A stretch of 64,000 nucleotides of DNA, taken from the NCBI GenBank assembly GCA_947458455.1, contig CANGYJ010000006.1, positions 1-64,000 on the forward strand, written 5' to 3'. The notes beneath the pieces were generated by a model. That model was not told the DNA's origin. It was given only the letters and a program-made list of their open reading frames with translations, and searched no databases. The position numbers and the translations under genes are program-made. The stretch is from Verrucomicrobiaceae bacterium (GTDB lineage Bacteria > Verrucomicrobiota > Verrucomicrobiia > Verrucomicrobiales > Verrucomicrobiaceae). Positions 1-64,000 of the stretch are shown here, piece after piece (the first letter of the stretch is position 1; the number at the start of each line of letters is the position of its first letter).

Positions 1-108
1 GACATCGAACACTACAACATCCAACGCATCCACTCCGCCCTCCAATACAACACCCCACGCCAAACCTACCTCACCCTATGCAACCTACCCCATCAACAAG
101 CCGCCTGA
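1..108 (+). CDS. IS3-family transposase (OrfB), C-terminal fragment cut by window edge
   Basis: The reading frame is open from base 1 to a TGA at 106-108 and gives 35 residues. It contains the run YNIQRIHSALQYNTP, the conserved end of IS3-family DDE integrase-core transposases (pattern YNxxRxHSALxYxTP). In the full protein this lies just after the last acidic residue of the DDE triad, so the catalytic part is outside the window. The enzyme would cut and join the insertion-sequence ends. Whether the off-window part is intact cannot be seen. The IS end follows within about 40 bases. Confidence 0.8.
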   Translation, partial: DIEHYNIQRIHSALQYNTPRQTYLTLCNLPHQQAA

Positions 109-149
109 ACATCACTGGCACTTGTCCAACTTTGAGGGGAGCATTACAG
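1..149 (+). mobile_element. Right end of an IS3-family insertion sequence
   Basis: About 15 bases after the transposase stop comes TGTCCAACTTTGAGGGGAGC (123-142), which looks like the terminal inverted repeat of an IS3-group element. The exact end and any target duplication cannot be fixed because the other end is off-window. From 150 to 399 I see no convincing gene. One short open frame with coiled-coil-like composition runs into the acyl-CoA synthetase end and stops at 405-407. It could be a remnant of a gene broken by the insertion. Confidence 0.6.
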
Positions 150-399
150 AAGTGTGTGAAATGTTCTCATGCATGTAACAGGCGGGCCGCAGTCGGAACA
201 GAAAAAATCCGCACCAAGGAAAATTCGCCTCATTAGGCTTTGGGAGGTCATGGCGTTCTCCGAACCACGCCTACTTCCAGGTACCGCGCCGACGAGGCGA
301 ATGCCCGCTTGCAGACCAATCTCTGCGTCCAACAGACCGCTCAACTCGAAGGCGAACTCGGTCGGCCCCGCGTCGAAGAGTCAGCTTTGAAACGCACGG

Positions 400-2478
400 T
401 CAACTGATCACCACCCGCGCATCCAGCGCCATCACGCCGGAGGGAGTGGCGAGGAGAGGGTTGATGTCGATCTCCATAAGGCGGGGATCGGCGATGGCGA
501 GGCGGGCGAAGTGGATGAGGGCCTGCTCCAGCGCGGCAAAATCGACGGCGGGTGCTCCGCGGATGCCTTGGAGGACGCGGAAGATCTTCGTGCGGCGCAT
601 CCAGCGGCGGGCGAGGGCTTCGTTGATGGGCGGGAGGGCCAAGGCGCGGTCACGCAGCACCTCGACGAGGGTTCCACCGGCACCAAAGAGCAGCACGGGG
701 CCGAACTGCGGATCACGCGTCATGCCGAGAATGAGCTCGACACCTTTCTCACGGATCATCGACTGCACGGTGACACCGACGAAAGCGGCCTCGCCGTGCA
801 TTTGCGTGGCTCCTTGCTGAATCGCCAGCCAAGCGCTGCGCACAGCGGCGGCATCGCGAAGATGGAGCTGCACGCCGCCGCAATCGCTTTTGTGCGTGAT
901 GGTAGGAGAGAGCAGTTTGAGCACGACTGGATAGCCAATTTCATCCGCAGCGAGGACGGCCTCGTTTTCGCTGAAAGCCTCGCGAGTGGGCACCACGGGG
1001 ATGCCGGCGGCCTGAAGGAGGTTTTTGGCCTGTACCTCGTTGAGGAGTCCGGAGGCGTTCGGAAGGCCGATGACAAGGTGATGACCGTTTTCAGCTTTCA
1101 ACGCGGCCTGGGTATCGCGGAGCCAATCGAGCCGCTCGCGATGCTCGTGCATGCGCACAAAGGCCTGCGCCGCCTCGTCCGGGTAATCGTAGGTGGGAAG
1201 GCGGGCGGCGTTGAGGATGGCGCGGCCTTCTTGCACGCTTTGAGCACCCATCCAGCTCGCAAGAAGGGGCTTCGTGGAGGCTTTTGACAGCGTGGCGACC
1301 TCACGGGCGATCTCCGCTGGATGTGTCATGGCCTGCGGCGTGAGCACGGCCAGCACGCCATCCACATTTCCATCTTGAGCGACGATTTGCAGCGCCTTCG
1401 CATAACGCGCTGCATCGGCATCACCGAGCACATCGACGGGGTTTTGATGGCTCCACGAGGCAGGGAGGAAGTCATTGAGAGCCTTCAGCGTGCCATTGGA
1501 AAGCTCAGCCAGTGAGCCACCGCCGAGTACGACGGCATCCGTGGCGAGGGCACCGGGGCCGCCAGCATTCGTGACGATGGCCAAGCGAGGCCCGGCAGGC
1601 AGCGGTTGCTTGGAAAGCACCTCGGCCATGTCGAAAAGCTCCTCGATGGTGTCCACGCGTAGCACGCCGTTATGTCGCAGCGCGGCATCGAGCACATCAT
1701 CGCTGCCCGTCATGGCCCCGGTGTGCGAGGCGGCAGCTCGCGAGGCCTCAGCCGTGCGCCCCACTTTGATCACGACGATGGGCTTGCGCTCCGCCACCTC
1801 ACGAGCGGCCTCTAAAAAGCCCGCCGCATCGCTGCCGACGGATTCCACATACATCACGATGCTTTCCGTATGCGGATCATCGCCGAAGTGACGAATGAGA
1901 TCGCCCCAGCCGACCTCCGCCATCGCCCCAGTGGAGACGAAGGCGCTGAAGCCCACGTTTTGCTCGTGACTCCAATCGAGGATGGCCGTGCAAAGCGCCC
2001 CGCTCTGGCTGAGAAAGGCCACGCGACCTGACCGCGCCATGCTGGAGGCAAAAGTGGCATTCAGCCCTGCGTGCGGATTCATGAGGCCGAGGCAATTCGG
2101 GCCGATGAGACGTGTGCCGTGCCGCTTGGCGGCAGCGATGACCTCCGCTTCGATCTTCGCCCCTTCCACGCCGATTTCTTTGAAGCCCGCAGAAATCACC
2201 ACCACAGCTTTCACACCGAGTTGTCCGGCTTCCTCGACCAAGGCTGGCACCGTGACGGCCGGTGTCACGATCACCACGAGGTCCGGCACCTCCGGCAGCG
2301 CCGAGAGCGTGGCAAACGAAGGCAGATCGAGAACACGCTCACGCTTGGCATTCACCGGAAAGACGCGACCCGAAAAGGCACGCAGATTCTCCAACACCGC
2401 CCGGCCGACGCTGCCCTCACGATCCGAGGCTCCGACGAGGGCAAGGCTGTGGGGCTGGAAAAAGCATTCGAGTGACAT
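400..2478 (-). CDS. NDP-forming acyl-CoA synthetase (acetate-CoA ligase, ADP-forming type), fused alpha-beta subunits
   Basis: This protein of about 692 residues interconverts acyl-CoA plus ADP and phosphate with free acid, CoA and ATP. Some family members are instead protein acetyltransferases of the Pat type. An N-terminal CoA-binding Rossmann domain contains LALVGASDREGSVG. A succinyl-CoA-synthetase-like middle contains the phosphohistidine-type region ASHTGAMTGSD, and a C-terminal ATP-grasp domain contains PVVLKLLSPTITHKSDCGGV. No GNAT domain is appended, which favours the synthetase reading. The frame extends upstream to 2583, but I chose the ATG at 2476-2478: the homology begins there (MSLECFFQP) and it avoids overlap with the divergent uvrC. 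The two starts lie about 31 bases apart, so the genes share a very short divergent promoter region. Confidence 0.88.
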   Translation of the reverse strand: MSLECFFQPHSLALVGASDREGSVGRAVLENLRAFSGRVFPVNAKRERVLDLPSFATLSALPEVPDLVVIVTPAVTVPALVEEAGQLGVKAVVVISAGFKEIGVEGAKIEAEVIAAAKRHGTRLIGPNCLGLMNPHAGLNATFASSMARSGRVAFLSQSGALCTAILDWSHEQNVGFSAFVSTGAMAEVGWGDLIRHFGDDPHTESIVMYVESVGSDAAGFLEAAREVAERKPIVVIKVGRTAEASRAAASHTGAMTGSDDVLDAALRHNGVLRVDTIEELFDMAEVLSKQPLPAGPRLAIVTNAGGPGALATDAVVLGGGSLAELSNGTLKALNDFLPASWSHQNPVDVLGDADAARYAKALQIVAQDGNVDGVLAVLTPQAMTHPAEIAREVATLSKASTKPLLASWMGAQSVQEGRAILNAARLPTYDYPDEAAQAFVRMHEHRERLDWLRDTQAALKAENGHHLVIGLPNASGLLNEVQAKNLLQAAGIPVVPTREAFSENEAVLAADEIGYPVVLKLLSPTITHKSDCGGVQLHLRDAAAVRSAWLAIQQGATQMHGEAAFVGVTVQSMIREKGVELILGMTRDPQFGPVLLFGAGGTLVEVLRDRALALPPINEALARRWMRRTKIFRVLQGIRGAPAVDFAALEQALIHFARLAIADPRLMEIDINPLLATPSGVMALDARVVIS

Positions 2479-2509
2479 GCGGCACGCTACGCGGCGATTC
2501 AGAGCGGTC

Positions 2510-4153
2510 ATGCGCATCTTCCGCTTCGACAAGCGCCGCTCCTTCTTCAACATCTGCCGCACATTGAAGACCGAACGCACCAAGCCCGACCTCGCCGCCC
2601 GCCTGCACGACGTGCCGCACGCCCCCGGCGTGTATGTGATGCGGGATCGCCTGGACCGCGTGATCTATGTGGGCAAAGCCCGCGACTTGAGAAAGCGCCT
2701 CTCAAACTACTTTCTCCCCTCCTCCGCCCGCAAGGCCGACCTCAAAACGCGGGCGCTCATCACCAGCATCTGGAGCTTTGACCTCCACGTCTTGCGCAGC
2801 GATACCGAGGCGCTGCTGCTGGAAGGCAAGCTCATCAAAGAATTTCGTCCGCGTTACAACATCAGCTTCCGCGATGACAAACGCTTCCTGCTCGTGCGGG
2901 TTCACTTCGGTGATGAGTTCCCTCGCATCGGTCTCACCCGGCTGAAGAAGGATGATGGCGCGGAATACTTCGGCCCTTTTGCCCACTCCGGAGCTCTGCG
3001 CACGACGCTGAACTGGCTGAACCGCAAATTCGGCCTTCGCGTCTGCCGCCCGCTGCGACCCGATGAGGCGGATTACAAGCACTGCAGCAACGACATCATC
3101 AAAAACTGCTCCGCGCCATGCATTGGTCGCGTCTCCCTGGAGGAGTATCGCCAGCGGATGCGCCATGCGTGCGAGTTCCTGCAAGGCAAGTCGAAGGATC
3201 TGCTCGCCGCTTTGGAGGAGGAGATGCAAAAAGCCGCTGCAAGGCTCGACTTTGAAAAGGCTGCGGAGCTTCGCGACATGCTCAACGACATGCGCCAGAC
3301 CACCGCCCCGGCGCGGCGATTCGAGCGCGGCTCGCGAGTCCGCGTGATGTCCACCATCGATCCGATGGCGGATGTGCGGGAGCTTCAGGACATCCTTCGT
3401 CTGGAGCGTCCACCGCTCGTCATGGAGTGCTTTGACATTGCCAACATCGGCACCGCCCACTGTGTGGCCAGCATGGTGCGCTTCAAAGATGGCGTGCCAG
3501 ACAATGCGAATTACCGTCGCTACCGCATCCGCGCCGTCAGCGGCCAAAATGATTTCATCAGCATGGCGGAGGTCATTCGTCGGCGTTTTTCCCGCATCCT
3601 GCTGGAAGGCGCGAAGGCCGATCCTGATGCCGAATTCAATCAAGAAGCCCCGCAGGAGGCGATGCGTCGTCTCGCCACCAATCAGCTATCAGAAATCAAA
3701 AATCAGAAATTCGTCTCCCTACCCGATCTCGTGATCGTGGATGGTGGCAAAGGGCAGCTCGGGATGGCGGTGAAGGAATTGCAGCAGCTCGGCCTGCATG
3801 ACCTGCCGATCATCGGTCTCGCGAAGGAACATGAGGAAGTTTATCGACCCGGCGAAAGTGATCCGGTGATCATTCCGCATGATCGTGGGGCTTTGAAACT
3901 GCTCCAACGCATCCGCGATGAAGCTCACCGCTGGGCGAACGGTTACCACCAACTGCTTCTGAACCGTCGCGTCGCCGAGAGCATCCTCGATGAATGCCCC
4001 GGCATCTCAAAGGCACGCAAAACGGCGCTCTTGAAGCACTTCGGCTCCGTGGCCCGTCTGCGCAAAGCGTCAGCGGAACAGATCGCCGAGTTACCCGGCA
4101 TCAGTGCGGCCTTGGCGCAGGAGATTCATGCCTTCTTGATCTCGCGCTCTTGA
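2510..4153 (+). CDS. uvrC: UvrABC system protein C (excinuclease subunit C)
   Basis: UvrC makes the 3' and 5' incisions on either side of a UvrB-bound DNA lesion in nucleotide excision repair. The 547 residues show, in order, an N-terminal GIY-YIG nuclease domain (GVYVMRDRLDRVIYVGKARD), a UVR domain that contacts UvrB (near residues 232-262), the RNase H-like endonuclease domain (VIVDGGKGQL) and a C-terminal double helix-hairpin-helix. It is slightly shorter than the roughly 600 residues of E. coli UvrC. The open frame extends upstream inside the opposite gene, so I take the ATG at 2510, just before the domain begins. An unusual AT-rich stretch at about 3676-3713, ahead of VIVDGG, encodes the odd peptide NQLSEIKNQKF and may be an in-frame repeat insertion. 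Confidence 0.93.
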   Translation: MRIFRFDKRRSFFNICRTLKTERTKPDLAARLHDVPHAPGVYVMRDRLDRVIYVGKARDLRKRLSNYFLPSSARKADLKTRALITSIWSFDLHVLRSDTEALLLEGKLIKEFRPRYNISFRDDKRFLLVRVHFGDEFPRIGLTRLKKDDGAEYFGPFAHSGALRTTLNWLNRKFGLRVCRPLRPDEADYKHCSNDIIKNCSAPCIGRVSLEEYRQRMRHACEFLQGKSKDLLAALEEEMQKAAARLDFEKAAELRDMLNDMRQTTAPARRFERGSRVRVMSTIDPMADVRELQDILRLERPPLVMECFDIANIGTAHCVASMVRFKDGVPDNANYRRYRIRAVSGQNDFISMAEVIRRRFSRILLEGAKADPDAEFNQEAPQEAMRRLATNQLSEIKNQKFVSLPDLVIVDGGKGQLGMAVKELQQLGLHDLPIIGLAKEHEEVYRPGESDPVIIPHDRGALKLLQRIRDEAHRWANGYHQLLLNRRVAESILDECPGISKARKTALLKHFGSVARLRKASAEQIAELPGISAALAQEIHAFLISRS

Positions 4154-4160
4154 GCTGCGC

Positions 4161-4535
4161 TCACTTGCTGGCGACGTAGTCCACGACGCAAACTTTATCG
4201 AGGATGGACTTGAGCTTGGCGACGAAGGCCTGGTGCTCGGCATGCGGGAGATAGACCTCAAGGCCCGCCTTGTCGGCAAAGCCAACGAAGAAGCAGTGGG
4301 TGAAGCCGTCGTTGAGGCCTTCCGGGCTCACGTTGGTGCCCCACTCGAAGGCTTTCACCGTGTCGATCTTCGTAGCGAGTTCCGCGAAGGCTTTCTCGAT
4401 GCTTTGCACCTGCTCGGGCGTGGCGGAGTCTTTGAATTTGAAGAGAACGACGTGGCGGTAGGGGGCATCGGCGGCGGTGGCGAGGGTGCTCATGGTAAGA
4501 AAGAAGGCGGCGGTGAGAAGGAAGATCGTTTTCAT
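4161..4535 (-). CDS. Secreted stress-responsive A/B-barrel (Dabb) domain protein
   Basis: This is a 124-residue protein with a signal peptide of about 23 residues (MKTIFLLTAAFFLTMSTLATA), followed by a Dabb ferredoxin-like domain. The family hallmarks HVVLFKFKD at the start and the later HCFFVGFADKAGLEVYLPH are present. Dabb proteins form dimeric alpha/beta barrels. Their biochemical roles vary and the function here is unknown, probably periplasmic. The frame is open further upstream, but the ATG at 4533-4535 gives the signal peptide. It lies 35 bases downstream of the MFS gene on the same strand and could be co-transcribed with it. It converges with uvrC, 7 bases apart. Confidence 0.82.
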   Translation of the reverse strand: MKTIFLLTAAFFLTMSTLATAADAPYRHVVLFKFKDSATPEQVQSIEKAFAELATKIDTVKAFEWGTNVSPEGLNDGFTHCFFVGFADKAGLEVYLPHAEHQAFVAKLKSILDKVCVVDYVASK

Positions 4536-4570
4536 GGAGACGCGGAGCATTGCGAGCATCGGCGGAGGCG

Positions 4571-5833
4571 TCAACGGTGGCCTTGCCGAGGCTCCGGCAT
4601 GGGCAGCAGGATGATCATCGAGATCACCGCAAAGGCTCCGGCCAGCGTGGCGACCGTGGTGTAAGAAAGCGTCTGCCGATACACGAGTCCGCTGAGCGTG
4701 GTGGCGATGAGCAGTGCCCACACATTGCAAAAGCCCAAGATGGCCTGGTAAGTGGAGCGGCGTTCGGGCGGGCAAAGCTCGGCGGTGAGCGTGAGATCGC
4801 CCACGCGGTCGAGGAAGAGGCCGAAGCCAAAGATGAAATACACCACGGTGAAGCCGATGAAACTCTGCATGTGGCAGGACCACACACACACCCCGATGCA
4901 GATGAGGCGTGAGACGACGAGCAGCACCTTTCCGCCACTGTGATAGCCCAACCAGGCCGCCAGCAGACTGCCAAGGATGGTGCCCACATTTTGCAGCGAG
5001 ACAAAACGGCCCACATCCGCCTCCACGCTACCGGTGACCTTCAGCGCATGCAGCGTGAGGAAGGACACCAGCATAAGGTAACCCATGCCGCTGAATCGGA
5101 CGAGGATGAGCCGCAGGAGGTTTGGCTGGGCCGCCAGCATACCGGGCAGCTCCTTGAGATAGGTCAGGTATGGCTGCGGATCTCGCGGAGGCATGTGAAC
5201 CGGATGCTCGGACTCCTTCATCGGAAGCTGCGAGAGCCAAGAGAGGAATAAAAAGCCAAACGCGATCAGATGCAGCACCGCATAGCCGCGATGACCGGGG
5301 AACTGCGTGAGCACCTGATGAATCACCGCGCCTGCCCCCATGCCGATGACGGCCTGCATGATGTATCGCGCCGCCCAGCCCGCCGCACGAATGCGCTTCG
5401 GCACCATGCGTGTGACCATTTCCATCCAGGCCACCACGCCCACCCCGCCGATGAGGCCACTCAGCACGGGTGTGAGTACCACCACCGGCAAAATCCAGCC
5501 CTCAAGATGCTCCGAATACCACAGCATCAGACCGGCAACGAGATAGGGCAGCCTTTGCAGCAGGCCAAAGCCGAGCACCCACCCTTTGAAATGCCTCATC
5601 TGCTCCACCTTCGGCGAGACAAACAACCCCGCGAAGGCAAACGTGGCCGCGAGCACCGCTGGCATGATCGAGATGATGAGCGAGCTGCCATGCAGAGACT
5701 CCACCATCTTTGGCATCACCGTCTCCGGCTGGAGAAAGGCCAGCCCGCCCATGTAGAGGCCGCCCTCCAGGCAGTGGCACACGAAATTCCGCCGCACATG
5801 CTGATCATGATGGGAGGTTGGTGCTGCGGACAT
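4571..5833 (-). CDS. Major facilitator superfamily (MFS) transporter
   Basis: This is a roughly 420-residue inner-membrane protein with about ten to twelve hydrophobic segments, for example FAFAGLFVSPKVEQM and ILPVVVLTPVLSGLIGGVGV. A charged central loop near residues 210-230 fits the two-bundle MFS layout. The substrate cannot be read from the sequence. I chose the ATG at 5831-5833 (MSAAPTSHHDQ) because the 35 upstream residues in the frame are low-quality and would run into the ferritin promoter region. It is divergent from the broken ferritin gene. The Dabb gene follows 35 bases downstream on the same strand. Confidence 0.82.
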   Translation of the reverse strand: MSAAPTSHHDQHVRRNFVCHCLEGGLYMGGLAFLQPETVMPKMVESLHGSSLIISIMPAVLAATFAFAGLFVSPKVEQMRHFKGWVLGFGLLQRLPYLVAGLMLWYSEHLEGWILPVVVLTPVLSGLIGGVGVVAWMEMVTRMVPKRIRAAGWAARYIMQAVIGMGAGAVIHQVLTQFPGHRGYAVLHLIAFGFLFLSWLSQLPMKESEHPVHMPPRDPQPYLTYLKELPGMLAAQPNLLRLILVRFSGMGYLMLVSFLTLHALKVTGSVEADVGRFVSLQNVGTILGSLLAAWLGYHSGGKVLLVVSRLICIGVCVWSCHMQSFIGFTVVYFIFGFGLFLDRVGDLTLTAELCPPERRSTYQAILGFCNVWALLIATTLSGLVYRQTLSYTTVATLAGAFAVISMIILLPMPEPRQGHR

Positions 5834-5959
5834 GGGTAGAGGCGCGGAAAAGGGGCGAATCCTGCCCCAAGATGGCGGGAAGGAAAGCGATTCATCGGCC
5901 TCGCATCTTGCACGCAAGCACGGATGTTGCTTCATCACCCAGCCCCCCTACCCTACCCC

Positions 5960-6487
5960 ATGACGCTCTCTCCAAAACTCGCCAAGCTGCTCAACGAGCA
6001 GATCAACAACGAAATGTCCTCCAGCTATGTGTACCTCGCGATGTCGGCGTGGTTTGAGCAGACGCCCTACAGCGGCTTCGCGAGCTAGATGTTTAACCAA
6101 AGCCGCAAAGAGACTGCCCATGCGCTGAAGTTTTACCAATACCTCGTGGACCGCAATGCGAAGGTCGAGCTGCACCCCATCGCGAAACCCAAAGCGGCCT
6201 TCAAATCTCCCATCGACGTGTTTGAGCACGGCCTGAAGCAGGAGCAGCTCGTCACCCAGCAAATCAACGAACTCTTTGAGGTGGCCGAACAGGTCAAAGA
6301 CCACGCTTCCAAGAATCTGCTCCTCTGGTTCTTCAATGAGCAGATGGAAGAGGAAAAGACCGTCCGCGACATGCTCGACCGCCTCCAGTTCGCCGGTGAT
6401 GACCGTGCCAGCCTCCTCGTCCTCGACCGCGAAGCCGGCCAGCGTCAAGCTGCAGCAGGTGGTGCGGGTGAAGGCACGGCGGCTTGA
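5960..6487 (+). pseudogene. Ferritin-like iron-storage protein, interrupted by an in-frame TAG
   Basis: Read through, this frame gives about 175 residues of a bacterial non-heme ferritin. Helix A carries the ferroxidase Glu (NNEMSSSYVYLAMSAWFE), helix B carries ETAHALKFYQYL with the Glu and His ligands, and the later part holds QINELFEVAEQVKDH and LLWFFNEQMEEEK. Codon 43 at 6086-6088 is TAG in the context GFAS-stop-M, where homologues usually have an aromatic residue (GFAxW or F). This looks like TGG changed to TAG. The ATG directly after the stop opens a 132-residue frame that lacks helix A and could not build a normal ferroxidase centre. A sequencing error or nonsense suppression is possible. 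The C-terminal tail beyond the family core is Ala/Gly-rich. Confidence 0.85.
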
Positions 6488-6510
6488 TAACATCAGAAGC
6501 TCGTCTGAAA

Positions 6511-6650
6511 GTTCCCCTCACCTAACCTGACAGACCTGAACACCGATTGGCAAGTCAAAGTAATTGCCGCCGTCTATGCAGTCCCTCTCCCCGCGAATGA
6601 AAAGCTTCAGCTCTAAAACATCCATGCGGGGAGAGGTTAGGTGAGGGGAG
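6511..6650. repeat. Palindromic intergenic repeat with CCCCTCACCTAACC ends
   Basis: At 6513-6526 the motif CCCCTCACCTAACC occurs. At 6583-6650 a longer copy in the opposite sense reads CCCTCTCCCCGC, then a variable loop, then GCGGGGAGAGGTTAGGTGAGGGG. The CTCTCCCCGC/GCGGGGAGAG arms can form a 10-bp stem. Related copies occur at 11320-11388, 35521-35585 and 35675-35763. The element sits between the ferritin remnant and the SPFH gene, two genes whose 3' ends converge, so it may also act as a bidirectional terminator. Confidence 0.75.
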
Positions 6651-6693
6651 ATTGCCCCCCCCATTGGCACAAGAGGCAGCGAAACGATAAGCC

Positions 6694-8475
6694 TCAAGAC
6701 GGCAGCGAAGCCTGACGCGTATTCTTCGTGACAAGAGCCATCAAGGCCTCAACGAGACCACCGTTGGCACCGCCGCCGTTCACGAGCACGTCGGGGACCA
6801 CGCGGAGGTTCTTCTCGGCGATGATTTGGAAGAGTTGCATGAGGGCGTAAGTGTCCTGACCGACGGCTTGGATACCGGCGTAGTGGGACTCGGCTTTGGC
6901 CTGTCCGGTGCTGCGGATGGCATCGGCTTCACCGGCGGCGCGGAGGCGTGTGCTGGTGGCATCGCCTTCGCTCTTTTTGACGGCGGCGCTGGCTTGCAGC
7001 TCGGAAATGCGCACCCCTTGTTCGGCGCTGACGACTTGGTTTTGGATGTCGGCGAGGGAAGTCTGGCGAACGAGCTGCTGGCGCTGCATTTCGGCGGCTT
7101 CCTGCATTTCGTAGGTCTTGCGATGCTCCTCGGCAATCTTGCGGTCGGTTTGAGTCTTCATGAGTGACTCGGGCGGTGTGATGTCGCCGATGAGCGTGTC
7201 GATGGCCTCCACGTCGTATTCACGCAAGGCAGCGGCGATGTGCTGAGAGGCCTCGTTTTGCCGCTCGGTGCGGGCGCTGAGGAAATCGAGCACGGTGTAG
7301 GCCTGGGCACTGTTGCGGAAGTAATTGCCGACGATGGGCTGCAAGGCGTGGTCGATGAGATTTTGCACGGAACCGGCACGCGAGATGACTTTCGGGGCTT
7401 CATTGGCTCCGATGTGGATGATCTGCGAAACATCGAGATTGAAGGCGAAGCCGTCGCGTGAGCGCACGGTGATGGAATTGAGTTTTTCATCAAACTGATG
7501 CGCTTCGGTGCGGTTGGCCCAGTTCAGCACGATGTTGGTGGTGGGCACGAGTTCGACCCGCATGATGCGGGTGTTGATGGGATGCTTGCCAGGCAGCAAC
7601 GGCCGCACCCACACGCCTTTGTGGCCCACTTCGACGAGGTCGCCATGTTTGAAATCAGGTCCGCTGACATCTTCATGCAAATTACCAACATAGCTGATAA
7701 CGACGCCGACGTGGCCGATGGGGATTTCGACCATCTCCACCTGCTCAACATGCGCGAACCACGGATTGAGGTTCCACTGACCGCTGAGCAAAATTTGCTC
7801 CTGCAAGCCACGACGACCACCGGCACTGAGAAAGGACTGAGCGTCCTGGAAGTTGTTGTGACCAGCCACGATGGGACCCGCGATCTCGCCTTGCTCGATG
7901 CAGGCGCCGTCGAGCGTGGTAACGATGCCGACTTTGTCCGGTTCGATGTTCAGCAGGCGCAGCAAGGCCGGTGAAATGCCGTGCTCATGACAATTCCGCG
8001 TGACGAGCACCTGAAACAGCGAGGGATTGATGCGATACGAGCCAGCGGTGATCACCGCGAGCTGGCGGCCCTTTTCACCACCGTTTAGGAGGAAGGCTCG
8101 GGCGTCTTGGAAGTGGTCACACTTCACCACGCGGCCCAAAATGCGTTGCGGCGGGATGGCACTGCCGGTACGAGCCACAACGAGAGCTAGCTCACCCTGC
8201 GGCACGACGACCATCGGCACGCGCTGGACACTGTATTGCCATTTCCAATAACCGAAGTGCAGCCCAGGAGGCAGCGTGTCCGCTTGGTAACCCGCTTCGC
8301 CATGCAGCGCGATGATTTCACCCGGAGGCAGGCTGCGCATGGCAAAGCGTTTGATGACGAGCCCCACCTGCTGCTCGCCGATGTGCACAACGCCGAAGAG
8401 ATTGATGAGGAGAAAGAAGAAGAGGATGAGTGTGGCCCACCAGTAGGTGAGCATGAGATGAAAGAGAGTGTTCAT
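6694..8475 (-). CDS. SPFH (band 7/flotillin-like) domain membrane protein
   Basis: This 593-residue protein has an N-terminal membrane segment (ATLILFFFLLINLFGVVHI), a beta-rich region with repeated HFQDARAFLLNGGEKG-type and NNFQDAQSFLSAGGRRG-type stretches, and an SPFH core around residues 280-450 (for example EKLNSITVRSRDGFAFNLDVSQI). A long Ala/Glu/Gln-rich coiled coil follows (KIAEEHRKTYEMQEAAEMQRQQ). The C-terminal QIIAEKNLRVVPDVLV is typical of flotillin-like proteins. Such proteins oligomerise on membranes and organise microdomains. No enzymatic role is implied. No NfeD partner is adjacent. It lies downstream of a small Cys-containing ORF and a putative c-di-AMP riboswitch on the same strand, so its transcription could respond to that nucleotide. 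Between the two genes (8476-8601) is a low-complexity GATTT-rich stretch. Confidence 0.85.
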   Translation of the reverse strand: MNTLFHLMLTYWWATLILFFFLLINLFGVVHIGEQQVGLVIKRFAMRSLPPGEIIALHGEAGYQADTLPPGLHFGYWKWQYSVQRVPMVVVPQGELALVVARTGSAIPPQRILGRVVKCDHFQDARAFLLNGGEKGRQLAVITAGSYRINPSLFQVLVTRNCHEHGISPALLRLLNIEPDKVGIVTTLDGACIEQGEIAGPIVAGHNNFQDAQSFLSAGGRRGLQEQILLSGQWNLNPWFAHVEQVEMVEIPIGHVGVVISYVGNLHEDVSGPDFKHGDLVEVGHKGVWVRPLLPGKHPINTRIMRVELVPTTNIVLNWANRTEAHQFDEKLNSITVRSRDGFAFNLDVSQIIHIGANEAPKVISRAGSVQNLIDHALQPIVGNYFRNSAQAYTVLDFLSARTERQNEASQHIAAALREYDVEAIDTLIGDITPPESLMKTQTDRKIAEEHRKTYEMQEAAEMQRQQLVRQTSLADIQNQVVSAEQGVRISELQASAAVKKSEGDATSTRLRAAGEADAIRSTGQAKAESHYAGIQAVGQDTYALMQLFQIIAEKNLRVVPDVLVNGGGANGGLVEALMALVTKNTRQASLPS

Positions 8476-8601
8476 GAGATTTATGATTTACGATATTTGA
8501 TTGATGATTTGGATCGGTCTGATCCGTCCGATCTGACCGATGAGGAGACTTCGAGCCTCCTATTTGGTGATGAGATCGAGCCTGTGACACTGCGGGCAGT
8601 G

Positions 8602-8814
8602 CTAGGCGCTGACTTTGCGGGCTTCGCGTTTCACGCCGAAGATCCAGGTGTGGAGCTGGCGCAGGATGGTGAGGTCCATCGGCGTGGGACTGACCCAGAC
8701 GTTGTTATTGAGCAGGCAGCCGCGTGTCATCGGGCTGCCGCAGTCGCGGCAGGAGGCACGGGATTCCACAGGACGGCTCAGGGGAGCCGTGCCGCAGGAA
8801 GCGGTGAGGTTCAT
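8602..8814 (-). CDS. Small Cys-containing protein of unknown function
   Basis: This is a 70-residue ORF starting at the ATG complementary to 8812-8814 and ending in TAG. It holds Cys at position 7, then CRDCG and a further Cys about nine residues on (GSPMTRGCLL), a spacing that could bind a metal as a small zinc ribbon. I do not recognise the family. The frame could open further upstream, but that would run into the hairpin and riboswitch-like leader. Support for coding is its placement just downstream of the putative c-di-AMP aptamer. A hairpin at 8826-8849 lies directly before the start and could control translation. The next gene on the strand is the SPFH protein. Confidence 0.45.
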   Translation of the reverse strand: MNLTASCGTAPLSRPVESRASCRDCGSPMTRGCLLNNNVWVSPTPMDLTILRQLHTWIFGVKREARKVSA

Positions 8815-8889
8815 GGATGTGTTGGTTTCTGTTCTAACAGGGAAACCATGGTCCCGATGCACTGGCACCGGGCAGAGGATCGCCCTTCC

Positions 8890-9020
8890 AAATCGGCCTG
8901 CGAGGTTAGCTGTCGGGCTGGTCCTTGGAAGTGGACTGGTCAGCGGTTACCCGCCTTCCCTCGCCCCGCCCTGCGTCTTTCGACTCAGGGAGTTTGGGTC
9001 CCCCGTGCCAGCGCTCAGGA
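8890..9020 (-). promoter_or_regulatory. Putative cyclic-di-AMP (ydaO/yuaA) riboswitch aptamer
   Basis: Read on the minus strand, the leader contains in order GGCACGGGGGACCCAAAC, GGCGGGGCGAGGG, GGCGGGUAACCGC and finally CCCGACAGCUAACCUCGCAG (complement of about 8900-8919). The last block closely matches the strongly conserved 3' core of the ydaO/yuaA class as I remember it, and the earlier GGGGGACCCA and GGGUAACC blocks are in the expected order. The class binds c-di-AMP and usually turns genes off. About 75 bases separate it from the ATG at 8814, including a hairpin at 8826-8849 (GGTTT/AAACC outer and CTGTT/AACAG inner stems) that could serve as the expression platform. I could not run a covariance search. 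Confidence 0.72.
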
Positions 9021-9124
9021 AGGAGCACCGACTTCGGCTGCGGCGCTATTGACGCATGGTGCATGCCTTTTGTCAAAGCGCTCGATACGCGGCGAATGAA
9101 CATCGCGGCAATGTGGTGCTGATT

Positions 9125-10018
9125 TCAATCCATCTTGTTTTGAAACGTCCACGCCAGGATGCGGCTCTTCTTCTGCCCCTGCGCCATCTCGATGACTCGA
9201 ACCTCCGCCACGTTCACCTTGTTCAGCGATTGCTGGAGCTTGGGCAGATGCTCGCTCTTGGAAACGAGTGTGGTGAACCATCCACAGGCATGCGCATGGT
9301 CCAAACTCTCGCCAATCATGCGGCGAATGAATGCCAACTCACCGCCCTCACACCACAACTCGTGGGATTTGCCAGCGAAGTTCAATGCCTGCTTCTTCAC
9401 GCCAAGGTGTCGCAATTTCCGCTGACTGCCAGCAGCCGCTTCGCCAGCCGAGGCATGAAAGGGCGGATTGCACATCGTGAGATCAAAATGCTCTCCCGGC
9501 TGGATGATGCCATGAAAGCAATGCGCGGAGGATGTTTGCAGACGGCACTCGATCAGGCTCGAGACGCCAGTATTTGCCATGACCATCTTCCCAACCCAGC
9601 GAAACGCGATCTCGTCCAATTCGCTAGCGACAAAGCTCCAACCATACTCACATGCACCGAGCAGCGGATAGATGCCGTTCGCTCCGGTGCCGATGTCCAG
9701 CACACGGACGGAAGGTCCACGACGAAGGTGAATGAGATCCGCCAAATGATGCAGGTAATCACTGCGCCCCGGGATCGGCGGGCAGAGATAGCCTTGGGGG
9801 ATGTCCCAATGCGGCAAAGCATAGGCTTGGCGCAGCAGCGCTTGATTCAGCGCCTTCACCGCCAGTGGGTCCGCATAATCGATGGAGTCATCGCCATAGG
9901 CATTCGGCTTTACAAAGCCCTTCAACGCCGAACTGACGGCGATGAGGGCCGGAAAATCGTAACCCTCGCGAAAACGATTCCGCGGATGCATGCCTGCCTT
10001 GGTGGACTCATTCTTCAT
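9125..10018 (-). CDS. rlmF: 23S rRNA (adenine(1618)-N(6))-methyltransferase RlmF
   Basis: RlmF methylates N6 of A1618 in 23S rRNA using S-adenosylmethionine. The 297 residues match the family's usual size. Visible hallmarks are the N-terminal MHPRNRFREGYDFPAL, the SAM-binding VLDIGTGANGIYPLLG and the catalytic NPPF in LTMCNPPFHAS. The ATG at 10016-10018 overlaps the stop of the upstream 90-residue ORF by four bases (ATGA), so the two are probably translationally coupled. Confidence 0.92.
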   Translation of the reverse strand: MKNESTKAGMHPRNRFREGYDFPALIAVSSALKGFVKPNAYGDDSIDYADPLAVKALNQALLRQAYALPHWDIPQGYLCPPIPGRSDYLHHLADLIHLRRGPSVRVLDIGTGANGIYPLLGACEYGWSFVASELDEIAFRWVGKMVMANTGVSSLIECRLQTSSAHCFHGIIQPGEHFDLTMCNPPFHASAGEAAAGSQRKLRHLGVKKQALNFAGKSHELWCEGGELAFIRRMIGESLDHAHACGWFTTLVSKSEHLPKLQQSLNKVNVAEVRVIEMAQGQKKSRILAWTFQNKMD

Positions 10019-10287
10019 CGGCGACCTCCTCCCGGCGGCGGGCGGCCTTCACCGAAGTATTTCTCGCTGCGGTAGCGCAGCCACACCCGCAGCACCTGAG
10101 GCACCTTTTCACGCTCAGCAGGAGTGAGTGTCTCATAAAGCTCCATCGCTTTCTCACGCTCGGCACGGCAGGCGGCGTTGTTATGAGCGTCCCAGCGACT
10201 GCGTGCCAGGCGGATGCGACGGCAGACCTCCTTGATCAAAGCGGCTCCGGCGAGCGGCTTGGCATCGGGTTTCTTCTTCGCAGGCAT
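10015..10287 (-). CDS. Small conserved-looking basic protein, unknown function
   Basis: This is a 90-residue, strongly basic protein (MPAKKKPDAKPL start). Its predicted helical middle is rich in Arg and Glu (KEVCRRIRLARSRWD, AEREKAMELYETLTPAEREKVP), and the tail is Gly/Pro/Arg-rich. I do not recognise a named domain. It is likely real because its stop overlaps the rlmF start by four bases and it follows fcl by 9 bases on the same strand, giving an fcl-orf-rlmF run. The basic character would allow nucleic-acid or ribosome binding, but that is only a guess. Confidence 0.6.
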   Translation of the reverse strand: MPAKKKPDAKPLAGAALIKEVCRRIRLARSRWDAHNNAACRAEREKAMELYETLTPAEREKVPQVLRVWLRYRSEKYFGEGRPPPGGGRR

Positions 10288-10296
10288 CGGTGGGGA

Positions 10297-11241
10297 TCAA
10301 ACGCGGGCCGTGGCGCGGTTCTCCAAGAACCAGCGATAGGTTTTTTCCACACCTTCACGAAAATGAGTGCTCGCTTTCCAACCGAGATTCGAGAGGCGGC
10401 TCACATCGAGCAGGCGTCGCGGATTGCCATCGGGCTGATGGGTATCCCAGCGGATCTCGCCGGTGTAGCCGATGATGCCACGAATGGCCTCCGCCGCCTC
10501 GCGAATGCTGATTTCGGCACCCGTGCCGATATTCACGATGTCCGCGCCGCTGTAGTGATCGAGCAGGAAGGCGCAGGCCTCCGCGAGGTCATCGACGAAA
10601 AGGAATTCACGCGTCGGCTTGCCGCTGCCCCAGAGGGTGACCCAGGGTGCGTTGGTCAGCTTCGCCTCATGAAAGCGGCGGATGAGCGATGGCAGCACAT
10701 GGCTGTGCTCAGGATCGAAGTTATCGAAAGGGCCGTAAAGGTTCGCCGGCATGCCGCAGATGAAGTCTTTGCCATGCTGATGGCGGTAACCCTGGCAGAG
10801 CTTGATGCCGGCGATCTTCGCCACGCCATACGGCGCATTCGTTTCCTCCATCGGTCCCGTCATGAGGCTGTCCTCACGGATCGGCATCTCGACGACTTTC
10901 GGGTAGATGCAGGTGCTGCCGAGAAAGAGCAGCTTCTTCACGTCAAAGCGATGCGAGGCGGAAAGCACCGCGTTCTGGATTTGGAGGTTGTTCAGCAGGA
11001 AATCGACCGGGTGCGTGTAGCTGGCCTTGATGCCGCCCACCGTGGCGGCGGCGAGGATGACGTATTCGGGCCTCTCGGCGGCAAAAAGGGCATCCGTGGC
11101 CTGCGGGTCACGCAGATCCAGCTCCGCTTTCGTGCGGGTGATGATCTGCCACTCGGGTTTGCCCGAGTAGAGTTTCATCAGCGCACGACCGACGAGACCA
11201 TTGTGACCAGAGATGAAGATTTTTTTGCCGTTGGAAGACAT
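10297..11241 (-). CDS. fcl: GDP-L-fucose synthase (GDP-4-keto-6-deoxymannose epimerase/reductase)
   Basis: The enzyme converts GDP-4-keto-6-deoxy-D-mannose to GDP-L-fucose with NADPH, supplying fucose for surface polysaccharide. The 314-residue extended-SDR protein shows the NAD(P) motif GHNGLVG near the N-terminus, LGSTCIYPK, the catalytic pair in YGVAKIAG and REFLFVDDLAEAC near the end. All are characteristic of the WcaG/Fcl family. The frame opens upstream to 11328, but the ATG at 11239-11241 (MSSNGKKIFISG) is the natural start. No gmd gene is adjacent, so the substrate-forming dehydratase must be encoded elsewhere. Confidence 0.93.
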   Translation of the reverse strand: MSSNGKKIFISGHNGLVGRALMKLYSGKPEWQIITRTKAELDLRDPQATDALFAAERPEYVILAAATVGGIKASYTHPVDFLLNNLQIQNAVLSASHRFDVKKLLFLGSTCIYPKVVEMPIREDSLMTGPMEETNAPYGVAKIAGIKLCQGYRHQHGKDFICGMPANLYGPFDNFDPEHSHVLPSLIRRFHEAKLTNAPWVTLWGSGKPTREFLFVDDLAEACAFLLDHYSGADIVNIGTGAEISIREAAEAIRGIIGYTGEIRWDTHQPDGNPRRLLDVSRLSNLGWKASTHFREGVEKTYRWFLENRATARV

Positions 11242-11319
11242 CCCCGGCTGATAGCTGACGGCATGACGATGTCTAGCCGTGTTTGAAAACCTGTTCGAGC
11301 CCGGTGGAATCCCGGCAAC

Positions 11320-11551
11320 TCCCCTCACCTAACCTCTCCCCGCATCACGTCATTCAGATCATCGTAAACTCTTGGCGGGGAGAGGGACCAGAAAGTGTGC
11401 CCCCTCTACCCGGCGAGGAGTTATCAAATGGTTTTGTCTTGCTACGGGGAGAGTGCTGGGGTGAGGGTGATGCCGAGTTTTCGAACACCAGTCGGTTCGT
11501 AGCCGGGGCATTCTTGCCCCGTGAGTTTGGGGGCCAGGAATGCCCCCCCCC
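11320..11551. repeat. Cluster of palindromic intergenic repeats
   Basis: The 310-base gap between fcl and the PfkB pseudogene holds no gene. It carries a copy of the CCCCTCACCTAACCTCTCCCCGC...GCGGGGAGAGGGA element (11320-11388) and a partial second copy in the opposite sense (about 11444-11470, CGGGGAGAGTGCTGGGGTGAGGG). Two perfect hairpins follow: CGGGGCA-TTCT-TGCCCCG at 11504-11521 and GGGGGC...GCCCCC at 11529-11547. The last hairpin falls just after the PfkB stop on the minus strand and would suit a terminator, though no T-run follows. Confidence 0.7.
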
Positions 11552-12547
11552 TTAGCCGAGTTGGCGCATCAGCTCCATACACTCCGCCACCGGGCGCAGG
11601 CCCTGCGAAGGTGGGGGATGGGCCAAACACGCCGCAGCACTGCAAACGGCGAGCCACAGACGCTCCGCGATGGGCCATTCCTCGTGTACACCATGCAGAT
11701 AACCAGCTGCAAAGGCATCCCCTGCCCCGGTGGAACCGGCGATGAAACCCGGTGGCAGTTGGAGTGAAGCCTGATGATGCACCGCGCCGCTTTTCTCCGC
11801 CACGACAGCACCCGCCTCGAAGTGAATGATCACATCACGACGCACCCCACGCTCCAGCAGCTTCTTCGCGGCGGCCTGCATGCGGCGGATGTCCTAGTGT
11901 GCCGATTTGAGGTCCTCCACCACCTTCCCGGCTTCGATTTCGTTCACAATCAAATAGTCTGTGAAGGGCAGTGAAGCCTCCGTGATGAGCCGGAAGAGAT
12001 CATTTTCCGAACTGACGAGATCCACACTCGTGAGCAAGCCCGCCGCTTTGGCTGCCTCCAGCACGCGAGAAGCCACGGTGCGGTCATCTTCGAGCATTCG
12101 ATCCATCTCGCTCAGCAACATGAGATAGCCGAGGTGGAAGATTTTCGCCTGCGTGCGGCTAAAATCGAAGTGTGAAGCTCCGCGGATGGCATTCGCGCCA
12201 AGTTGATGGAAAAACGTGCGCCTTCCCGTGCCCTTCACCGTCATCGCATCCGTGTAACTCGTCGGCGCGGCCTCGGTTTGATGCAGTTGCGTCGTGTCGA
12301 TACCTGCGGCGGCGCAGTCGCGCATGATCCAGTCGCTATTCGCATCCTGACCCACGAGTCCAGCGGCCTCCAGAGGATAGTCCACCTGCATCGCCGCGAG
12401 GTCTTTGAGCACATTGTAAGGTCCGCCGCCATTCGATGACGCCTCGCTCTGGATAAACGCCAGCATGTCGTGCTCCGGGTAGCGGTCGATGAGCTTGACG
12501 TGGTCGATGATGAAATTTCCTCCCGCGAGGATGCCGGTGCGAGTCAT
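11552..12547 (-). pseudogene. PfkB-family carbohydrate kinase, interrupted by an in-frame TAG
   Basis: Two pieces in one frame rebuild a ribokinase/PfkB-type sugar kinase of about 331 residues. The N-terminal piece (from 12547) has LAGGNFIIDHV and the substrate-binding ASSNGGGPYNVLKDLA. The C-terminal piece has the family signature GSTGAGDAFAAGY with the catalytic Asp. The break is a TAG at 11894-11896 in the context LKSAH-stop-DIRRMQAAAKKLLERGV. No frameshift is needed, so one base change accounts for it. Each half alone would lack either the lid and sugar site or the ATP and catalytic site. The substrate class cannot be told. The gene starts 6 bases after the stop of the upstream secreted-protein gene. 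Confidence 0.85.
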
Positions 12548-12553
12548 GGGTGA

Positions 12554-14461
12554 TCAGTCTTTGATACGCTCGTAGGTGCCCGATGATTCGTTGATCACCG
12601 TGCCATCATCTTTGAGCTGGCGAGATTTCCACTCAATGCGGTCGGGCGTGACGAAGGTGCGGACGCCGTCGGCCTTCATATTCGGCCCAGAGCCGAGGCT
12701 ACCTTTCCAAGTGTAGCTTTGTTTGGCGGCATCCCAGGTTCCGCGAGAGGGAGCGTTCCCCAAAAGGCCACCCTGGCTGATCTCGACGTAGTCCCGCGTG
12801 GCCGAATCATAGGTGAGGTGGTGAATCGGCATCATTTTGAAATGGGGCACGGTGGGTGCATTCGCTTTCAGAGTGCCCTGCTGCGGCGGAAAAAAACCAC
12901 GCCAAAGACTCGCACCATCGGCCGACCAAAAGTAGCGAATCGTTTGCTTCACAGGTTCACCCAGCTTGCCGGAGGCATCGTGCTTCCTCATTGACCATTG
13001 GCCGATCAGGGACTCCAGCGCCTTCATTTCCGGCGTGGTGGGCTTTCCTGCCTCGGGCTGGCCGGGATGCTGGATGCAGAAGGGGAATTCATAGACCTCT
13101 CCCTGTTTCAAATGAGCCAGCGCTTGGCCGTTTTCGCTGCGCCCAATGCCAGGCTGCTTCTCGGTGAGGGTGTGCGAGTTGCCATTGTGGTATCGCAGTC
13201 CGAGCTGGATCTCATCGTCTTGAAGGCTGATGGAAATCACCTGGGCACGAAACGGCACGCAGGTGCTGAGTTCGCTGAGCTTGATTGGGGTGGCTGGCGG
13301 AAAGCCCTGCATGGGCGGCGCAAAGTTGGAGGAAGAGCCCCCGGGTGTGAAGACGGAGTAGGCAGAGGGGGGCCATGGATCCCCCTCGCCATCGTCTAGC
13401 TGCCGCACGCGGTCGTAGTGGCCGCTGGAGGTGATCTGCACCTCTCCGTTATCGGTTTGCGTGGTCGTTTTCCAATCAATGCGGTCCTCGCGGGTGAAGG
13501 TGGCGGTGTTCACTCGTTTGATGTCGTGATCATCGGCTGGCAGGATGCTGGTGAAGGTGCTTGTCTTCTCATCCCAAGTACTGCGGAGCGGTGGCAGACT
13601 GCCTTCCGCGAGACTTCCGGCCAGATAAACCTGCGCGGCTTTGTCATACTCCACGATGTTGATATCCGGCAAAGGAAGAACCTCCTCCGAGCCATCACTG
13701 AAGGTGATCTCCCGCCAGATACCGCTGCCATCAGGCCGGGCATGGCAGAGCATCGTGATCTTGGCCTTCGGATTGCCTTCGATGACGCCGCGCCATTCAC
13801 CGAGATAGCGATTCAGCACGGCGGTGGCTTCATTCTCCGGCTTGGCACGCTCCACACGCTGCTCTTTCGTCAGCAGCGCATCCTCCAGCACGGCAGGGAA
13901 CTCAAAGCTCCTTCCGCGTGAAAGAAGCTCGGCCACTTTTCGGGTGCTTTCACTCTCGAAGGAGCCCTGGAGATGCCGCAAACTCCCACCGGCCTCTTGA
14001 ATGATGATCGAGTAATGAGTTTCACTGAACCCCTGATCGAGCACGACACCACGAAAAGGCTTCTCAGCACGCAGCGATTCCAACGGCTTGCCGCTCATGC
14101 CACGGACAAGTTGGACAATCGTATCCACCCCGAGGAGTTCGATCACGATCTGCGGATAGCGGTAGCTGCGGCCTGCCTGGAGGCGTGAGACAAATCGAGT
14201 CTCCAGGGTTTCGGCCGAGCTGCTCTGCATGATCGTGCTCTCAGGCCGACCGTCGCGTAAAAATCGAAGCGTGAATGCTGTCTTCGAGCTCGTGAGCCCC
14301 CTTACGGTCACCACATGCGTGGGCTCGAGCAATGAGGAGAATAATCCAGATGCAAATAGGCCTCCCGAATGAGTCTCAATCTGCGTGAGATTGAATCCCT
14401 GTGCCGAGATCAGAGACGGCCAAAGGAGAAGGGAGGAAAGGGCAAGGCGGCGGGAGAGCAT
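12554..14461 (-). CDS. Secreted protein with two lipocalin-like (DUF1579-type) repeats, unknown function
   Basis: This is a 635-residue protein with a clear signal peptide (MLSRRLALSSLLLWPSLISAQG). The mature part holds two related halves. Each has a module starting like LGEWRGVIEGNP or LIGQWSMRKHDASG, running through TFTREDRIDWKTTTQ or TFVTPDRIEWKSRQL, and ending SSGHYDRV or SSGTYERI. This pattern is typical of beta-barrel DUF1579-like domains that measure about 150 residues each. Between them lie repeats of a smaller beta-rich unit with the phrase SLRAEKPFRG or LSTCVPFRA. Function is unknown. It precedes the broken PfkB kinase by only 6 bases, so the two were probably an operon. Confidence 0.7.
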   Translation of the reverse strand: MLSRRLALSSLLLWPSLISAQGFNLTQIETHSGGLFASGLFSSLLEPTHVVTVRGLTSSKTAFTLRFLRDGRPESTIMQSSSAETLETRFVSRLQAGRSYRYPQIVIELLGVDTIVQLVRGMSGKPLESLRAEKPFRGVVLDQGFSETHYSIIIQEAGGSLRHLQGSFESESTRKVAELLSRGRSFEFPAVLEDALLTKEQRVERAKPENEATAVLNRYLGEWRGVIEGNPKAKITMLCHARPDGSGIWREITFSDGSEEVLPLPDINIVEYDKAAQVYLAGSLAEGSLPPLRSTWDEKTSTFTSILPADDHDIKRVNTATFTREDRIDWKTTTQTDNGEVQITSSGHYDRVRQLDDGEGDPWPPSAYSVFTPGGSSSNFAPPMQGFPPATPIKLSELSTCVPFRAQVISISLQDDEIQLGLRYHNGNSHTLTEKQPGIGRSENGQALAHLKQGEVYEFPFCIQHPGQPEAGKPTTPEMKALESLIGQWSMRKHDASGKLGEPVKQTIRYFWSADGASLWRGFFPPQQGTLKANAPTVPHFKMMPIHHLTYDSATRDYVEISQGGLLGNAPSRGTWDAAKQSYTWKGSLGSGPNMKADGVRTFVTPDRIEWKSRQLKDDGTVINESSGTYERIKD

Positions 14462-14523
14462 TCGAGCAAGATGAATTCAGCGTGAGCCTACCAGACCGCA
14501 CCCGCGCTGCCCAGCCTCGATTT

Positions 14524-15303
14524 TCACCCCAGCCTCAGCGCATACCTTTCTCCATGCCGCGTGAGTTTCACGGTGGAGCCGTAGATGGCGCTGAGGTTGG
14601 TACTGGTGAGGATGTCATGCTTCGGGCCGGAGGCGAAGACGCGGCCGTCATTGAGGAGGAGGCAGTGGGTGATGGCGGGGAGGATTTCCTCGACGTGGTG
14701 GGTGACCATGACGAGCGAAGGGCTCTTCGGCCGGGCGGCGAGAGTTTGCATCCATTGGAGGTAATGCTCACGGGCGACGGGATCGAGACCGGCGCAGGGT
14801 TCGTCGAGGATGAGCACTTTAAATTTTGCCATGAGAGCACGGCAGATGAGCACTTTTTGCTTCTCACCTTGGGAGAGGGGTCCCCAGAAGGCATCGCGGA
14901 GGTAATCGCAGCCGACTTGCTTGAGCAGCTTCGCGGCTTCGCGGAAGACGGCGGGGCCGGGGAGGTCGATGAGGTTCAATTTGGCATCGCGACCGCTGGC
15001 GATGACATCGAGCACGGGCTCACCGCTTTCGAGGTAGGTGGTGAGGGTGTTCGTGACGAGACCGACGCGGCGGCGAACTTCACGCCAGTCGTCATCGCCG
15101 AAGACGCTGTCGCCGATGCGCATGGTGCCATCGGTGGCGCTGTCGTAGCCGGTGATAAGATTGATGAGGGAGGTCTTCCCGCAGCCATTGGGGCCGAGGA
15201 TGCACCAGTGCTGGCCGGGATCGACCCGCCAGGAGATGCCTTTGAGGATGGGACGACCGCGACGGAAGGTGAGATCGGTGACTTGGAGAACGGGGGAGGA
15301 CAT
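14524..15303 (-). CDS. ABC transporter ATP-binding protein without visible permease
   Basis: This is a 259-residue ATPase subunit with Walker A GPNGCGKTS, the Q-loop region, signature LSQGEKQK, Walker B VLILDEP and the switch His in VMVTHHVEEI. The pattern GPLSQGEKQKVLICRALMAKF together with HHVEEILPAITH resembles ModF/YlmA-type ATPases rather than classical importers. No permease or binding protein is adjacent, so it may serve a partner encoded elsewhere or act outside transport. It ends 62 bases before the start of the secreted-protein gene on the same strand. Confidence 0.87.
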   Translation of the reverse strand: MSSPVLQVTDLTFRRGRPILKGISWRVDPGQHWCILGPNGCGKTSLINLITGYDSATDGTMRIGDSVFGDDDWREVRRRVGLVTNTLTTYLESGEPVLDVIASGRDAKLNLIDLPGPAVFREAAKLLKQVGCDYLRDAFWGPLSQGEKQKVLICRALMAKFKVLILDEPCAGLDPVAREHYLQWMQTLAARPKSPSLVMVTHHVEEILPAITHCLLLNDGRVFASGPKHDILTSTNLSAIYGSTVKLTRHGERYALRLG

Positions 15304-15324
15304 TGGGGGATGAATTTAGATCCT

Positions 15325-15476
15325 AGAAAAGGGAATGGCCGACCATGGAATACACTGAATACACGGAAAAAGAAGGAAAGTGTCTGCTTCACCAGACTCA
15401 TCCAAAAGATGAGCGAGCATGATAAGACCTGGGTCTGATCTTTCCGTTTATTCCGAGTTTTCCGTGGTTCCCCATT
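15325..15476. repeat. Inverted-repeat intergenic element (CCACGGAATACACGG-like)
   Basis: The left arm near 15343-15368 (CCATGGAATACACTGAATAC then ACGGAAA) and the right arm near 15441-15468 (TTTCCGTTTATTCCGAGTTT then TCCGTGG) are imperfect reverse complements around a loop of about 70 bases. Similar words (ACCACGGAAGACACGGAACA) occur in the purH-brxA gap. The element fills the space between the ABC ATPase and the oxidoreductase. No gene is visible. Confidence 0.6.
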
Positions 15477-15483
15477 TATGGAT

Positions 15484-16497
15484 TTAGAAGCCTTCGAGGA
15501 CGATCTTGCCGCGTGATTGGCCGCTCTCGATGAGGGACTGGGCTTTTTTGAGGTTCTCGGCGCAGATTTTTCCAAAGTGATCGGCGAAGGTGGTGCGGAT
15601 GACGCCGGCATCGACGAGGGCCGAGACCTCATTGAGCAGGTGATGCTGCGCGATCATGTCCGGCGTCTGAAACATGCTGCGGGTGAACATCAACTCCCAG
15701 TGCAGGGCGATGCTTTTCTTCTTCAAGAGCTTCACGTCGATGCTGGGCGGGTCGTCGATGAGACAGAGGTGACCTTGCGGAGCGAGCGACTCGACGATCT
15801 GCTCCCAGTGCTTGTCCGTCTGCGTGAGTGCCGCCACATGCGTGACCTGCGGAAGGCCGAGGCGCTTCAGCTCGGCGGAGAGCGGCTGAGAGTGGTCGAT
15901 GACATGATGAGCGCCGTTTTGCAGCGCCCAATCGCGAGACTCTGGCCTCGCCGCCGTGCCGATGACGGTCAGCGCGGTCAGTCGAGAGGCGAGCTGGGTT
16001 AAAATGGAGCCCACACCACCGGCCGCGCCGATGATGAGAAGGCTCTGGCCTTGCGGGTGCTTGCCGGGAGCGATGCAGAGACGTTCAAAGAGCATCTCCC
16101 AGGCGGTGATGCTCGTCAGCGGCAGGGCGGCGGCTTGAGCAAAACTGAGCGAACGCGGTTTTTTCCCCACGATGCGCTCATCGACGAGATGAAGCTCCGA
16201 ATTGCAGCCAGGCCGTGTCACATCGCCCGCATACCAAACCTCGTCGCCCGGCTTGAAGAGCGTGCAGTCAGGACCGGTGGCCTTCACGACACCTGCGGCG
16301 TCCCAGCCGAGAATGGCCGTCAACCCGGCGGCTGGCTGCGCACGCAGGCGCACCTTTCCATCCACCGGATTCACCGCGATGGCACGAATCTCGACGAGCA
16401 GATCCCGCCCCGAAGGCACGGGATCAGGCGCGATGAAATCAAACAACGATTCCGCTTCGGTGAGCGGCAGGGATTGGCGATAGCCGACGGCTTTCAT
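15484..16497 (-). CDS. Zinc-type alcohol dehydrogenase-like / quinone oxidoreductase (MDR superfamily)
   Basis: This is a 337-residue medium-chain dehydrogenase/reductase with GWDAAGVVKATGPDCTLFKPGDEV (GroES-like domain) and IIGAAGGVGSILTQLA (NADPH-binding Rossmann motif). The Cys/His ligands of catalytic zinc enzymes are absent, which fits the zinc-free quinone-oxidoreductase branch often named zinc-binding alcohol dehydrogenase family protein (YbdR/ZADH2-like). It probably reduces a quinone or enone using NADPH. I chose the ATG at 16495-16497 (MKAVGYRQSL) because homology begins there. The gene stands alone between an inverted repeat and a topoisomerase-type fragment. Confidence 0.88.
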   Translation of the reverse strand: MKAVGYRQSLPLTEAESLFDFIAPDPVPSGRDLLVEIRAIAVNPVDGKVRLRAQPAAGLTAILGWDAAGVVKATGPDCTLFKPGDEVWYAGDVTRPGCNSELHLVDERIVGKKPRSLSFAQAAALPLTSITAWEMLFERLCIAPGKHPQGQSLLIIGAAGGVGSILTQLASRLTALTVIGTAARPESRDWALQNGAHHVIDHSQPLSAELKRLGLPQVTHVAALTQTDKHWEQIVESLAPQGHLCLIDDPPSIDVKLLKKKSIALHWELMFTRSMFQTPDMIAQHHLLNEVSALVDAGVIRTTFADHFGKICAENLKKAQSLIESGQSRGKIVLEGF

Positions 16498-16539
16498 GCG
16501 TGGAGATACTGCGGGCCTCGAAGCCTGCAAGCCCCCAGG

Positions 16540-16686
16540 TCATTTCTCCTCCAGCGGCACCGCTCCTTTGCACTCCGGGTAGCCCGTGCAGCCCCAGAAC
16601 GGCGTGCCTGCATTTTTGCCCTGCTTGGCGGTGCGGAGCTTCATGAGCTTTCCAGACAGGGGACAGTGCGAGAAGTTTTGTTCAGA
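16540..16686 (-). pseudogene. Fragment: C-terminal topoisomerase-type C4 zinc finger
   Basis: On the minus strand the frame bounded by a TAG at 16687-16689 and the TGA at 16540-16542 encodes the run CPLSGKLMKLRTAKQGKNAG followed by PFWGCTGYPECKG. This is the CPxCG...FWGCxxYPxCxG pattern of C4 zinc fingers found at the ends of type IA topoisomerases, some helicases and restriction-type nucleases. The first Cys pair is degenerate (CPLSG). Only about 48 codons remain and no upstream body is present, so this is a leftover of a larger gene. Confidence 0.65.
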
Positions 16687-16838
16687 CTAATCGGAACGTT
16701 CTTAACTTCCCAGAGCTCTGCATACGGCCTTAAAGAGCTACGCCTCGCTCCTGGAGTTTTTTGAGCGATGGCGATCTGAGCCTCAGCCTCGCTAATCGTT
16801 TGCCACAGTTGATCTTTTTTGAGAACCGATTAGCATGA

Positions 16839-17156
16839 ATGATGATCTACTCGCCTGAAGAAATTGAAGCTCAGGCCAAATTGATGGCCGAAGAAGCTCA
16901 TTTGAATGACCCTGACATACGCACGATATACTTTTTCAAAGCTGATGAAGAAGTAAGGCTGCTAGAAGTGACTCCTTCTGTTCCCAAGAGTGGAGAAATG
17001 GATGTTTTCTACTTCCGACCTGCTCCGAAATACGGGATGCCTGCGCCCTCTGGAGTCGCAATGGTGCGACCTGAAGAATTGCACTCGCTCAGCCTTCCCA
17101 AAGGCTGGGGAACCTTGGAACAGGCCAAAACCATTCTTAGCAATGGCCGTGCATGA
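16839..17156 (+). CDS. Small conserved hypothetical protein paired with HEPN-like gene
   Basis: This is a 105-residue acidic protein. The N-terminus is helical (SPEEIEAQAKLMAEEAHL), followed by a beta-rich core: TIYFFKADEEVRLLEVTPSV, then DVFYFRP and GVAMVRPEELHSL, with a closing KGWGTLEQAKTIL. I know no enzymatic assignment. Its TGA overlaps the start of the next gene by four bases (ATGA at 17153-17156), implying translational coupling and a joint role. The first ATG, four bases upstream in another frame, gives only a heptapeptide, so 16839 is the likely start. The pair could be a toxin-antitoxin-like unit, with this gene in the antitoxin position. Confidence 0.65.
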   Translation: MMIYSPEEIEAQAKLMAEEAHLNDPDIRTIYFFKADEEVRLLEVTPSVPKSGEMDVFYFRPAPKYGMPAPSGVAMVRPEELHSLSLPKGWGTLEQAKTILSNGRA

Positions 17157-17635
17157 GCTGGAAAGAGGCATTTCTTCGCCAGGCGTTGAGCGACTTCAAG
17201 GTTCATGAGGAGCTGGCGAGGCTGCAACTGCCTTCCTGTCATGAGCTGCTATATCTCCAGATGGCAGTTGAGAAGCTTGGCAAATACTACCTCACCCCGA
17301 ATGATGGGTCGAAGCCTGTGCCGACTCATAAATCCATCGTGAATGGCTTGAAGCATTCGACTTCCAATCCTGCCACAAGGCAGAAAATGGGATTTTCAAA
17401 TCACACGATTTATCGCGAGAAAATTCAGCGCATTTGCAGTGTGGCGCAGTGGCTTGAGGATCTTTACCCGACGTCTGACGACAATGCCCCCAATGCCAAA
17501 TACCCATGGTCCGATGGAACATGTGATGTGACAGCACCGTGCGACGTTGAATTCCACACGCAGGTGTCTCTGCCGCTACTCAAGGAATTCAAAGCCTTTA
17601 TCAAAGGCATGTTGAGGGCTGAAAGCACTGACTGA
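17153..17635 (+). CDS. HEPN-like small protein, coupled to the preceding gene
   Basis: This is a 160-residue, mostly helical protein. The stretch CHELLYLQMAVEKLGKYYL resembles the second helix of HEPN domains (QxAxEKLxKxxL), and THKSIVNGLKH follows as in many HEPN families. A candidate Rx6H (RLQLPSCH) is present, but the position does not clearly match the canonical catalytic Rx4-6H of HEPN RNases, so nuclease activity is uncertain. Its start overlaps the partner's stop by four bases. It converges on the PQQ-protein gene with only 2 bases between stops. Possible roles are an RNase toxin, an abortive-infection component or a non-catalytic scaffold. Confidence 0.6.
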   Translation: MSWKEAFLRQALSDFKVHEELARLQLPSCHELLYLQMAVEKLGKYYLTPNDGSKPVPTHKSIVNGLKHSTSNPATRQKMGFSNHTIYREKIQRICSVAQWLEDLYPTSDDNAPNAKYPWSDGTCDVTAPCDVEFHTQVSLPLLKEFKAFIKGMLRAESTD

Positions 17636-17637
17636 GA

Positions 17638-20600
17638 TCACTTACCAAAGCACTGCACGCGTCCATCCATGGTGCTGACATACACGCGGCCTTGAGCCAC
17701 GGTGATGCCATCCCACACGGGTGGGCTGGTGAGTTCGAGGCCGGTGGATTGTTCGCCGGTTTCGGTGTTCACGGCCCACATTTTGGCGCCGCGACGGCCC
17801 TCTAAGGCTTCGTTTTGTTCGTTGAGTTCTTGGAGGATGGCGGGATCTTTGGCGGCGAGGCGTTCGAAGGCGTATTCTTCGTCGATGGTATCGGGGGCGC
17901 CGCTGACGAGGACGGTTTTGCCAGCCAAGGCCATGCTGCGGGCGACGATGGGGACGAAGCGGTCCCAGGTGTGTTTGACGAAGCTGCCGCCGCCTTTGCC
18001 GCCTTTGTTTCCGGCGGCGGGTTTGAACCACAAAGCGGCTCCGACTTTGCCTTTGCCGGTTTCGACGCCAGCGCCGATGCCGTGAGCGGCGTTGGCGGAG
18101 CTGTCGCGGCTGTCGCCGTTGTCGAAGTTGCAGATGAGGACGGCGTCGGCGGGTTTGGAGTCGGGGGATTCAAAGCGCTGCTGCACTTCGGCGGCGGTGA
18201 GGGCTTTGTGATAGAGAGCGAATTGATCGAGCAGGCCGCTGAAGCCTCCGGCGCTGCCTTCGGCGGCTCCTTCACCGTTGCCGAGATACATGAGGCGGGC
18301 GGGTTTGCCGGGGAGGAGTTCGCTGCTGCCTTCGGCGACGAGTTTTCCGTCGATGTAGAGGCTCAATTTCTTATCGGCGGCCAAGGTGCCGACGAGGTGG
18401 TGCCAGCCTTCGGTCAGCGCCTCGGCAGAGACGATGGTGACGAGTTTGCTGTCGCTGCGGATGTGGAGCTGCGGCTTCTTTTCACGAATGTCGAGCGCGA
18501 TGCCCTGCTGCGGGCCGCCGTGGTGCAAAACGGTACCGTTTGGGGAATCCGGCAGCACCCAAGCTTCGACGGTGAGGGCGGTTTTGGCAGGATCGAGCGC
18601 TTCTGCGTCGGGGAAGAGCACAGAGCCGGGGATGGGCGCATTGGCGGCCACGGCGGGTGCGGCTTTGCCCTTGCCCTTCTTTTTGCCATCGCCCTTTTTC
18701 GCGCCTTTGCCCTCTTTGATGAGTGCTGGAGGCTGAGCGGTGAGAGGCTGACCATCAGGGCCGAGGACGAGGCTGTTGCCCTTGCGCTCGGTGGTGGCTC
18801 CATCGGTGGTGAAGGACTCTTCCGGTGGCGTCTTCGGCGTGGAGAAGAGAGTGTACTCCATGGTGGTGGTCCACTTGTAATACTGAGCCTCGCGACCATA
18901 CGAGTAGACGTTTTTGTCGTCGTGAACGAGGATGCGGCCTGCGGGGGCATACTTCCCGGCTTGATAATAACCGCCGTGACCTCCGGCGAAGCTCTTGCCA
19001 TAGACCCAGTAGCTGCGGTGGAAGTTTGAGTCGTCGAGGAAGCCCATGGGGGCGAAAAGATGAGCGCCTTCACCTTTGTGGGCGCCGCCTTGTTTGTCGA
19101 AATCACCGCTGACAGGGCCGACTTCGACGCGTTTGCCGTCTTCGATGATTTTTTGCGTGCGGAGGTAGGTCCACTTGCCGTCGCTGCTGAGGATGTCGTT
19201 GAGGGCGACGGGCATTTGCAGCGTCTTGTGGCGATCATTGAGGTCGCCGCCGGTTTCGGGGTCTTTGTCGTCGTAGTTTTGCTTCACGCGCATCTCGCCA
19301 GTTTTCGCGTCGAGTCGGTAAAACCACAAGCCGCCATCAAGAAAGCAGGAATGACCGGCGATGCAGCTCACGAGGCCGTTTTCGACCAAGACGCTGCCAT
19401 GCACAGGCCACACGCTTTCCATCATTTCCCAGGCACCATGACTGAGCATGACGGGCGCGGCCTGGAAGCGCCAGATGAGCGCTCCATCCGTAGCGCGGAC
19501 GCAATAAACCTGGCCGTCTTTGCCCCCGAAGAACACGCGGCCTTTCCAATAGGTGGGCGGTGAGTCGATGCGGCCTCCGGCGATGAAATGCCACGCGGGT
19601 TTGCCGGTGGCGGCGTCAAAGGCATGCAGCGTGTGCTTATCGACCTCGCTGACGAAGGTGAGGCCTGCGGCGGTGGTGGTGGTGCTGAGTGGTGGCGTGA
19701 GTTTGACCTCCCAGGCCATGGCGAGATCCTTTTTGAGATCGCTCTTCGCCGCGCCGCTGCGGGCGTTGTCGCTGCGGTAGGTGGGCCAGTCTTGGATGTC
19801 GGCTTCTTTTTCGTCGATGGCATCGGCATACGCGGGGCCTTTGATGAGACGTTGATCATCCGGCGTATTTGCAGGCATCGGGTAGCGCGGTGCGCTGGCC
19901 ATGACGGCCATGCCATCGAGCTTCGCCTCGGGGTAGCAGGCGCAGTTGTGCGGTCCGGCATAGGTCAGGCCGTTCGCGGGCATCACGCCGTAGAGGCAAG
20001 CACCACGCACCCAGTGATTGAGGTCCCAGTGCTGCTTTTCCATATCGACATACTCGATGCCGGTGCGGCTGGGGATGATGTATTTCTCCGTCGCTTTGCC
20101 CATGTAGCAGCGGTGATGGAACCAGTAGGTGCCCTCCGGCACGTCGGGGAAGAAGCTCTTCTTTTTCTCGCCGGTGAGCGGGTCAAATCCGCGATACTCG
20201 CCGCTTTGGTTGCCGTTCATGTTACCGGAATTCCATACAAGGCCCTGGGCGACGATGACGTCCTCCAGGCTGCGGTAACCGCTCTTTTCATGCGGCGCGG
20301 TCCAGATGTCTTTGCCCGTTTCGGCGTTCATGCCCTTCATCGCGCCATCGCCACCGGCGTAGATGATGACATCGTTGTGCAGGAGGATGCGCGGGGCGAA
20401 GTTGAACTCATAAAGCTGGCGACGCTTCGTGGGATCGGTGGTGAATTTCACCTCGCCGGTCTTCACATCGCGAGCGGCAATGCCGTCGCCGTTGTAATAA
20501 ACGAGGCGTTTGTCATCGATGGCCAGCGTGACCGGCGCGATGCGGTCCTCCTGCTGCCAGAGCGTCTTGCCGCTCTCAGCGTCAATGGCGAGCAAGTTAC

Positions 20601-21624
20601 GTGGTTTGCCATCCCAATTGAACTCGGTCTCCACACGCTTCTGATCGCTCTGCTGCTTCACGGCGTAGTCTTTGTTCAGCACCCACGGCTCCTTGTTCAC
20701 GAGAGCGAAGATCGTGCCGTTGCGCATGATGAGCTCTTCCGCGCCTTTGGTTTGCTCATACAGGCGGATAACCTTGCCCGTGGCTCCATCGAGGCAGGAA
20801 ATCGGGTCCGCGATACCCATGGTGACGTACACTTTGTCGCCGATGGCCACGATGCGACGCGTGAGCTGCGTGGGGCCGGACTTCAGCGGCCAGAGGTGCG
20901 TGCTCCACTCCGGGATCGGCTTTTTCCAAAGCACCGTGCCATTGAAAGCATCGCGAGCGATGAGCATGAACTTCGCCGGCATCAGGATCGAGATGCGGCT
21001 GCCCTCGTCGATGATGTAGTAGATGCGGCCACCCGCCGAGACCTTCGCGCTCACTGACGACATGCGGTCATGGTGCCGGCTCCAGCGCGGATTTCCCACC
21101 CACTGCATCCGCGAAGGCGGCCCGACGAGCAGGTCCTTCGAAGTTGGGTTACCCTTCGAATCGTAGGCGTAATGCGTCCACTCATCCATGTCCTTCGGCC
21201 AAGCCTTCGTGATCTTTTCCCACGCGCCGCCCTTTTTCACCATCGCCACGCCCAGCGGCGTCAGCACGCGGTCGATCTCCTCTTTGGAAACCGCCGCCGC
21301 GTCCTCGACGACGAGCAGGTTCACATAATTCTCGATGTAAGGCAGGTGCTGACCGTTCCATTCCGAAACCGCCACCGCACCGCTCACTCCGGCCTTGTAA
21401 ATGGCATCGCGGATGGCAGGCACCTTGTCCGCCTCCTTGGTGAGGCCCTGGATTTGGTAGGAATCATTCGCCCGCAGCTTTTGCGTCACCGAACCGTCTC
21501 CACAGCCGACATGCACCACGATGCCGCCTTTCACGCCAGATTGAGCGAGGATGTCTTCGGCTACGCCGGCATGGAGCATGGCGCAGGAGGCAAGGAGCAG
21601 GGAAAAGAGGGCGATCCGTTTCAT
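17638..21624 (-). CDS. Secreted giant protein: methyltransferase-like N-terminus, PQQ-type beta-propeller, LamG domain
   Basis: This is a 1328-residue protein with a signal peptide (MKRIALFSLLLASCAMLHAG). Residues of about 30-150 resemble a class I SAM-methyltransferase fold (VVHVGCGDGSVTQKL). Next comes a long PQQ-like beta-propeller with blade motifs such as DAFNGTVLWKKPIP, DAESGKTLWQQED, NAETGKDIWTAP and DAATGKPAWHF. A Lys/Gly-rich linker (GKGAKKGDGKKKGKGKAA) then leads to a LamG/concanavalin-type domain (LTVEAWVLPDS to LYHKALTAAEVQQRF) and a final propeller strand (VNTETGEQSTGLEL). Cysteines CACYPE and CYMGK may bind heme or metal only weakly. Large mixed-domain secreted proteins of this kind are, to my knowledge, frequent in Planctomycetota and Verrucomicrobiota, with unknown substrates. 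It is divergent from rimO with 85 bases between starts. Confidence 0.82.
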   Translation of the reverse strand: MKRIALFSLLLASCAMLHAGVAEDILAQSGVKGGIVVHVGCGDGSVTQKLRANDSYQIQGLTKEADKVPAIRDAIYKAGVSGAVAVSEWNGQHLPYIENYVNLLVVEDAAAVSKEEIDRVLTPLGVAMVKKGGAWEKITKAWPKDMDEWTHYAYDSKGNPTSKDLLVGPPSRMQWVGNPRWSRHHDRMSSVSAKVSAGGRIYYIIDEGSRISILMPAKFMLIARDAFNGTVLWKKPIPEWSTHLWPLKSGPTQLTRRIVAIGDKVYVTMGIADPISCLDGATGKVIRLYEQTKGAEELIMRNGTIFALVNKEPWVLNKDYAVKQQSDQKRVETEFNWDGKPRNLLAIDAESGKTLWQQEDRIAPVTLAIDDKRLVYYNGDGIAARDVKTGEVKFTTDPTKRRQLYEFNFAPRILLHNDVIIYAGGDGAMKGMNAETGKDIWTAPHEKSGYRSLEDVIVAQGLVWNSGNMNGNQSGEYRGFDPLTGEKKKSFFPDVPEGTYWFHHRCYMGKATEKYIIPSRTGIEYVDMEKQHWDLNHWVRGACLYGVMPANGLTYAGPHNCACYPEAKLDGMAVMASAPRYPMPANTPDDQRLIKGPAYADAIDEKEADIQDWPTYRSDNARSGAAKSDLKKDLAMAWEVKLTPPLSTTTTAAGLTFVSEVDKHTLHAFDAATGKPAWHFIAGGRIDSPPTYWKGRVFFGGKDGQVYCVRATDGALIWRFQAAPVMLSHGAWEMMESVWPVHGSVLVENGLVSCIAGHSCFLDGGLWFYRLDAKTGEMRVKQNYDDKDPETGGDLNDRHKTLQMPVALNDILSSDGKWTYLRTQKIIEDGKRVEVGPVSGDFDKQGGAHKGEGAHLFAPMGFLDDSNFHRSYWVYGKSFAGGHGGYYQAGKYAPAGRILVHDDKNVYSYGREAQYYKWTTTMEYTLFSTPKTPPEESFTTDGATTERKGNSLVLGPDGQPLTAQPPALIKEGKGAKKGDGKKKGKGKAAPAVAANAPIPGSVLFPDAEALDPAKTALTVEAWVLPDSPNGTVLHHGGPQQGIALDIREKKPQLHIRSDSKLVTIVSAEALTEGWHHLVGTLAADKKLSLYIDGKLVAEGSSELLPGKPARLMYLGNGEGAAEGSAGGFSGLLDQFALYHKALTAAEVQQRFESPDSKPADAVLICNFDNGDSRDSSANAAHGIGAGVETGKGKVGAALWFKPAAGNKGGKGGGSFVKHTWDRFVPIVARSMALAGKTVLVSGAPDTIDEEYAFERLAAKDPAILQELNEQNEALEGRRGAKMWAVNTETGEQSTGLELTSPPVWDGITVAQGRVYVSTMDGRVQCFGK

Positions 21625-21709
21625 GGAGTGGCGATAACGACCCAGAGAAGGCCAGCTTTCAGCAGTTTCCCCTTTCCTGAAACTCCAAAGCCGCTACCCT
21701 CCGCCCCCC

Positions 21710-23068
21710 ATGATCAAAGTCGGCCTCGTTTCCCTCGGTTGCGCGAAGAACCTTATCGACTCGGAAATCATGATCGGCCACCTCCAGCAGGCGGGCATGG
21801 TCATGACGCCCGAGCCGGACCTCGCGGATGTGCTCATCGTCAATACCTGTTCGTTCATCGACATGGCGAAAAAGGAATCCATCGGAGCGGTGCATGACGC
21901 CGTGGACGGTCGCTCGACCTCCAAAAAGCGCACGAAGCAGAAAATCATCGTCGCCGGGTGCCTCTCGCAGCGTTTTTCCCAGGAACTCCCCAATCTGATG
22001 CCGGATGTGGATGCCTTCATCGGCCTCGATCAGATCACGCAGGTGGCACCGATCATTCAAAACCTCCTCGGCACGAAGGATCACGAGCAGGAAAACCTCG
22101 TCACCAAGCAGCCGAAATACATCCCGGACTACGACACGCCGCGTTTCCGCCTGACGCCGCAGCACATGGCCTACATCAAGATCGCCGAAGGCTGCAACCA
22201 CCCCTGCTCCTTCTGCATCATCCCGCGCATCCGCGGCCGCCACCGCAGCCGCACGCAGGAGAGCATCGTGCAGGAGGCCCGCCAGCTCGTGAAAAGCGGC
22301 GTGAAGGAGATCAACCTCATCTCCCAGGACACCACCTACTTCGGCATGGATAAATGGGAAGGCGAGCGCCCCAAGCCCCGCAGCGGCGTCGATTCGAGCA
22401 AAGGCGAATCCCTCTCCACGCTCATCCGCGAGCTGAACAAGATCGAGGGCGATTTCTGGATTCGCCTGCTCTACACGCACCCCGCGCATTGGAGCGATGA
22501 TTTGATCCAGGCCATCGCCGAAAGCGCCAAAGTGGCCCGCTACATCGACATGCCGCTCCAGCACATCAGCGATCACATGCTCGACCTCATGAAGCGCGAG
22601 ACCAATGGCGCTTACATCCGCGATCTGGTGAAGCGCATCCGTGCCGGCATCCCCGGCATCGCCATTCGCACCACCTTCATCGTCGGCTTCCCCGGCGAGA
22701 CCGAGGCGGATTTCAACGAGCTGATTCAGTTCATCGAGGACAGCGGCTTCGAGCGGGCTGGCGTGTTCAATTACAGCCGTGAGGAAGGCACCCGCGCCGC
22801 CAGCATGGAGGATCAAATTCACCACATGACCCGCAAGGCCCGCTGGAGCGAGGCGATGCGAGCCATCCAACGCGGCGTGGAGAAATACAACCGCGCCCAG
22901 GTGGGCAAAACACTCCGCGTGCTCGTCGAAGAACCCGGCGTGGCCCGCAGCGAGATCGACGCCCCAGACATCGACACCACGGTCTTCGTGAACAAGAAGC
23001 TGCCCGTCGGCTCTTTCACCGAGGTGCAGATCAAGGAGTGGCGCGGCTACGACCTCGTCGCAGCGTGA
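21710..23068 (+). CDS. rimO: Ribosomal protein S12 methylthiotransferase RimO
   Basis: RimO is a radical-SAM enzyme that adds a methylthio group to the conserved Asp of ribosomal protein S12. The 452 residues show the N-terminal UPF0004 domain with the second cluster's cysteines (C11, C47, C84), the radical-SAM CxxxCxxC at C162/C166/C169 (GCNHPCSFCIIPRIRGRHRS) and a C-terminal TRAM domain ending FTEVQIKEWRGYDLVA. The phrase KVGLVSLGCAKNLIDSE distinguishes RimO from MiaB. It starts at the ATG at 21710, divergent from the PQQ gene. Confidence 0.95.
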   Translation: MIKVGLVSLGCAKNLIDSEIMIGHLQQAGMVMTPEPDLADVLIVNTCSFIDMAKKESIGAVHDAVDGRSTSKKRTKQKIIVAGCLSQRFSQELPNLMPDVDAFIGLDQITQVAPIIQNLLGTKDHEQENLVTKQPKYIPDYDTPRFRLTPQHMAYIKIAEGCNHPCSFCIIPRIRGRHRSRTQESIVQEARQLVKSGVKEINLISQDTTYFGMDKWEGERPKPRSGVDSSKGESLSTLIRELNKIEGDFWIRLLYTHPAHWSDDLIQAIAESAKVARYIDMPLQHISDHMLDLMKRETNGAYIRDLVKRIRAGIPGIAIRTTFIVGFPGETEADFNELIQFIEDSGFERAGVFNYSREEGTRAASMEDQIHHMTRKARWSEAMRAIQRGVEKYNRAQVGKTLRVLVEEPGVARSEIDAPDIDTTVFVNKKLPVGSFTEVQIKEWRGYDLVAA

Positions 23069-23125
23069 CCAAAGATAAAAATCTGCTTTGCGGCGGCGGC
23101 GTGCTAGGCACTGTCCGCCCCACTT

Positions 23126-24226
23126 ATGCACGACCCCCGCATTGATGCCCTCTCCCGCCAGCTTGTCCGCTATTCCACCAAGGTCACAAAAGGCGATTTC
23201 GTCTGGATCGACCTCTTTGATGTGCCCAACACCATTGGCCAGTCGCTGATCCGTGAAGTCGTGGCAGCCGGTGGCAAGCCGATGGTGCGGCTGCATGATG
23301 CCGTACTCACCCGCGAGCAGATGATCCATGCTACCGAAGAGCAGTACGACCTCATTTCAAACAATAGCCTCGAACTGATGAAGCAGACGCAGTGCTACAT
23401 CGCCGTGCGTGGCAGTCACAACATCACGGAATCCTCCGATGTGCCTTCTGAGCAGATGAAAATGGTCATGGCCAAGCAGCGACCGCTCCAGAATGAGCGC
23501 GTCAATAACACCCGCTGGGTGGTATTACGCTGGCCTACTGCCAGCATGGCGCAGCAGGCCGGCATGAGCACGCAGGCCTTTGAGGACTTCTTCTTCCGCG
23601 TGTGCCTGCTGGACTATGCCGCGCTGGAGCCTGCAATGAAGCAACTTCAGGATTTGATGGATCAAACGGAGCACGTTCACCTCAAAGGACCTGGCACGGA
23701 TCTTCAGTTCAGCCTCAAAGGCTTGAAGTCCATCTACTGCGGCGGCGGGCACAACATCCCGGATGGCGAGTGCTTTTCCGCGCCAGTGAAAGACAGCGTC
23801 GAGGGCGTTATTAGCTACAACGCCCCTTCCATTTACCAGGGCATCGCCTTTGACAGCGTGAAGCTCGAGTTCAGCAAAGGAAAGATCGTCAAGGCCACCG
23901 CGAACAACACCGAAGCGATCAACAAGATCTTCGACAGCGACGAAGGTGCCCGCTACATCGGGGAATTCGCCATCGGCTTCAATCGCGAGATCAAAGAGCC
24001 CATGCGCGACATCCTTTTCGATGAAAAGATCGCCGGAAGCTTCCACTTCACGCCCGGCCAGGCCTACGAAGGTCCGGCGGACAATGGCAACCGCAGCCAG
24101 GTTCACTGGGACCTCGTGAACATCCAGCGCCCCGAATATGGCGGCGGTGAAATCTGGTTCGACGGCAAACTGATCCGTAAGGACGGCCAGTTCACCCTAC
24201 CGGAACTGAAGGCGCTGAACTATTGA
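23126..24226 (+). CDS. M29-family aminopeptidase
   Basis: This is a 366-residue metallo-aminopeptidase of the M29 (thermophilic aminopeptidase, AmpS/PepS) family. It removes N-terminal residues from peptides in the cytoplasm using two metal ions. Recognisable parts are the N-terminal LSRQLVRYSTKVTKGDFVWI, GPGTDLQFSLKG, the metal-binding NIPDGECFSAPVKDSVEG, and the late EFAIGFNREIKEPMRDILFDEKIAGSFHFTPG. HWDLVNIQRPEYGGGEIWFDG follows with the His ligand. It lies 57 bases after rimO and 10 bases before hisA on the same strand, so it may be co-transcribed with them. Confidence 0.9.
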   Translation: MHDPRIDALSRQLVRYSTKVTKGDFVWIDLFDVPNTIGQSLIREVVAAGGKPMVRLHDAVLTREQMIHATEEQYDLISNNSLELMKQTQCYIAVRGSHNITESSDVPSEQMKMVMAKQRPLQNERVNNTRWVVLRWPTASMAQQAGMSTQAFEDFFFRVCLLDYAALEPAMKQLQDLMDQTEHVHLKGPGTDLQFSLKGLKSIYCGGGHNIPDGECFSAPVKDSVEGVISYNAPSIYQGIAFDSVKLEFSKGKIVKATANNTEAINKIFDSDEGARYIGEFAIGFNREIKEPMRDILFDEKIAGSFHFTPGQAYEGPADNGNRSQVHWDLVNIQRPEYGGGEIWFDGKLIRKDGQFTLPELKALNY

Positions 24227-24236
24227 TCCGCGCCTC

Positions 24237-25001
24237 ATGACCCGTTTCCGCCCCTGCATTGACCTCCACGACGGCCGCGTGAAGCAAATCGTCGGCTCCT
24301 CGCTGCGTGATGATGGAACGGGTTTGAAGACCAATTTCGTGAGTGATCGCGACGCCTCCTGGTATGCGCAGCTTTACCAGCGAGACGGGCTGACGGGCGG
24401 GCATGTGATCCTGCTGGGCAAAGGCAACGAGGCGGCGGCCAAATCGGCGGCAAAAGGTTTCCCGAATGGCTTGCAGATCGGTGGCGGCATCCGCCCTGAA
24501 AACGCGGCGGAGTATCTCGAAGCGGGTGCGAGCCATGTGATCGTCACGAGCTACCTTTTTGACGCCGATGGCACGTTCAGCGAAACGAAACTCGAAAGCA
24601 TGGTGAAGGCCGCTGGCCGCGAAAAGCTCGTCATCGACCTCAGTTGCAAGGCCACGGCCACTGGCTGGACGGTGGCGATGAACCGCTGGCAAACGTTGAC
24701 GACGCTGGATGTGACCCCGGAGTCGCTGAAATGGCTCGCCGGGCATTGCGCGGAGTTTTTGATCCACGCCGTGGATGTCGAGGGCAAGTGCGAAGGCATC
24801 GACGAGAAACTCGTGAGCTTCCTCGGCGAGCATTCCCCCATCCCGATGACCTACGCCGGAGGAATCCGCCATCTCGACGATCTCAAACGCATCGACGAAC
24901 TCAGCCATGGCCGCGTGGACGGCACGGTGGGAAGTGCTCTCGATCTCTTCGGCGGCACAGGCACCAAGTATGATGAGCTGGTGGCCTGGAACCGACGCTG
25001 A
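24237..25001 (+). CDS. hisA: HisA, eukaryote (HIS6)-type ProFAR isomerase
   Basis: HisA isomerises the aminoaldose ProFAR to the aminoketose PRFAR in histidine synthesis. The 254-residue (beta/alpha)8 barrel starts RFRPCIDLHDGRVKQIVG and continues KTNFVSDRDASWYAQLY, HVILLGKGNEAAAKSAA, GGGIRPENAAEYL, VAMNRWQTLT, EFLIHAVDVEGKCEGIDEKLV and VDGTVGSALDLFGG. These blocks match yeast/plant HIS6 line by line and differ from the usual bacterial HisA, which starts MIIPAIDLxxGxxVRL. No other his genes are adjacent. It starts 10 bases after the M29 peptidase stop and converges on the M42 peptidase. Confidence 0.9.
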   Translation: MTRFRPCIDLHDGRVKQIVGSSLRDDGTGLKTNFVSDRDASWYAQLYQRDGLTGGHVILLGKGNEAAAKSAAKGFPNGLQIGGGIRPENAAEYLEAGASHVIVTSYLFDADGTFSETKLESMVKAAGREKLVIDLSCKATATGWTVAMNRWQTLTTLDVTPESLKWLAGHCAEFLIHAVDVEGKCEGIDEKLVSFLGEHSPIPMTYAGGIRHLDDLKRIDELSHGRVDGTVGSALDLFGGTGTKYDELVAWNRR

Positions 25002-25003
25002 GC

Positions 25004-25987
25004 TTAGCTAAAGAGCTTCGTGCCCGCTTTGAAGTGGGCCGCATGCTCGACCATGCGCATTTCGACGCGTTCGCGGATGGTGCGCTCGCCGATGCCGTCG
25101 TGTTTGGTGGCAATGAGGGCTTTGAGCAGGTCGATGAGGGCTTTCACATCGTCCATCATGACATACTCAGGAGCGATCTGGCGCTGGGCACCGATGTTGT
25201 GATAATTGCCGAGCGGCACGGAGATGCCCACGCTGCGGATGCCCGCGGCTTGCACGGCGGTGGCTTCGCAGGCTCCGGCATCCAGCAGCACGCGCTGGAC
25301 GCGGATGGCCTGCTCCTTCGCCGTGGTGGTCAAAACAGCCACGGCTTCGCTATCGAACACAGAAACACGATCTCCCACACGCACCATGGGGCCGCCGCCC
25401 ATCACCGCGCCATTCACCGGGCGGCTGGTTTCGATGGAAACGAAGACGCTATCTTTCCCAAAGGGCCAGTTTTGGGCCAGATGCCAAGCTCCGAGCCAGC
25501 CGACTTCTTCCGCACGGGTGAAGGTGGCATGCACCGTGGTCTTCACTTCCAGCCGGGCCAGTTCGAGCAGCGTCATCACGATGACGGCGCAGCCGATGAG
25601 GTCATCACAGGCGGTGGCTTCGATGCGGGTGCCGGTGATTTTGACGGGGAAATTCCAGGTGGCGATCTCACCGTGAGATTTGCGCAGGCCGGCTTTGATG
25701 GCGGCATCCATCTCCGGGATCAGGCTACTGCCGAGGAACTGCCAGCCGTCGTCACCTTGCACAAAGGCGGGGTGATCCATGTGCGCTCCGAAGACCCAAG
25801 TGGGCTTGCTGCGTGAGGTGCCATTCTTGTAAGTAACGAGTAGGTTGCCGAATTTATCCCGCTTCATCTTCACAAACGGGCAGCCGGTCAGCAGGGCCTC
25901 GATTTCGGCACGGACGTGATACTCGTGAAACGGGGCCGTGGGCTGCTTGAGAAGTCGCTTGAGAATGCTAGGGAGGCTGTGGGACAT
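25004..25987 (-). CDS. M42-family (glutamyl aminopeptidase-like) metallopeptidase
   Basis: This is a 327-residue dinuclear zinc peptidase of the M20/M28/M42 group. Visible metal and catalytic motifs are GAHMDHPAF (His ligand), ATACDDLIGCAV (bridging Asp), TRAEEVGWLGA (catalytic Glu-Glu) and SIETSRP (late ligand). The C-terminal PLGNYHNIGAQ resembles the last His ligand. It would trim peptides in the cytoplasm, possibly as a large oligomeric shell. The long upstream frame is noise; the ATG at 25985-25987 (MSHSLPSILKRLL) is the likely start. It is divergent from the acyltransferase and converges on hisA with 2 bases between stops. Confidence 0.88.
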   Translation of the reverse strand: MSHSLPSILKRLLKQPTAPFHEYHVRAEIEALLTGCPFVKMKRDKFGNLLVTYKNGTSRSKPTWVFGAHMDHPAFVQGDDGWQFLGSSLIPEMDAAIKAGLRKSHGEIATWNFPVKITGTRIEATACDDLIGCAVIVMTLLELARLEVKTTVHATFTRAEEVGWLGAWHLAQNWPFGKDSVFVSIETSRPVNGAVMGGGPMVRVGDRVSVFDSEAVAVLTTTAKEQAIRVQRVLLDAGACEATAVQAAGIRSVGISVPLGNYHNIGAQRQIAPEYVMMDDVKALIDLLKALIATKHDGIGERTIRERVEMRMVEHAAHFKAGTKLFS

Positions 25988-26028
25988 GATTCTCACCGTA
26001 ACGCACATTTTATAAACGCCAACACCTC

Positions 26029-27006
26029 GTGAAGAAGCTCCGCCATTTCTTGGAAACCGCCTTGTTGGAGGTCGTGGCTTGGATTCTGCCACGTCTTCCC
26101 CGCCCCGCCCTGCTCGCCCTTGCTCGAGGCATCGGCACGCTGGCCTTCCATCTCGACAAACGCGGCCGCACGACGGCGCTGGACAATCTACAGCACGCTC
26201 TCGGCGATCAATACGATGACGCAGGCCGCCGCCGCATCGCCAAAGGCTCGTATCAGACCTTCGCGAGGACGTTTCTCGACTTGTTTTGGTCCACACGGCT
26301 CACGAAGGATAACTGGCAGCCCTTTTTCGACATCCACATCCCGCAGCCGGAGATGGAGGAGCAGGCCCGCCGCACCGGCGGTGTGTGGGTAACGCCTCAT
26401 TTCGGGAATTTCGAGCTGGTGAGCATGGTGTGGGGCTTTCGCGGTTTTCCTTTCACCGTGGTGGCGCAGGACTTCAAAAACCCGGCGCTCACCCGCCTCT
26501 TTAAAAACCTCCGCGAGCACTCCGGCCACACGATCATCCCGCAGGAGAACGCGATGATCAAACTTATCAAGACGCTCAAACGCCAGGGCCACGCCGGGCT
26601 GCTCACGGATCTAAACATCGCCCCCGGCAAGGCCGCCGCAGCCATCCAATGCTTTGGCCGATGGACCTGCGTGCCCACGCTGCATGTGGAGCTGGCGAAG
26701 CGCCTCGGCCTTTCGATCATCACGGGGGTTTGCCGTCCGCTCTCAGGTGGCCGCTACGAGGCGCGGCTCTTTGAAGCGATCCAACCTGGACCCGATGACG
26801 ATACCCGTGAGCTGACGCAGCGCGTGTGGAATGGTTTTGAAGCCGCCATACGCGAGCATCCCGAGTGCTGGATGTGGATGTACAAGCACTGGCGCTACAT
26901 TCCCAATGCCGATGCCTGCGCCAAAGACCCCGCCTATCCAAACTACTCGCATGCCAACACCACCTTCCTGGAGATGATCCCCGAGGCGCTGCGGCCCAAA
27001 GCGTGA
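26029..27006 (+). CDS. Lipid A biosynthesis acyltransferase (LpxL/HtrB family)
   Basis: This is a 325-residue inner-membrane acyltransferase that adds a secondary acyl chain to lipid A precursors. That role implies a Gram-negative envelope. An N-terminal hydrophobic segment (LLEVVAWILPRLPRPALLALA) is followed by the catalytic Hx4E motif at H124-E129 (TPHFGNFE), then GHAGLLTDLN and the late PECWMWMYKHWRY typical of the family. The start is a GTG at 26029-26031, since no ATG fits before the hydrophobic segment. The exact chain and position specificity cannot be read. It is divergent from the M42 peptidase by 41 bases. Confidence 0.88.
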   Translation: MKKLRHFLETALLEVVAWILPRLPRPALLALARGIGTLAFHLDKRGRTTALDNLQHALGDQYDDAGRRRIAKGSYQTFARTFLDLFWSTRLTKDNWQPFFDIHIPQPEMEEQARRTGGVWVTPHFGNFELVSMVWGFRGFPFTVVAQDFKNPALTRLFKNLREHSGHTIIPQENAMIKLIKTLKRQGHAGLLTDLNIAPGKAAAAIQCFGRWTCVPTLHVELAKRLGLSIITGVCRPLSGGRYEARLFEAIQPGPDDDTRELTQRVWNGFEAAIREHPECWMWMYKHWRYIPNADACAKDPAYPNYSHANTTFLEMIPEALRPKA

Positions 27007-27013
27007 TCCGAAA

Positions 27014-27865
27014 TCACATCGGCGGCTTCACCAGCATGCTGGCGGCGCTTGGAGCACCGCTGCTGGCTGATGAACCGCTGAGAAGGGTCTTACCGGTGAG
27101 GCGGCAGGACATAAAGCCGACAAAGATCTCCGCCCTCATCTCGACGGGTAGCCGCTCCTCATCATCGGAGACCCAAATGGTGGCGGTCTTCATCTTTTTG
27201 TAGCTAGAGAGGGCGAGCGAATCCCGATCGATCTTGCGGATCTTCACCGCGAGCTTGATGCAGGGCTTGCTCTTGCCTTCGACCTCCAAATTCTCACGCC
27301 CCAGCACTTCAAAAGTCGTCAGGTAAGGCTTGTCCCAGGGCTGCACCACGCGGGTGACGCTCTCCCCATTCGCCAGGGGCAAACCGCGAACGAAAAGGAT
27401 GATCGAAAGCAGGTCCTCCACCGGCGAAAAGCCGCAAACGAAGGTCGATGTCGAGGCGGCACCTTCTTTGGGCAGGATGGTGGATTCGGTAATCACACGT
27501 TTGGGCTGAAACGAGACGCGATAGCGGCAGGTCTCACTGCGATCTGTCTCGCTGTGCTGCATGAAGATGGGATGCAGCGTGTCTCGGCGGATGATCGAGG
27601 ACATGGTGCAATCATAGCTCCAGAGCGTGCGTGCAAAGCCCGTGCTCGATGCCTGCGCCGTGGCCCGCCAGTAGCTCTCCCCAGCCTCCTGCAAGGTCAC
27701 GCGGGCGGTGCCGGCTTTGATCGAGTTGTTCCAGCCGAGCTCAAAATCCAACACACAGGCTGGAACCTTCAGGAGGCCCGGCGTTGTCTGCGTCAGTGTG
27801 GAGGCCCAGTCCGGCTCGGCGAGGGCGGTGGTAGTCAAAAACAGGGCAGAGAGCAGAAAACGCAT
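27014..27865 (-). CDS. Secreted DUF3108-type protein
   Basis: This is a 283-residue protein with a signal peptide (MRFLLSALFLTTTALAEPD). It has beta-rich segments typical of DUF3108 proteins: LDFELGWNNSIKAGTARVTL near the start, FMQHSETDRSETCRYRVSFQ, DLLSIILFVRGLPL, and the closing KTATIWVSDDEERLPVEMRAEIF. DUF3108 proteins are periplasmic or outer-membrane-associated and otherwise poorly defined. I chose the start at 27863-27865 (MRFLL) over the ATG four codons upstream because it gives a more typical signal peptide. It converges on the lipid A acyltransferase with 7 bases between stops. Confidence 0.75.
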   Translation of the reverse strand: MRFLLSALFLTTTALAEPDWASTLTQTTPGLLKVPACVLDFELGWNNSIKAGTARVTLQEAGESYWRATAQASSTGFARTLWSYDCTMSSIIRRDTLHPIFMQHSETDRSETCRYRVSFQPKRVITESTILPKEGAASTSTFVCGFSPVEDLLSIILFVRGLPLANGESVTRVVQPWDKPYLTTFEVLGRENLEVEGKSKPCIKLAVKIRKIDRDSLALSSYKKMKTATIWVSDDEERLPVEMRAEIFVGFMSCRLTGKTLLSGSSASSGAPSAASMLVKPPM

Positions 27866-27928
27866 GGGGTGGATCAAACGGTCCTCTGATACATGCGTTC
27901 GCTCAATCTTCGACTTTGGATTCCTCGC

Positions 27929-28609
27929 TCACTGCCCAAGGCTCAAATACTCACGCACGGTATGATTCATCGCCCGGCGGGCCGTGGGAAAGGTATCCGC
28001 CACGAGACCGAGCGTCTCCTCCAGCTCGAATTCATCCGCTAGCACATGCTTTTGAGCCGCCTCCAGATGGCTCACGACGACCTGCTCGTAGTAGTCCACA
28101 TCCGGTGCCCCGCGCCGCTCGGCACGCCGGTGAATGAAATCAGGATAGAGGCAGGTGAGCACGAGGAACTGGTTCGCGCACTGCACATGCAGGAAGAATT
28201 TGTGATGTCCACCAGCCTCCTGAATAGCCTCCAGGTAGTCCACACTGTAAAGGCTGTCGATGCTGCGGTTGATCTCGTCCGGGCCTTTCGAAGCTCCACA
28301 GCCGAAATCAGCAAACACCACCGCCATGTAATCGGCCACCTGAAACGCCGTGATGCCGCGTTCCCGGAGCGTGTGACGGATGACGAGAAAGAAAAACAGC
28401 TCCGGTGAGACTTGCAGGCCTCGTTTGGACATCACCACCTCCTCAAACAAGCGCTCGTTGTCGAGGATGAGCGAAATCGCCGCCGGATCATCAAGGATCG
28501 CATTGAATCCCTCTCGGTTGCGATCCGTGGGAGCGAGCGTGTCACGAATGAAATACCAGTCCGCAGGGGTGAACCGGAACCAGCAGCCAGGGCGGGGAAA
28601 ACGCGTCAT
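27929..28609 (-). CDS. Conserved hypothetical protein, mostly helical
   Basis: This is a 226-residue soluble, probably cytoplasmic protein with no signal or membrane segment. Notable stretches are RPGCWFRFTPADWYFIRDTL at the start, SPELFFFLVIRHTLRERGI, VADYMAVVFADFGCG and YLEAIQEAGGHHKFFLHVQC. I recognise the layout as a hypothetical family I have met in Verrucomicrobia-like genomes but cannot name its function. I chose the ATG at 28607-28609 (MTRFPRPGCW); an upstream ATG adds 12 poorly conserved-looking residues. It lies 63 bases upstream of the DUF3108 gene on the same strand and may be its operon partner. Confidence 0.65.
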   Translation of the reverse strand: MTRFPRPGCWFRFTPADWYFIRDTLAPTDRNREGFNAILDDPAAISLILDNERLFEEVVMSKRGLQVSPELFFFLVIRHTLRERGITAFQVADYMAVVFADFGCGASKGPDEINRSIDSLYSVDYLEAIQEAGGHHKFFLHVQCANQFLVLTCLYPDFIHRRAERRGAPDVDYYEQVVVSHLEAAQKHVLADEFELEETLGLVADTFPTARRAMNHTVREYLSLGQ

Positions 28610-28804
28610 GGTGAGAAGGCTTGAACTGACAGTTTCAGTGAGCATAACCAGTGCCAGGTGTGATTGGCGTGTTCGACGCGGCCTCGACGAGGGCGTTCAA
28701 ACTTCCTTCAGCACGCCAGACAAGGCCGCAAGCCGGTTGAAATGCCTTCCAGCATGGGCCATGAACCGGGCCGCCCTTTCCCCAACCCGGCGGTTTTCCT
28801 TCGC

Positions 28805-30157
28805 ATGGCCATTCTGAAATCCCGTAAACTCAAGAGCATCCCCGTCGAAATCACCGTCCCCGGCGATAAGAGCATTTCCCATCGCTCCGCGATGTTCGCC
28901 GGCCTCGCCAAAGGCACCACCATCATCGATGGCTTTCTTCCCAGCGAAGACTGCCTCTGCACGGTGAAGGCCATGCAGGCTCTCGGAGCCGAGGTTCAGC
29001 CGCTTGAAGAAGTCGAGGGCATCGGCCTCGTGAAGCTCGCCATCACCGGCAAAGGCGCGAAGCTCCAGGCACCCACGCATCCCATTGATTGCGGGAATTC
29101 GGGCACCACCACCCGCCTTCTTTGCGGCATCCTCGCAGGTCAAAACTTCACCACTGAGCTTTTCGGCGATCCTTCGCTTTCCAAGCGTCCCATGAAGCGT
29201 GTCGCCGATCCGCTGGCCCAGATGGGTGCCCGCGTGGAAGGCCAGGGCGAAAAGATCTGCGCCCCGCTGAAGGTTCACGGCGGCGCTTTGAAGCCCATTT
29301 ATTACAAGCTCCCCGTCGCCAGCGCCCAGGTGAAGAGCGCCGTGCTGCTCGCCGGCATGTTTGCGCAGGGAAAAACCACCGTCGTCGAGCCGGTGGCCAC
29401 TCGAAACCACACCGAGCGCCTCTTCAGCCACTTCGGTATCAAATGGCTGCGTGAGGACGACGCCGTCAGCGTCTATGGCCCGCAGGAGCCGCAGGCTCGC
29501 GACATCGTGGTGCCAGGTGACATCTCCAGCGCCGCCTTCTGGATGGTGGCCGTGGCCGCCTCTCCCGGTGCTCAGATCACCATCAAAAACGTGGGTCTCA
29601 ATCCCACCCGCACCGGTATCCTCAATGTGCTCCTGCGCATGGGAGCCCAGGTCACCCATTCCGAGATTCAATCCGATGGCGAACCTCGCGGAAACATCGT
29701 CGTCAAAGGCGGTGAACTGAACGCCACCGTCATCGGCGGTGCCGAGATCCCCAATGTGATCGACGAATTGCCCATCCTCGCCGTCGCCGGTGCCCTCGCC
29801 CGTGGCAACACCCTCATCCGCGATGCCGAGGAACTCCGCGTGAAAGAAACGGATCGCATCGCCGCCGTGGCCCACAACCTCCGCCTCATGGGCGTGAAAG
29901 TCACCGAGCGTCCCGATGGCATGGAGATCGAAGGCGGAGCCAAATTGCAGGGAGCCACCCTGCCCTGCTTTGGGGATCACCGCATCGCCATGGCCTTCGC
30001 CATCGCCGGCATGTTCGCCGAAGGCACCACCACCATCGAAGGCACCGAGTGCATTTCCACCAGCTACCCCGGCTTTGAGCATCACCTCGATCTCTTCCTC
30101 CATGGAGATACCGCCGCCCGCCCGATTCCCACGATCTCGCGCATCCCTCCGCACTAA
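28805..30157 (+). CDS. aroA: 3-phosphoshikimate 1-carboxyvinyltransferase (EPSP synthase)
   Basis: AroA joins shikimate-3-phosphate and PEP to give EPSP, the sixth step of the shikimate pathway. The 450 residues contain VPGDKSISHRSAMFAGLA with the catalytic Lys, GNSGTTTRLLCGILAG, the central PGDISSAAFW and RVKETDRIAAVAHNLRLMG. These follow the class II (Gram-positive/Agrobacterium CP4-like) pattern more than the E. coli type. I chose the ATG at 28805 because the 47 upstream in-frame residues do not look coding. The kinase cmk follows 17 bases downstream, so the two form an aroA-cmk operon as in many bacteria. Confidence 0.95.
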   Translation: MAILKSRKLKSIPVEITVPGDKSISHRSAMFAGLAKGTTIIDGFLPSEDCLCTVKAMQALGAEVQPLEEVEGIGLVKLAITGKGAKLQAPTHPIDCGNSGTTTRLLCGILAGQNFTTELFGDPSLSKRPMKRVADPLAQMGARVEGQGEKICAPLKVHGGALKPIYYKLPVASAQVKSAVLLAGMFAQGKTTVVEPVATRNHTERLFSHFGIKWLREDDAVSVYGPQEPQARDIVVPGDISSAAFWMVAVAASPGAQITIKNVGLNPTRTGILNVLLRMGAQVTHSEIQSDGEPRGNIVVKGGELNATVIGGAEIPNVIDELPILAVAGALARGNTLIRDAEELRVKETDRIAAVAHNLRLMGVKVTERPDGMEIEGGAKLQGATLPCFGDHRIAMAFAIAGMFAEGTTTIEGTECISTSYPGFEHHLDLFLHGDTAARPIPTISRIPPH

Positions 30158-30174
30158 TCCCTGATCGCCCCGGC

Positions 30175-30819
30175 ATGCCCGCAGTCATCACCATCGACGG
30201 CCCCGCCGCCTCCGGTAAAAGCAGCATCGCACGACTCGTCGCGAAGCAGCTCGGTTATACCTTCGTGGGCACGGGAAACATGTATCGAGCCTTCACATGG
30301 GCCGTGCTGAATCGTGGCATTGATCCTGGCGATGCCGCCGCTGTCGTCGCCGAGCTTCCTTCGATCGTTTTTGAGTGCCCGGTCAGTAATGGGCAGACCC
30401 ATGTTCGCCTTGATGGCCATGATTTGACGGCCGATCAGCTCAATAGCGATGCCGTGAATGCCGCCGTCTCCCTCGTCGCCCGTGTGCCCGAGGTGCGCAC
30501 CCGCCTCGTCGCCGATCAGCGATCCCTCATCCGGCTGGGCTCCCTCGTCATGGAAGGGCGAGACATCGGCAGCGTCGTCTTTCCCGATAGCCCCTTTAAA
30601 ATCTACATCGATGCTTCGGAGGAGGTTCGCGCCTCCCGCCGCCGCGCCCAAGGCCAGGCGGATAACCTCGCCGAACGCGATCGCCTCGATAAAGCCCGCA
30701 AATCAAGCCCGCTGGTGATCCCCGAAGGTGCCACCCTGATCGACAACTCCGCCATCACGCTGGATCAAGCTGTGCAGCAGGTGATTCAGGCGCTGAACGA
30801 ACGTGGTCTGAAGATCTGA
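30175..30819 (+). CDS. cmk: Cytidylate kinase
   Basis: Cmk phosphorylates CMP and dCMP to the diphosphates using ATP. The 214 residues show the P-loop DGPAASGKSSIARLVAK (residues 8-24), GTGNMYRAFTWA for the acceptor site (with an Asn where many family members have GxMYR preceded by Ser/Gly), MEGRDIGSVVFP, KIYIDASEEVRASRR and the closing IDNSAITLDQAVQQV. Length matches the family. It lies 17 bases after aroA on the same strand. A palindromic repeat starts 18 bases after its stop. Confidence 0.95.
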   Translation: MPAVITIDGPAASGKSSIARLVAKQLGYTFVGTGNMYRAFTWAVLNRGIDPGDAAAVVAELPSIVFECPVSNGQTHVRLDGHDLTADQLNSDAVNAAVSLVARVPEVRTRLVADQRSLIRLGSLVMEGRDIGSVVFPDSPFKIYIDASEEVRASRRRAQGQADNLAERDRLDKARKSSPLVIPEGATLIDNSAITLDQAVQQVIQALNERGLKI

Positions 30820-30837
30820 TCGTCGCTGGCCGTGTTC

Positions 30838-30895
30838 GTAGTTCGGGCTTTAGCCCGTTCTGGTGCCTCGAATCACGGCCTGAAGGCCAAACTAC
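30838..30895. repeat. Compound hairpin repeat after cmk, possible terminator
   Basis: The element begins GTAGTT and ends AACTAC, so the outer ends pair. Inside are two smaller hairpins, CGGGCTTTAGCCCG (30844-30857) and GGCCTGAAGGCC (30877-30888). A related copy, TTCGTAGTTCGGGCTTAAGC, occurs at 45435-45454 downstream of purH. It lies between the convergent cmk and small membrane-protein genes, so it could stop transcription from both sides. Confidence 0.65.
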
Positions 30896-30944
30896 AAACA
30901 TCTGCACCGACACACGCACTTAGCATTCTGAGAAATGCAGGCAG

Positions 30945-31106
30945 TTACTTCACGGCCTTTTCGACGGCGTCGTGGCGCACGATCGTGGTTTTTCCCACGA
31001 GCCACATGAGGCCCAGCGTGCCAGACAGCACGAGCGCCGCCGCCAGCAGCGTCCAGAAGCCTGGCACGAGCGGCTTGGTCATTCGGCGATTGCGTCTTCG
31101 GGCCAT
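30945..31106 (-). CDS. Small single-pass membrane protein downstream of nadA
   Basis: This is a 53-residue ORF starting at the ATG complementary to 31104-31106 and ending TAA. A basic N-terminus (MARRRNRRMTKPLVPG) is followed by one clear membrane helix (FWTLLAAALVLSGTLGLMWLV) and a short charged tail (GKTTIVRHDAVEKAVK). The Arg-rich start predicts an N-terminus-in-cytoplasm orientation. Function is unknown. It begins 15 bases after the nadA stop on the same strand, so the two are probably co-transcribed. Confidence 0.6.
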   Translation of the reverse strand: MARRRNRRMTKPLVPGFWTLLAAALVLSGTLGLMWLVGKTTIVRHDAVEKAVK

Positions 31107-31121
31107 GAGGGGCGGCGTTGA

Positions 31122-32057
31122 TCAGTTCTTGCTCAGCTCCAGCATGCGGAGAATGGGCTTCTCCGCACGCGAGCGAAGGTCTTCCGGCATCTCGACGGTG
31201 GGATTGAGATCGCGAAGCGCATCGTGCAGCTTTTGGAGCGTATTCAGCTTCATGTAACGGCAATCGGCGCAGGCACAATGACCGGTAGGGCCAGGGATGA
31301 AAGTCTTTCCAGGCACCTCACGCTCCAGACGGTGCAGCATGCCGCTCTCCGTCACGATGATGAAAGCGCTCGCGGGGCTGATACGGCAATAGCCCACCAT
31401 TTTTTCCGTGCTGCAAACCTCATCCGCCAGCATGCGCACGGCATAGGTGCATTCGGGGTGAGCCACCACCTTCGCATCGGGATACTGATCTTTGATCGCC
31501 TGGATACTATCACGGGTGAATTCGACGTGGACGTAGCACGAGCCCTTCCAGAGCTCCATTTTGCGGCCCGTTTGCTCCATGACCCAGGAGCCGAGATTTT
31601 GATCCGGCACGAAAAGGATGGGGCGGTCCTTCGGCGCGGCCTCCACGATCTTCACGGCATTGCCGCTGGTGCAGATGCAATCACTCAGCGCCTTCACATG
31701 ACCGCTGCAGTTGATGTAGGCGATCACATAATAGTTCTTGGCGGCGTTCGCTTTCAAAAAGGCCTCAAGTTGCGGCCCAGGGCAGCTCTGCTCCAACGAG
31801 CATCCCGCATCGCGATCCGGCAAAATGACGGTTTTCGAGGGATTCACGATTTTCGCCGTCTCGGCCATGAAATGCACGCCGCAGAAGGCGATCACATCCG
31901 CAGGCGTGTCTTTGGCCTTGTAGGCGAGCCCGAGTGAATCTCCCACAAAGTCGGCAATCTCCTGGATGGCTTTGTCCTGGTAGTTGTGAGCGAGGATGAC
32001 AGCATTGCGCTCTTTTTTAAGGCGAAGGATTTCAGCGACGAGGTCAGGGGCGGGCAT
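31122..32057 (-). CDS. nadA: Quinolinate synthase A
   Basis: NadA condenses iminoaspartate and dihydroxyacetone phosphate to quinolinate in NAD synthesis, using a [4Fe-4S] cluster. The 311 residues show the three-fold pseudo-repeat with AVILAHNYQ, DSLGLAYKAKDT, FCGVHFMAETAKI, YINCSGHVKALSD and the late TGHCACADCRYMKLNTL, whose cysteines include cluster ligands. The length fits the shorter NadA class. No nadB or nadC is adjacent. The start is the ATG at 32055-32057. The small membrane-protein gene follows 15 bases downstream. Confidence 0.95.
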   Translation of the reverse strand: MPAPDLVAEILRLKKERNAVILAHNYQDKAIQEIADFVGDSLGLAYKAKDTPADVIAFCGVHFMAETAKIVNPSKTVILPDRDAGCSLEQSCPGPQLEAFLKANAAKNYYVIAYINCSGHVKALSDCICTSGNAVKIVEAAPKDRPILFVPDQNLGSWVMEQTGRKMELWKGSCYVHVEFTRDSIQAIKDQYPDAKVVAHPECTYAVRMLADEVCSTEKMVGYCRISPASAFIIVTESGMLHRLEREVPGKTFIPGPTGHCACADCRYMKLNTLQKLHDALRDLNPTVEMPEDLRSRAEKPILRMLELSKN

Positions 32058-32177
32058 GACTCATGGGTGAGCATCGAAGGAAGCGCCATTCAACCCCGAA
32101 CATGCATCATCCACGCGTGATTTGATGCTGGCACAGGACTTTCTTGTTTCCTAGCCTGTCCTCTCCAGTCTGCCGCC

Positions 32178-33182
32178 ATGTCCCCCGCCCTATCCGAACC
32201 CTTGGACGTCTCCCGCCTCGGCCTTGAAACGCCCATCAGCGGCATCGGCCGCTCGTTGAACCAGCTTTGGGAAGGCGATGAGGCCAAAACACGCGCCTCC
32301 CTCATCAATCTGGCCATCTACACCGAGGATAGCGCCGTGCTGGCCGATGATCACGCGATGCTCGAAAAGGTGGCCGCTGAGCACGCCTGCCGCGCCATGC
32401 TCATCCTCGCCCTACCACAGGTGCAGCCGCCCCGCGCCCGCTCGTGGATTCAGGCCCTCTGCCGCCCATATCAAGGCAAACAAGCCGTTTGCAGCGAGCA
32501 GATCACCTTCATCCTCGAAGGTGGAGATGCCGCCCAGGTGCAAAACCTCGTCTTTGCCCACCTCGATTCCGATCTCCCCCTCGTCGTCTGGTGGCAGGCC
32601 GATCTCACCAAGAACTTCGAAGAGCGCTTTTACTCCCGCATCGACACGCTCATCATCGACAGTTCACGCTGGAGCGATCCCGCCCGCCAATTCGACGCCC
32701 TCCTCAAAGTGAAGGCCGAAAACACCGATCTCGACATCCGTGATCTCGCCTGGACCCGCTCTCACTTCATGCGCACTGCCCTAGCGAGCTGCTTTCAGGA
32801 TGCCTCCGCACTTCAAAACCTCTCCAAGCTCCACACACAGCGCATCACTTACCTCCGTGGCCAGCGCACCACCGCCCTGCTGCTCGCTGTCTGGATCAAC
32901 AAACGCCTCGGGGCCTCCTTGAACCTCGATCTCGTCGAAAAAGACAGCGGTCCCGCCCTCCAGAGCCTCGTCCTCGAAGGTGACGGCCTCCGTGGTGAGG
33001 TGCGCCGGGATTGCGATTCCCGCTTCATCCACGTCTGCTCCACCTGTGGCGAGCATTCCCACAAGGAACTCCTCCCCGCCGACGTGGATAGCGATGCCGA
33101 ACTGGTCAATGAACAGCTCAGCCGCTACCGCGGCAGCACCCTTTACTCGAGCATGCTGCCCTTCGTCCGCAGTCTGGTGTGA
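32178..33182 (+). CDS. opcA: OpcA-like glucose-6-phosphate dehydrogenase assembly protein
   Basis: OpcA proteins bind and activate glucose-6-phosphate dehydrogenase (Zwf) at the entry of the oxidative pentose phosphate path, best studied in cyanobacteria and actinobacteria. The 334 residues contain TRASLINLAIYTED, LPLVVWWQADL and IIDSSRWSDPARQ, followed by DIRDLAWTRSHFMRTALASCF. All are recognisable OpcA blocks. No zwf gene is adjacent, unlike the usual arrangement. It is divergent from nadA by 120 bases and is followed on the same strand by two hypothetical genes and the glutamine amidotransferase. Confidence 0.88.
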   Translation: MSPALSEPLDVSRLGLETPISGIGRSLNQLWEGDEAKTRASLINLAIYTEDSAVLADDHAMLEKVAAEHACRAMLILALPQVQPPRARSWIQALCRPYQGKQAVCSEQITFILEGGDAAQVQNLVFAHLDSDLPLVVWWQADLTKNFEERFYSRIDTLIIDSSRWSDPARQFDALLKVKAENTDLDIRDLAWTRSHFMRTALASCFQDASALQNLSKLHTQRITYLRGQRTTALLLAVWINKRLGASLNLDLVEKDSGPALQSLVLEGDGLRGEVRRDCDSRFIHVCSTCGEHSHKELLPADVDSDAELVNEQLSRYRGSTLYSSMLPFVRSLV

Positions 33183-33273
33183 AAATCCACGCATCCATGA
33201 GACGACCAAGAAAACACCGTCATTCCCGCTCCTCCCGCTGGAAATCCCAAACCGCCCTCGTATCATCGCCCCC

Positions 33274-34146
33274 ATGATCCCCGGCCCCCTTGCCCGTTTT
33301 TCGCATCATCTGGCGCTTTTCACCGCGCTGGCGCTTCCGCTTGTCGGCCAGGACACGACGCCACCGCCCGCTCCACCACCGCCGGGTGTCAAAATGCCCA
33401 TCCCCGAGGATGTAGTGGGTGATGAGCATGTGCGGGAGGAATTCGGCGTGAACGAATTCACCACGCCCTCCATCCGCAAGCTCTTCGACATGCTCAACCA
33501 GGTAGGAAAGCTCAAGTATGACGATTTGAAGCGCCCCTTTTCCGATAAGACACCGGCGGACCGCGTCATCGTCTCTCTCGGCCTCGGCACGCTCATCGCC
33601 GATGGTTTCCTCATCGTGCAAACGGAGAAGGTGGATGAGATGGAATTCGTGGGTCGGGCCATGATTAAATACGGCAAGGCCCTCGGCGCAGGCGGCCGGA
33701 TGAACAAACACACCCAGAGTCTCTTCGAGCACAGCCTCCGTGGTGAATGGGATAGCCTCAAAGAAGAACTCGCCCGCACCCAGGCCGATGTGGAGGCCGA
33801 AATGGTCATGCTCCGAGATGTCGATATCGCCCACCTCATCAGCCTTGGAGGCTGGCTGCGGGCTCTGGAAATGGCCACCCGCACCATCGCGCTCGATTAC
33901 GCGGAGGAAAAGACCCGCCAGCTCACCCGTCGTGACATTCTCGAATACTACCTCAGCAGCCTCGATAGCCTGCACCCGTCTCTTTTGAAGAACCAAAGCC
34001 TCATCGACCTTCGCCAAGGCATCGAAGAGATGCTACCCATGGTCGATGTGCCCGAAGGCAAGGCCCTCACTCACGGCGAGATCAAGAAACTCAGTGAAAA
34101 GGCCGCCGCGCTCTCGCATATCATCACGGATAAGATGAAGGGCTAA
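33274..34146 (+). CDS. Secreted hypothetical protein, helical
   Basis: This is a 290-residue protein with a signal peptide (MIPGPLARFSHHLALFTALALPLVGQ) and a Pro-rich linker (TTPPPAPPPPGVKMPIPED). A long, mainly helical, highly charged domain follows (for example YDDLKRPFSDKTPADRVIVSLGLGTLIADGFLIVQTE and IAHLISLGGWLRALEMATR). I know no function; it is probably periplasmic. The longer frame upstream overlaps opcA, so I take the ATG at 33274. It precedes the next hypothetical gene by 24 bases. Confidence 0.65.
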   Translation: MIPGPLARFSHHLALFTALALPLVGQDTTPPPAPPPPGVKMPIPEDVVGDEHVREEFGVNEFTTPSIRKLFDMLNQVGKLKYDDLKRPFSDKTPADRVIVSLGLGTLIADGFLIVQTEKVDEMEFVGRAMIKYGKALGAGGRMNKHTQSLFEHSLRGEWDSLKEELARTQADVEAEMVMLRDVDIAHLISLGGWLRALEMATRTIALDYAEEKTRQLTRRDILEYYLSSLDSLHPSLLKNQSLIDLRQGIEEMLPMVDVPEGKALTHGEIKKLSEKAAALSHIITDKMKG

Positions 34147-34170
34147 TCCCCCGCCCTTCCACGCACCCCC

Positions 34171-34659
34171 ATGACCAGCCTCACACCGGAACAACGCCAG
34201 CAAATCGCCACCTGGGCGGCTGAAGGTGCAAACCTGAACCAGATTCAGGACCGCCTCCGCAGCGAACTCGGCATCAGCCTCACCTACATGGAGGCACGCC
34301 TGCTCATCCTCGATCTGGAGGTGAAAATTCAGGAAAAAGTTCGCGAGAAGCCGCCCGAAGAGCAGCCCAAGCCCACACCTTCCCCGGAGGCCGCCGAAGG
34401 TGATCTCCAAGACACGGAATACGAACAGCCAGCCGGTCCTGCCAGCTCGCTCCAAGTCACTGTGGATGAAGTGCCGCTCGAAGGAGCCCTCATCAGCGGC
34501 CGTGCCACCTTCAGTGATGGCAATTCCGCCATGTGGTTCATGGATCAGACGGGCCGCTTCGGCATGCGTGGCCCCGCCCCCGGCTATCAGCCGCCCGCGG
34601 CGGACATACCCGCCTTCCAAGCAGAGCTCGACAACCTCCTCAGCCTCCGTGGCTTCTAA
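34171..34659 (+). CDS. Conserved hypothetical protein with Pro/Glu-rich linker
   Basis: This is a 162-residue soluble protein in two parts. The N-terminal helical module (LTPEQRQQIATWAAEGANLN then QIQDRLRSELGISLTYMEAR) resembles a small DNA- or protein-binding helical bundle. The C-terminal beta-rich part contains SLQVTVDEVPLEGALISGRA and WFMDQTGRFGMRG. They are joined by a Lys/Glu/Pro-rich linker. I do not know the role. It lies between the secreted hypothetical and the glutamine amidotransferase gene, 32 bases before the latter. Confidence 0.65.
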   Translation: MTSLTPEQRQQIATWAAEGANLNQIQDRLRSELGISLTYMEARLLILDLEVKIQEKVREKPPEEQPKPTPSPEAAEGDLQDTEYEQPAGPASSLQVTVDEVPLEGALISGRATFSDGNSAMWFMDQTGRFGMRGPAPGYQPPAADIPAFQAELDNLLSLRGF

Positions 34660-34691
34660 ACTCGGAACCTTGAACCTGGAACTTCGCCAGC

Positions 34692-35261
34692 ATGCTCCTC
34701 ATCATCGACAACTACGACTCCTTCACCTACAACCTCGTCCAGTATTTCGGCGAGATGGGAGCCGTCATGGAAATCCGCCGCAATGATCAGGTCACGCTCG
34801 ATGAGATCGAAAAGCTGCGCCCAGACCACATCTGCATCTCACCCGGCCCCTGCACCCCAAAGGAGGCAGGCATCAGTTGCGCCGTGATCGAGCGTTTTGG
34901 GCCATCCATCCCTCTGCTCGGCGTTTGCCTCGGGCATCAAGCCATCGGCCATGTCTTCGGTGGGGATGTCGTGCGGGCGGATCGCCTCATGCATGGCAAG
35001 ACCTCCATGATCCGCCATCACGGCACCTCCGTCTTCAAAGGCATGCCGGACCCCTTCGAGGCCACGCGTTACCATTCCCTGCTCGTGAAGCGTGCCACCC
35101 TTCCCGCCTGCCTCGAAATCACCGCCACATGCAGCGATGACGAGTCCGAGATCATGGGCCTGCGCCACAAAGAACTGCCCATCCATGGCGTGCAGTTTCA
35201 CCCTGAGTCTATCCTCACACAGGAAGGTAAAAAGCTGCTGCGGAATTTTTTGGAGATGTGA
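34692..35261 (+). CDS. trpG: Anthranilate / para-aminobenzoate synthase glutamine amidotransferase subunit
   Basis: This 189-residue class I glutamine amidotransferase hydrolyses glutamine and passes ammonia to the chorismate-binding partner, for tryptophan (TrpE) or folate (PabB) synthesis. Many bacteria use one protein for both. Motifs are [31 protein letters not shown], the nucleophile C79 in [13 protein letters not shown], and [10 protein letters not shown] with the catalytic His and Glu. No trpE or pabB is adjacent, so the choice between TrpG and PabA is open. It begins 32 bases after the preceding gene. Confidence 0.93.
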
Positions 35262-35888
35262 GCCGCAGCGGCTGCGTCGTCGGAATGAGGCCGAGTTCTC
35301 GCCGTCGCGTCTTTGGAAGCCCTGCGTAAACCCAAGATGGGAATGGCCGCAAAGCACCGGAACCCACGGCGGTTTGATTGTGGAACCGGAAGTAGCCTCC
35401 CGCAGATTCCTCAGAAACCAATCTGAGGGCTGCCCTGAATCTTGTATGTGAGACTCTTTCCGGATTCCGCTCGATGAGTGTATTCGAGAGGAACGCTGCG
35501 GGGAACAGATCGTTTGGTGTCCCCTCACCTAACCTCTCCCCGCATCATGCGATGAAGTCATCGGCTGCCAATCGCGGGGAGAGGGAACAGAAAGTGCGCA
35601 TCGGCTCTCGATCTGGGTCGGCTTCAATCCTGTGAAGGTGAAGCGGACTAAACTCATGCCGCTCACTTTTTCCAGTCCCTCTCCCCCCTGAACGTATCCG
35701 CCTGCTTCTTGGCGAGTTTGCGGGGCTAGCGAAGCGCCGCGAAGCGAAAGGTTAGGTGAGGGGAACTGCCATTCGCCCGTGACGAAGCGTAAACCACCTT
35801 CCTGGATGAACCGATTTGCGTTCTTTTGCAGCGATTCATTCCCGTTTCGAGACCAAATCGAACCGACGACGCACCCTCGGCCGCTCGC
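35262..35888. repeat. Gene-free stretch with two palindromic repeat copies
   Basis: These 627 bases lie between trpG and the S8 protease gene. No gene is convincing on either strand. It holds a forward copy of the CCCCTCACCTAACC/GCGGGGAGAG element (35521-35585, with GAACAGAAAGTG after it, as at 11386-11397) and a reverse copy at 35675-35763 whose loop contains the phrase GCGAAGCGCCGCGAAGCG. The two copies face each other across about 90 bases, so a long folded structure is possible. Confidence 0.7.
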
Positions 35889-38800
35889 TCAAGGCACCGG
35901 CGTGGCCTTCAGCATGAAAAACTTCTTCCCCGCACTGTGCGGGAGGCGCACGCGGCGCAGCACGATGTTCCCTGCCTGCGAAACGAACTCGCTGGTGGTA
36001 TCCGCCCAAGTGCTCAGATCATCGGAAAGCCTCGGCGTGATAAGCAAATCGGTCTTGGAGGCATCCGTCGAGTAATCGAAGAAGCTCTCGCTGCCAGCGA
36101 GCTGCGAGGCGATGGGCTGCGTGAAGTCCACGAGCACCGGCGAGGTGCCGAAGGCGTATTCGTGGAAGTTGCTGAAGCCATCGCCGTCGTAATCGGCATT
36201 GGGACCCGTGAGGAGACCATTGCCGAGCTGATTCATGGGAAAGAGGCTGGCGAGCCATTGGGTGTAGGGCGGGCCGGTGGCAAAGTTGGGCGTGTAGCTG
36301 ATGGAATCCAGCCAGCAGGCATCGAGGCCGTCGATCACGGCTTCGTTCTTGATGTAACGCCAGCGCAGCATGTGCTGACCGGCGGGCACGTTGTAGGTCT
36401 GCTGCGCCCAAGGGATGTTATTGCCCGCGCTGTGGCCGCTGATCTGATTTTGGATCGTTTCATCGATCTCGAAGCGGAAGAAGTCACCACCCGCCTGCGA
36501 GGAAACAGTCCACCAGAAGGACACCGTGCCCGGTCCGGTCACCGGAGTCTCGATGACACTGCTGCGACCATGATCGAGGATGATGGGGCTGATGAAGGCA
36601 TCCACGCCATCAATGGTGCGGCGGTTTTGCAAAGGCCAGGCCTGGGCACTTGGCATGCTCCAGGTGAGATTCGGATTATCCACGGTATTGCCGATGAGCT
36701 GCTGCACGCCTTGGACCTCGATTTGATCCAGCCACATGCCGTCATAGCCGTAGCTGATGCTTTCGTTCTTGGTGTAATTCCAACGCACCGTGTGCTGGCC
36801 CGGCGGGACGTAGAAGCCGAGCAGCCGCCAAAGGTGCGTGTCTTCACTGTACCAAAGCTCTTCGCCATCAATGGTGAAGCGGAAATAGTCGCCACCGAAC
36901 TCGGACTGGAGTTGAAACCAAAAATTGATGTAAGCGGGGCCGGTGACGATGGTTTCGAGCCAGCTTTGTTGGCTGTGGGTGATCCATCCGCTCTCGACGG
37001 AATCCACGCCGTCATGGTCGTCCGTATTGGAAAGAGTCCACGGCAGATTGCCGCCCGTGGTGAAGATGAGCTGCGAGTTATCTACGGCCTGAGCAATGAG
37101 CGAGGCCGCTGAACTGATGGTTAGTAGGAGCGTTTTGCTATCGGTGCCATCAGCATTCGTGGCGGAAATGGGAATGCTGAAACTGCCGACCGATGTCGGC
37201 GTGCCGCTGATGAGGCCGCTGGCATTCACGCTGAGGCCCGCAGGCAGATTCGTGGCGGCAAAACTGGTGGGCGAATTTGTTGCGGCGATCTGGTAGTTGA
37301 AGTTCACATTCAGCACCGCCTGCCCGTTCAGAGCGCTGGTGATCAGCGGCGGTGTGGGAAGGCGCGGGCCGATGGTGAGCACGAGTGTGGCCGTGCCGGT
37401 GCCGAGGAAGTTCGTGGCTCCGAGCGTGACGTTGAACGTGCCTTCTTGCATGGGGCTGCCCATAATCAGGCCGCTGCTGCTGAGGCTGAGGCCCGTAGGC
37501 AGGCCGGTGGCGCTAAAAGACTGCGGATTGTTTGTGGCGGCGATCTGATAGCTGAAGGGAGATTCCACATTGCCTGTGCCGCTCAAGACGCTGCTGATCA
37601 CTGGCGGCGCGGTGGGTGCGGCGGTGTTGGTGCCATACAAAGTCAGCGTGGCACTCGTGAGCGTGCCGAGATTTCCACCGAGGGTGTCACTCACCTTCAC
37701 CGTCCAGTCACCGGAGGCGTTTTCACCCCAATGACGGATGGAGGAGAAGGTCCAATCCATATTTAGATTCAAATCGGTGGTGTGAGCCACGAAGAGCTTG
37801 CTCACGGTGCCGAAGGGCGAGGTGAGGGTGACGTTCATGTCGCCGCGTTTGCCATGCGTGGCGGCGATGTGCAGCGTGGCCTGCTCCACCCGCATGAAGA
37901 CATTGCCAGGAATGGTGAAAGTGCGTGTGACGCCGGTGCTGCTGCCATCGGGAATGGCTGCGGAGAGACCGGTCTGCGCGATCTGCTGCGTGACCTGCGG
38001 CCCGAGGTTCGTCCAGCCAGCAGCCATCGCCACGGCGGCCTGTGCATTGATCATGCCGCCGCCGTAATCGTGATTCACATGAAAACCCGCGCCGTTGTTC
38101 ACCCAGTCTGCATGCGTGGGATTCACCTTCGTGGCGCTGCGCAGGAGGATCTCCTTCACATCCCGCCAGCCGAGGTTTGGATTGCTTTGCAGTATCAGGG
38201 CCACCACACCCGCCACCAGCGGCGTGGCCGATGAGGTGCCGCCAAAGCTGTGTGTGTAGCCGCCATTCGTCGTGGTGGTGGTGATGCCGCGATGCCCGCT
38301 GGCGCTGTCATTCGATGGAGCACAGACGAGCACGTTCGCTCCCGGCTCGGAGTAAGCGCTGCGGATGCCCGTGTCATTCACCGCGGCCACGGAGAGCGTG
38401 TAGATCGAGTTCGCGTAGCCGTCGTAGTTCGAATTGTCCTGCACATCGCCGCCATTGCCGGCGGCCCACAGCCAGATGGAGCCTTTGCCACCACGACCAC
38501 TGCTCGCCCCATTGGCGAGAGCTTGTTTCACCAGCGGACCCGCATCACGCAGGTCACGGCCGTCATCGCTGGGGCCCCAGGAATTGCTGTAGAGGTCGAT
38601 GATGTCACTCCGCCAGGTCAAAGCCTCCGCCTCTTGCGCATCGCTCACGGCGGCGGCGATCAGGCGCAGACCCACGAGCGTGGCATTCGGAGCCGAGCCG
38701 GAGGTTCCGGCTCCATTGTTCCCACGAGCACCCGCCACACCGGCGCAGGCCGTGCCATGCGTGTCGGAACTGGGATTTCCCGTGGGGTCATCAGGCGTCG

Positions 38801-39575
38801 CATCATTCCAATCGTGATCATTGGCGATGTCTGCATTCGGCGAGAGATCCGGATGAGCTACCTCCAGCCCGTCATCCACGATGCCGATGCGGATGCCCGT
38901 GCCGGTGTAGCTATCCCACGTCGTCGTGACGTTTGCATCCATGCCCGCCGTGCCGGGAGACTGGCCCGTATTGCGCAGATGCCATTGGTAACCCGGATTG
39001 CCCGCGTTGTAGGAGAAGAAGGTATCGTTCGGGATGAGCCGACGCTTCATCTGGCGGGCGAGCTGCGGCTGCACGGAGATTACTCCGGGCAGTGCTTTGA
39101 GCTTCTCCAGCACCGTGAGAGCATCGCCCGCGCCGTGCAGCGTCAGCAGCACATGCCCAGGGGCGTAGCGAAGCCTTTCGACGGCCACGGCGTTGATCTG
39201 CGATGCTGCGCCGTTCACATCAAAACCCGCCGTGACCTCCACGAGCACCTTTCGCGTCACGATGCGCCGGTTGTCCTCGTCGTGCGGCTTGCCTGCTTCA
39301 TACAGAATGATGTCCTGAACCACACCGGAGGCCTTTTCCTTGGCCTGCGCTTGCCGGCGCACCTCACCGAAATCCTTCGCCGCCTTCGCCATCTTCGAGG
39401 CGCGTTCCTTTCCGCCTCCCGGCTTCTCCGACAGCTCATCGAGAGCCAGCTCAAAACGCCTGCTGCGCCCTCCATCGCGAATGTCAAAGGTTGTACGCCC
39501 TTCCAAACCCGTCGGCTGCTGACCCGGCGCGAAAAGCGGGAAAGAGAGGGCGAGCAGGAGAGGCAGTTTTTTCAT
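35889..39575 (-). CDS. Secreted kexin-like S8 serine protease with P domain and Ig-type domains
   Basis: This 1228-residue exoprotein has a signal peptide (MKKLPLLLALSFPLFAPGQ) and a propeptide-like region. A subtilisin-fold domain of the proprotein-convertase branch follows, with catalytic Asp near 234 (GIVDDGLEVAHPDL), His 273 (DTHGTACAG) and Ser 448 (GGTSSATPLVAG). A P/Homo B domain (AATHGKRGDMNVTLTSPFG) comes next, then two putative Ig repeats (PVISSVLSGTG and PLITSALNGQA, each with NLPAGLSVNASGLISGTP-type strands). MAM/jelly-roll-like repeats follow (FWWTVSSQAGGDFFRFEID). It ends with a DYDGDGFSNFHEYAFGTSP calcium-type motif common in Verrucomicrobiota secreted proteins. The start is the ATG at 39573-39575. 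Confidence 0.88.
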   Translation of the reverse strand: MKKLPLLLALSFPLFAPGQQPTGLEGRTTFDIRDGGRSRRFELALDELSEKPGGGKERASKMAKAAKDFGEVRRQAQAKEKASGVVQDIILYEAGKPHDEDNRRIVTRKVLVEVTAGFDVNGAASQINAVAVERLRYAPGHVLLTLHGAGDALTVLEKLKALPGVISVQPQLARQMKRRLIPNDTFFSYNAGNPGYQWHLRNTGQSPGTAGMDANVTTTWDSYTGTGIRIGIVDDGLEVAHPDLSPNADIANDHDWNDATPDDPTGNPSSDTHGTACAGVAGARGNNGAGTSGSAPNATLVGLRLIAAAVSDAQEAEALTWRSDIIDLYSNSWGPSDDGRDLRDAGPLVKQALANGASSGRGGKGSIWLWAAGNGGDVQDNSNYDGYANSIYTLSVAAVNDTGIRSAYSEPGANVLVCAPSNDSASGHRGITTTTTNGGYTHSFGGTSSATPLVAGVVALILQSNPNLGWRDVKEILLRSATKVNPTHADWVNNGAGFHVNHDYGGGMINAQAAVAMAAGWTNLGPQVTQQIAQTGLSAAIPDGSSTGVTRTFTIPGNVFMRVEQATLHIAATHGKRGDMNVTLTSPFGTVSKLFVAHTTDLNLNMDWTFSSIRHWGENASGDWTVKVSDTLGGNLGTLTSATLTLYGTNTAAPTAPPVISSVLSGTGNVESPFSYQIAATNNPQSFSATGLPTGLSLSSSGLIMGSPMQEGTFNVTLGATNFLGTGTATLVLTIGPRLPTPPLITSALNGQAVLNVNFNYQIAATNSPTSFAATNLPAGLSVNASGLISGTPTSVGSFSIPISATNADGTDSKTLLLTISSAASLIAQAVDNSQLIFTTGGNLPWTLSNTDDHDGVDSVESGWITHSQQSWLETIVTGPAYINFWFQLQSEFGGDYFRFTIDGEELWYSEDTHLWRLLGFYVPPGQHTVRWNYTKNESISYGYDGMWLDQIEVQGVQQLIGNTVDNPNLTWSMPSAQAWPLQNRRTIDGVDAFISPIILDHGRSSVIETPVTGPGTVSFWWTVSSQAGGDFFRFEIDETIQNQISGHSAGNNIPWAQQTYNVPAGQHMLRWRYIKNEAVIDGLDACWLDSISYTPNFATGPPYTQWLASLFPMNQLGNGLLTGPNADYDGDGFSNFHEYAFGTSPVLVDFTQPIASQLAGSESFFDYSTDASKTDLLITPRLSDDLSTWADTTSEFVSQAGNIVLRRVRLPHSAGKKFFMLKATPVP

Positions 39576-39660
39576 GAAGCGGCTGGCTTGAGACATCCGA
39601 GGAAGCATTCGGATCATTTATAAAGCGCATTTTGAAGAGTCGGACCAGACAAAAGACGTC

Positions 39661-40407
39661 TCACCAAAAACCCCACAGACCTGTTTTCATCACATACAGG
39701 CCGAGGAGCAGGTTTCCGACCGCGTGCATCACGATGCAGGCCCCGAGGCTCTTCGTGCGTACGGCCAGGAAATACATCAGCGAGCCCCAAACAAAGGCTC
39801 CAGGCCAATCGCTCGTGTTGTGGATGAGCATCACGGCCACGGTGACGATCCAAAAGACCCGCCAGCGATGCGAGCCGAAGGGGATCTTCATAAACGGGCG
39901 ATCCTGATCCACGAGGAAACGCATCAGGAAGCCGCGCCAGAACAGCTCCTCCACGAAGGGCACCACCAGCACCATGCGGGCAAAGCGCAGGCCGATGGTG
40001 GCCTGGAAGCCCAGCGCCGAATCCTTCACCAGCGTCGGATCAAAGCCTTCCGTGCGCTCCGCCAGTCCCAGCCAGTCCCACCAGTCCTTCGCTTCATGAC
40101 CCCGCTCGATCAGCACCCGCCTCAACATCTCCGGCGCGATCCAGAATCCGATGCCCAGAACCGCCAGCAAGCTCGCCAGTCCCAGCCCGCGCCAGGGAGC
40201 CAGCGTGTAGTGCTGACGAAAGAACAGCAGCAGCGCCGCGCAGACGAGCGTTTGCAGTGGATACACCCACAGCTCCGGCATCTGCACCTGCCACGGCAGC
40301 TCGCTGTTCTCAATCTTGAACCACCCCGGCACCGAAAGCATCCCCGTGAACACCGCCAGCGGCAGCACATGAGCGAGCGTGGGATTGGCGCGGAGTTCTT
40401 TGAGCAT
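39661..40407 (-). CDS. CPBP-family intramembrane protease (CAAX protease-like)
   Basis: This is a 248-residue membrane protein with about seven hydrophobic segments. It carries the CPBP/Abi motifs: the glutamate pair in FVEELFWRGFLMRFL (EExxxR), the downstream HNTSDWPGAFVWG with the His ligand, and the last conserved MHAVGN. Family members include prenyl-protein endopeptidases and bacteriocin-immunity proteins. The branch here looks like the CAAX prenyl protease-related proteins seen with exosortases, but no exosortase is in the window. I took the ATG at 40405-40407 because the 17 upstream in-frame residues are poorly hydrophobic. It lies 85 bases before the S8 protease gene on the same strand. 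Confidence 0.85.
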   Translation of the reverse strand: MLKELRANPTLAHVLPLAVFTGMLSVPGWFKIENSELPWQVQMPELWVYPLQTLVCAALLLFFRQHYTLAPWRGLGLASLLAVLGIGFWIAPEMLRRVLIERGHEAKDWWDWLGLAERTEGFDPTLVKDSALGFQATIGLRFARMVLVVPFVEELFWRGFLMRFLVDQDRPFMKIPFGSHRWRVFWIVTVAVMLIHNTSDWPGAFVWGSLMYFLAVRTKSLGACIVMHAVGNLLLGLYVMKTGLWGFW

Positions 40408-40828
40408 CGGGCGGAAGGTGAAAACGATGAAGCCTCCTCTCAAAGCACGAAACCGCAAAAAGCGCGACTGCTTTCCCCGCCCGTGTCATCTCTGTCACGC
40501 TATTTGGGAGCGCAGGGCGAAGGAGAACGGCGACCAGGGCGCTCAAAGAAGGTGGAACACGATTGTATCCTTTCTGCATCCCTTTCGCCCCGCACCCACA
40601 ACGCGTTCAGACAGCCCCACCGCTCACTGCTTGATCCTCATCAGCGCCAAATATGAAGTCATGCCCCTTTCAATGTCCATGACTTGCTTCATGAGGAACG
40701 ATGCCGAAGAGAAGATTCGCTGCGGTGCCACCTGGGAATGAACAGGATTGAATCCTATTCCATTTTCTTTTGGCGGTCTTTGCGATCCTTGACGGCGATT
40801 CCTCCTCGGAGTGCATTCGGCTATCGGA
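40408..40828. other. Gene-free stretch between CPBP protease and AMP-ligase
   Basis: These 421 bases hold no ORF I can support. A short perfect palindrome, AGGATTGAATCCT (40743-40755), lies near the AMP-ligase end. A 26-codon frame ending at 40741 (MPLSMSMTCFMRNDAEEKIR) has two Cys but no visible ribosome-binding site or context. Confidence 0.5.
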
Positions 40829-42208
40829 TCAATACCTCCTTACCTTGCCGCTGGCGGTGAGCGGCAGGTCGCTGACGAAGGTGATAAGAAGCGGGACTTT
40901 GTAGGCGGAGAGACGTTGTTGGCAGAGCTTTTTCAAATCGGCTACGAGTGACATTTCCGCCCCGTTTTCGGCGATGATCTCTGCCACAGGCACAAAACCT
41001 AGCGCAGCGTGAGGACGGGCGAGGACGCGTGCGGCTTTGACGGAAGGGTGGGAGGTCAAAACGGCTTCGACCTCCTCAGGGAAGCATTTCATGCCGCCGA
41101 CGTTGATGACGCTGCGCACGCGGCCTCGGAGGAAGATGGAGCCGGTCTCGTCGATCTCGGCGATGTCGCCGGTGGGGAACCAGCCATCGCGTAGGACGGC
41201 TTCGCGGGGCTGCCAGGGGCTGAGGTAGGCATCGAAGAGGCCGGGGCCGCGCAGGAGGAGTTCGCCGTCGTCGTCGAGCCTGACCTCGAAGGAGAGTGTG
41301 GGCTGGCCGACGGAGGTGGGGCGGGTGGCGGCGTGCTCCAGATTGAGCAGCGGAAGGCCAGCTTCGATGATGCCCATGCCTTGAGTGAGGTGCAGGCCGG
41401 TCTTGGCATGGAACAAATCGGCCACCTCCTGGCTCAAAGCAAAAGCGGTGCTCACAGCGAGGCGCAGGTTTTTCATCGCGGCGGCCTCCGGCTGGCTGGC
41501 GAGGAGGGTGTAATGATACGGCGAGCCATACATGACCGTGGCGGCATGCTCCCGCATGAGGCGCAGCATCACCGCCGGATCGCTGGCGGGTGCTAGGATC
41601 GTGGTGGCCCCGTGGTAGAGATACAAAATGATCGAGACGGCGAAGTGATGCGCCATCGGCAGCACCCACAGCACACGATCTTCCGTGCCAATGCGCAGCG
41701 CCTCATTCGCGGCGGTGATGCGAGCCAGCAGGGTCTCGTGGGAGATGACGACGCCTTTGGACCTCGCGGTGGTGCCGGAACTGAATCGGATGAAGGCGGC
41801 GTTCAGCCTGGAGCATGGGGCATGGGGCATGGGGCCAGAGGGCAAGGCGCGCAGCTCTGGCTCCATGCCCCTTGCTCCAGGCTCCACGCTCAAGACGGCA
41901 TGCAGGGCGGTGCGTTCGGTGAGCTCCTGCTGCTCGGAGGCAGTCAGTTCGGAGGGGATGGGGACGAAGCAGGCTCCGGCCTTCAGGATGGCGAGGGCCA
42001 AAACGATGTAATCGGGTCCGCTCGGCGCATGGAGGCCGATGCGGGGGCGGGTGATGTCGCGAGGCCAATGGGCATCGCTGCGCAGGGTGTGGGCGGTTTC
42101 CAGCATGCGAGCCTCGAGGCCGGCGTAGCTCAGCGAGCCATCGGGGCTGATGACCGCCATCTCCGGGCCGTGATGGCGCTCGAAAATGAGGTCAACGATG
42201 TTCATCAT
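40829..42208 (-). CDS. AMP-dependent acyl/aryl-CoA or acyl-ACP ligase (ANL superfamily)
   Basis: This 459-residue adenylate-forming ligase activates a carboxylic acid as acyl-AMP and transfers it to CoA or a carrier protein. Motifs are the P-loop-like RFSSGTTARSKGV, the A5-type LTQGMGIIEAGLP, the FPTGDIAEIDE with the conserved Asp, RGRVRSVINVGGMKCFPEEVE, and the near-terminal catalytic Lys in ASGKVRRY. Substrate is unknown. The protein is short because it ends right after that Lys. Residues of about 110-135 (ARGMEPELRALPSGPMPHAP) come from a palindromic DNA insertion at 41805-41883. It ends in TGA. The ilvE gene lies upstream with 158 bases between. Confidence 0.85.
   Translation of the reverse strand: MMNIVDLIFERHHGPEMAVISPDGSLSYAGLEARMLETAHTLRSDAHWPRDITRPRIGLHAPSGPDYIVLALAILKAGACFVPIPSELTASEQQELTERTALHAVLSVEPGARGMEPELRALPSGPMPHAPCSRLNAAFIRFSSGTTARSKGVVISHETLLARITAANEALRIGTEDRVLWVLPMAHHFAVSIILYLYHGATTILAPASDPAVMLRLMREHAATVMYGSPYHYTLLASQPEAAAMKNLRLAVSTAFALSQEVADLFHAKTGLHLTQGMGIIEAGLPLLNLEHAATRPTSVGQPTLSFEVRLDDDGELLLRGPGLFDAYLSPWQPREAVLRDGWFPTGDIAEIDETGSIFLRGRVRSVINVGGMKCFPEEVEAVLTSHPSVKAARVLARPHAALGFVPVAEIIAENGAEMSLVADLKKLCQQRLSAYKVPLLITFVSDLPLTASGKVRRY
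41805..41883. repeat. Palindromic repeat inserted in frame inside the AMP-ligase gene
   Basis: The arms AGCCTGGAGCATGGGGCATG (from 41805) and CATGCCCCTTGCTCCAGGCT (ending 41883) are reverse complements with one mismatch over 21 bases. The centre repeats CATGGGG three times. The frame of the ligase stays open through it, adding a Pro/Met/His-rich loop just before the nucleotide-binding motif. Confidence 0.75.
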
Positions 42209-42366
42209 TCCAAGGTGTTTTCAAAAGGAGATTTAGCCGCGCCGTCATTGTGTTCGCTGGCAAGGTGCGGACGAGGATGGTATTCAAGCAATACCTGACG
42301 AGGACGCAACGCGGCCAGCGGACACAAGGGCAAGCGGATGGGTTTCACTTCGAAAACACCTTGGAA

Positions 42367-43254
42367 TCAGGCGTAGGTGACCGGGGTGCCGGTGCTGTTC
42401 GCCAGTTTCTTGAAGCGGGTGATCAGCTCGTTGGTGATCTTGCCGGGCTTGCCATCGCCGATGGGGCGGCGGTCGTATTGCACGGCGGCGATGACTTCGG
42501 CGGCGGTGCCGGTGAGGAAGCACTCATCGGCGGTGTACACATCGAAGCGGGTCATGTTTTGCTCCGCGAAGGGCAGGCCGAGTTCAGCGATCAGCTCGAT
42601 CACGGCGCGACGAGTGATGCCATCGAGGGCACCGGCGGAGATCGGCGGCGTGGTGATCTTGCCGTTCTTCACGATGAAGACGTTGTCGCCCGTGCATTCG
42701 GAGACGTAGCCTTGGTCGTTGAGCATGATACCCTCGTCACAGCCGGCCTGGAGGCACTCGATCTTGGCCATGATGTTGTTGAGGTAGTTCAGGCTCTTCA
42801 CCTGAGGGCTCAAGGCGGCGCTGTTCGGACGGCGGGTGCCGCAGGTGATGAGGTTCAGCCCTTTTTCATAGCGCTCCTGCGGGTAAAGCGTGATCGTGCT
42901 GGCAATGACGATGACGCTGGCCTTCGGGCACTGGTAAGGATTGAGGCCCAAAGAGCCGACACCACGCGTGATGACGAGGCGGATGTAGCCATCGCGGAGG
43001 TTATTGGCTGCCACGGTCTCGACAGTGGCTTTTTCCAGCTCCTCAAAGGTCATCGGAATGGTGAGGCAGATGGCCTTGGCGCAATCGTAGAGGCGGTTGA
43101 GATGCTCCGTGAGGCGGAAGACTCGGCCATTGTAGATGCGGATGCCTTCGAATACCCCGTCGCCATAAAGCAGGCCGTGGTCGAAGACAGAGATCTTCGC
43201 CTCGGATTCAGGAACCAGTTTGCCGTCGAGCCAGATGAGGAGGGGTTGGGACAT
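42367..43254 (-). CDS. ilvE: Branched-chain amino acid aminotransferase
   Basis: This is a 295-residue fold-type IV PLP enzyme that interconverts branched-chain amino acids and their 2-oxo acids with glutamate. Characteristic stretches are FDHGLLYGDGVFEGIRIYNG, RLVITRGVGSLGLNP, the PLP-binding Lys in SPQVKSLNYLNNIMAK, DEGIMLNDQGYVSECTGDNVF and the late TGTAAEVIAA. Related D-amino acid transaminases share the fold, but the EGIRIYNG and YLNNIMAK blocks favour IlvE. I chose the ATG at 43252-43254 (MSQPLLIWLDG); the 65 upstream in-frame residues are not coding-like. Confidence 0.92.
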   Translation of the reverse strand: MSQPLLIWLDGKLVPESEAKISVFDHGLLYGDGVFEGIRIYNGRVFRLTEHLNRLYDCAKAICLTIPMTFEELEKATVETVAANNLRDGYIRLVITRGVGSLGLNPYQCPKASVIVIASTITLYPQERYEKGLNLITCGTRRPNSAALSPQVKSLNYLNNIMAKIECLQAGCDEGIMLNDQGYVSECTGDNVFIVKNGKITTPPISAGALDGITRRAVIELIAELGLPFAEQNMTRFDVYTADECFLTGTAAEVIAAVQYDRRPIGDGKPGKITNELITRFKKLANSTGTPVTYA

Positions 43255-43674
43255 GGGAGCGCCTTCAAAACACAACGCGGGAGGTTTTGCAAGGGCCTTG
43301 GCAGCGTTCCGGTGAGGTAGCCACGGAATCATTGAGGATTGTCGAGCATTCGATTGTTGATTGCGGAGGTGCTTCCCTTCGTAAATCAAAAGCCAAGCGC
43401 AGCGAGACAGACTGCCGCAGGCTGCCCGAAGGGAAGCGAAGCGCATCAATCTGCGGTTTCGGGGGCTCTACGGCTGGCGGAACCGGGAATGTCGATGGCT
43501 GAATGCTGATTGCTGATTTTTGAAGGGTGCCGCCATCCTATTGAGTGGGCATCGTTGTATCTCACTCAGCATTACACATAACACTCCTCCCGCGCAGGTG
43601 ACGGATCGCGCCCATTCAAACCCCTTGCGCCCCCGGATTTTCACCTTAACTGCCCCTCCCACTCTCTCCCGCCC
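43255..43674. other. Divergent promoter region between ilvE and purH with short repeats
   Basis: These 420 bases separate the divergent starts of ilvE and purH, so they must hold both promoters, though I cannot mark them. There is a phrase GCTGCCCGAAGGGAAGCGAA (43422-43441) echoed at about 45737. At 43489-43530 lies GAATGTCGATGGCTGAATGC with TGATTGCTGATTTTTGAAGG, which resembles 60325-60352. No gene is visible. Confidence 0.5.
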
Positions 43675-45213
43675 ATGCCCATCGCCCGCGCCCTGCTTTC
43701 TGTTTCGGATAAAACCGGCCTCGTTGACTTCGCCAAAGGTCTCGCCGCCCTCAACGTGGAGCTGCTCTCCACCGGCGGCACCGCCAAGCACCTCAAGGAA
43801 GCCGGTTTGACCGTCATCGACGTGTCGGACTACACGGGCTTCCCGGAGATGTTCGACGGTCGCGTCAAAACCCTCCACCCGAAGGTCCACGGCGGACTCC
43901 TCCAGCGTCGCGACAACGATGAGGACAAGCGCAACGCCAAGAAGCACGAGATTCCCCTCATCGACCTCGTCGTGGTGAACCTCTACCCCTTTGAGCAAAC
44001 CATCGCCAAGAAGGATGTGACCCTCGAAGAAGCCATCGAGAACATCGACATCGGCGGCCCCTCCATGCTGCGCAGCGCCGCGAAGAACCACCGCTGGGTC
44101 ACCGTCATCACCGATCCGGCCGATTACACCGTCGTGCTGGCCGAGATGAAGGAAAACGCCGCCGAAACCAGCCTCGCCACCCGCGAGCGCCTCGCCTGCA
44201 AGGTCTTCCAGCGCACCGGAGCCTATGACACCGCCATCGCCGCCTACCTGAACAAGGAGCAGAGCACCCACAAGACCTTCAACCTCTCCCTGCCGCTCTA
44301 CGCCGAGCTGCGTTACGGCGACAACCCGCATCAGAAGACCTCGCTGTATGGCAACTTCGGCGACTACTTCGTGAAGCTGCATGGCAAGGACCTCAGCTAC
44401 ACCAACGTGCTCGACATCCACGCCGCCGCCGAGATCGCCCTCGAATTCCGCCGCCCCACGGTGGCCATCTTGAAGCACACCAACCCCTGCGGCGTCGGCT
44501 GCGCCGATGAAGACCTCCGCGAAGCCTGGCAGAAGGCCTTCGAGACCGATAAGCAGGCACCCTTTGGCGGTGTGATCGTCGTGAACCGCAGCATGACGCT
44601 CGGCCTCGCCCGCATCATCTCAGAGATCTTCACCGATGTGATCATCGCGCCCGATTTCGATGCCGATGCCCGCGCCTTGCTCCAGAAGAAAAAGAATCTG
44701 CGCCTCATCCAGATGCTCCCCGGCGTCGCCGAAGCCCTCGCCGAGCCGATCATCCGCTCCGCTCCCGGCGGCGTGATGGTGATGGATAGCGATCCACGTG
44801 CTTTGGGTCTCGACGACCTCGAAAACAAGGTGAAGACCATTCGCCCGCCCACTCGCGATGAACTGGAGGCCATGCGCTTCGGCTGGCGCGTGGTGAAGCA
44901 CGTCAAATCCAACGCCATCGTCTTCAGCAGCCATGATCGCACGCTCGCCATCGGAGCCGGTCAGATGAGCCGCGTGGACTCCTGCCGCATCGCCGTGTGG
45001 AAGGCCCAGGAAGCCGGCCTCAGCCTCAAAGGCAGCATCGTCGCCTCCGACGCCATGTTCCCCTTCCCCGATGGCCTCATGGCCGCCGCCGATGCCGGAG
45101 CCACCGCCGCCATCCAGCCTGGGGGTTCCGTGAAAGACGCCGATGTCATCGCCGCCGCCGACGAACGGAAGATGGCCATGGTCTTCACCGGCGTGCGCCA
45201 CTTCCTGCACTAG
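43675..45213 (+). CDS. purH: Bifunctional AICAR transformylase / IMP cyclohydrolase
   Basis: PurH performs the last two steps of IMP synthesis: formyl transfer from 10-formyl-THF to AICAR, then ring closure. The 512 residues hold an N-terminal MGS-like cyclohydrolase domain ([54 protein letters not shown]) and a C-terminal transformylase domain ([45 protein letters not shown]). It ends [11 protein letters not shown] with TAG. The final 43 bases recur, slightly diverged, at 63102-63144, so this 3' end may be a recombination or attachment site. A large BREX island follows directly. Confidence 0.96.
45171..45213 (+). repeat. Left direct repeat: purH 3' end (candidate attL)
   Basis: The last 43 bases of purH (GATGGCCATGGTCTTCACCG through the TAG) match 63102-63144 at 39 positions by eye. 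The longest identical stretch is 19 bases, TGCGCCACTTCCTGCACTA. The two copies are in the same orientation and enclose 17.9 kb with the BREX operon. This is the layout expected when an element recombines with the 3' end of a gene and restores it. Confidence 0.55.
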
Positions 45214-46130
45214 GACCTGTTTCGTTCGGAGTTCTTGGTTCATCCGCCTCCGCCTCCGTCTCCTACTCCGCTCACGGTCCGGGGCAGGACAACCACAGAG
45301 CACGGAGGAACACAGAGGTCAGAGGTTCTTCGTTCTTGGTTCATCGGCTCTCCGCCTCCATCTTGGTCATCAGCGGTTCAAGGCAGGACAACCACGGAAG
45401 ACACGGAACACACGGAAGGGCAGAGAGGTTCTTCGTTCGTAGTTCGGGCTTAAGCCCGTGCTTGGTTCACCCGATGCCACCACAGAGGTCAGAAAGTGGA
45501 ACAGGTTTTCAACCTGTTCACTCCCCGGCAGGAATAGCCGCGAGAGATCGCAGGGACCGCAAAAGAACGTGAGCCGAGCCGAAGGATGGAGGCGAGGCAG
45601 GCAGCCGAAACGGCTGGGTGCCGCTCGACAACGCGGGGAACCGGAGCGCAGCGGAACCGGAACGCAGTGGAGATGGCCGAAGGCAAATAGACGGGCCCAT
45701 GTTCTTCCAAACGCACCGGGGCAAACTGCCGTTAGGCTGCCCGAAGGGTGAGCGAAGCGAGCCAACTGGGTGGAACGAGGGAGTCAACCGCGATGCCATG
45801 GGCGAGCGCCAGCAAGCAGTTGAGGAGCGCCGGTCGGCTGTGAGGACGACCTCTTAGAGGGTTGTGGCATGCCCTCGAGAAGCGTTCCGGCCGCTGGCTC
45901 AAGGAGTTAGCCCGCCAGAGCCAGACCACCGGTTTCGATTTGAATGCGTGGATTCCGGGATGGGAAGCTGGCAGCAATGGTCGTCATATTCATGGGAGGA
46001 TTTAGCACCATCCCTTGCCATCAGAGCCATCTCCGCCTTTGATAGGAATTTCACCCCCATCACGCATGTCGATTACCATTGCCTTAACCCGACCATCCGA
46101 GGATTCACTGTCTAGTTGAGCTCTGTCTTC
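45214..46130. repeat. Repeat-rich gene-free leader between purH and the BREX operon
   Basis: These 917 bases show no convincing gene. From 45238 to about 45432 an imperfect direct repeat of roughly 100 bases occurs twice (each GGTTCATC...GCCTCC...GGCAGGACAACCAC...AGAGGTTCTT). Then come a perfect palindrome CGGGCTTAAGCCCG (45445-45458) and a hairpin GAACAGGTT-TTC-AACCTGTTC (45499-45519). The stretch 45640-45860 has phrases like GGTGAGCGAAGCGAGCCAAC. The BREX promoter must lie in the last few hundred bases, but no clear -35/-10 pair stands out. Confidence 0.6.
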
Positions 46131-46904
46131 ATGGTCGCCGATAAGACTCCATTTCCCCAGCAGTTCGTTCAGTTCGGTTTTTCAGCAAACCGAACGGGTG
46201 GTCACATGGCTCGGTCCATGATGTTCACGGAAATAAAGCAGCTTCACGAGGCCTTGCCTTTGGATGCATCCCTAGCTGATTACCAGCGGGCCATTGAAGA
46301 ACGCAATGTGCTGGCAAAGCCGACTCAGAGCAGCCGCCACAAAAGCTATGTGCATTTGGTGCAACTTTATGGGCTCGATGCCCAGAAGCCGCTGTTCCAG
46401 GTCATGCGCCGTCTGGCAAAGGACCAGCCTGCCGATCTCCCTTTGTTGGCGATGCTTTGCGTGTACGGGCGCGATCCACAACTGCGGCACAGCTTTGCCA
46501 TCATCGACTCTCTCAGTCCCGGCACCGTCCTGCCCCGTGTAACCATGGAGGAACACCTAGAGCAGGGCTTTCCCGGTGTGTTCAGCAAAGCGATGAAGGA
46601 ATCCCTCGCTCAGAATGTGAACACCACCTGGACGATGAGTGGACACTTGGTCGGACGCTCCAAGAAAATACGTGCCCTTCCCACTCCCGGATGGGCCGCT
46701 GCGACCTTCGCCATGTTCGTTGGCTACCTTCTTGGTCTGCGAGGAGAAATCCTTTTGAACTCTGTCTTTGGTCGCTTGGTTGCCGCCACGCCTGCCCAGC
46801 TTGCGGCACACCTCACCACGGCTACATCCCGCCACTGGCTGCGACTTCGCCAGGCCGGTGGCGTCATCGAAATTGATTTTTCACAACTGGCCCAAACCGA
46901 GTAA
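46131..46904 (+). CDS. brxA: BREX system protein BrxA
   Basis: BrxA (DUF1819 family) is a small helical protein of type I BREX phage defence, reported to bind DNA. The 257 residues begin MVADKTPFPQQFVQFGFSAN and include TGGHMARSMMFTEIKQLHEA, AIEERNVLAKPTQSSRHKSY, LVQLYGLDAQKPLFQVMRRL and the later SGHLVGRSKKIRALPTPG, all matching the family pattern as I know it. The frame can open at a TTG at 46116, but the ATG at 46131 is preferred. It is the first gene of the operon, and brxB follows 10 bases after its stop. Confidence 0.83.
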   Translation: MVADKTPFPQQFVQFGFSANRTGGHMARSMMFTEIKQLHEALPLDASLADYQRAIEERNVLAKPTQSSRHKSYVHLVQLYGLDAQKPLFQVMRRLAKDQPADLPLLAMLCVYGRDPQLRHSFAIIDSLSPGTVLPRVTMEEHLEQGFPGVFSKAMKESLAQNVNTTWTMSGHLVGRSKKIRALPTPGWAAATFAMFVGYLLGLRGEILLNSVFGRLVAATPAQLAAHLTTATSRHWLRLRQAGGVIEIDFSQLAQTE

Positions 46905-46914
46905 CTGAACCGCG

Positions 46915-47478
46915 ATGTCCCGTCTTGATCAACTCATCCAAAGCTACCGCCGTCATGCGGCGATTCCGCTGAAGCAAAGCGTGACCGTTGCCGAGCGCAC
47001 TTGGTTCGTGGTTTATTCTCCTGAAGAGGAAAGGCGGCTCCGCAGCCGCTTGGCCGAGTTTGAGATCGCCACGAAGGATTGCGGACTGCACTGGCAGGAG
47101 ATCGACCTCACGGGTTCATACACCCGCTGGCTAGATCAGTTGGACGACTCCGACGAGCGCGATGCAATGCTTGCCTCGCCTGCCATCGTGGAAGATTACG
47201 CCGTGCCCGGTTATTGCGACTTCTTGGCTGACATCATCCGCAAAGCAGCAGCCGCTCTGCCTGCCGACGAAGTGGAAAGCACCGTCTTTGCTGTCACCGG
47301 CCTTATGGAACTCTACGACTTCATCCACGTTTCCCAAGTGATGGATGCCTTGAACAAAGAAGTCAGGGGTGTGCTCGTCATCTTCTTCCCAGGTGATCGG
47401 GAAGAGAACACTTACCGCTTCCTCGGTGCCCGCACCGGTTGGGATTATCTCGCCACTCCTATCACTGCTGATTCCTGA
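46915..47478 (+). CDS. brxB: BREX system protein BrxB
   Basis: BrxB (DUF1788 family) is a small core component of type I BREX that associates with BrxC, PglZ and PglX. The 187 residues start MSRLDQLIQSYRRHAAIPLK, contain RTWFVVYSPEEERRLRSRLAEF and ITATEDCG-like KDCGLHWQEIDLTGSYTRWL, and end with a conserved VRGVLVIFFPGDREENTYRF block. These fit the family's usual length of about 190-200 and its sequence. It is 10 bases after brxA and 2 bases before brxC. Confidence 0.87.
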   Translation: MSRLDQLIQSYRRHAAIPLKQSVTVAERTWFVVYSPEEERRLRSRLAEFEIATKDCGLHWQEIDLTGSYTRWLDQLDDSDERDAMLASPAIVEDYAVPGYCDFLADIIRKAAAALPADEVESTVFAVTGLMELYDFIHVSQVMDALNKEVRGVLVIFFPGDREENTYRFLGARTGWDYLATPITADS

Positions 47479-47480
47479 TT

Positions 47481-50400
47481 ATGAAATCCAAAGAACTTTT
47501 TCTCAAAGACCCGCTTTCTTGGACATTGGCCAATGAAGGCGTCTCCAGTAATAACGACGACGATGAAGTCACGCTCCGCTACGAGCTGGAGACCTTCGTC
47601 TGCGAGGGCGAATACGAATCAGCATTGGAAAAGATTCTTGGAGGTTACCTTTCCCGCTTGGGTGGCAGCGAGCAGGCCGGTGCCTGGATCAGCGGCTTCT
47701 ATGGCTCCGGCAAATCACACTTGGTGAAGATTCTGCGCTTCCTTTGGACGGACTACCAGTTTGCCGATGGCACCAAGGCACGCGAGATCTGCAAGGTCAC
47801 ACCAGCGATCAAGGAGTCCCTGAAAGAGCTTTCGACTCGTGGCAAGCAGGGCGCGGGTCTGCATTCGGCAGGTGGCACCCTGAAAGCCGGTTCCGGCGAC
47901 GTCAGGCTTCGAGTGCTCCAGATCATCTTCAAGTCTGTCGGCCTGCCCATCAAATACAGTCCCGCTCATCTCATCATGGATTTGCAGCGCGACGGCCATT
48001 TCGAGAAGCTCGAAAAAGCCATCCGAAGCCAGGGCAAAGACCCGCTTCAGGAGATTGACCGCCTCTACACCTCCAAGGCACTCCACGAAGCCTATCTAGA
48101 ACTTTATCCCCACCACGGCACGGTAGCGAATGTCGGCAAGGCCCTTCAATCGCAGTATCCCGCCAAGGTCGAAAACATCCATGTGGATGAAATGATTGAA
48201 GTCATCCGCCGCGCCATCGGGCGAGGGGGCAAACTCCCCTGCACCCTGATCGTGCTCGATGAAATCCAGCAGTTCATCAACAACAACGCCGACGTGGCCA
48301 ACGAGGTCCAGGAAGTCATCGAAGCCTGCCAAAAGCGGCTCGATGGCATGGTGACCATTGTCGGCACGGGCCAGAGCGCCTTGAGCGACACCCCGGCGCT
48401 TCAGCGCATCATGGGCCGCTTCCCCTTGAAGAACCACTTGAAGGACAACGACGTGGACAAGGTCGTCCGCACCGTGGTGCTTCAGAAGGACCCAGGGCAG
48501 AAGCAGGTGCTCAAGACGCTGCTTGATGAGGGGTCTGGGGAAATCACGCGGATGCTCAATGACACGAAAATCGCCACCCTCCCGGAGGATCAAAACGACT
48601 ACGCGCCCGACTTTCCCTTGCTCCCGGTCCGCCGCCGATTCTGGAAGCATGTACTGCATCACACCGACTCGACCGGCACCACCGCCCAGATGCGCACCCA
48701 GCTTCGTGTGACTCACGAAGCCTGCCGCATGGTGGCTGACAAGGAGCTTGGAGCCATCATTCCCGCCGACTTCATCTACGACCAGTTGTCCAGCGACCTC
48801 CTGAACTCCGGCGAACTGCAAAAACGCTTCCAGGAAATCATCGAGGAACAGCGCAGCAAACCTCAGGGCGATCTGCGCCGCCGTATCTGTGCCACCGTTT
48901 TCCTGATCAATAAACTGCCCGACTCCGAAAGCGATCTCGGTATCCGGGCTGATGCCGCCCACCTTTCGGATCTCCTGACCGACAACCTCAAGACGGGTGC
49001 CGATGAACTTCGCAAAAATGTCCCGCTTTTGCTCAGTGCCCTGCATGAGGAAGGCGTGCTTATGGAGGTGGATGGGGAATACCGTCTTCAGACCACGGAG
49101 GGTGCCGCTTGGGAAGGCGAATACCGGAAACGCCTCGCCTCCATCAAGAACGACGAAACGCGCATCGCTGCCGAGCGCAGCCAGTTGATCTCCAAAGAAA
49201 TCTCCACGGCCTTGGGCGGCATCACCGTCACCCAGGGCGTCGCTTGTGTCGCACGGAAGACCCAGATGCATCATGGCAAAGAAAAGCCACCGGCGCATGA
49301 TGGCCCTGTTATTTGGGTGCGGGATGGCTTCTCCGAGTCGGAAAGCTCCATCGTCAAGGAGGTCAATGGCGCTTCCACGGATGATGCCACCGTCTTTGTT
49401 GTCATTCCGAAAACCCAGCTCGAAGAACTCAAAAGCGCCATCGCTGCTTCCTTGGCTGCCGAGGAGACACTCGCAGCAAAGGGCAATCCATCGACCGATG
49501 CGGGCAAAGATGCGCGACAGGGCATTGTCTCGCGGCACTCCATCGCTAGTTCACGCGTCGAGACCCTTATGGGCAAAGTCATCTCCGGTGCCCGCGTCTT
49601 TCTCGCAGGCGGCGCAGAGCAGCCTGTCATGGGCCTGCGTGAAGCTGTTGAAGATGCCGCTGAGCAGGTCGTGGATCGTATCTTCCCCAAGTTCACCACC
49701 GCCGACTCCGACAAGTGGGGCAACGTCTGGAAACGTGCCAAAGAAGGCAATGCCAACGCTCTGGATGCCCTCGGCTACAAGGGCGATCCCGATCAGCATC
49801 CCGTCGCCAAGGAGATTCTCCTTCATATCGGCTCAGGAAAAAAAGGCTCGGACGTGGTCAAGCATTTCACTGGCGGCGACTACGGCTGGCCCAAGGATGC
49901 CGTGGATGGCACCATCGCCGCTCTGGTCGTCAGTGGACACCTGCTGGCTACCCTGGATGCGAAACCCATCAACCTCGCTGACCTCGATCAGCGCAGCCTT
50001 GGCAAGGTGTCCCTGAAGACAGCTCACCCCGTCCTCACCGCTACCCAAAAGCTGGCCGTGAAAAAGCTCTTCACCGCCGTGAGCCTCAAGTTCAACCCTG
50101 GAGATGAGGCTGCCGCAGCCACGCGCTTCGTCGTCTTGCTCAAAGACCTCGCCACCTCAGCAGGCGGGTCGTCGCCAGCACCGCTGCCGCCAAAGCCGCC
50201 GCTGCTGACCGAGTTGGAGGGGCTCCAGGGGAATGATTTGCTCTTCCGCCTTTATGAGGCCTCCATATCTCTCACCGCTGACATCGCGCAGTGGCAGAAA
50301 ACCGCGCAGCAGATCAAGCAGCGGTCACCCGCCTACCAGATTGCCGCCCAGCTCCTGCACCACGCCGTTGCCGCATCTCTGGATGGCATGGCCAAGTGCC

Positions 50401-50900
50401 AGGCCGACCTGGATGCGGTGCATGATCACCGCTCTTTGCTCGATGAGCCAGATCCAGTGTCTCCTGTGCTAAAATCCGTTTCCACCGCCCTGCGCAGCGC
50501 CCTTCGGGACGCGCACGCACACTACGAGCAGGTGCTGAAAACCGGCCTCGCCGCGCTGGAGAAGCATCCTCTCTGGAGCGCCCTTCCCGAGGTCAAACGC
50601 AGTGCCCTGCTCTCCTCTCAGGGGGCCGTTTCGCATCCTGAGCCTCATCTGGCCGCTGAGACTGACATCCTTTCCGCCCTTCAGTCCTGTGACTTGTCGG
50701 GCTGGAAAACACGGGCAGACGCCATTCCGACGCGTTGCAGTGCAGCGCTTTCGGTGGCGATTCAGGAAGCCAAGCCCAAAGCACGCAGGGTCTCGCTCCC
50801 GGGTGCAACCATCGAGAACGAGGCAGAACTGGAGGCTTGGCTGGCTCAGGCTCGGACCTCGATCCAGTCAGCCCTCAAAGATGGTCCTGCAATCGTCTAA
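47481..50900 (+). CDS. brxC: BREX system P-loop ATPase BrxC
   Basis: BrxC is the large ATPase of BREX, required for both host methylation and phage exclusion. The 1139 residues have Walker A at G72-H80 (GFYGSGKSH), a Walker B-like LIVLDEIQQF around residues 256-265, and extended helical regions typical of the roughly 1100-1200-residue family. The N-terminal MKSKELFLKDPLSWTLANEG with LEKILGGYLSRLGGSEQAGA matches BrxC. The ATG is two bases after the brxB stop, so the two are coupled. pglX starts 12 bases after its stop. No frameshift is visible. Confidence 0.93.
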   Translation: MKSKELFLKDPLSWTLANEGVSSNNDDDEVTLRYELETFVCEGEYESALEKILGGYLSRLGGSEQAGAWISGFYGSGKSHLVKILRFLWTDYQFADGTKAREICKVTPAIKESLKELSTRGKQGAGLHSAGGTLKAGSGDVRLRVLQIIFKSVGLPIKYSPAHLIMDLQRDGHFEKLEKAIRSQGKDPLQEIDRLYTSKALHEAYLELYPHHGTVANVGKALQSQYPAKVENIHVDEMIEVIRRAIGRGGKLPCTLIVLDEIQQFINNNADVANEVQEVIEACQKRLDGMVTIVGTGQSALSDTPALQRIMGRFPLKNHLKDNDVDKVVRTVVLQKDPGQKQVLKTLLDEGSGEITRMLNDTKIATLPEDQNDYAPDFPLLPVRRRFWKHVLHHTDSTGTTAQMRTQLRVTHEACRMVADKELGAIIPADFIYDQLSSDLLNSGELQKRFQEIIEEQRSKPQGDLRRRICATVFLINKLPDSESDLGIRADAAHLSDLLTDNLKTGADELRKNVPLLLSALHEEGVLMEVDGEYRLQTTEGAAWEGEYRKRLASIKNDETRIAAERSQLISKEISTALGGITVTQGVACVARKTQMHHGKEKPPAHDGPVIWVRDGFSESESSIVKEVNGASTDDATVFVVIPKTQLEELKSAIAASLAAEETLAAKGNPSTDAGKDARQGIVSRHSIASSRVETLMGKVISGARVFLAGGAEQPVMGLREAVEDAAEQVVDRIFPKFTTADSDKWGNVWKRAKEGNANALDALGYKGDPDQHPVAKEILLHIGSGKKGSDVVKHFTGGDYGWPKDAVDGTIAALVVSGHLLATLDAKPINLADLDQRSLGKVSLKTAHPVLTATQKLAVKKLFTAVSLKFNPGDEAAAATRFVVLLKDLATSAGGSSPAPLPPKPPLLTELEGLQGNDLLFRLYEASISLTADIAQWQKTAQQIKQRSPAYQIAAQLLHHAVAASLDGMAKCQADLDAVHDHRSLLDEPDPVSPVLKSVSTALRSALRDAHAHYEQVLKTGLAALEKHPLWSALPEVKRSALLSSQGAVSHPEPHLAAETDILSALQSCDLSGWKTRADAIPTRCSAALSVAIQEAKPKARRVSLPGATIENEAELEAWLAQARTSIQSALKDGPAIV

Positions 50901-50912
50901 CACTTTATAACC

Positions 50913-53900
50913 ATGCCAGCTCCTCTCTCCACCACCCATCGCAATCGTCTTCAGACCATCACTTCAGACGCTCGGGACGAGGCCACCCGGATCTGCCGCA
51001 CGGCGCTGGAGAATCTGGCCGTGCATGAGGGTGACTACCGCCCGCACATGACCGTGGATCAGCGACTGCTGCGCAATCGGCTCCGGGCACGTGGAAAGGC
51101 GCTGGGAGATTTGCGGGACGAGCGTAGCGGCAGGCAGGATCTGAAGCGGCTTGCAGAGGAGGCGGCTTACGAGCACTGGCACCGCCTGCTCTTCACCCGC
51201 TTCCTGGCGGAGAATCACCTGCTCATCACGGATGCGGCCAATGGCAGCGTGCCGGTGACCCTGGAGGAATGTGAGGAGCTAGCTTCCGAACTGGGGGCCA
51301 AGGACGGCTTCGAACTGGCCTGCCGGTTTTCCTCCACCACCCTGCCGGGCGTCTTCCGCACGGATGACCCCATCCTGGAGTTGGCCTTCCCGGCCAATGA
51401 CCGCAAAAAACTGCGGGACCTGCTCGACTCCATCCCTCAGGATGTCTTCACCGCCTGTGACTCCCTAGGCTGGACCTACCAGTTCTGGCAGACGAAACGG
51501 AAGAAGGAGGTCAACGAATCCGGCGTGAAGATCGGTGCCGACGAACTCTCCCCCGTCACCCAGCTCTTCACCGAGGACTACATGGTGGACTTCCTCCTGG
51601 ATAACACGCTCGGAGCCTGGCACGCGGGCAAGATCCTCGCCGCAAATCCCAAGCTGGCCGAAACCGCCCAGAGCGAAGACGAACTCCGACAGGCCGTCGC
51701 GCTGCCCAGTTGCCCGTGGAAATATCTCCGCTTCATCCAAGGCGAGGACGGCAACTGGACACCCGCCGCCGGCACTTTCGACGGCTGGCCCAAGACCGCA
51801 GCGGAGCTGAAGTGCCTGGATCCCTGTATGGGCAGCGGGCATTTCGTGGTGGCGATGTTTGAGAGGCTGGTGGCCTTGCGTCTGGGCGAGGAAACACTGG
51901 ACGAAGCGGCGGCGGTGGCGGCGGTCATCCGCGACAACCTGTTCGGTTTGGAGATTGACCCACGCTGCACGCAGATTGGTGCGTTCAATCTGGCGCTGTC
52001 TGCGTGGCGGCGCGTGGGCTACTGCACGCTCCCCGCGTTGAACATTGCCTGCTCCGGACTCGCGCCCAACACGTCAAAGGATAGTTGGATCAACCTCGGT
52101 GCCATTCTCGCCAAAGATTCCCCCCTTTTGAGTGCGCGAGACCTCCTGGGCTCCCAGGGCGAACCCATGCTACTTGATGCTCGGCTGGCAACGGGTATGG
52201 CACGCCTCTACAACCTCTTCCAGAAAGCACCCCTTCTCGGTAGCCTCATTAATCCCCGTGCGGGCGAAGACGATCTACTGATCGCCTCATTCCATGAACT
52301 CCAGCCGCTCTTGGAAAAGGCGCTGGCGCAGGAGACCAAGGACGACACCGCGCATGAAATGGCCGTGACGGCGCGCGGGCTGGCCAAGGCGACGGAAATT
52401 CTCGCCGGCCAGTTCACGCTCGTCGCCACCAACGTGCCTTACCTTGGACGTAACAAGCAAGGACAAGAACTTAAAGACTATTGTGACCGTTTCCACGGCA
52501 ACGCAAAGGCTGACCTCGCGACATCCTTTGTGGAACGGTGTATCGATTTCTGTGCGGCGGACGGATGTAGTGCACTAGTCACTCCACAGAACTGGTGGTT
52601 TCTTGGCAGCTACAGCAAATTTCGCGCTCCGCTCCTCGAAAATTGTTCCCTCAATTGTGTTCTAACTCTCGGCGAGGAAGCGTGGCAGAGTTTCGGCGAC
52701 AGAGGGCCAGTTGCTGCGCTGATGGTCATACAAAAAAGTAAACCGAAGCCTATTCACGAGATGTGCGGAATAGACGCGCTCCCTCGAAAGACGATTCCAG
52801 AAAAGATTCAAGAAATCGCAGAAGGTGAACTTCGTTTCTTGAGCCAAACTGGGCAGTATGGAAACCCAGACCATCGAATCACGATTGAGAAAGCAATCAG
52901 TGGCTCACGCCTCCAAAACTACGCGTATTCCCTGAACGGGATGCACGGTGGGGATTTCCCGCGCTTCCGCTTAGTCTTTTGGGAGCACGCCTCAGAACGG
53001 CCCGACTGGCGATTCTTCCAAGGAACGGTGGATACGCAGAAAGCATATGGAGGAAGAGAGTCCATTTTCTATTGGCCAGAAAACGGCGAAATCCATCGGC
53101 AGAATGACAAGGCACGAGTTCAGGGCGACCAGGGATGGGGAAAACACGGAGTTGTCGTAAGCCTCATGCGTTCTCTCGACTCCACGATTTACACGGGTGA
53201 GTTCTTCGACATGGCTTGCTCTCCGATTATCCCAAACGACCCGCGTCACTTGCCGGCACTTTGGGCGTTTTGTGCATCTGGTGAGCATTCGCGAAAGGTT
53301 CGGGAAATAGAGCAAAGGGTGATGGTGACAAGCGGCACAATGGTCAAAGTTCCCTTCGACCTGGCGCACTGGCAGAAGGTGGCGGCGGAGAAATACCCCG
53401 ACGGGTTGCCGAAGCCGTTTTCCAGCGACCCGACGCAATGGCTGTTCAACGGGCACCCTGCCGGTGCAGACCAGCCGTTGCACGTGGCCGTGGCGCGCTT
53501 GCTCGGCTACCAATGGCCGCGCCAGACCGGCTCCAGTTTTCCTGATTGCCCAGCCCTCGGGCCGGATGGACTGGAACCGCTGGCGGATACCGACGGCATC
53601 GTTTGCCTGCCGCCCCTGAACCGGGAGCAACCCGCCGCCACCCGCCTGCGTGCCCTGCTCACCGCCGCCCTGGGCAGCTACAACGAGCGCGACCTCATCC
53701 AGAAGTCCGGCCCCAAAGGCAAGGGTTCCAGCAAAACCAGTCTGGAGGACTGGCTGCGCGACGACTTCTTCTCCCAGCATTGCGCCCTCTTCCACAGCCG
53801 CCCTTTCCTCTGGCATCTCTGGGACGGCGAGAAGGACGGCTTCCATGCCCTGGTGAACTATCACAAGCTGGACCACGCCAACCTGAAAAAGCTGGCTTAC

Positions 53901-54374
53901 ACCTACCTGGGCGACTGGATACGCGATCAAGACGCCGCAGCCAAGGCAGAAACCCCCGGAGCCGCCGAACGTCTCGGTGCCGCAAAGAAGCTCCAAGCCA
54001 AGCTCATCGCCATCCTGGAAGGCGAGGCCCCGCTGGATCTCTTCATCCGCTGGAAGCCCCTGCACCAGCAACCCCTCGGCTGGAACCCCGACCTCAACGA
54101 CGGCGTCCGCCTCAACATCCGCCCCTTCCTCCTGGCTGGAGATGTCGGAGCCAAAGGCGCAGGCCTGTTCCGCGCCAAGCCCGGCATTGATCCCAAACCC
54201 AAGCCCGACCGCGGCACCGAACCCCAGCGCCCGAAAGCCGACTACCCCTGGTTCTGGTGCGCCGAAGACCCCGGCACCGACCCCGCAGGTGGCAAAGCCT
54301 TCACCGGCCGCCGCTGGAACACCGCCCACTTCACCCTGGAGCGCAAACAAGCTGCCCGATCCAAGAACGCATGA
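50913..54374 (+). CDS. pglX: BREX adenine-specific DNA methyltransferase PglX (BrxX)
   Basis: PglX methylates N6 of adenine in a short non-palindromic site and marks host DNA. The 1153 residues hold motif I at about D303 (DPCMGSGHFVV, SAM binding) and motif IV at N507 (ATNVPYLGRN). The latter is NVPY rather than the textbook NPPY; this may be a subfamily trait. The second half should hold the target-recognition region. Bases of about 52430-53360, inside that half, drop to roughly 42-47% GC in sampled 60-base lines, against about 65% nearer the end. Its TGA overlaps the pglZ start by four bases (ATGA at 54371). Confidence 0.93.
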   Translation: MPAPLSTTHRNRLQTITSDARDEATRICRTALENLAVHEGDYRPHMTVDQRLLRNRLRARGKALGDLRDERSGRQDLKRLAEEAAYEHWHRLLFTRFLAENHLLITDAANGSVPVTLEECEELASELGAKDGFELACRFSSTTLPGVFRTDDPILELAFPANDRKKLRDLLDSIPQDVFTACDSLGWTYQFWQTKRKKEVNESGVKIGADELSPVTQLFTEDYMVDFLLDNTLGAWHAGKILAANPKLAETAQSEDELRQAVALPSCPWKYLRFIQGEDGNWTPAAGTFDGWPKTAAELKCLDPCMGSGHFVVAMFERLVALRLGEETLDEAAAVAAVIRDNLFGLEIDPRCTQIGAFNLALSAWRRVGYCTLPALNIACSGLAPNTSKDSWINLGAILAKDSPLLSARDLLGSQGEPMLLDARLATGMARLYNLFQKAPLLGSLINPRAGEDDLLIASFHELQPLLEKALAQETKDDTAHEMAVTARGLAKATEILAGQFTLVATNVPYLGRNKQGQELKDYCDRFHGNAKADLATSFVERCIDFCAADGCSALVTPQNWWFLGSYSKFRAPLLENCSLNCVLTLGEEAWQSFGDRGPVAALMVIQKSKPKPIHEMCGIDALPRKTIPEKIQEIAEGELRFLSQTGQYGNPDHRITIEKAISGSRLQNYAYSLNGMHGGDFPRFRLVFWEHASERPDWRFFQGTVDTQKAYGGRESIFYWPENGEIHRQNDKARVQGDQGWGKHGVVVSLMRSLDSTIYTGEFFDMACSPIIPNDPRHLPALWAFCASGEHSRKVREIEQRVMVTSGTMVKVPFDLAHWQKVAAEKYPDGLPKPFSSDPTQWLFNGHPAGADQPLHVAVARLLGYQWPRQTGSSFPDCPALGPDGLEPLADTDGIVCLPPLNREQPAATRLRALLTAALGSYNERDLIQKSGPKGKGSSKTSLEDWLRDDFFSQHCALFHSRPFLWHLWDGEKDGFHALVNYHKLDHANLKKLAYTYLGDWIRDQDAAAKAETPGAAERLGAAKKLQAKLIAILEGEAPLDLFIRWKPLHQQPLGWNPDLNDGVRLNIRPFLLAGDVGAKGAGLFRAKPGIDPKPKPDRGTEPQRPKADYPWFWCAEDPGTDPAGGKAFTGRRWNTAHFTLERKQAARSKNA

Positions 54375-56683
54375 CTGTCCTCGAACACATCGTCTCCTCC
54401 CTGCAAGCCGCCGCTGCCTACAACAAGCACGACAGCGCACCGCCCTCGGTCATCCTCTGGTCGGATGGTCAGCGGCTCTGGGAATCAGTGGCTAGTCGGA
54501 TTGGCGAGTGCCTGGAGCGCTTTTACATCCTCAACCCTGATGAAGTTGGCCCCAACTGCGGCCCCTCGACTTGGATTCGCTATCAACTGACCGCTGATGC
54601 CGAGGCCGGGAAGCAGGGTATCCCAGTCATTTATCTGCCCGGTATTTCGCGTCAGGCCTTCCGCTCTCCCATTGGTTTCCCTGAAGAGGCGCGGCATCTT
54701 TACGCACTGCAATTTCTCGGCCAATTCTGGACGCAGCTCAACGCCAAGGACTGGACCCCTGCCGCCCTCCTGAGTTCCGCCGATGGCGGCCTAGGCCTGG
54801 ATTTGGCGAAGGACAACGGAACCGTCCAAGCATTAGCAACGCAGTTGGCCAGCGTGCTGGAAAGTCCTGTCTCCATCTTCCAAGGTAAACGCCTGGAAGC
54901 GGCGGACTTCAACACGCTCTCGGTGACCGATCCCGCCGGGATGCTGCTGCGCTGGATGTGTGACCCAGAGAAGGTCAATGCAGACTGGCCCGCTGAGCGG
55001 ATGAGCGCGTTTCAGGAGATCTGTAAGCAGGAGTTTCACTTCAACCCGACTGCGGAAGGCAAGATCGGTGCTGCCGAAAAGCTGGTGGCTGGCGGCGGAG
55101 CCTGGGAAGCCGTCTGGGAGCGTTTCGAAGAGGCTCCTGCCACCTATCGAGGCGTGAGGGATGCTCTGGCGCTGGTCAAGCCGACCGATCTCTTTGGCTC
55201 CTCAAGCCCCCGTCTGCCGCAGACCAATCAAGAGGCGGAAAACCGTCTCCGCAAAGACCTGCTGGCGCTCGCAGACCAGCCGCAGCCGGAGGCTTTGAAC
55301 CGACTGATCAAGCTGGCGCACGAACACCGGCAGCGTGCCGCCTCGGTCTGGTCCCAGCTCGGTGAAGCGCCTCTGGCACAAGCTGCCGCCCGACTCGGGC
55401 GCATGGCCCAAGGCATCCAGCAAGGCCTGCCCGGCACTGACTGGGGGGGCATCGCCAAGGCTTACCTGACCGCCGGATGGCAGGTGGATGCGGAAGCGCG
55501 CCGCAGCTTCGCCGCCGTGCGCAACAAGGCCGACATGGAGGCCCTGACAGCCGCGCTCCACGCCGCCTATCTGCCCTGGATGGATCAACTGGCGATGCGA
55601 GTGGCCGCCTGGGCTCCTGATTACCCGAACGCCTCCCTCGCAACAGCACGCCAGCTTTCCGCTGTGCCTGGCACGGTGCATCTCTTTGTGGACGGTCTGC
55701 GTGCCGATGTGGCCCTTGAGCTTTCTGCCTTGCTGGAAGCCGCTGGTGAAACGCCTATGACGGAAATCGCTTGGTCACCGCTGCCCAGCGTCACCGCGAC
55801 TGCGAAACCCGGCTGGCTGCCTTTGGGCGCTCTGCTAAGCGGAGAGAAGCTCTCCGAGAAGTTCGAGCCACAAATCGCCGAAGACGGCAAGGCGCTGACA
55901 ACAGACGGATTCCGCACACGGATCAGCAAGCTCGGCTTTGTATGGTTCCCAGGCTCCGAGACGGGCGATCCCGCTGGTAGCGGATGGACGGAAACGGCGG
56001 ACTTCGACGCACGCGGCCATGACGAAGGAGCCAAGCTGGCCTGGCGCATCCAGGAAGAACTGCAAGTGGTGCGCCAGCGCATCAGTGAGCTGCTTCAAGC
56101 TGGCTGGAAGAAGGTGGTGGTGATCACGGATCATGGCTGGCTTTGGCTCCCAGGCAGTCTGCCCAAGACGGAACTGCCCACCCACCTCACCGCCTCCAAA
56201 TGGGGCCGCTGCGCCGTGCCACAACCCGGCGCTCAACATTCGCTTCCCACCGCTCCCTGGTTCTGGGCCAATCAACACCACGTCGTGCTCGCTCCCGGCG
56301 TGACGGCCTTCCGCAACGGCGTGGAGTATGCACACGGCGGCCTCACGCTCCAAGAGACGCTCACCCTGACGCTTACCATCGGACAATCCCACCAAGCCGG
56401 AGTTCCCGAAGTGGCAATCACCTCAACACGTTGGGTAGGCCTACGCCTCCATGTCGAACTGCACGGAGCATCATCGGAGTGTGCCATCGACATCCGATCC
56501 AAAGCCGCCGACGCTTCAACCTCGCTGCTCGAACCCAAGTTGGCAAAACCCATCGAAGGCACGGGAGGGAAAGCTTCTCTCGTCATTTCCAATGATGAAC
56601 ACACTGGCGCAGCAGCCACGCTGGTAATCCTTTACCGCGACGAAGTGGTCGCGAAATGTCCTGTCACCATCGGCGAAAACTAA
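54371..56683 (+). CDS. pglZ: BREX phosphatase-like protein PglZ
   Basis: PglZ has an alkaline-phosphatase-superfamily domain and is a defining BREX component; its exact enzymatic act in defence is unsettled, with nuclease activity reported for some members. The 770 residues include VHLFVDGLRADVALELSALLEAAGE (metal-site strand and helix), the downstream VTATAKPGWLPL and VVVITDHGWLWLPGSLPKTEL, typical of PglZ. The frame is open further upstream inside pglX. I chose the ATG at 54371, which overlaps the pglX stop by four bases and begins MTVLEHIVSSLQ. brxL follows 12 bases downstream. Confidence 0.92.
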   Translation: MTVLEHIVSSLQAAAAYNKHDSAPPSVILWSDGQRLWESVASRIGECLERFYILNPDEVGPNCGPSTWIRYQLTADAEAGKQGIPVIYLPGISRQAFRSPIGFPEEARHLYALQFLGQFWTQLNAKDWTPAALLSSADGGLGLDLAKDNGTVQALATQLASVLESPVSIFQGKRLEAADFNTLSVTDPAGMLLRWMCDPEKVNADWPAERMSAFQEICKQEFHFNPTAEGKIGAAEKLVAGGGAWEAVWERFEEAPATYRGVRDALALVKPTDLFGSSSPRLPQTNQEAENRLRKDLLALADQPQPEALNRLIKLAHEHRQRAASVWSQLGEAPLAQAAARLGRMAQGIQQGLPGTDWGGIAKAYLTAGWQVDAEARRSFAAVRNKADMEALTAALHAAYLPWMDQLAMRVAAWAPDYPNASLATARQLSAVPGTVHLFVDGLRADVALELSALLEAAGETPMTEIAWSPLPSVTATAKPGWLPLGALLSGEKLSEKFEPQIAEDGKALTTDGFRTRISKLGFVWFPGSETGDPAGSGWTETADFDARGHDEGAKLAWRIQEELQVVRQRISELLQAGWKKVVVITDHGWLWLPGSLPKTELPTHLTASKWGRCAVPQPGAQHSLPTAPWFWANQHHVVLAPGVTAFRNGVEYAHGGLTLQETLTLTLTIGQSHQAGVPEVAITSTRWVGLRLHVELHGASSECAIDIRSKAADASTSLLEPKLAKPIEGTGGKASLVISNDEHTGAAATLVILYRDEVVAKCPVTIGEN

Positions 56684-56695
56684 CCTGAACCTTTT

Positions 56696-58741
56696 ATGCA
56701 ACTCGACCAGATTGATCAACTCGCCGCCAAAGCCTTTGAAGGCTTCGTTGTCCGCAAGGACCTTGTCCGCCGCTTCAAGGGGCAGTATCCGGTGCCAACC
56801 TACGTGGGCGAGTTCCTCCTGGGCCGCTACTGCACCAGCACTGACGATGGCGAGATCAACGAGGGCCTGGAGATCGTGCAGCGGCAGCTCGAAAGCCGCA
56901 CGGTGCGTGCTGGTGAAGAAGAACTCTTCAAAGCACGCGCCAAGGACCAAGGCCGGGTCAAATTGATCGACATTGTCCGGGCACGTCTCGATGCCAAAAA
57001 TGACTGTTTTATGGCCGAACTACCCAGCCTCCGGCTCAACGATGTGCGGGTTCCAGAGTCGATGGTTCTTGAGCATGAGCGCATGCTGACTGGTGGATTC
57101 TACGCCGAGATCGAGCTGAGTTATGATCCCACCATTGCCGAGGAAAAGAATGGTAAGCCATTCGGCATTCAAAGCCTGCGCGAGATTCAACTCTCTCGCC
57201 GTGATGTTGTGGATACGCTGGCCAAGGGACGAGCATTTTTCTCCTTTGAGGAATGGAAGCACTTTCTTCTGCGTAGCGTCGGTCTTGAGCCATCCTCCAT
57301 CTCCGAACGCAATCAGGACGTAATGTTGCTGCGTATGGTTCCCTTTGTGGAGAACAACTACAACGCGGTGGAACTCGGACCTCGCGGAACCGGCAAGAGT
57401 CATCTTTACCAGCAAGTGTCCCCGTATGCACACCTAGTTTCGGGAGGCAAAGCCACCGTGGCCAAGATGTTCGTGAACAACGGTAATGGTCAGCGTGGTT
57501 TGGTCTGCCAATACGACGTGGTCTGCTTCGATGAAGTGTCCGGCATTTCCTTCGACCAGAAGGACGGCGTGAACATCATGAAGGGCTACATGGAGTCCGG
57601 TGAGTTCAGCCGTGGCAAGGAAAGCATCCGTGGCTACGGCGGTCTGGTGATGGTCGGGAACTTCGATGTCGATGTCTCCCACCAGCAACGCATCGGCCAT
57701 CTCTTCGGCCCTATGCCGCCGGAGATGCGCGATGACACCGCCTTCATGGACCGTATCCATTCCTACATCCCTGGGTGGGACATTCCGAAGGTGAACAAGG
57801 ACCAACTTACCAACCACCTCGGACTGGTCAGCGACTTCCTTTCCTCCTGCTGGAACCACCTGCGTGTCCAGTCACGCATCCAGAAGCTCCAGGGCCGGAT
57901 TCAATTTGGAGGAGCCTTGAGCGGTCGCGATACTAATGCCGTGCAAAAGACGATGAGCGGGCTTCTCAAGCTGATGTTCCCCGATCAGAATGCGGAGATT
58001 CCCGACGAGGGCATTGAGTGGGCCGCTAGGCTTGCTCTCGAATGTCGCCGTCGGGTGAAGGAACAGCAGAAGCGAATCGGCTCCGCCGAGTTCCGTAATA
58101 CCCACTTTAGCTACACGCTTTGCCATGATGGGGTTGAACAGTTTGTCTCGACACCGGAACTGCAAAGCGAAGATAGCATTGGTGAAGATCCTTTGCCGCC
58201 AGGACAAGCCTGGGTTATTTCCCCTGGAGGCATGGACGAGAATCCGGGACTCTATCGAGTGGAATGCAATCAAGGCCCTGGCTCTGGCGTCAAGATCCTC
58301 AACCAGCCACCACCACCACCGCTCAAAGAGAGCGTTCGCTGCGCCGAACAGAATCTCTACGCCCGAGCCAAGGAACTGGTCGGAGATCGTGACCCAAGGT
58401 CGCATGAATACACGCTGCAAGTCCGCGCCTTCGACCCAAGCAAGAGCGCCTCGGCTACAGGAGTCGGCATCTTGCTCGCGCTTTGCTCTGCCTTGCTGGA
58501 GAAGAACCTCAAAGGCGGCATGGCCATCGTCGGTGGCCTGAATCTCGGTGGTTCCTTGGAACCAGTTTACAATGCCGTCTCCGTGGTCGAATCCGCCGCT
58601 GACAAGGGGGCTAAAACCCTGCTTATGCCAGTCTCGACTCGGAAACAGCTATTCGAACTACCCGATGAAATTGCTACAAGGGTCGCCATCATCTTCTACG
58701 CCGATGCGAGAGACGCCTTGTTGAAGGCGCTCAATGAGTAA
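56696..58741 (+). CDS. brxL: BREX Lon-like AAA+ protein BrxL
   Basis: BrxL is an MCM-like AAA+ ring ATPase with a Lon-type C-terminal domain and is the phage-exclusion effector of type I BREX. The 681 residues contain Walker A at G228-H236 (GPRGTGKSH), Walker B VVCFDEVSG, the sensor-like MVGNFDVDV and the C-terminal SASATGVGILLALCSALL with GGLNLGGSLEPVYNAVSVVE. By eye the Lon nucleophile Ser region is kept, but the catalytic Lys (GGLKEKLLAA in Lon) is replaced, so protease activity is doubtful. It starts 12 bases after pglZ and is the last gene of the operon. Confidence 0.92.
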   Translation: MQLDQIDQLAAKAFEGFVVRKDLVRRFKGQYPVPTYVGEFLLGRYCTSTDDGEINEGLEIVQRQLESRTVRAGEEELFKARAKDQGRVKLIDIVRARLDAKNDCFMAELPSLRLNDVRVPESMVLEHERMLTGGFYAEIELSYDPTIAEEKNGKPFGIQSLREIQLSRRDVVDTLAKGRAFFSFEEWKHFLLRSVGLEPSSISERNQDVMLLRMVPFVENNYNAVELGPRGTGKSHLYQQVSPYAHLVSGGKATVAKMFVNNGNGQRGLVCQYDVVCFDEVSGISFDQKDGVNIMKGYMESGEFSRGKESIRGYGGLVMVGNFDVDVSHQQRIGHLFGPMPPEMRDDTAFMDRIHSYIPGWDIPKVNKDQLTNHLGLVSDFLSSCWNHLRVQSRIQKLQGRIQFGGALSGRDTNAVQKTMSGLLKLMFPDQNAEIPDEGIEWAARLALECRRRVKEQQKRIGSAEFRNTHFSYTLCHDGVEQFVSTPELQSEDSIGEDPLPPGQAWVISPGGMDENPGLYRVECNQGPGSGVKILNQPPPPPLKESVRCAEQNLYARAKELVGDRDPRSHEYTLQVRAFDPSKSASATGVGILLALCSALLEKNLKGGMAIVGGLNLGGSLEPVYNAVSVVESAADKGAKTLLMPVSTRKQLFELPDEIATRVAIIFYADARDALLKALNE

Positions 58742-58764
58742 CCGCAGACTTCGGTCAGCGCACG

Positions 58765-59847
58765 CTACCCGCCCTTCACCGCCGCATACTCCTTCGACAG
58801 GTCAATGCCCACGTCCGCACCGGGCATGACCTGCTGGAAGGCGGCATACATGTAGCTGACGATTTTCATCCCGCTGAAGGCACCGGGGAAGGCTTTTAAG
58901 GTGTGCTTTGGCGTCGGGTCTTTGAGGTCGAGGCCTTGTTGTCCGGCCATGGCGAGCTCCAGGGCGGCCTGCTTCAACTGCTCCGGGGTCATTTGGGCGA
59001 ACAGGGGAAGCGCCTCCTGCATGTACATCACGGCATCCATCCTGAGCATTTCCTGGCCGGTCTCGGTCTTGGGGCGAAGGCTGCGGCTGGTGAGGCGGTT
59101 GGTGCCTTGTTCGGCTTTATCGGCAAGGACATCGGGAGGATTCAGGCGCCGGCATTTCTGGAAGGCTGCGCCTGCCTCTTCCCATGACTCCAGCTTTTCA
59201 CAGACCTCCGCATAACCCAGCCATGCCACTGGATCATTTGGAGCGAGTTGCGTGGCCTTTTGGAGGCATTCCTTGGCCTCTGGCAGGCGTCCGGGCATGA
59301 GGCGAAGGGTTCCACCGAGGGCTCGCCAGATAAACGGATTCTGGGGCGCGATGGCGGACGTTTCCTCAAAGACCTCCACGGCTTCCTCATGTCGGCCTTG
59401 GCGTGCGAAGGTGAGGCCCAAGGTCGTTCTGGCGTCGATGTGGTCAGGATCGAGCTGGATGGCCTGATGAAGATGGACACGAGCTTCATCGAATTTGCCT
59501 TTGTCCGAGAGAGCGGCCCCGAGATTGAAGTGCAGGTGGGGATTTCCGGGTTCCAGCTTCTCCAGGATCTGGAGGAGTCGGATGCCTCTGCCGTAGTCGC
59601 CCGAGCGCAACAGTGTCACCGCACGCTCCACACTGCCTTCTGCCCTGCCTGTATCGGCCCAGGAGAGGGTGATGTTGTCGTCGGTGACCTTGATGGTGCC
59701 GTCGAGGCCAAAGGCCTGCAAATCCCCGGCAAGCATCTCTGAAACCGCTTTCTTGAACTCCTGCGTCCCTGGCTGCCTGGCATGAGGAGGCAGCCCTGAA
59801 ACATCAAGGGCATCGGCTGGAATGATGGCGGTGAAAGGTGCGGGCAT
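58765..59847 (-). CDS. TPR-repeat protein
   Basis: This is a 360-residue soluble protein with at least four tetratricopeptide units in the middle: YGRGIRLLQILEKLEPGNPH, AALSDKGKFDEARVHLHQAI, LTFARQGRHEEAVEVFEETS and EVCEKLESWEEAGAAFQKCR. The ends are non-TPR, with a C-terminal conserved-looking KAFPGAFSGMKIVSYMYAAF block. TPRs mediate protein contacts; the partner is unknown. It is on the opposite strand from BREX and converges with brxL, 23 bases between stops. It could be an accessory cargo gene or older chromosomal material. No signal peptide is visible. Confidence 0.82.
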   Translation of the reverse strand: MPAPFTAIIPADALDVSGLPPHARQPGTQEFKKAVSEMLAGDLQAFGLDGTIKVTDDNITLSWADTGRAEGSVERAVTLLRSGDYGRGIRLLQILEKLEPGNPHLHFNLGAALSDKGKFDEARVHLHQAIQLDPDHIDARTTLGLTFARQGRHEEAVEVFEETSAIAPQNPFIWRALGGTLRLMPGRLPEAKECLQKATQLAPNDPVAWLGYAEVCEKLESWEEAGAAFQKCRRLNPPDVLADKAEQGTNRLTSRSLRPKTETGQEMLRMDAVMYMQEALPLFAQMTPEQLKQAALELAMAGQQGLDLKDPTPKHTLKAFPGAFSGMKIVSYMYAAFQQVMPGADVGIDLSKEYAAVKGG

Positions 59848-59961
59848 CTGTAGAGGGCATTTCCTACAACACGGGCCGGACGAAAGCCATGAATTCGCCC
59901 GAGATTTTCGAGTTTTGGCAACGATGCTTGCGAAGGAGGCTGGCTATGGACACTCTCTCCA

Positions 59962-60294
59962 ATGCCTGTCTCCGATGCCCTTTTTCAGCCTGGTCGTGTG
60001 GTCGCCTCACCCGCGGCCCTCGATTTGCTGGCGCGTGGCGGGATTGATCCGGTGAAGCTGATCGACCGGCATGTGTCTGGGGACTTTGGTGAGGTGGGAC
60101 AGATGGGGCCTGGCTGCCTCAAAGACGATGGCAGCCATGAGCATTCCGACGGCCTGGCGCTCAACAGTCTGGCCGTGGTGAGCGGTGACGAACGCATCCT
60201 GAGCGTGTATCGCGTGACCGATGATGACCGTGTGTATATGGAAACCTCTGCCGACAGATCCTACACGACGATCTACCTGCCCGAGGAGTATTGA
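59962..60294 (+). CDS. Small conserved protein of plasmid/island type
   Basis: This is a 110-residue protein. Its first half has PGRVVASPAALDLLARGGID and LIDRHVSGDFGEVGQMGPGC. Its second half has ERILSVYRVTDDDRVYMETSADRSYTTIYLPEEY. This ending, SxYRxxxDRxxxxTxADRSxTTxxLPEEY, marks a family I know from plasmids and integrated elements of many bacteria, without established function. I include it as support for the mobile nature of the region. The TPR gene is divergent from it, with 114 bases between. Confidence 0.7.
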   Translation: MPVSDALFQPGRVVASPAALDLLARGGIDPVKLIDRHVSGDFGEVGQMGPGCLKDDGSHEHSDGLALNSLAVVSGDERILSVYRVTDDDRVYMETSADRSYTTIYLPEEY

Positions 60295-60608
60295 GCCATG
60301 CACGATCTCATGTGCGACCTTGATGAATGTCGATTGCTGATCGTTGAAGGGGGAGGGAGGCGGGCCTCCCGCATCGCTACGCCCGCCTGCATCGCTGTGT
60401 GAAGCACTGCGGGCTGGCGAAGCGTTGCGGGCGGGGACTGGAAGGAATCGGTGCGAAGAATCAGGCCTCCGGCGAAATCGGCGAACATGATGTTCATGGA
60501 AACAGTTCTTTGCGGCCTTCAAGCCCTCAGCGGGGTGGTTTCGGGGCGTTTGGAGAGGTTTTGGGGGTCTGGAACGCGATGTTTGGGGTCTGGAAAGGAC
60601 TCTTTGCC
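60295..60608. other. Gene-free stretch before the 22-bp array
   Basis: No gene is visible. The words GATGAATGTCGATTGCTGAT (60323-60342) and CGTTGAAGGGGG resemble 43489-43530 near purH. A GC-rich inverted region, GGCGGGCCTCCCGCATCG with CGCCCGCCTGCATCG, follows near 60360-60405. Downstream, TTTTGGGGGTCTGGAACGCG and TTTGGGGTCTGGAAAGGA (60562-60600) form a degenerate direct repeat that leads into the 22-bp array. Confidence 0.5.
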
Positions 60609-60872
60609 CTCAAAGAGCGGTGTGTTTGATGGCAAAGAGGGGTCTCTTTGAGGGCAAAGAGGGGTGTGTTCGATGGCAAAGAGGGGCCTCTTTGAGGGCA
60701 AAGAGGGGCCTCTTTGAGGGCAAAGAGCGGTCTCTTTGGGGGCAAAGAACGGTGTGTTCGATGGCAAAGAGCGGTCTCTTTGAGGGCCAAGAGCGGGGTG
60801 TTCGATGGCAAAGAGAGGTCTCTTTGAGGGCAAAGAGGAGTGTGTTCGATGGCCAAGAGCGCTGTCTTGAGG
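60609..60872. repeat. Tandem array of twelve 22-bp units, two alternating types, one self-complementary
   Basis: Twelve units of exactly 22 bases abut without spacers. Type A reads GGCAAAGAGNGGTCTCTTTG plus AG, and its CAAAGAG and CTCTTTG parts can pair as a 7-bp stem. Type B reads GGCAAAGAGNGGTGTGTTCG plus AT and cannot. In order the units run roughly B A B A A A B A B A B A', with the first and last units degenerate. It is not CRISPR because there are no unique spacers. The XRE-type regulator starts 118 bases after it, so a binding-site array for that or another protein is possible. Confidence 0.85.
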
Positions 60873-60990
60873 CGGCAGAGCCGCATTTTGTGATTGCCAA
60901 AAAAAGGGGTTTTCAGGTATCCTCCGAGTGATTGTTCACCGGAGGACACGATCACCGGGGGCGATCCATCCAACCACCTTTCTTCCCGCC

Positions 60991-61335
60991 ATGAGCAAGG
61001 CTACTCCTGACGAACTGGCACAATTGCGTGCCGAGGCGGAGCTGTATGAAAAGCTGCTCGGCCAGATGGTGAACCAGGAACGCAATGAGCAGGGGCTGAG
61101 CCAGGAGGAGTTTGGCGGCCAGTTCGGCCTCTCCCGAACGGAAATGCACTTTTTGGAGGCCGGAGAGACGGACATGAAGCTGAGCACCTTCATCGTCATC
61201 TGCCATGCCATGCAGCGCGGTATAGGCGAGGTGGCCGCGCATCTCGAACATCAGGTGGAGCACCCGGAGCATCGCGAACCGGAAAGGCCGCTGAAATCGC
61301 AGCGCGGAAAAAACACGAGACGTTCACCCCATTGA
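60991..61335 (+). CDS. XRE-family helix-turn-helix regulator
   Basis: This is a 114-residue protein. An N-terminal helix (DELAQLRAEAELYEKLLGQM) is followed by an HTH_3-type DNA-binding domain (RNEQGLSQEEFGGQFGLSRT then EMHFLEAGETDMKLSTFIVI) and a polar, His/Glu-rich tail (HLEHQVEHPEHREPERP). It probably binds DNA as a dimer and may regulate its own or neighbouring genes. The frame extends upstream to 60928, but the ATG at 60991 (MSKATPDEL) is the natural start. The hairpin array at 60609-60872 lies directly upstream. Confidence 0.8.
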   Translation: MSKATPDELAQLRAEAELYEKLLGQMVNQERNEQGLSQEEFGGQFGLSRTEMHFLEAGETDMKLSTFIVICHAMQRGIGEVAAHLEHQVEHPEHREPERPLKSQRGKNTRRSPH

Positions 61336-61504
61336 CGGTGATCCGCGAGGGCAGGTGTGGTTCGATAGCCGCCGAACCGACGATGCCGTCATGTCCCTGC
61401 ACTACGACTCCAGCCCACCGCTCCGCATGGATCAAGGGCTGCGTTTCGATGCCGCCGGGCCGGTGCCGCCACCCTACCAACCCATACCACGGAGGAACCG
61501 AACC

Positions 61505-62134
61505 ATGACCAAGTTTAAACTGGAACTCTTCAAGAAGAAACCGGCAGACAAACTGACGCTGGGAGCCACGCACATCGCGGCGATGACCGGCAACGCGAGC
61601 TACCCGCAGCCCACCCGCGTGCCGACGGATGCGCAGGTGCAGACGGCGCAGGACGATCTGGCGACGGCGCAATCGGACGTGGACAACGCGGAGATCGTCT
61701 GGCGGCAGAAGATTCAAGTCCGCGACCAGAAGGAAGCCGTGTGGGACACGGTGATCACCTCCCGCGCGAACAACTGCGAGGCGGTGACACCGAGCGATCT
61801 AGCGGCGCTGGCGAGCACGGGCTTCCCGCTGCGCAGTGCGGGTGCCCCCATCGGCCCGCTGCCTGCCCCCGGTGATCTGCGTGCCACGGCGACGGATAAC
61901 GAGGGCGTGATCGAGCTGCGCTGCAACACGGTGAAAGGCGCGAGCAGCTATGAGTGGGAGTGCAAGGTGCATGACAACGTGGCCGCTCCCTGGACGGCGA
62001 TCAAGACCAGCACGACGGCGAAGATCCTCGTGCCCGCGCTGACGCCCGGCACGCTCTACGCCTTCCGCGCCCGTGCCGTGGGCAGCGCCGGTCCCGGTGC
62101 CTGGAGCGATGAAGCCAGCGGCCGTGCGCCGTAA
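61505..62134 (+). CDS. Fibronectin type III domain protein
   Basis: This is a 209-residue protein. The N-terminal half is helical (FKLELFKKKPADKLTLGATH, AMTGNASYPQPTRVPTDAQV, then TAQDDLATAQSDVDNAEIVW). The C-terminal half is an FN3 domain (APGDLRATATDNEGVIELRC, SSYEWECKVHD, LTPGTLYAFRARAVGSAGPG). I know this architecture as a short family in Bacteroidetes and Verrucomicrobia. It has no clear signal peptide, and its role is unknown. The start is set by GGAGG at 61491-61495 ahead of the ATG at 61505. The frame stays open 150 bases upstream, and that part could be an extension. Confidence 0.78.
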   Translation: MTKFKLELFKKKPADKLTLGATHIAAMTGNASYPQPTRVPTDAQVQTAQDDLATAQSDVDNAEIVWRQKIQVRDQKEAVWDTVITSRANNCEAVTPSDLAALASTGFPLRSAGAPIGPLPAPGDLRATATDNEGVIELRCNTVKGASSYEWECKVHDNVAAPWTAIKTSTTAKILVPALTPGTLYAFRARAVGSAGPGAWSDEASGRAP

Positions 62135-62476
62135 GCCTCGCGAAGCACTCCTCCTACTCGTCCTCCTACTCGTCCTCGGTTCGGACCTCAAGGAGAGGCA
62201 CTTGCCAAGTGCCGGGTGGGGAGAACCTCCGCCCGGACTTGGCAAGTCCGGCTCCTTGGGGAGACACGGCGGGAATGCAATCCCGCCCTCCTTCCGGACC
62301 GCCTGCTGCGAAGCCGCGAAGCGAACGCGGGACTACAGAACCCCAAGCACGGGCTACTGCGAAGCCGCGAAGCGAACCCCGAACGACGAACGACGAACTA
62401 AGAACTACGAACGACGAACCCCGAACCCCGAACGACGAACGACGAACTAAGAACTACGAACCAAGAACCGACGTCT
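62135..62476. repeat. Palindrome-rich and heptamer-repeat spacer
   Basis: No gene is visible in these 342 bases. Three hairpins occur: GGCACTT-GCC-AAGTGCC (62197-62213), CCGGACTT-GGC-AAGTCCGG (62233-62251) and GGCGGGA...TCCCGCC (62268-62287). The first two loops, GCC and GGC, are complementary. The phrase CGAAGCCGCGAAGCGAAC occurs twice (62309-62326 and 62360-62377). The last 90 bases are a run of CGAACGA and CGAACTAAGAACTA words, the reverse-complement style of the GTTCTTCGTTCGTAGTTC words after purH. Confidence 0.65.
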
Positions 62477-63103
62477 ATGTTCGACCCTACTTACCCACCG
62501 ACGAATGCCTTGATCGAATCCGCGCCGCTGCGGGCGCAGTTCAACAGCCTGAAGGCGCTCATCGACGCCATGGCCTCGGTGAATGCGGCCGTGGTGGATG
62601 ACGTGACGACCCTGCCGCCGGGTGATCCGGCGGCGGTATCTCTCAACGTGGTCGCCAACACGCTGCACTTCACCTTTGGCATCCCGCAGGGAAATGACGG
62701 CCAGCAGGGATCGCAAGGTCTGCCGGGAAATGACGGCCAGCAGGGACCGCAAGGCCCGCAGGGCAGTGATGGTACTCCGGGGCCGCCCTTCGCCCAGGCC
62801 GTGGTGGATGGCGTGAACACCCTGCCGCCCGGCTCCAACGCCACGGTGAGCGTGAACTTCGATGGCTCGAACGTGCGCTTCACCTTCAGCATCCCCAGCG
62901 GCTTTGACGGAGCCGCCGGCCAGCCCGGCGAGGTGAGCCTGGCCGATCTCAACGCCGCCCTGCTCACCAACCTGGGCCAGTGCAGCAACAACAGCAACGG
63001 CGTGGGCAATCTGTCCATGAACGCAGACCCCAACTACGATCAAAACCAGATGCAGGCTGTGATGCAAAAGCTCGATGAGCTGATCAATGCACTGAGACGG
63101 TGA
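62477..63103 (+). CDS. Collagen-like (Gly-X-Y repeat) protein
   Basis: This is a 208-residue protein with a central collagen-like run of about 12 Gly-X-Y triplets (GIPQGNDGQQGSQGLPGNDG, then QQGPQGPQGSDGTPGPP). It is flanked by two copies of a beta-rich module (VVDDVTTLPPGDPAAVSLNV to LHFTFGIP, and VVDGVNTLPPGSNATVSVNF to VRFTFSIP). The C-terminus is helical (DQNQMQAVMQKLDELINALR). This could trimerise into a fibre, as phage tail or surface fibres do. No secretion signal is obvious. It follows the FN3 gene on the same strand; I associate this pairing with Verrucomicrobia. Its TGA overlaps the orphan purH tail. Confidence 0.82.
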   Translation: MFDPTYPPTNALIESAPLRAQFNSLKALIDAMASVNAAVVDDVTTLPPGDPAAVSLNVVANTLHFTFGIPQGNDGQQGSQGLPGNDGQQGPQGPQGSDGTPGPPFAQAVVDGVNTLPPGSNATVSVNFDGSNVRFTFSIPSGFDGAAGQPGEVSLADLNAALLTNLGQCSNNSNGVGNLSMNADPNYDQNQMQAVMQKLDELINALRR

Positions 63104-63144
63104 TGGCCATATTCTTCACCGGCCTGCGCCACTTCCTGCACTAA
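63102..63144 (+). pseudogene. Orphan purH 3' end (candidate attR)
   Basis: Directly at the collagen-like gene's stop, the frame starting ATG at 63103 reads MAIFFTGLRHFLH then TAA, nearly the last 13 residues of PurH ([13 protein letters not shown]). Thirty-nine of 43 bases match 45171-45213. The differences change three residues conservatively (M to I, V to F, V to L) and TAG to TAA, as between purH genes of different strains. No other purH sequence is nearby, so this is a displaced gene end rather than a gene. Confidence 0.8.
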
Positions 63145-63162
63145 TCGGAGGCCGCGCAGCCC

Positions 63163-64000
63163 TCACGGCCAAAGCACCAAAATTCCCACGCCGCCGAGCA
63201 AAGCGATGCCAAGGCCGATGAGCACGGGTTTCACAAAGGACCGCGCCCCAAGCAGCGCGGCGAGACCCATTTTGAAGGCGATGTTCGAGAGGCCGCTGAC
63301 CAAGATCATGCGCCAGGCGGTGGCGGTTTCGAGGTGACCGGCGCTGACAAGTCGCGAGGTGGAGAGCGTGATGGCATCCATGTCCGTGAGGCCGGAGATA
63401 GCTGCGGCGGCGTAGAGGCCTGATTCGCCAAAATGCTCACGGGCGGTGGCGACGACGAGCAGGACGACGGCATACAGCAGGCCGAAAAGCACGGCACTTT
63501 TCAACTCGGAAGGAGGCTGCTCGTCGGAGTGGGACTGGCTTTGCTTCTCTGACAGCCGATGCATAATGGCGGCCACGAGTCCAAACCATGTCATCATGGC
63601 AAAGAGGGGCGGCAAAAGCTCTTGGATATGGCCTGGAGCGGTGGCCATGACCTCGATGATGACTCGCAGAAACACCACGGCGGAGGCGATCACGGCAACG
63701 GCGGCCAAACAGATGCCGCAGGCCCCTTGATCCCGACTGCGGCGGGCGAGGCTGGCGGTGGTGGCCGTGCTGGAGACGAGGCCGCCGAAGAATCCGGCCA
63801 GGGCCGTGCCTTTGCCCGGTCCGAGAAATTTGCCAGTGAGGTAGGCGGCGAGGCTGATGCCGACGATGAGCACGACCATGAGCCAGATGGAAAAGGGATT
63901 CAGTACGCCGAGGTAGCCCATCTCGCGATTCGGCAAGGCCGGGAGGATGACGAGCCCGGCCAGCACGAGCCGAGCGATCTCCCGCAGGTCTTCCTCACCG
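63163..64000 (-). CDS. DUF4010/MgtC-type integral membrane protein, cut by window edge
   Basis: This is a membrane protein of at least 279 residues with about eight hydrophobic segments. The DUF4010 hallmarks are present: LVILPALPNREMG, the Gly-rich ALAGFFGGLVSSTATTASLARRS and the AAAAISGLTDMDAITLSTSRL block with its acidic pair. The frame stays open to base 64000 (GEEDLREIARL ahead of the hydrophobic part), so the apparent start at 63966 (GTG) is not the real one. The N-terminal MgtC/SapB part is off-window. The role is unknown; metal or ion transport is sometimes suggested for this family. It converges with the collagen-like gene. Confidence 0.85.
   Translation of the reverse strand, partial: GEEDLREIARLVLAGLVILPALPNREMGYLGVLNPFSIWLMVVLIVGISLAAYLTGKFLGPGKGTALAGFFGGLVSSTATTASLARRSRDQGACGICLAAVAVIASAVVFLRVIIEVMATAPGHIQELLPPLFAMMTWFGLVAAIMHRLSEKQSQSHSDEQPPSELKSAVLFGLLYAVVLLVVATAREHFGESGLYAAAAISGLTDMDAITLSTSRLVSAGHLETATAWRMILVSGLSNIAFKMGLAALLGARSFVKPVLIGLGIALLGGVGILVLWP

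Follow-up and report, generated by a model that had tools for sequence, protein, structure and literature searches.

A candidate c-di-AMP riboswitch upstream of a conserved SPFH gene in Verrucomicrobiaceae

The stretch of DNA analyzed here (the window; 64,000 nt) carries on its minus strand a structured leader followed by two open reading frames. The leader opens with a predicted c-di-AMP riboswitch aptamer of the RF00379 (ydaO/yuaA) type at 8880..9049. The first ATG behind it, at 8812-8814, starts a small cysteine-containing ORF of 70 aa (8602..8814), and this is followed by the gene for an SPFH/Band_7 (flotillin-like) membrane protein of 593 aa, whose frame is intact (6694..8475). Just past the SPFH gene, at 6520-6660, an inverted repeat (CCCCTCACCTAACC ... 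GGTTAGGTGAGGGG) was noted by eye.

A covariance-model scan (cmscan) matched the minus strand at 8880-9049 to RF00379 with 37.8 bits and an E-value of 3.2e-7, covering model positions 1-134 completely; this E-value refers to a search space of 651 bases x 4227 families, and the curated cut-off of the family is 38 bits. An Rfam scan of the full 64-kb window at the gathering cut-off returned no RNA family because the window copy falls short of this value, and the aptamer was recovered when a short stretch was scanned under an E-value threshold. This case shows that a genuine riboswitch may be overlooked for want of a few tenths of a bit when a curated cut-off is applied. The original prediction had described a c-di-AMP riboswitch-like leader at this place and proposed a covariance-model search as its check. 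That search gave a significant RF00379 score, the opposite of the outcome that would have spoken against it, and 27 of 68 family genomes score above the cut-off. The element had been drawn too short, as an end at 9020 misses part of the 5′ side. The three sequence blocks on which the prediction was built do lie on the minus strand in the order proposed (GGGGGACCCA at 8995-9004, GGGTAACC at 8945-8952 and CCCGACAGCTAACCTCG at 8901-8917), but the second of them (GGGUAACC) falls in a variable hairpin, and in the Rfam alignment the conserved second block (GGGGNGA) corresponds to CGGGGCGAGGG near 8961-8971.

According to the alignments, the RF00379 core blocks CGGGGGA-CC, GGGGNGA and CCCGNCAGCUAACCUCG-AGGC are all present in the window copy, and the sole core deviation is a G at the near-invariant position after GGGGCGA, where 30 of 33 aligned aptamers have an A. 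The consensus of these 33 aptamers contains 30 pairs, 19 of which showed two-sided changes; having been gathered with the Rfam model, the set leans towards that model. Folding energy alone would not reveal the aptamer, since the leader is only mildly more stable than its shuffles (z -1.88 for the minimum-energy fold of the window leader, with 10 of 200 shuffles equally stable). A second RF00379 match in the same genome (13.4 bits, E 3.85) was rejected as noise, and 8 of 14 control genomes also gave matches at the loose threshold. When the leaders of 20 relatives were scanned for a second RNA family, only RF00379 was returned; the one microRNA match in that scan was at chance level and located away from the leader.

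The aptamer can also form a pseudoknot in which the loop CUUCCAA (8925..8931) makes seven consecutive pairs with the 3′ tail UUGGAAG (8885..8891). Across the 33 aptamers, pairing of each loop with its own tail was better than in all of 20,000 reassignments (mean of -8.08 versus -6.41 kcal/mol), and when only the 30 distinct loop:tail pairs were used, again none of 20,000 permutations was as good; this control ignores the relatedness of the sequences. An alternative pseudoknot with the P2 loop CCTTCC was rejected, because 222 of 5000 permutations matched its signal, versus 0 of 20000 for the internal loop. By our reading, the ydaO crystal sequence, as quoted in PMC5393176, is compatible with the same loop:tail pairing. 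As judged from its sequence, the leader is a member of the c-di-AMP riboswitch class that lies 0.2 bits under the cut-off and in which the fold features tested are present; the aptamer would be expected to bind c-di-AMP.

Matches to RF00379 at E <=0.01 were found in 28 of 68 family genomes, including that of the window, with one match in each. The window copy is the only one of these below the cut-off and the lowest of the 28, the other 27 scoring 40.6-60.8 bits. The remaining 40 genomes gave no match in this search, which used stricter filters and so may have lost weak aptamers. In principle, the resemblance to ydaO motifs could be due to chance, as the score of the window copy 0.2 bits under the Rfam cut-off might suggest, but the E-value, the conserved position and the covariation across genomes refute this explanation, to which we give a negligible probability. 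By gene content the organism is able to make c-di-AMP: the diadenylate cyclase domain DAC (PF02457) is present in 64 of 68 family genomes, including that of the window (E 8.4e-36). The 7TM-7TMR_HD domain, which we take to be the one known from PgpH-type c-di-AMP phosphodiesterases, was found in five of six genomes searched, the window genome again among them.

The product of the SPFH gene matched PF01145 with 98.1 bits against a cut-off of 23.6 (E 8e-28), and comparison with two close relatives gave dN/dS values of 0.044 and 0.050, which indicates that the gene is under strong purifying selection. An AlphaFold2 model of the protein, of low confidence (mean pLDDT 50.2), has an N-terminal helix and long C-terminal helices. 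Among the matches listed, the nearest named relatives are from Brevifollis, Verrucomicrobium, Phragmitibacter and metagenome-assembled genomes called Verrucomicrobiaceae. A search of the 68 family genomes found an SPFH match in 28, of which 25 are orthologues at an identity of at least 71%, and by coordinates the aptamer lies upstream of the orthologue, on the same strand and within ~1.2 kb, in all 25. Three genomes have an aptamer and no such orthologue (G048, G066 and G001). The contigs of G066 and G001 stop short, 79 and 90 bases past the aptamer, and in G048 (locus L051) the genome search found no SPFH orthologue. SPFH paralogues with 49-57% identity, present in G003, G066, G009 and G001, sit elsewhere. 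The genes upstream of the aptamer vary among relatives (RlmF in the window), which implies that the module occupies several genomic places.

In a wider sample, SPFH relatives were sought in a named collection of one-genome-per-species contigs, where the best 80 of 563 loci were considered. With the 33-aptamer model, an aptamer was detected in 37 of these 80, always upstream of the SPFH gene and on its strand; part of these 37 duplicate sequences used to build the model, and nine (L130-L137, L208) coincide with family loci included above. When the Rfam model was applied at its cut-off to 79 loci (the same best 80 of 563 minus L137), it found the aptamer in 36. Within these best 80, the records with an aptamer bear names such as Verrucomicrobia, Opitutae, Brevifollis, Phragmitibacter and Methylacidimicrobium in 34 of 37 cases, all of which we presume to be verrucomicrobial, and the remaining records are labeled "bacterium" (L143, L164) and "Bacteroidetes" (L165). 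None of the 43 aptamer-less loci of the best 80 has a verrucomicrobial name; their names point to cyanobacteria, Chloroflexi/Anaerolineae, Bacteroidota (L199) and Proteobacteria (L158). Elsewhere in the order, other families have a second, more distant type of SPFH protein (35-40% identical) encoded behind their aptamers (L057, L058, L062-L065, L034-L036 and L040).

The original prediction had considered an SPFH gene and a small Cys-containing ORF to be unusual targets for this class. This view holds insofar as our literature searches for c-di-AMP or ydaO riboswitches together with SPFH, flotillin or band 7 revealed no such link, while the link itself is conserved in verrucomicrobial relatives. 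As far as searched, the SPFH target is therefore conserved and unreported; the surveys of Block 2010 and Nelson 2013 were outside the scope of the search and may mention it.

The predicted 70-residue ORF is present as well, and is better described as a DUF6487-like zinc-ribbon gene that has been cut short. A TAG at 8602-8604 precedes the second CxxC pair, so that this pair is absent, and the product has no Pfam match. The homologous frame continues past the TAG to ~8560, and relatives hold intact copies, which encode a small protein with two CxxC pairs between the aptamer and the SPFH gene. Of three such copies scanned against DUF6487 (PF20097, cut-off 24), that of L018 scored 24.3 bits and the two others 23.6 and 18.7. 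The third-codon-position test supports a coding pattern in pairs such as L008/L011 (59% identity at third positions, 86% at first and 93% at second) and also in L010/L012, which argues that the protein is real; no coding pattern was found by this test in the trio of the window, G026 and G051. Third positions of the small ORF differ by ~10% between the window and L027/L028, as compared with 25-30% in the SPFH gene, and this similarity may reflect either RNA constraint or a local effect. In locus L009, too, a stop interrupts the ORF in this zone (ahead of or at the second CxxC pair), and in both genomes the aptamer and the SPFH frame are intact. Cysteine pairs have been lost in seven further loci (L017, L019 and L021-L025), and no such protein was seen in L004-L006 and L015. 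The small zinc-ribbon protein thus seems dispensable. Selenocysteine insertion at a TGA in the zinc ribbon of L009 was considered and rejected, as no SelB scored over the cut-off in the four genomes searched. Outside the family, a different small CxxC ORF occupies this position in loci L142, L152, L161 and L163. Some family members (e.g., L018 and L021-L025) encode a membrane protein of ~172 residues between the small ORF and the SPFH gene; 110 residues of one copy gave no convincing Pfam match.

The presence of a gene between the aptamer and the SPFH gene raises the question of which of the two is controlled. If the switch acted on the zinc-ribbon ORF only, the SPFH gene would be transcribed or translated independently, and the 126 bases between the two ORFs in the window, which make translational coupling unlikely, are consistent with such an arrangement. 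However, the aptamer leads into the SPFH gene across 104-160 bases in 16 of 29 aptamer loci examined from the wider sample, several relatives that keep the aptamer and the SPFH gene have a lost or damaged small ORF, and a sigma-70 consensus scan of the minus strand between 8400 and 9300 detected nothing resembling a promoter. We therefore regard control of the small ORF alone as decidedly unlikely, and favor control of the SPFH gene.

In other verrucomicrobial lineages the aptamer has further targets. Predicted c-di-AMP riboswitches in Verrucomicrobia are mentioned in PMC6488665. Searching 384 genomes of the class, we obtained matches in 85 genomes and 56 of 171 genera, at 99 places. For 29 newly fetched loci (L071-L099), the genes downstream encode K+-transporter-type proteins in 22 cases (11 AA_permease_2, nine Kup-type K_trans and two KdpA) and Band_7 proteins in four (L075, L083, L090 and L095), with one BBP2 porin and two without an assignment; one of these last two, L091, was probably counted on a wrongly chosen frame, as a KimA-like frame lies beside it. 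Two of the 11 AA_permease_2 proteins were compared with the PDB, and both match KimA (E 2e-59 and 1.2e-58). Since K+-transporter targets dominate, the switch appears to keep its usual K+ role in the class, and SPFH is the commonest other target in the 29-locus sample. Two exceptions to the SPFH association were also observed: in G242, of the same order, the gene behind the aptamer is transporter-like as judged by eye, and in G176 a different gene follows the aptamer and no SPFH gene was found in its locus, L060.

We then considered how ligand binding might be transmitted to the downstream genes. No terminator-like site was found on the minus strand between the aptamer and the first ORF in a search for intrinsic terminators. 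The region behind the aptamer contains the tail element GGGCGAUC (8878..8885), a small hairpin (8853..8873) with two-sided changes in some pairs among relatives, and block B, GGUUUCCC (8840..8847), a possible partner of both the tail and the ribosome-binding region, which reads GGUCNCYCC in most relatives. Block B lies 28-31 bases past the tail in 45 of 51 leaders parsed (from 58, seven having been dropped because the motif was not located). When 21 non-family leaders were compared, 98.0% of cells were paired between block B and GGGNGAUC of the tail, as compared with 39-65% when slid. Block B is also complementary to the ribosome-binding GGAGA, in 72.8% of cells versus 33-56% when slid. RNAalifold recovered the tail:B pairing unprompted in the non-family alignment (A5) and only three of its pairs in the family alignment (A4). 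Neither pairing shows two-sided changes in A5, and a shuffle control lends no support to them, as the observed percentage was reached by 426 of 500 shuffles for tail:B and 424 of 500 for pairing of block B with the ribosome-binding region. In the family, block B is complementary to GARACC before the first ATG, by eye fully so in 17 of 26 leaders, among which C-G to U-A replacements occur, and with a mismatch or bulge in 9 of 26. The corresponding hairpin (GGUUUC/GAAACC, GGTTTCCCTGTTAGAACAGAAACC) dominates the folding of the window leader; the complement is kept among family leaders, and RNAalifold does not display this hairpin in A4. A hairpin directly before the ATG had been correctly foreseen; its position is 8824..8847 rather than 8826-8849. 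In the longer leaders of L003-L029, a covarying hairpin with a GNRA-like loop (GACGG-GARA-CCGTC) was seen between block B and the first ATG, and is absent from the window, L027 and L028.

Taken together, these data make it likely that block B is the center of a translational switch, in which it would pair either with the aptamer tail or with the ribosome-binding region. The direction of this switch could be argued either way. Ligand might stabilize the pseudoknot so that it stacks on the tail:B helix, frees the ribosome-binding region from block B and allows translation, making the element an ON switch. The pseudoknot and tail:B strands overlap by one base only (8885) and may for this reason coexist, the tail:B pairing is nearly universal in the 21 non-family leaders, and removal of the tail in the folding of those leaders raised the mean number of pairs between block B and the ribosome-binding region from 1.65 to 3.22, all of which fits this reading. 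Members of the class are, however, described as off-switches in PMC9960051, which also contains the precedent of the Corynebacterium glutamicum nlpC switch, where translational control was inferred by its authors. Folding favors neither sign, as access to the ribosome-binding region was lower in 11 and higher in 8 of 37 leaders when the pseudoknot strand was blocked. An earlier folding experiment that had favored OFF (15 versus 3 of 37) was discarded, since more of the tail had been blocked than the pseudoknot uses. On the basis of the class description and the nlpC precedent we prefer the OFF sign, and consider the ON switch unlikely, though the most credible of the alternatives weighed here.

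The truncated first ORF, the low score and the substitution at a nearly invariant position might indicate that the window switch is decaying and has lost its function. This is not what the rate of change suggests: compared with G026 and with G051, the aptamer is 94.7% identical and the post-aptamer leader 98.5%, while identity at SPFH third positions is 75.3% and 69.7%, respectively. The pseudoknot is intact, and the contact A of the GGNGA element appears to be kept, by our own mapping of the contacts listed in PMC7288161. We regard decay of the switch as very unlikely, slightly more so than control of the small ORF alone.

Our preferred reading is that expression of the SPFH scaffold is set by a c-di-AMP riboswitch in the leader, with a small zinc-ribbon gene between them in the family, and we hold this to be probable with good confidence. 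The reading is founded on sequence features: the aptamer is complete and its pseudoknot covaries, its site upstream of one SPFH family is conserved in verrucomicrobial genomes, and c-di-AMP synthase- and phosphodiesterase-type domains are present in the same genome. According to this model, the aptamer would bind c-di-AMP and control would act on translation initiation, given the lack of a terminator-like site and the two alternative complements of block B. If c-di-AMP represses, as is usual for the class, the SPFH protein would be made at low c-di-AMP, that is, presumably under low K+ or hyperosmotic conditions, in parallel to the K+ importers found behind this switch in verrucomicrobial relatives. 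More tentatively, and with somewhat less than even confidence, one may propose that in Verrucomicrobiaceae the SPFH scaffold is the sole riboswitch-controlled output of c-di-AMP, a membrane-organizing arm of turgor and K+ control encoded by one coming-and-going module (the aptamer and SPFH, with or without a zinc ribbon and a small membrane protein) and switched by a conserved swap of one element between the tail and the ribosome-binding region. To our knowledge, the role of bacterial SPFH/flotillin-type scaffolds is poorly settled. That one SPFH family has a conserved second-messenger switch in common with K+ importers of the class provides a testable hypothesis, namely that this scaffold takes part in responding to osmotic stress or a lack of K+, and SPFH would add a target class to a widespread riboswitch.

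The window element shares with the ydaO/yuaA class, e.g., kimA (ydaO) of Bacillus subtilis, the core blocks, P1 and the loop:tail pseudoknot, and within the bacterial class of the window the same aptamer is also found ahead of Kup, KdpA and permease genes, two permeases having proved KimA-like on comparison. It differs from kimA-type switches in its SPFH scaffold target, in that no intrinsic terminator was seen, and in its score just under the cut-off. The closest mechanistic parallel is the C. glutamicum nlpC switch, for which a CTCC is proposed in PMC9960051 to alternate between two GGAG partners, one upstream and the other at the ribosome-binding site, in a manner that closely resembles block B; its target, unlike the SPFH gene, is a cell-wall peptidase, and in the window it is the conserved GGGNGAUC at the aptamer 3′ end with which block B pairs. 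Copies of the small ORF in relatives match the DUF6487 zinc ribbon, one of the three scanned over the cut-off and two under it, whereas the window copy stops before the second CxxC pair. With the SPFH/flotillin family (PF01145) the window protein has the SPFH domain in common, QmcA (8z5g, E 0.00043) being the sole solved chain found by profile, and it differs from that family by ~220 extra residues ahead of this domain. Among the best 80 of 563 loci, SPFH relatives of 60-65% identity in Cyanobacteria and Chloroflexi (L173, L175-L194 and others of L151-L209) occur without a riboswitch, whereas in the verrucomicrobial loci the same protein family is preceded by the aptamer.
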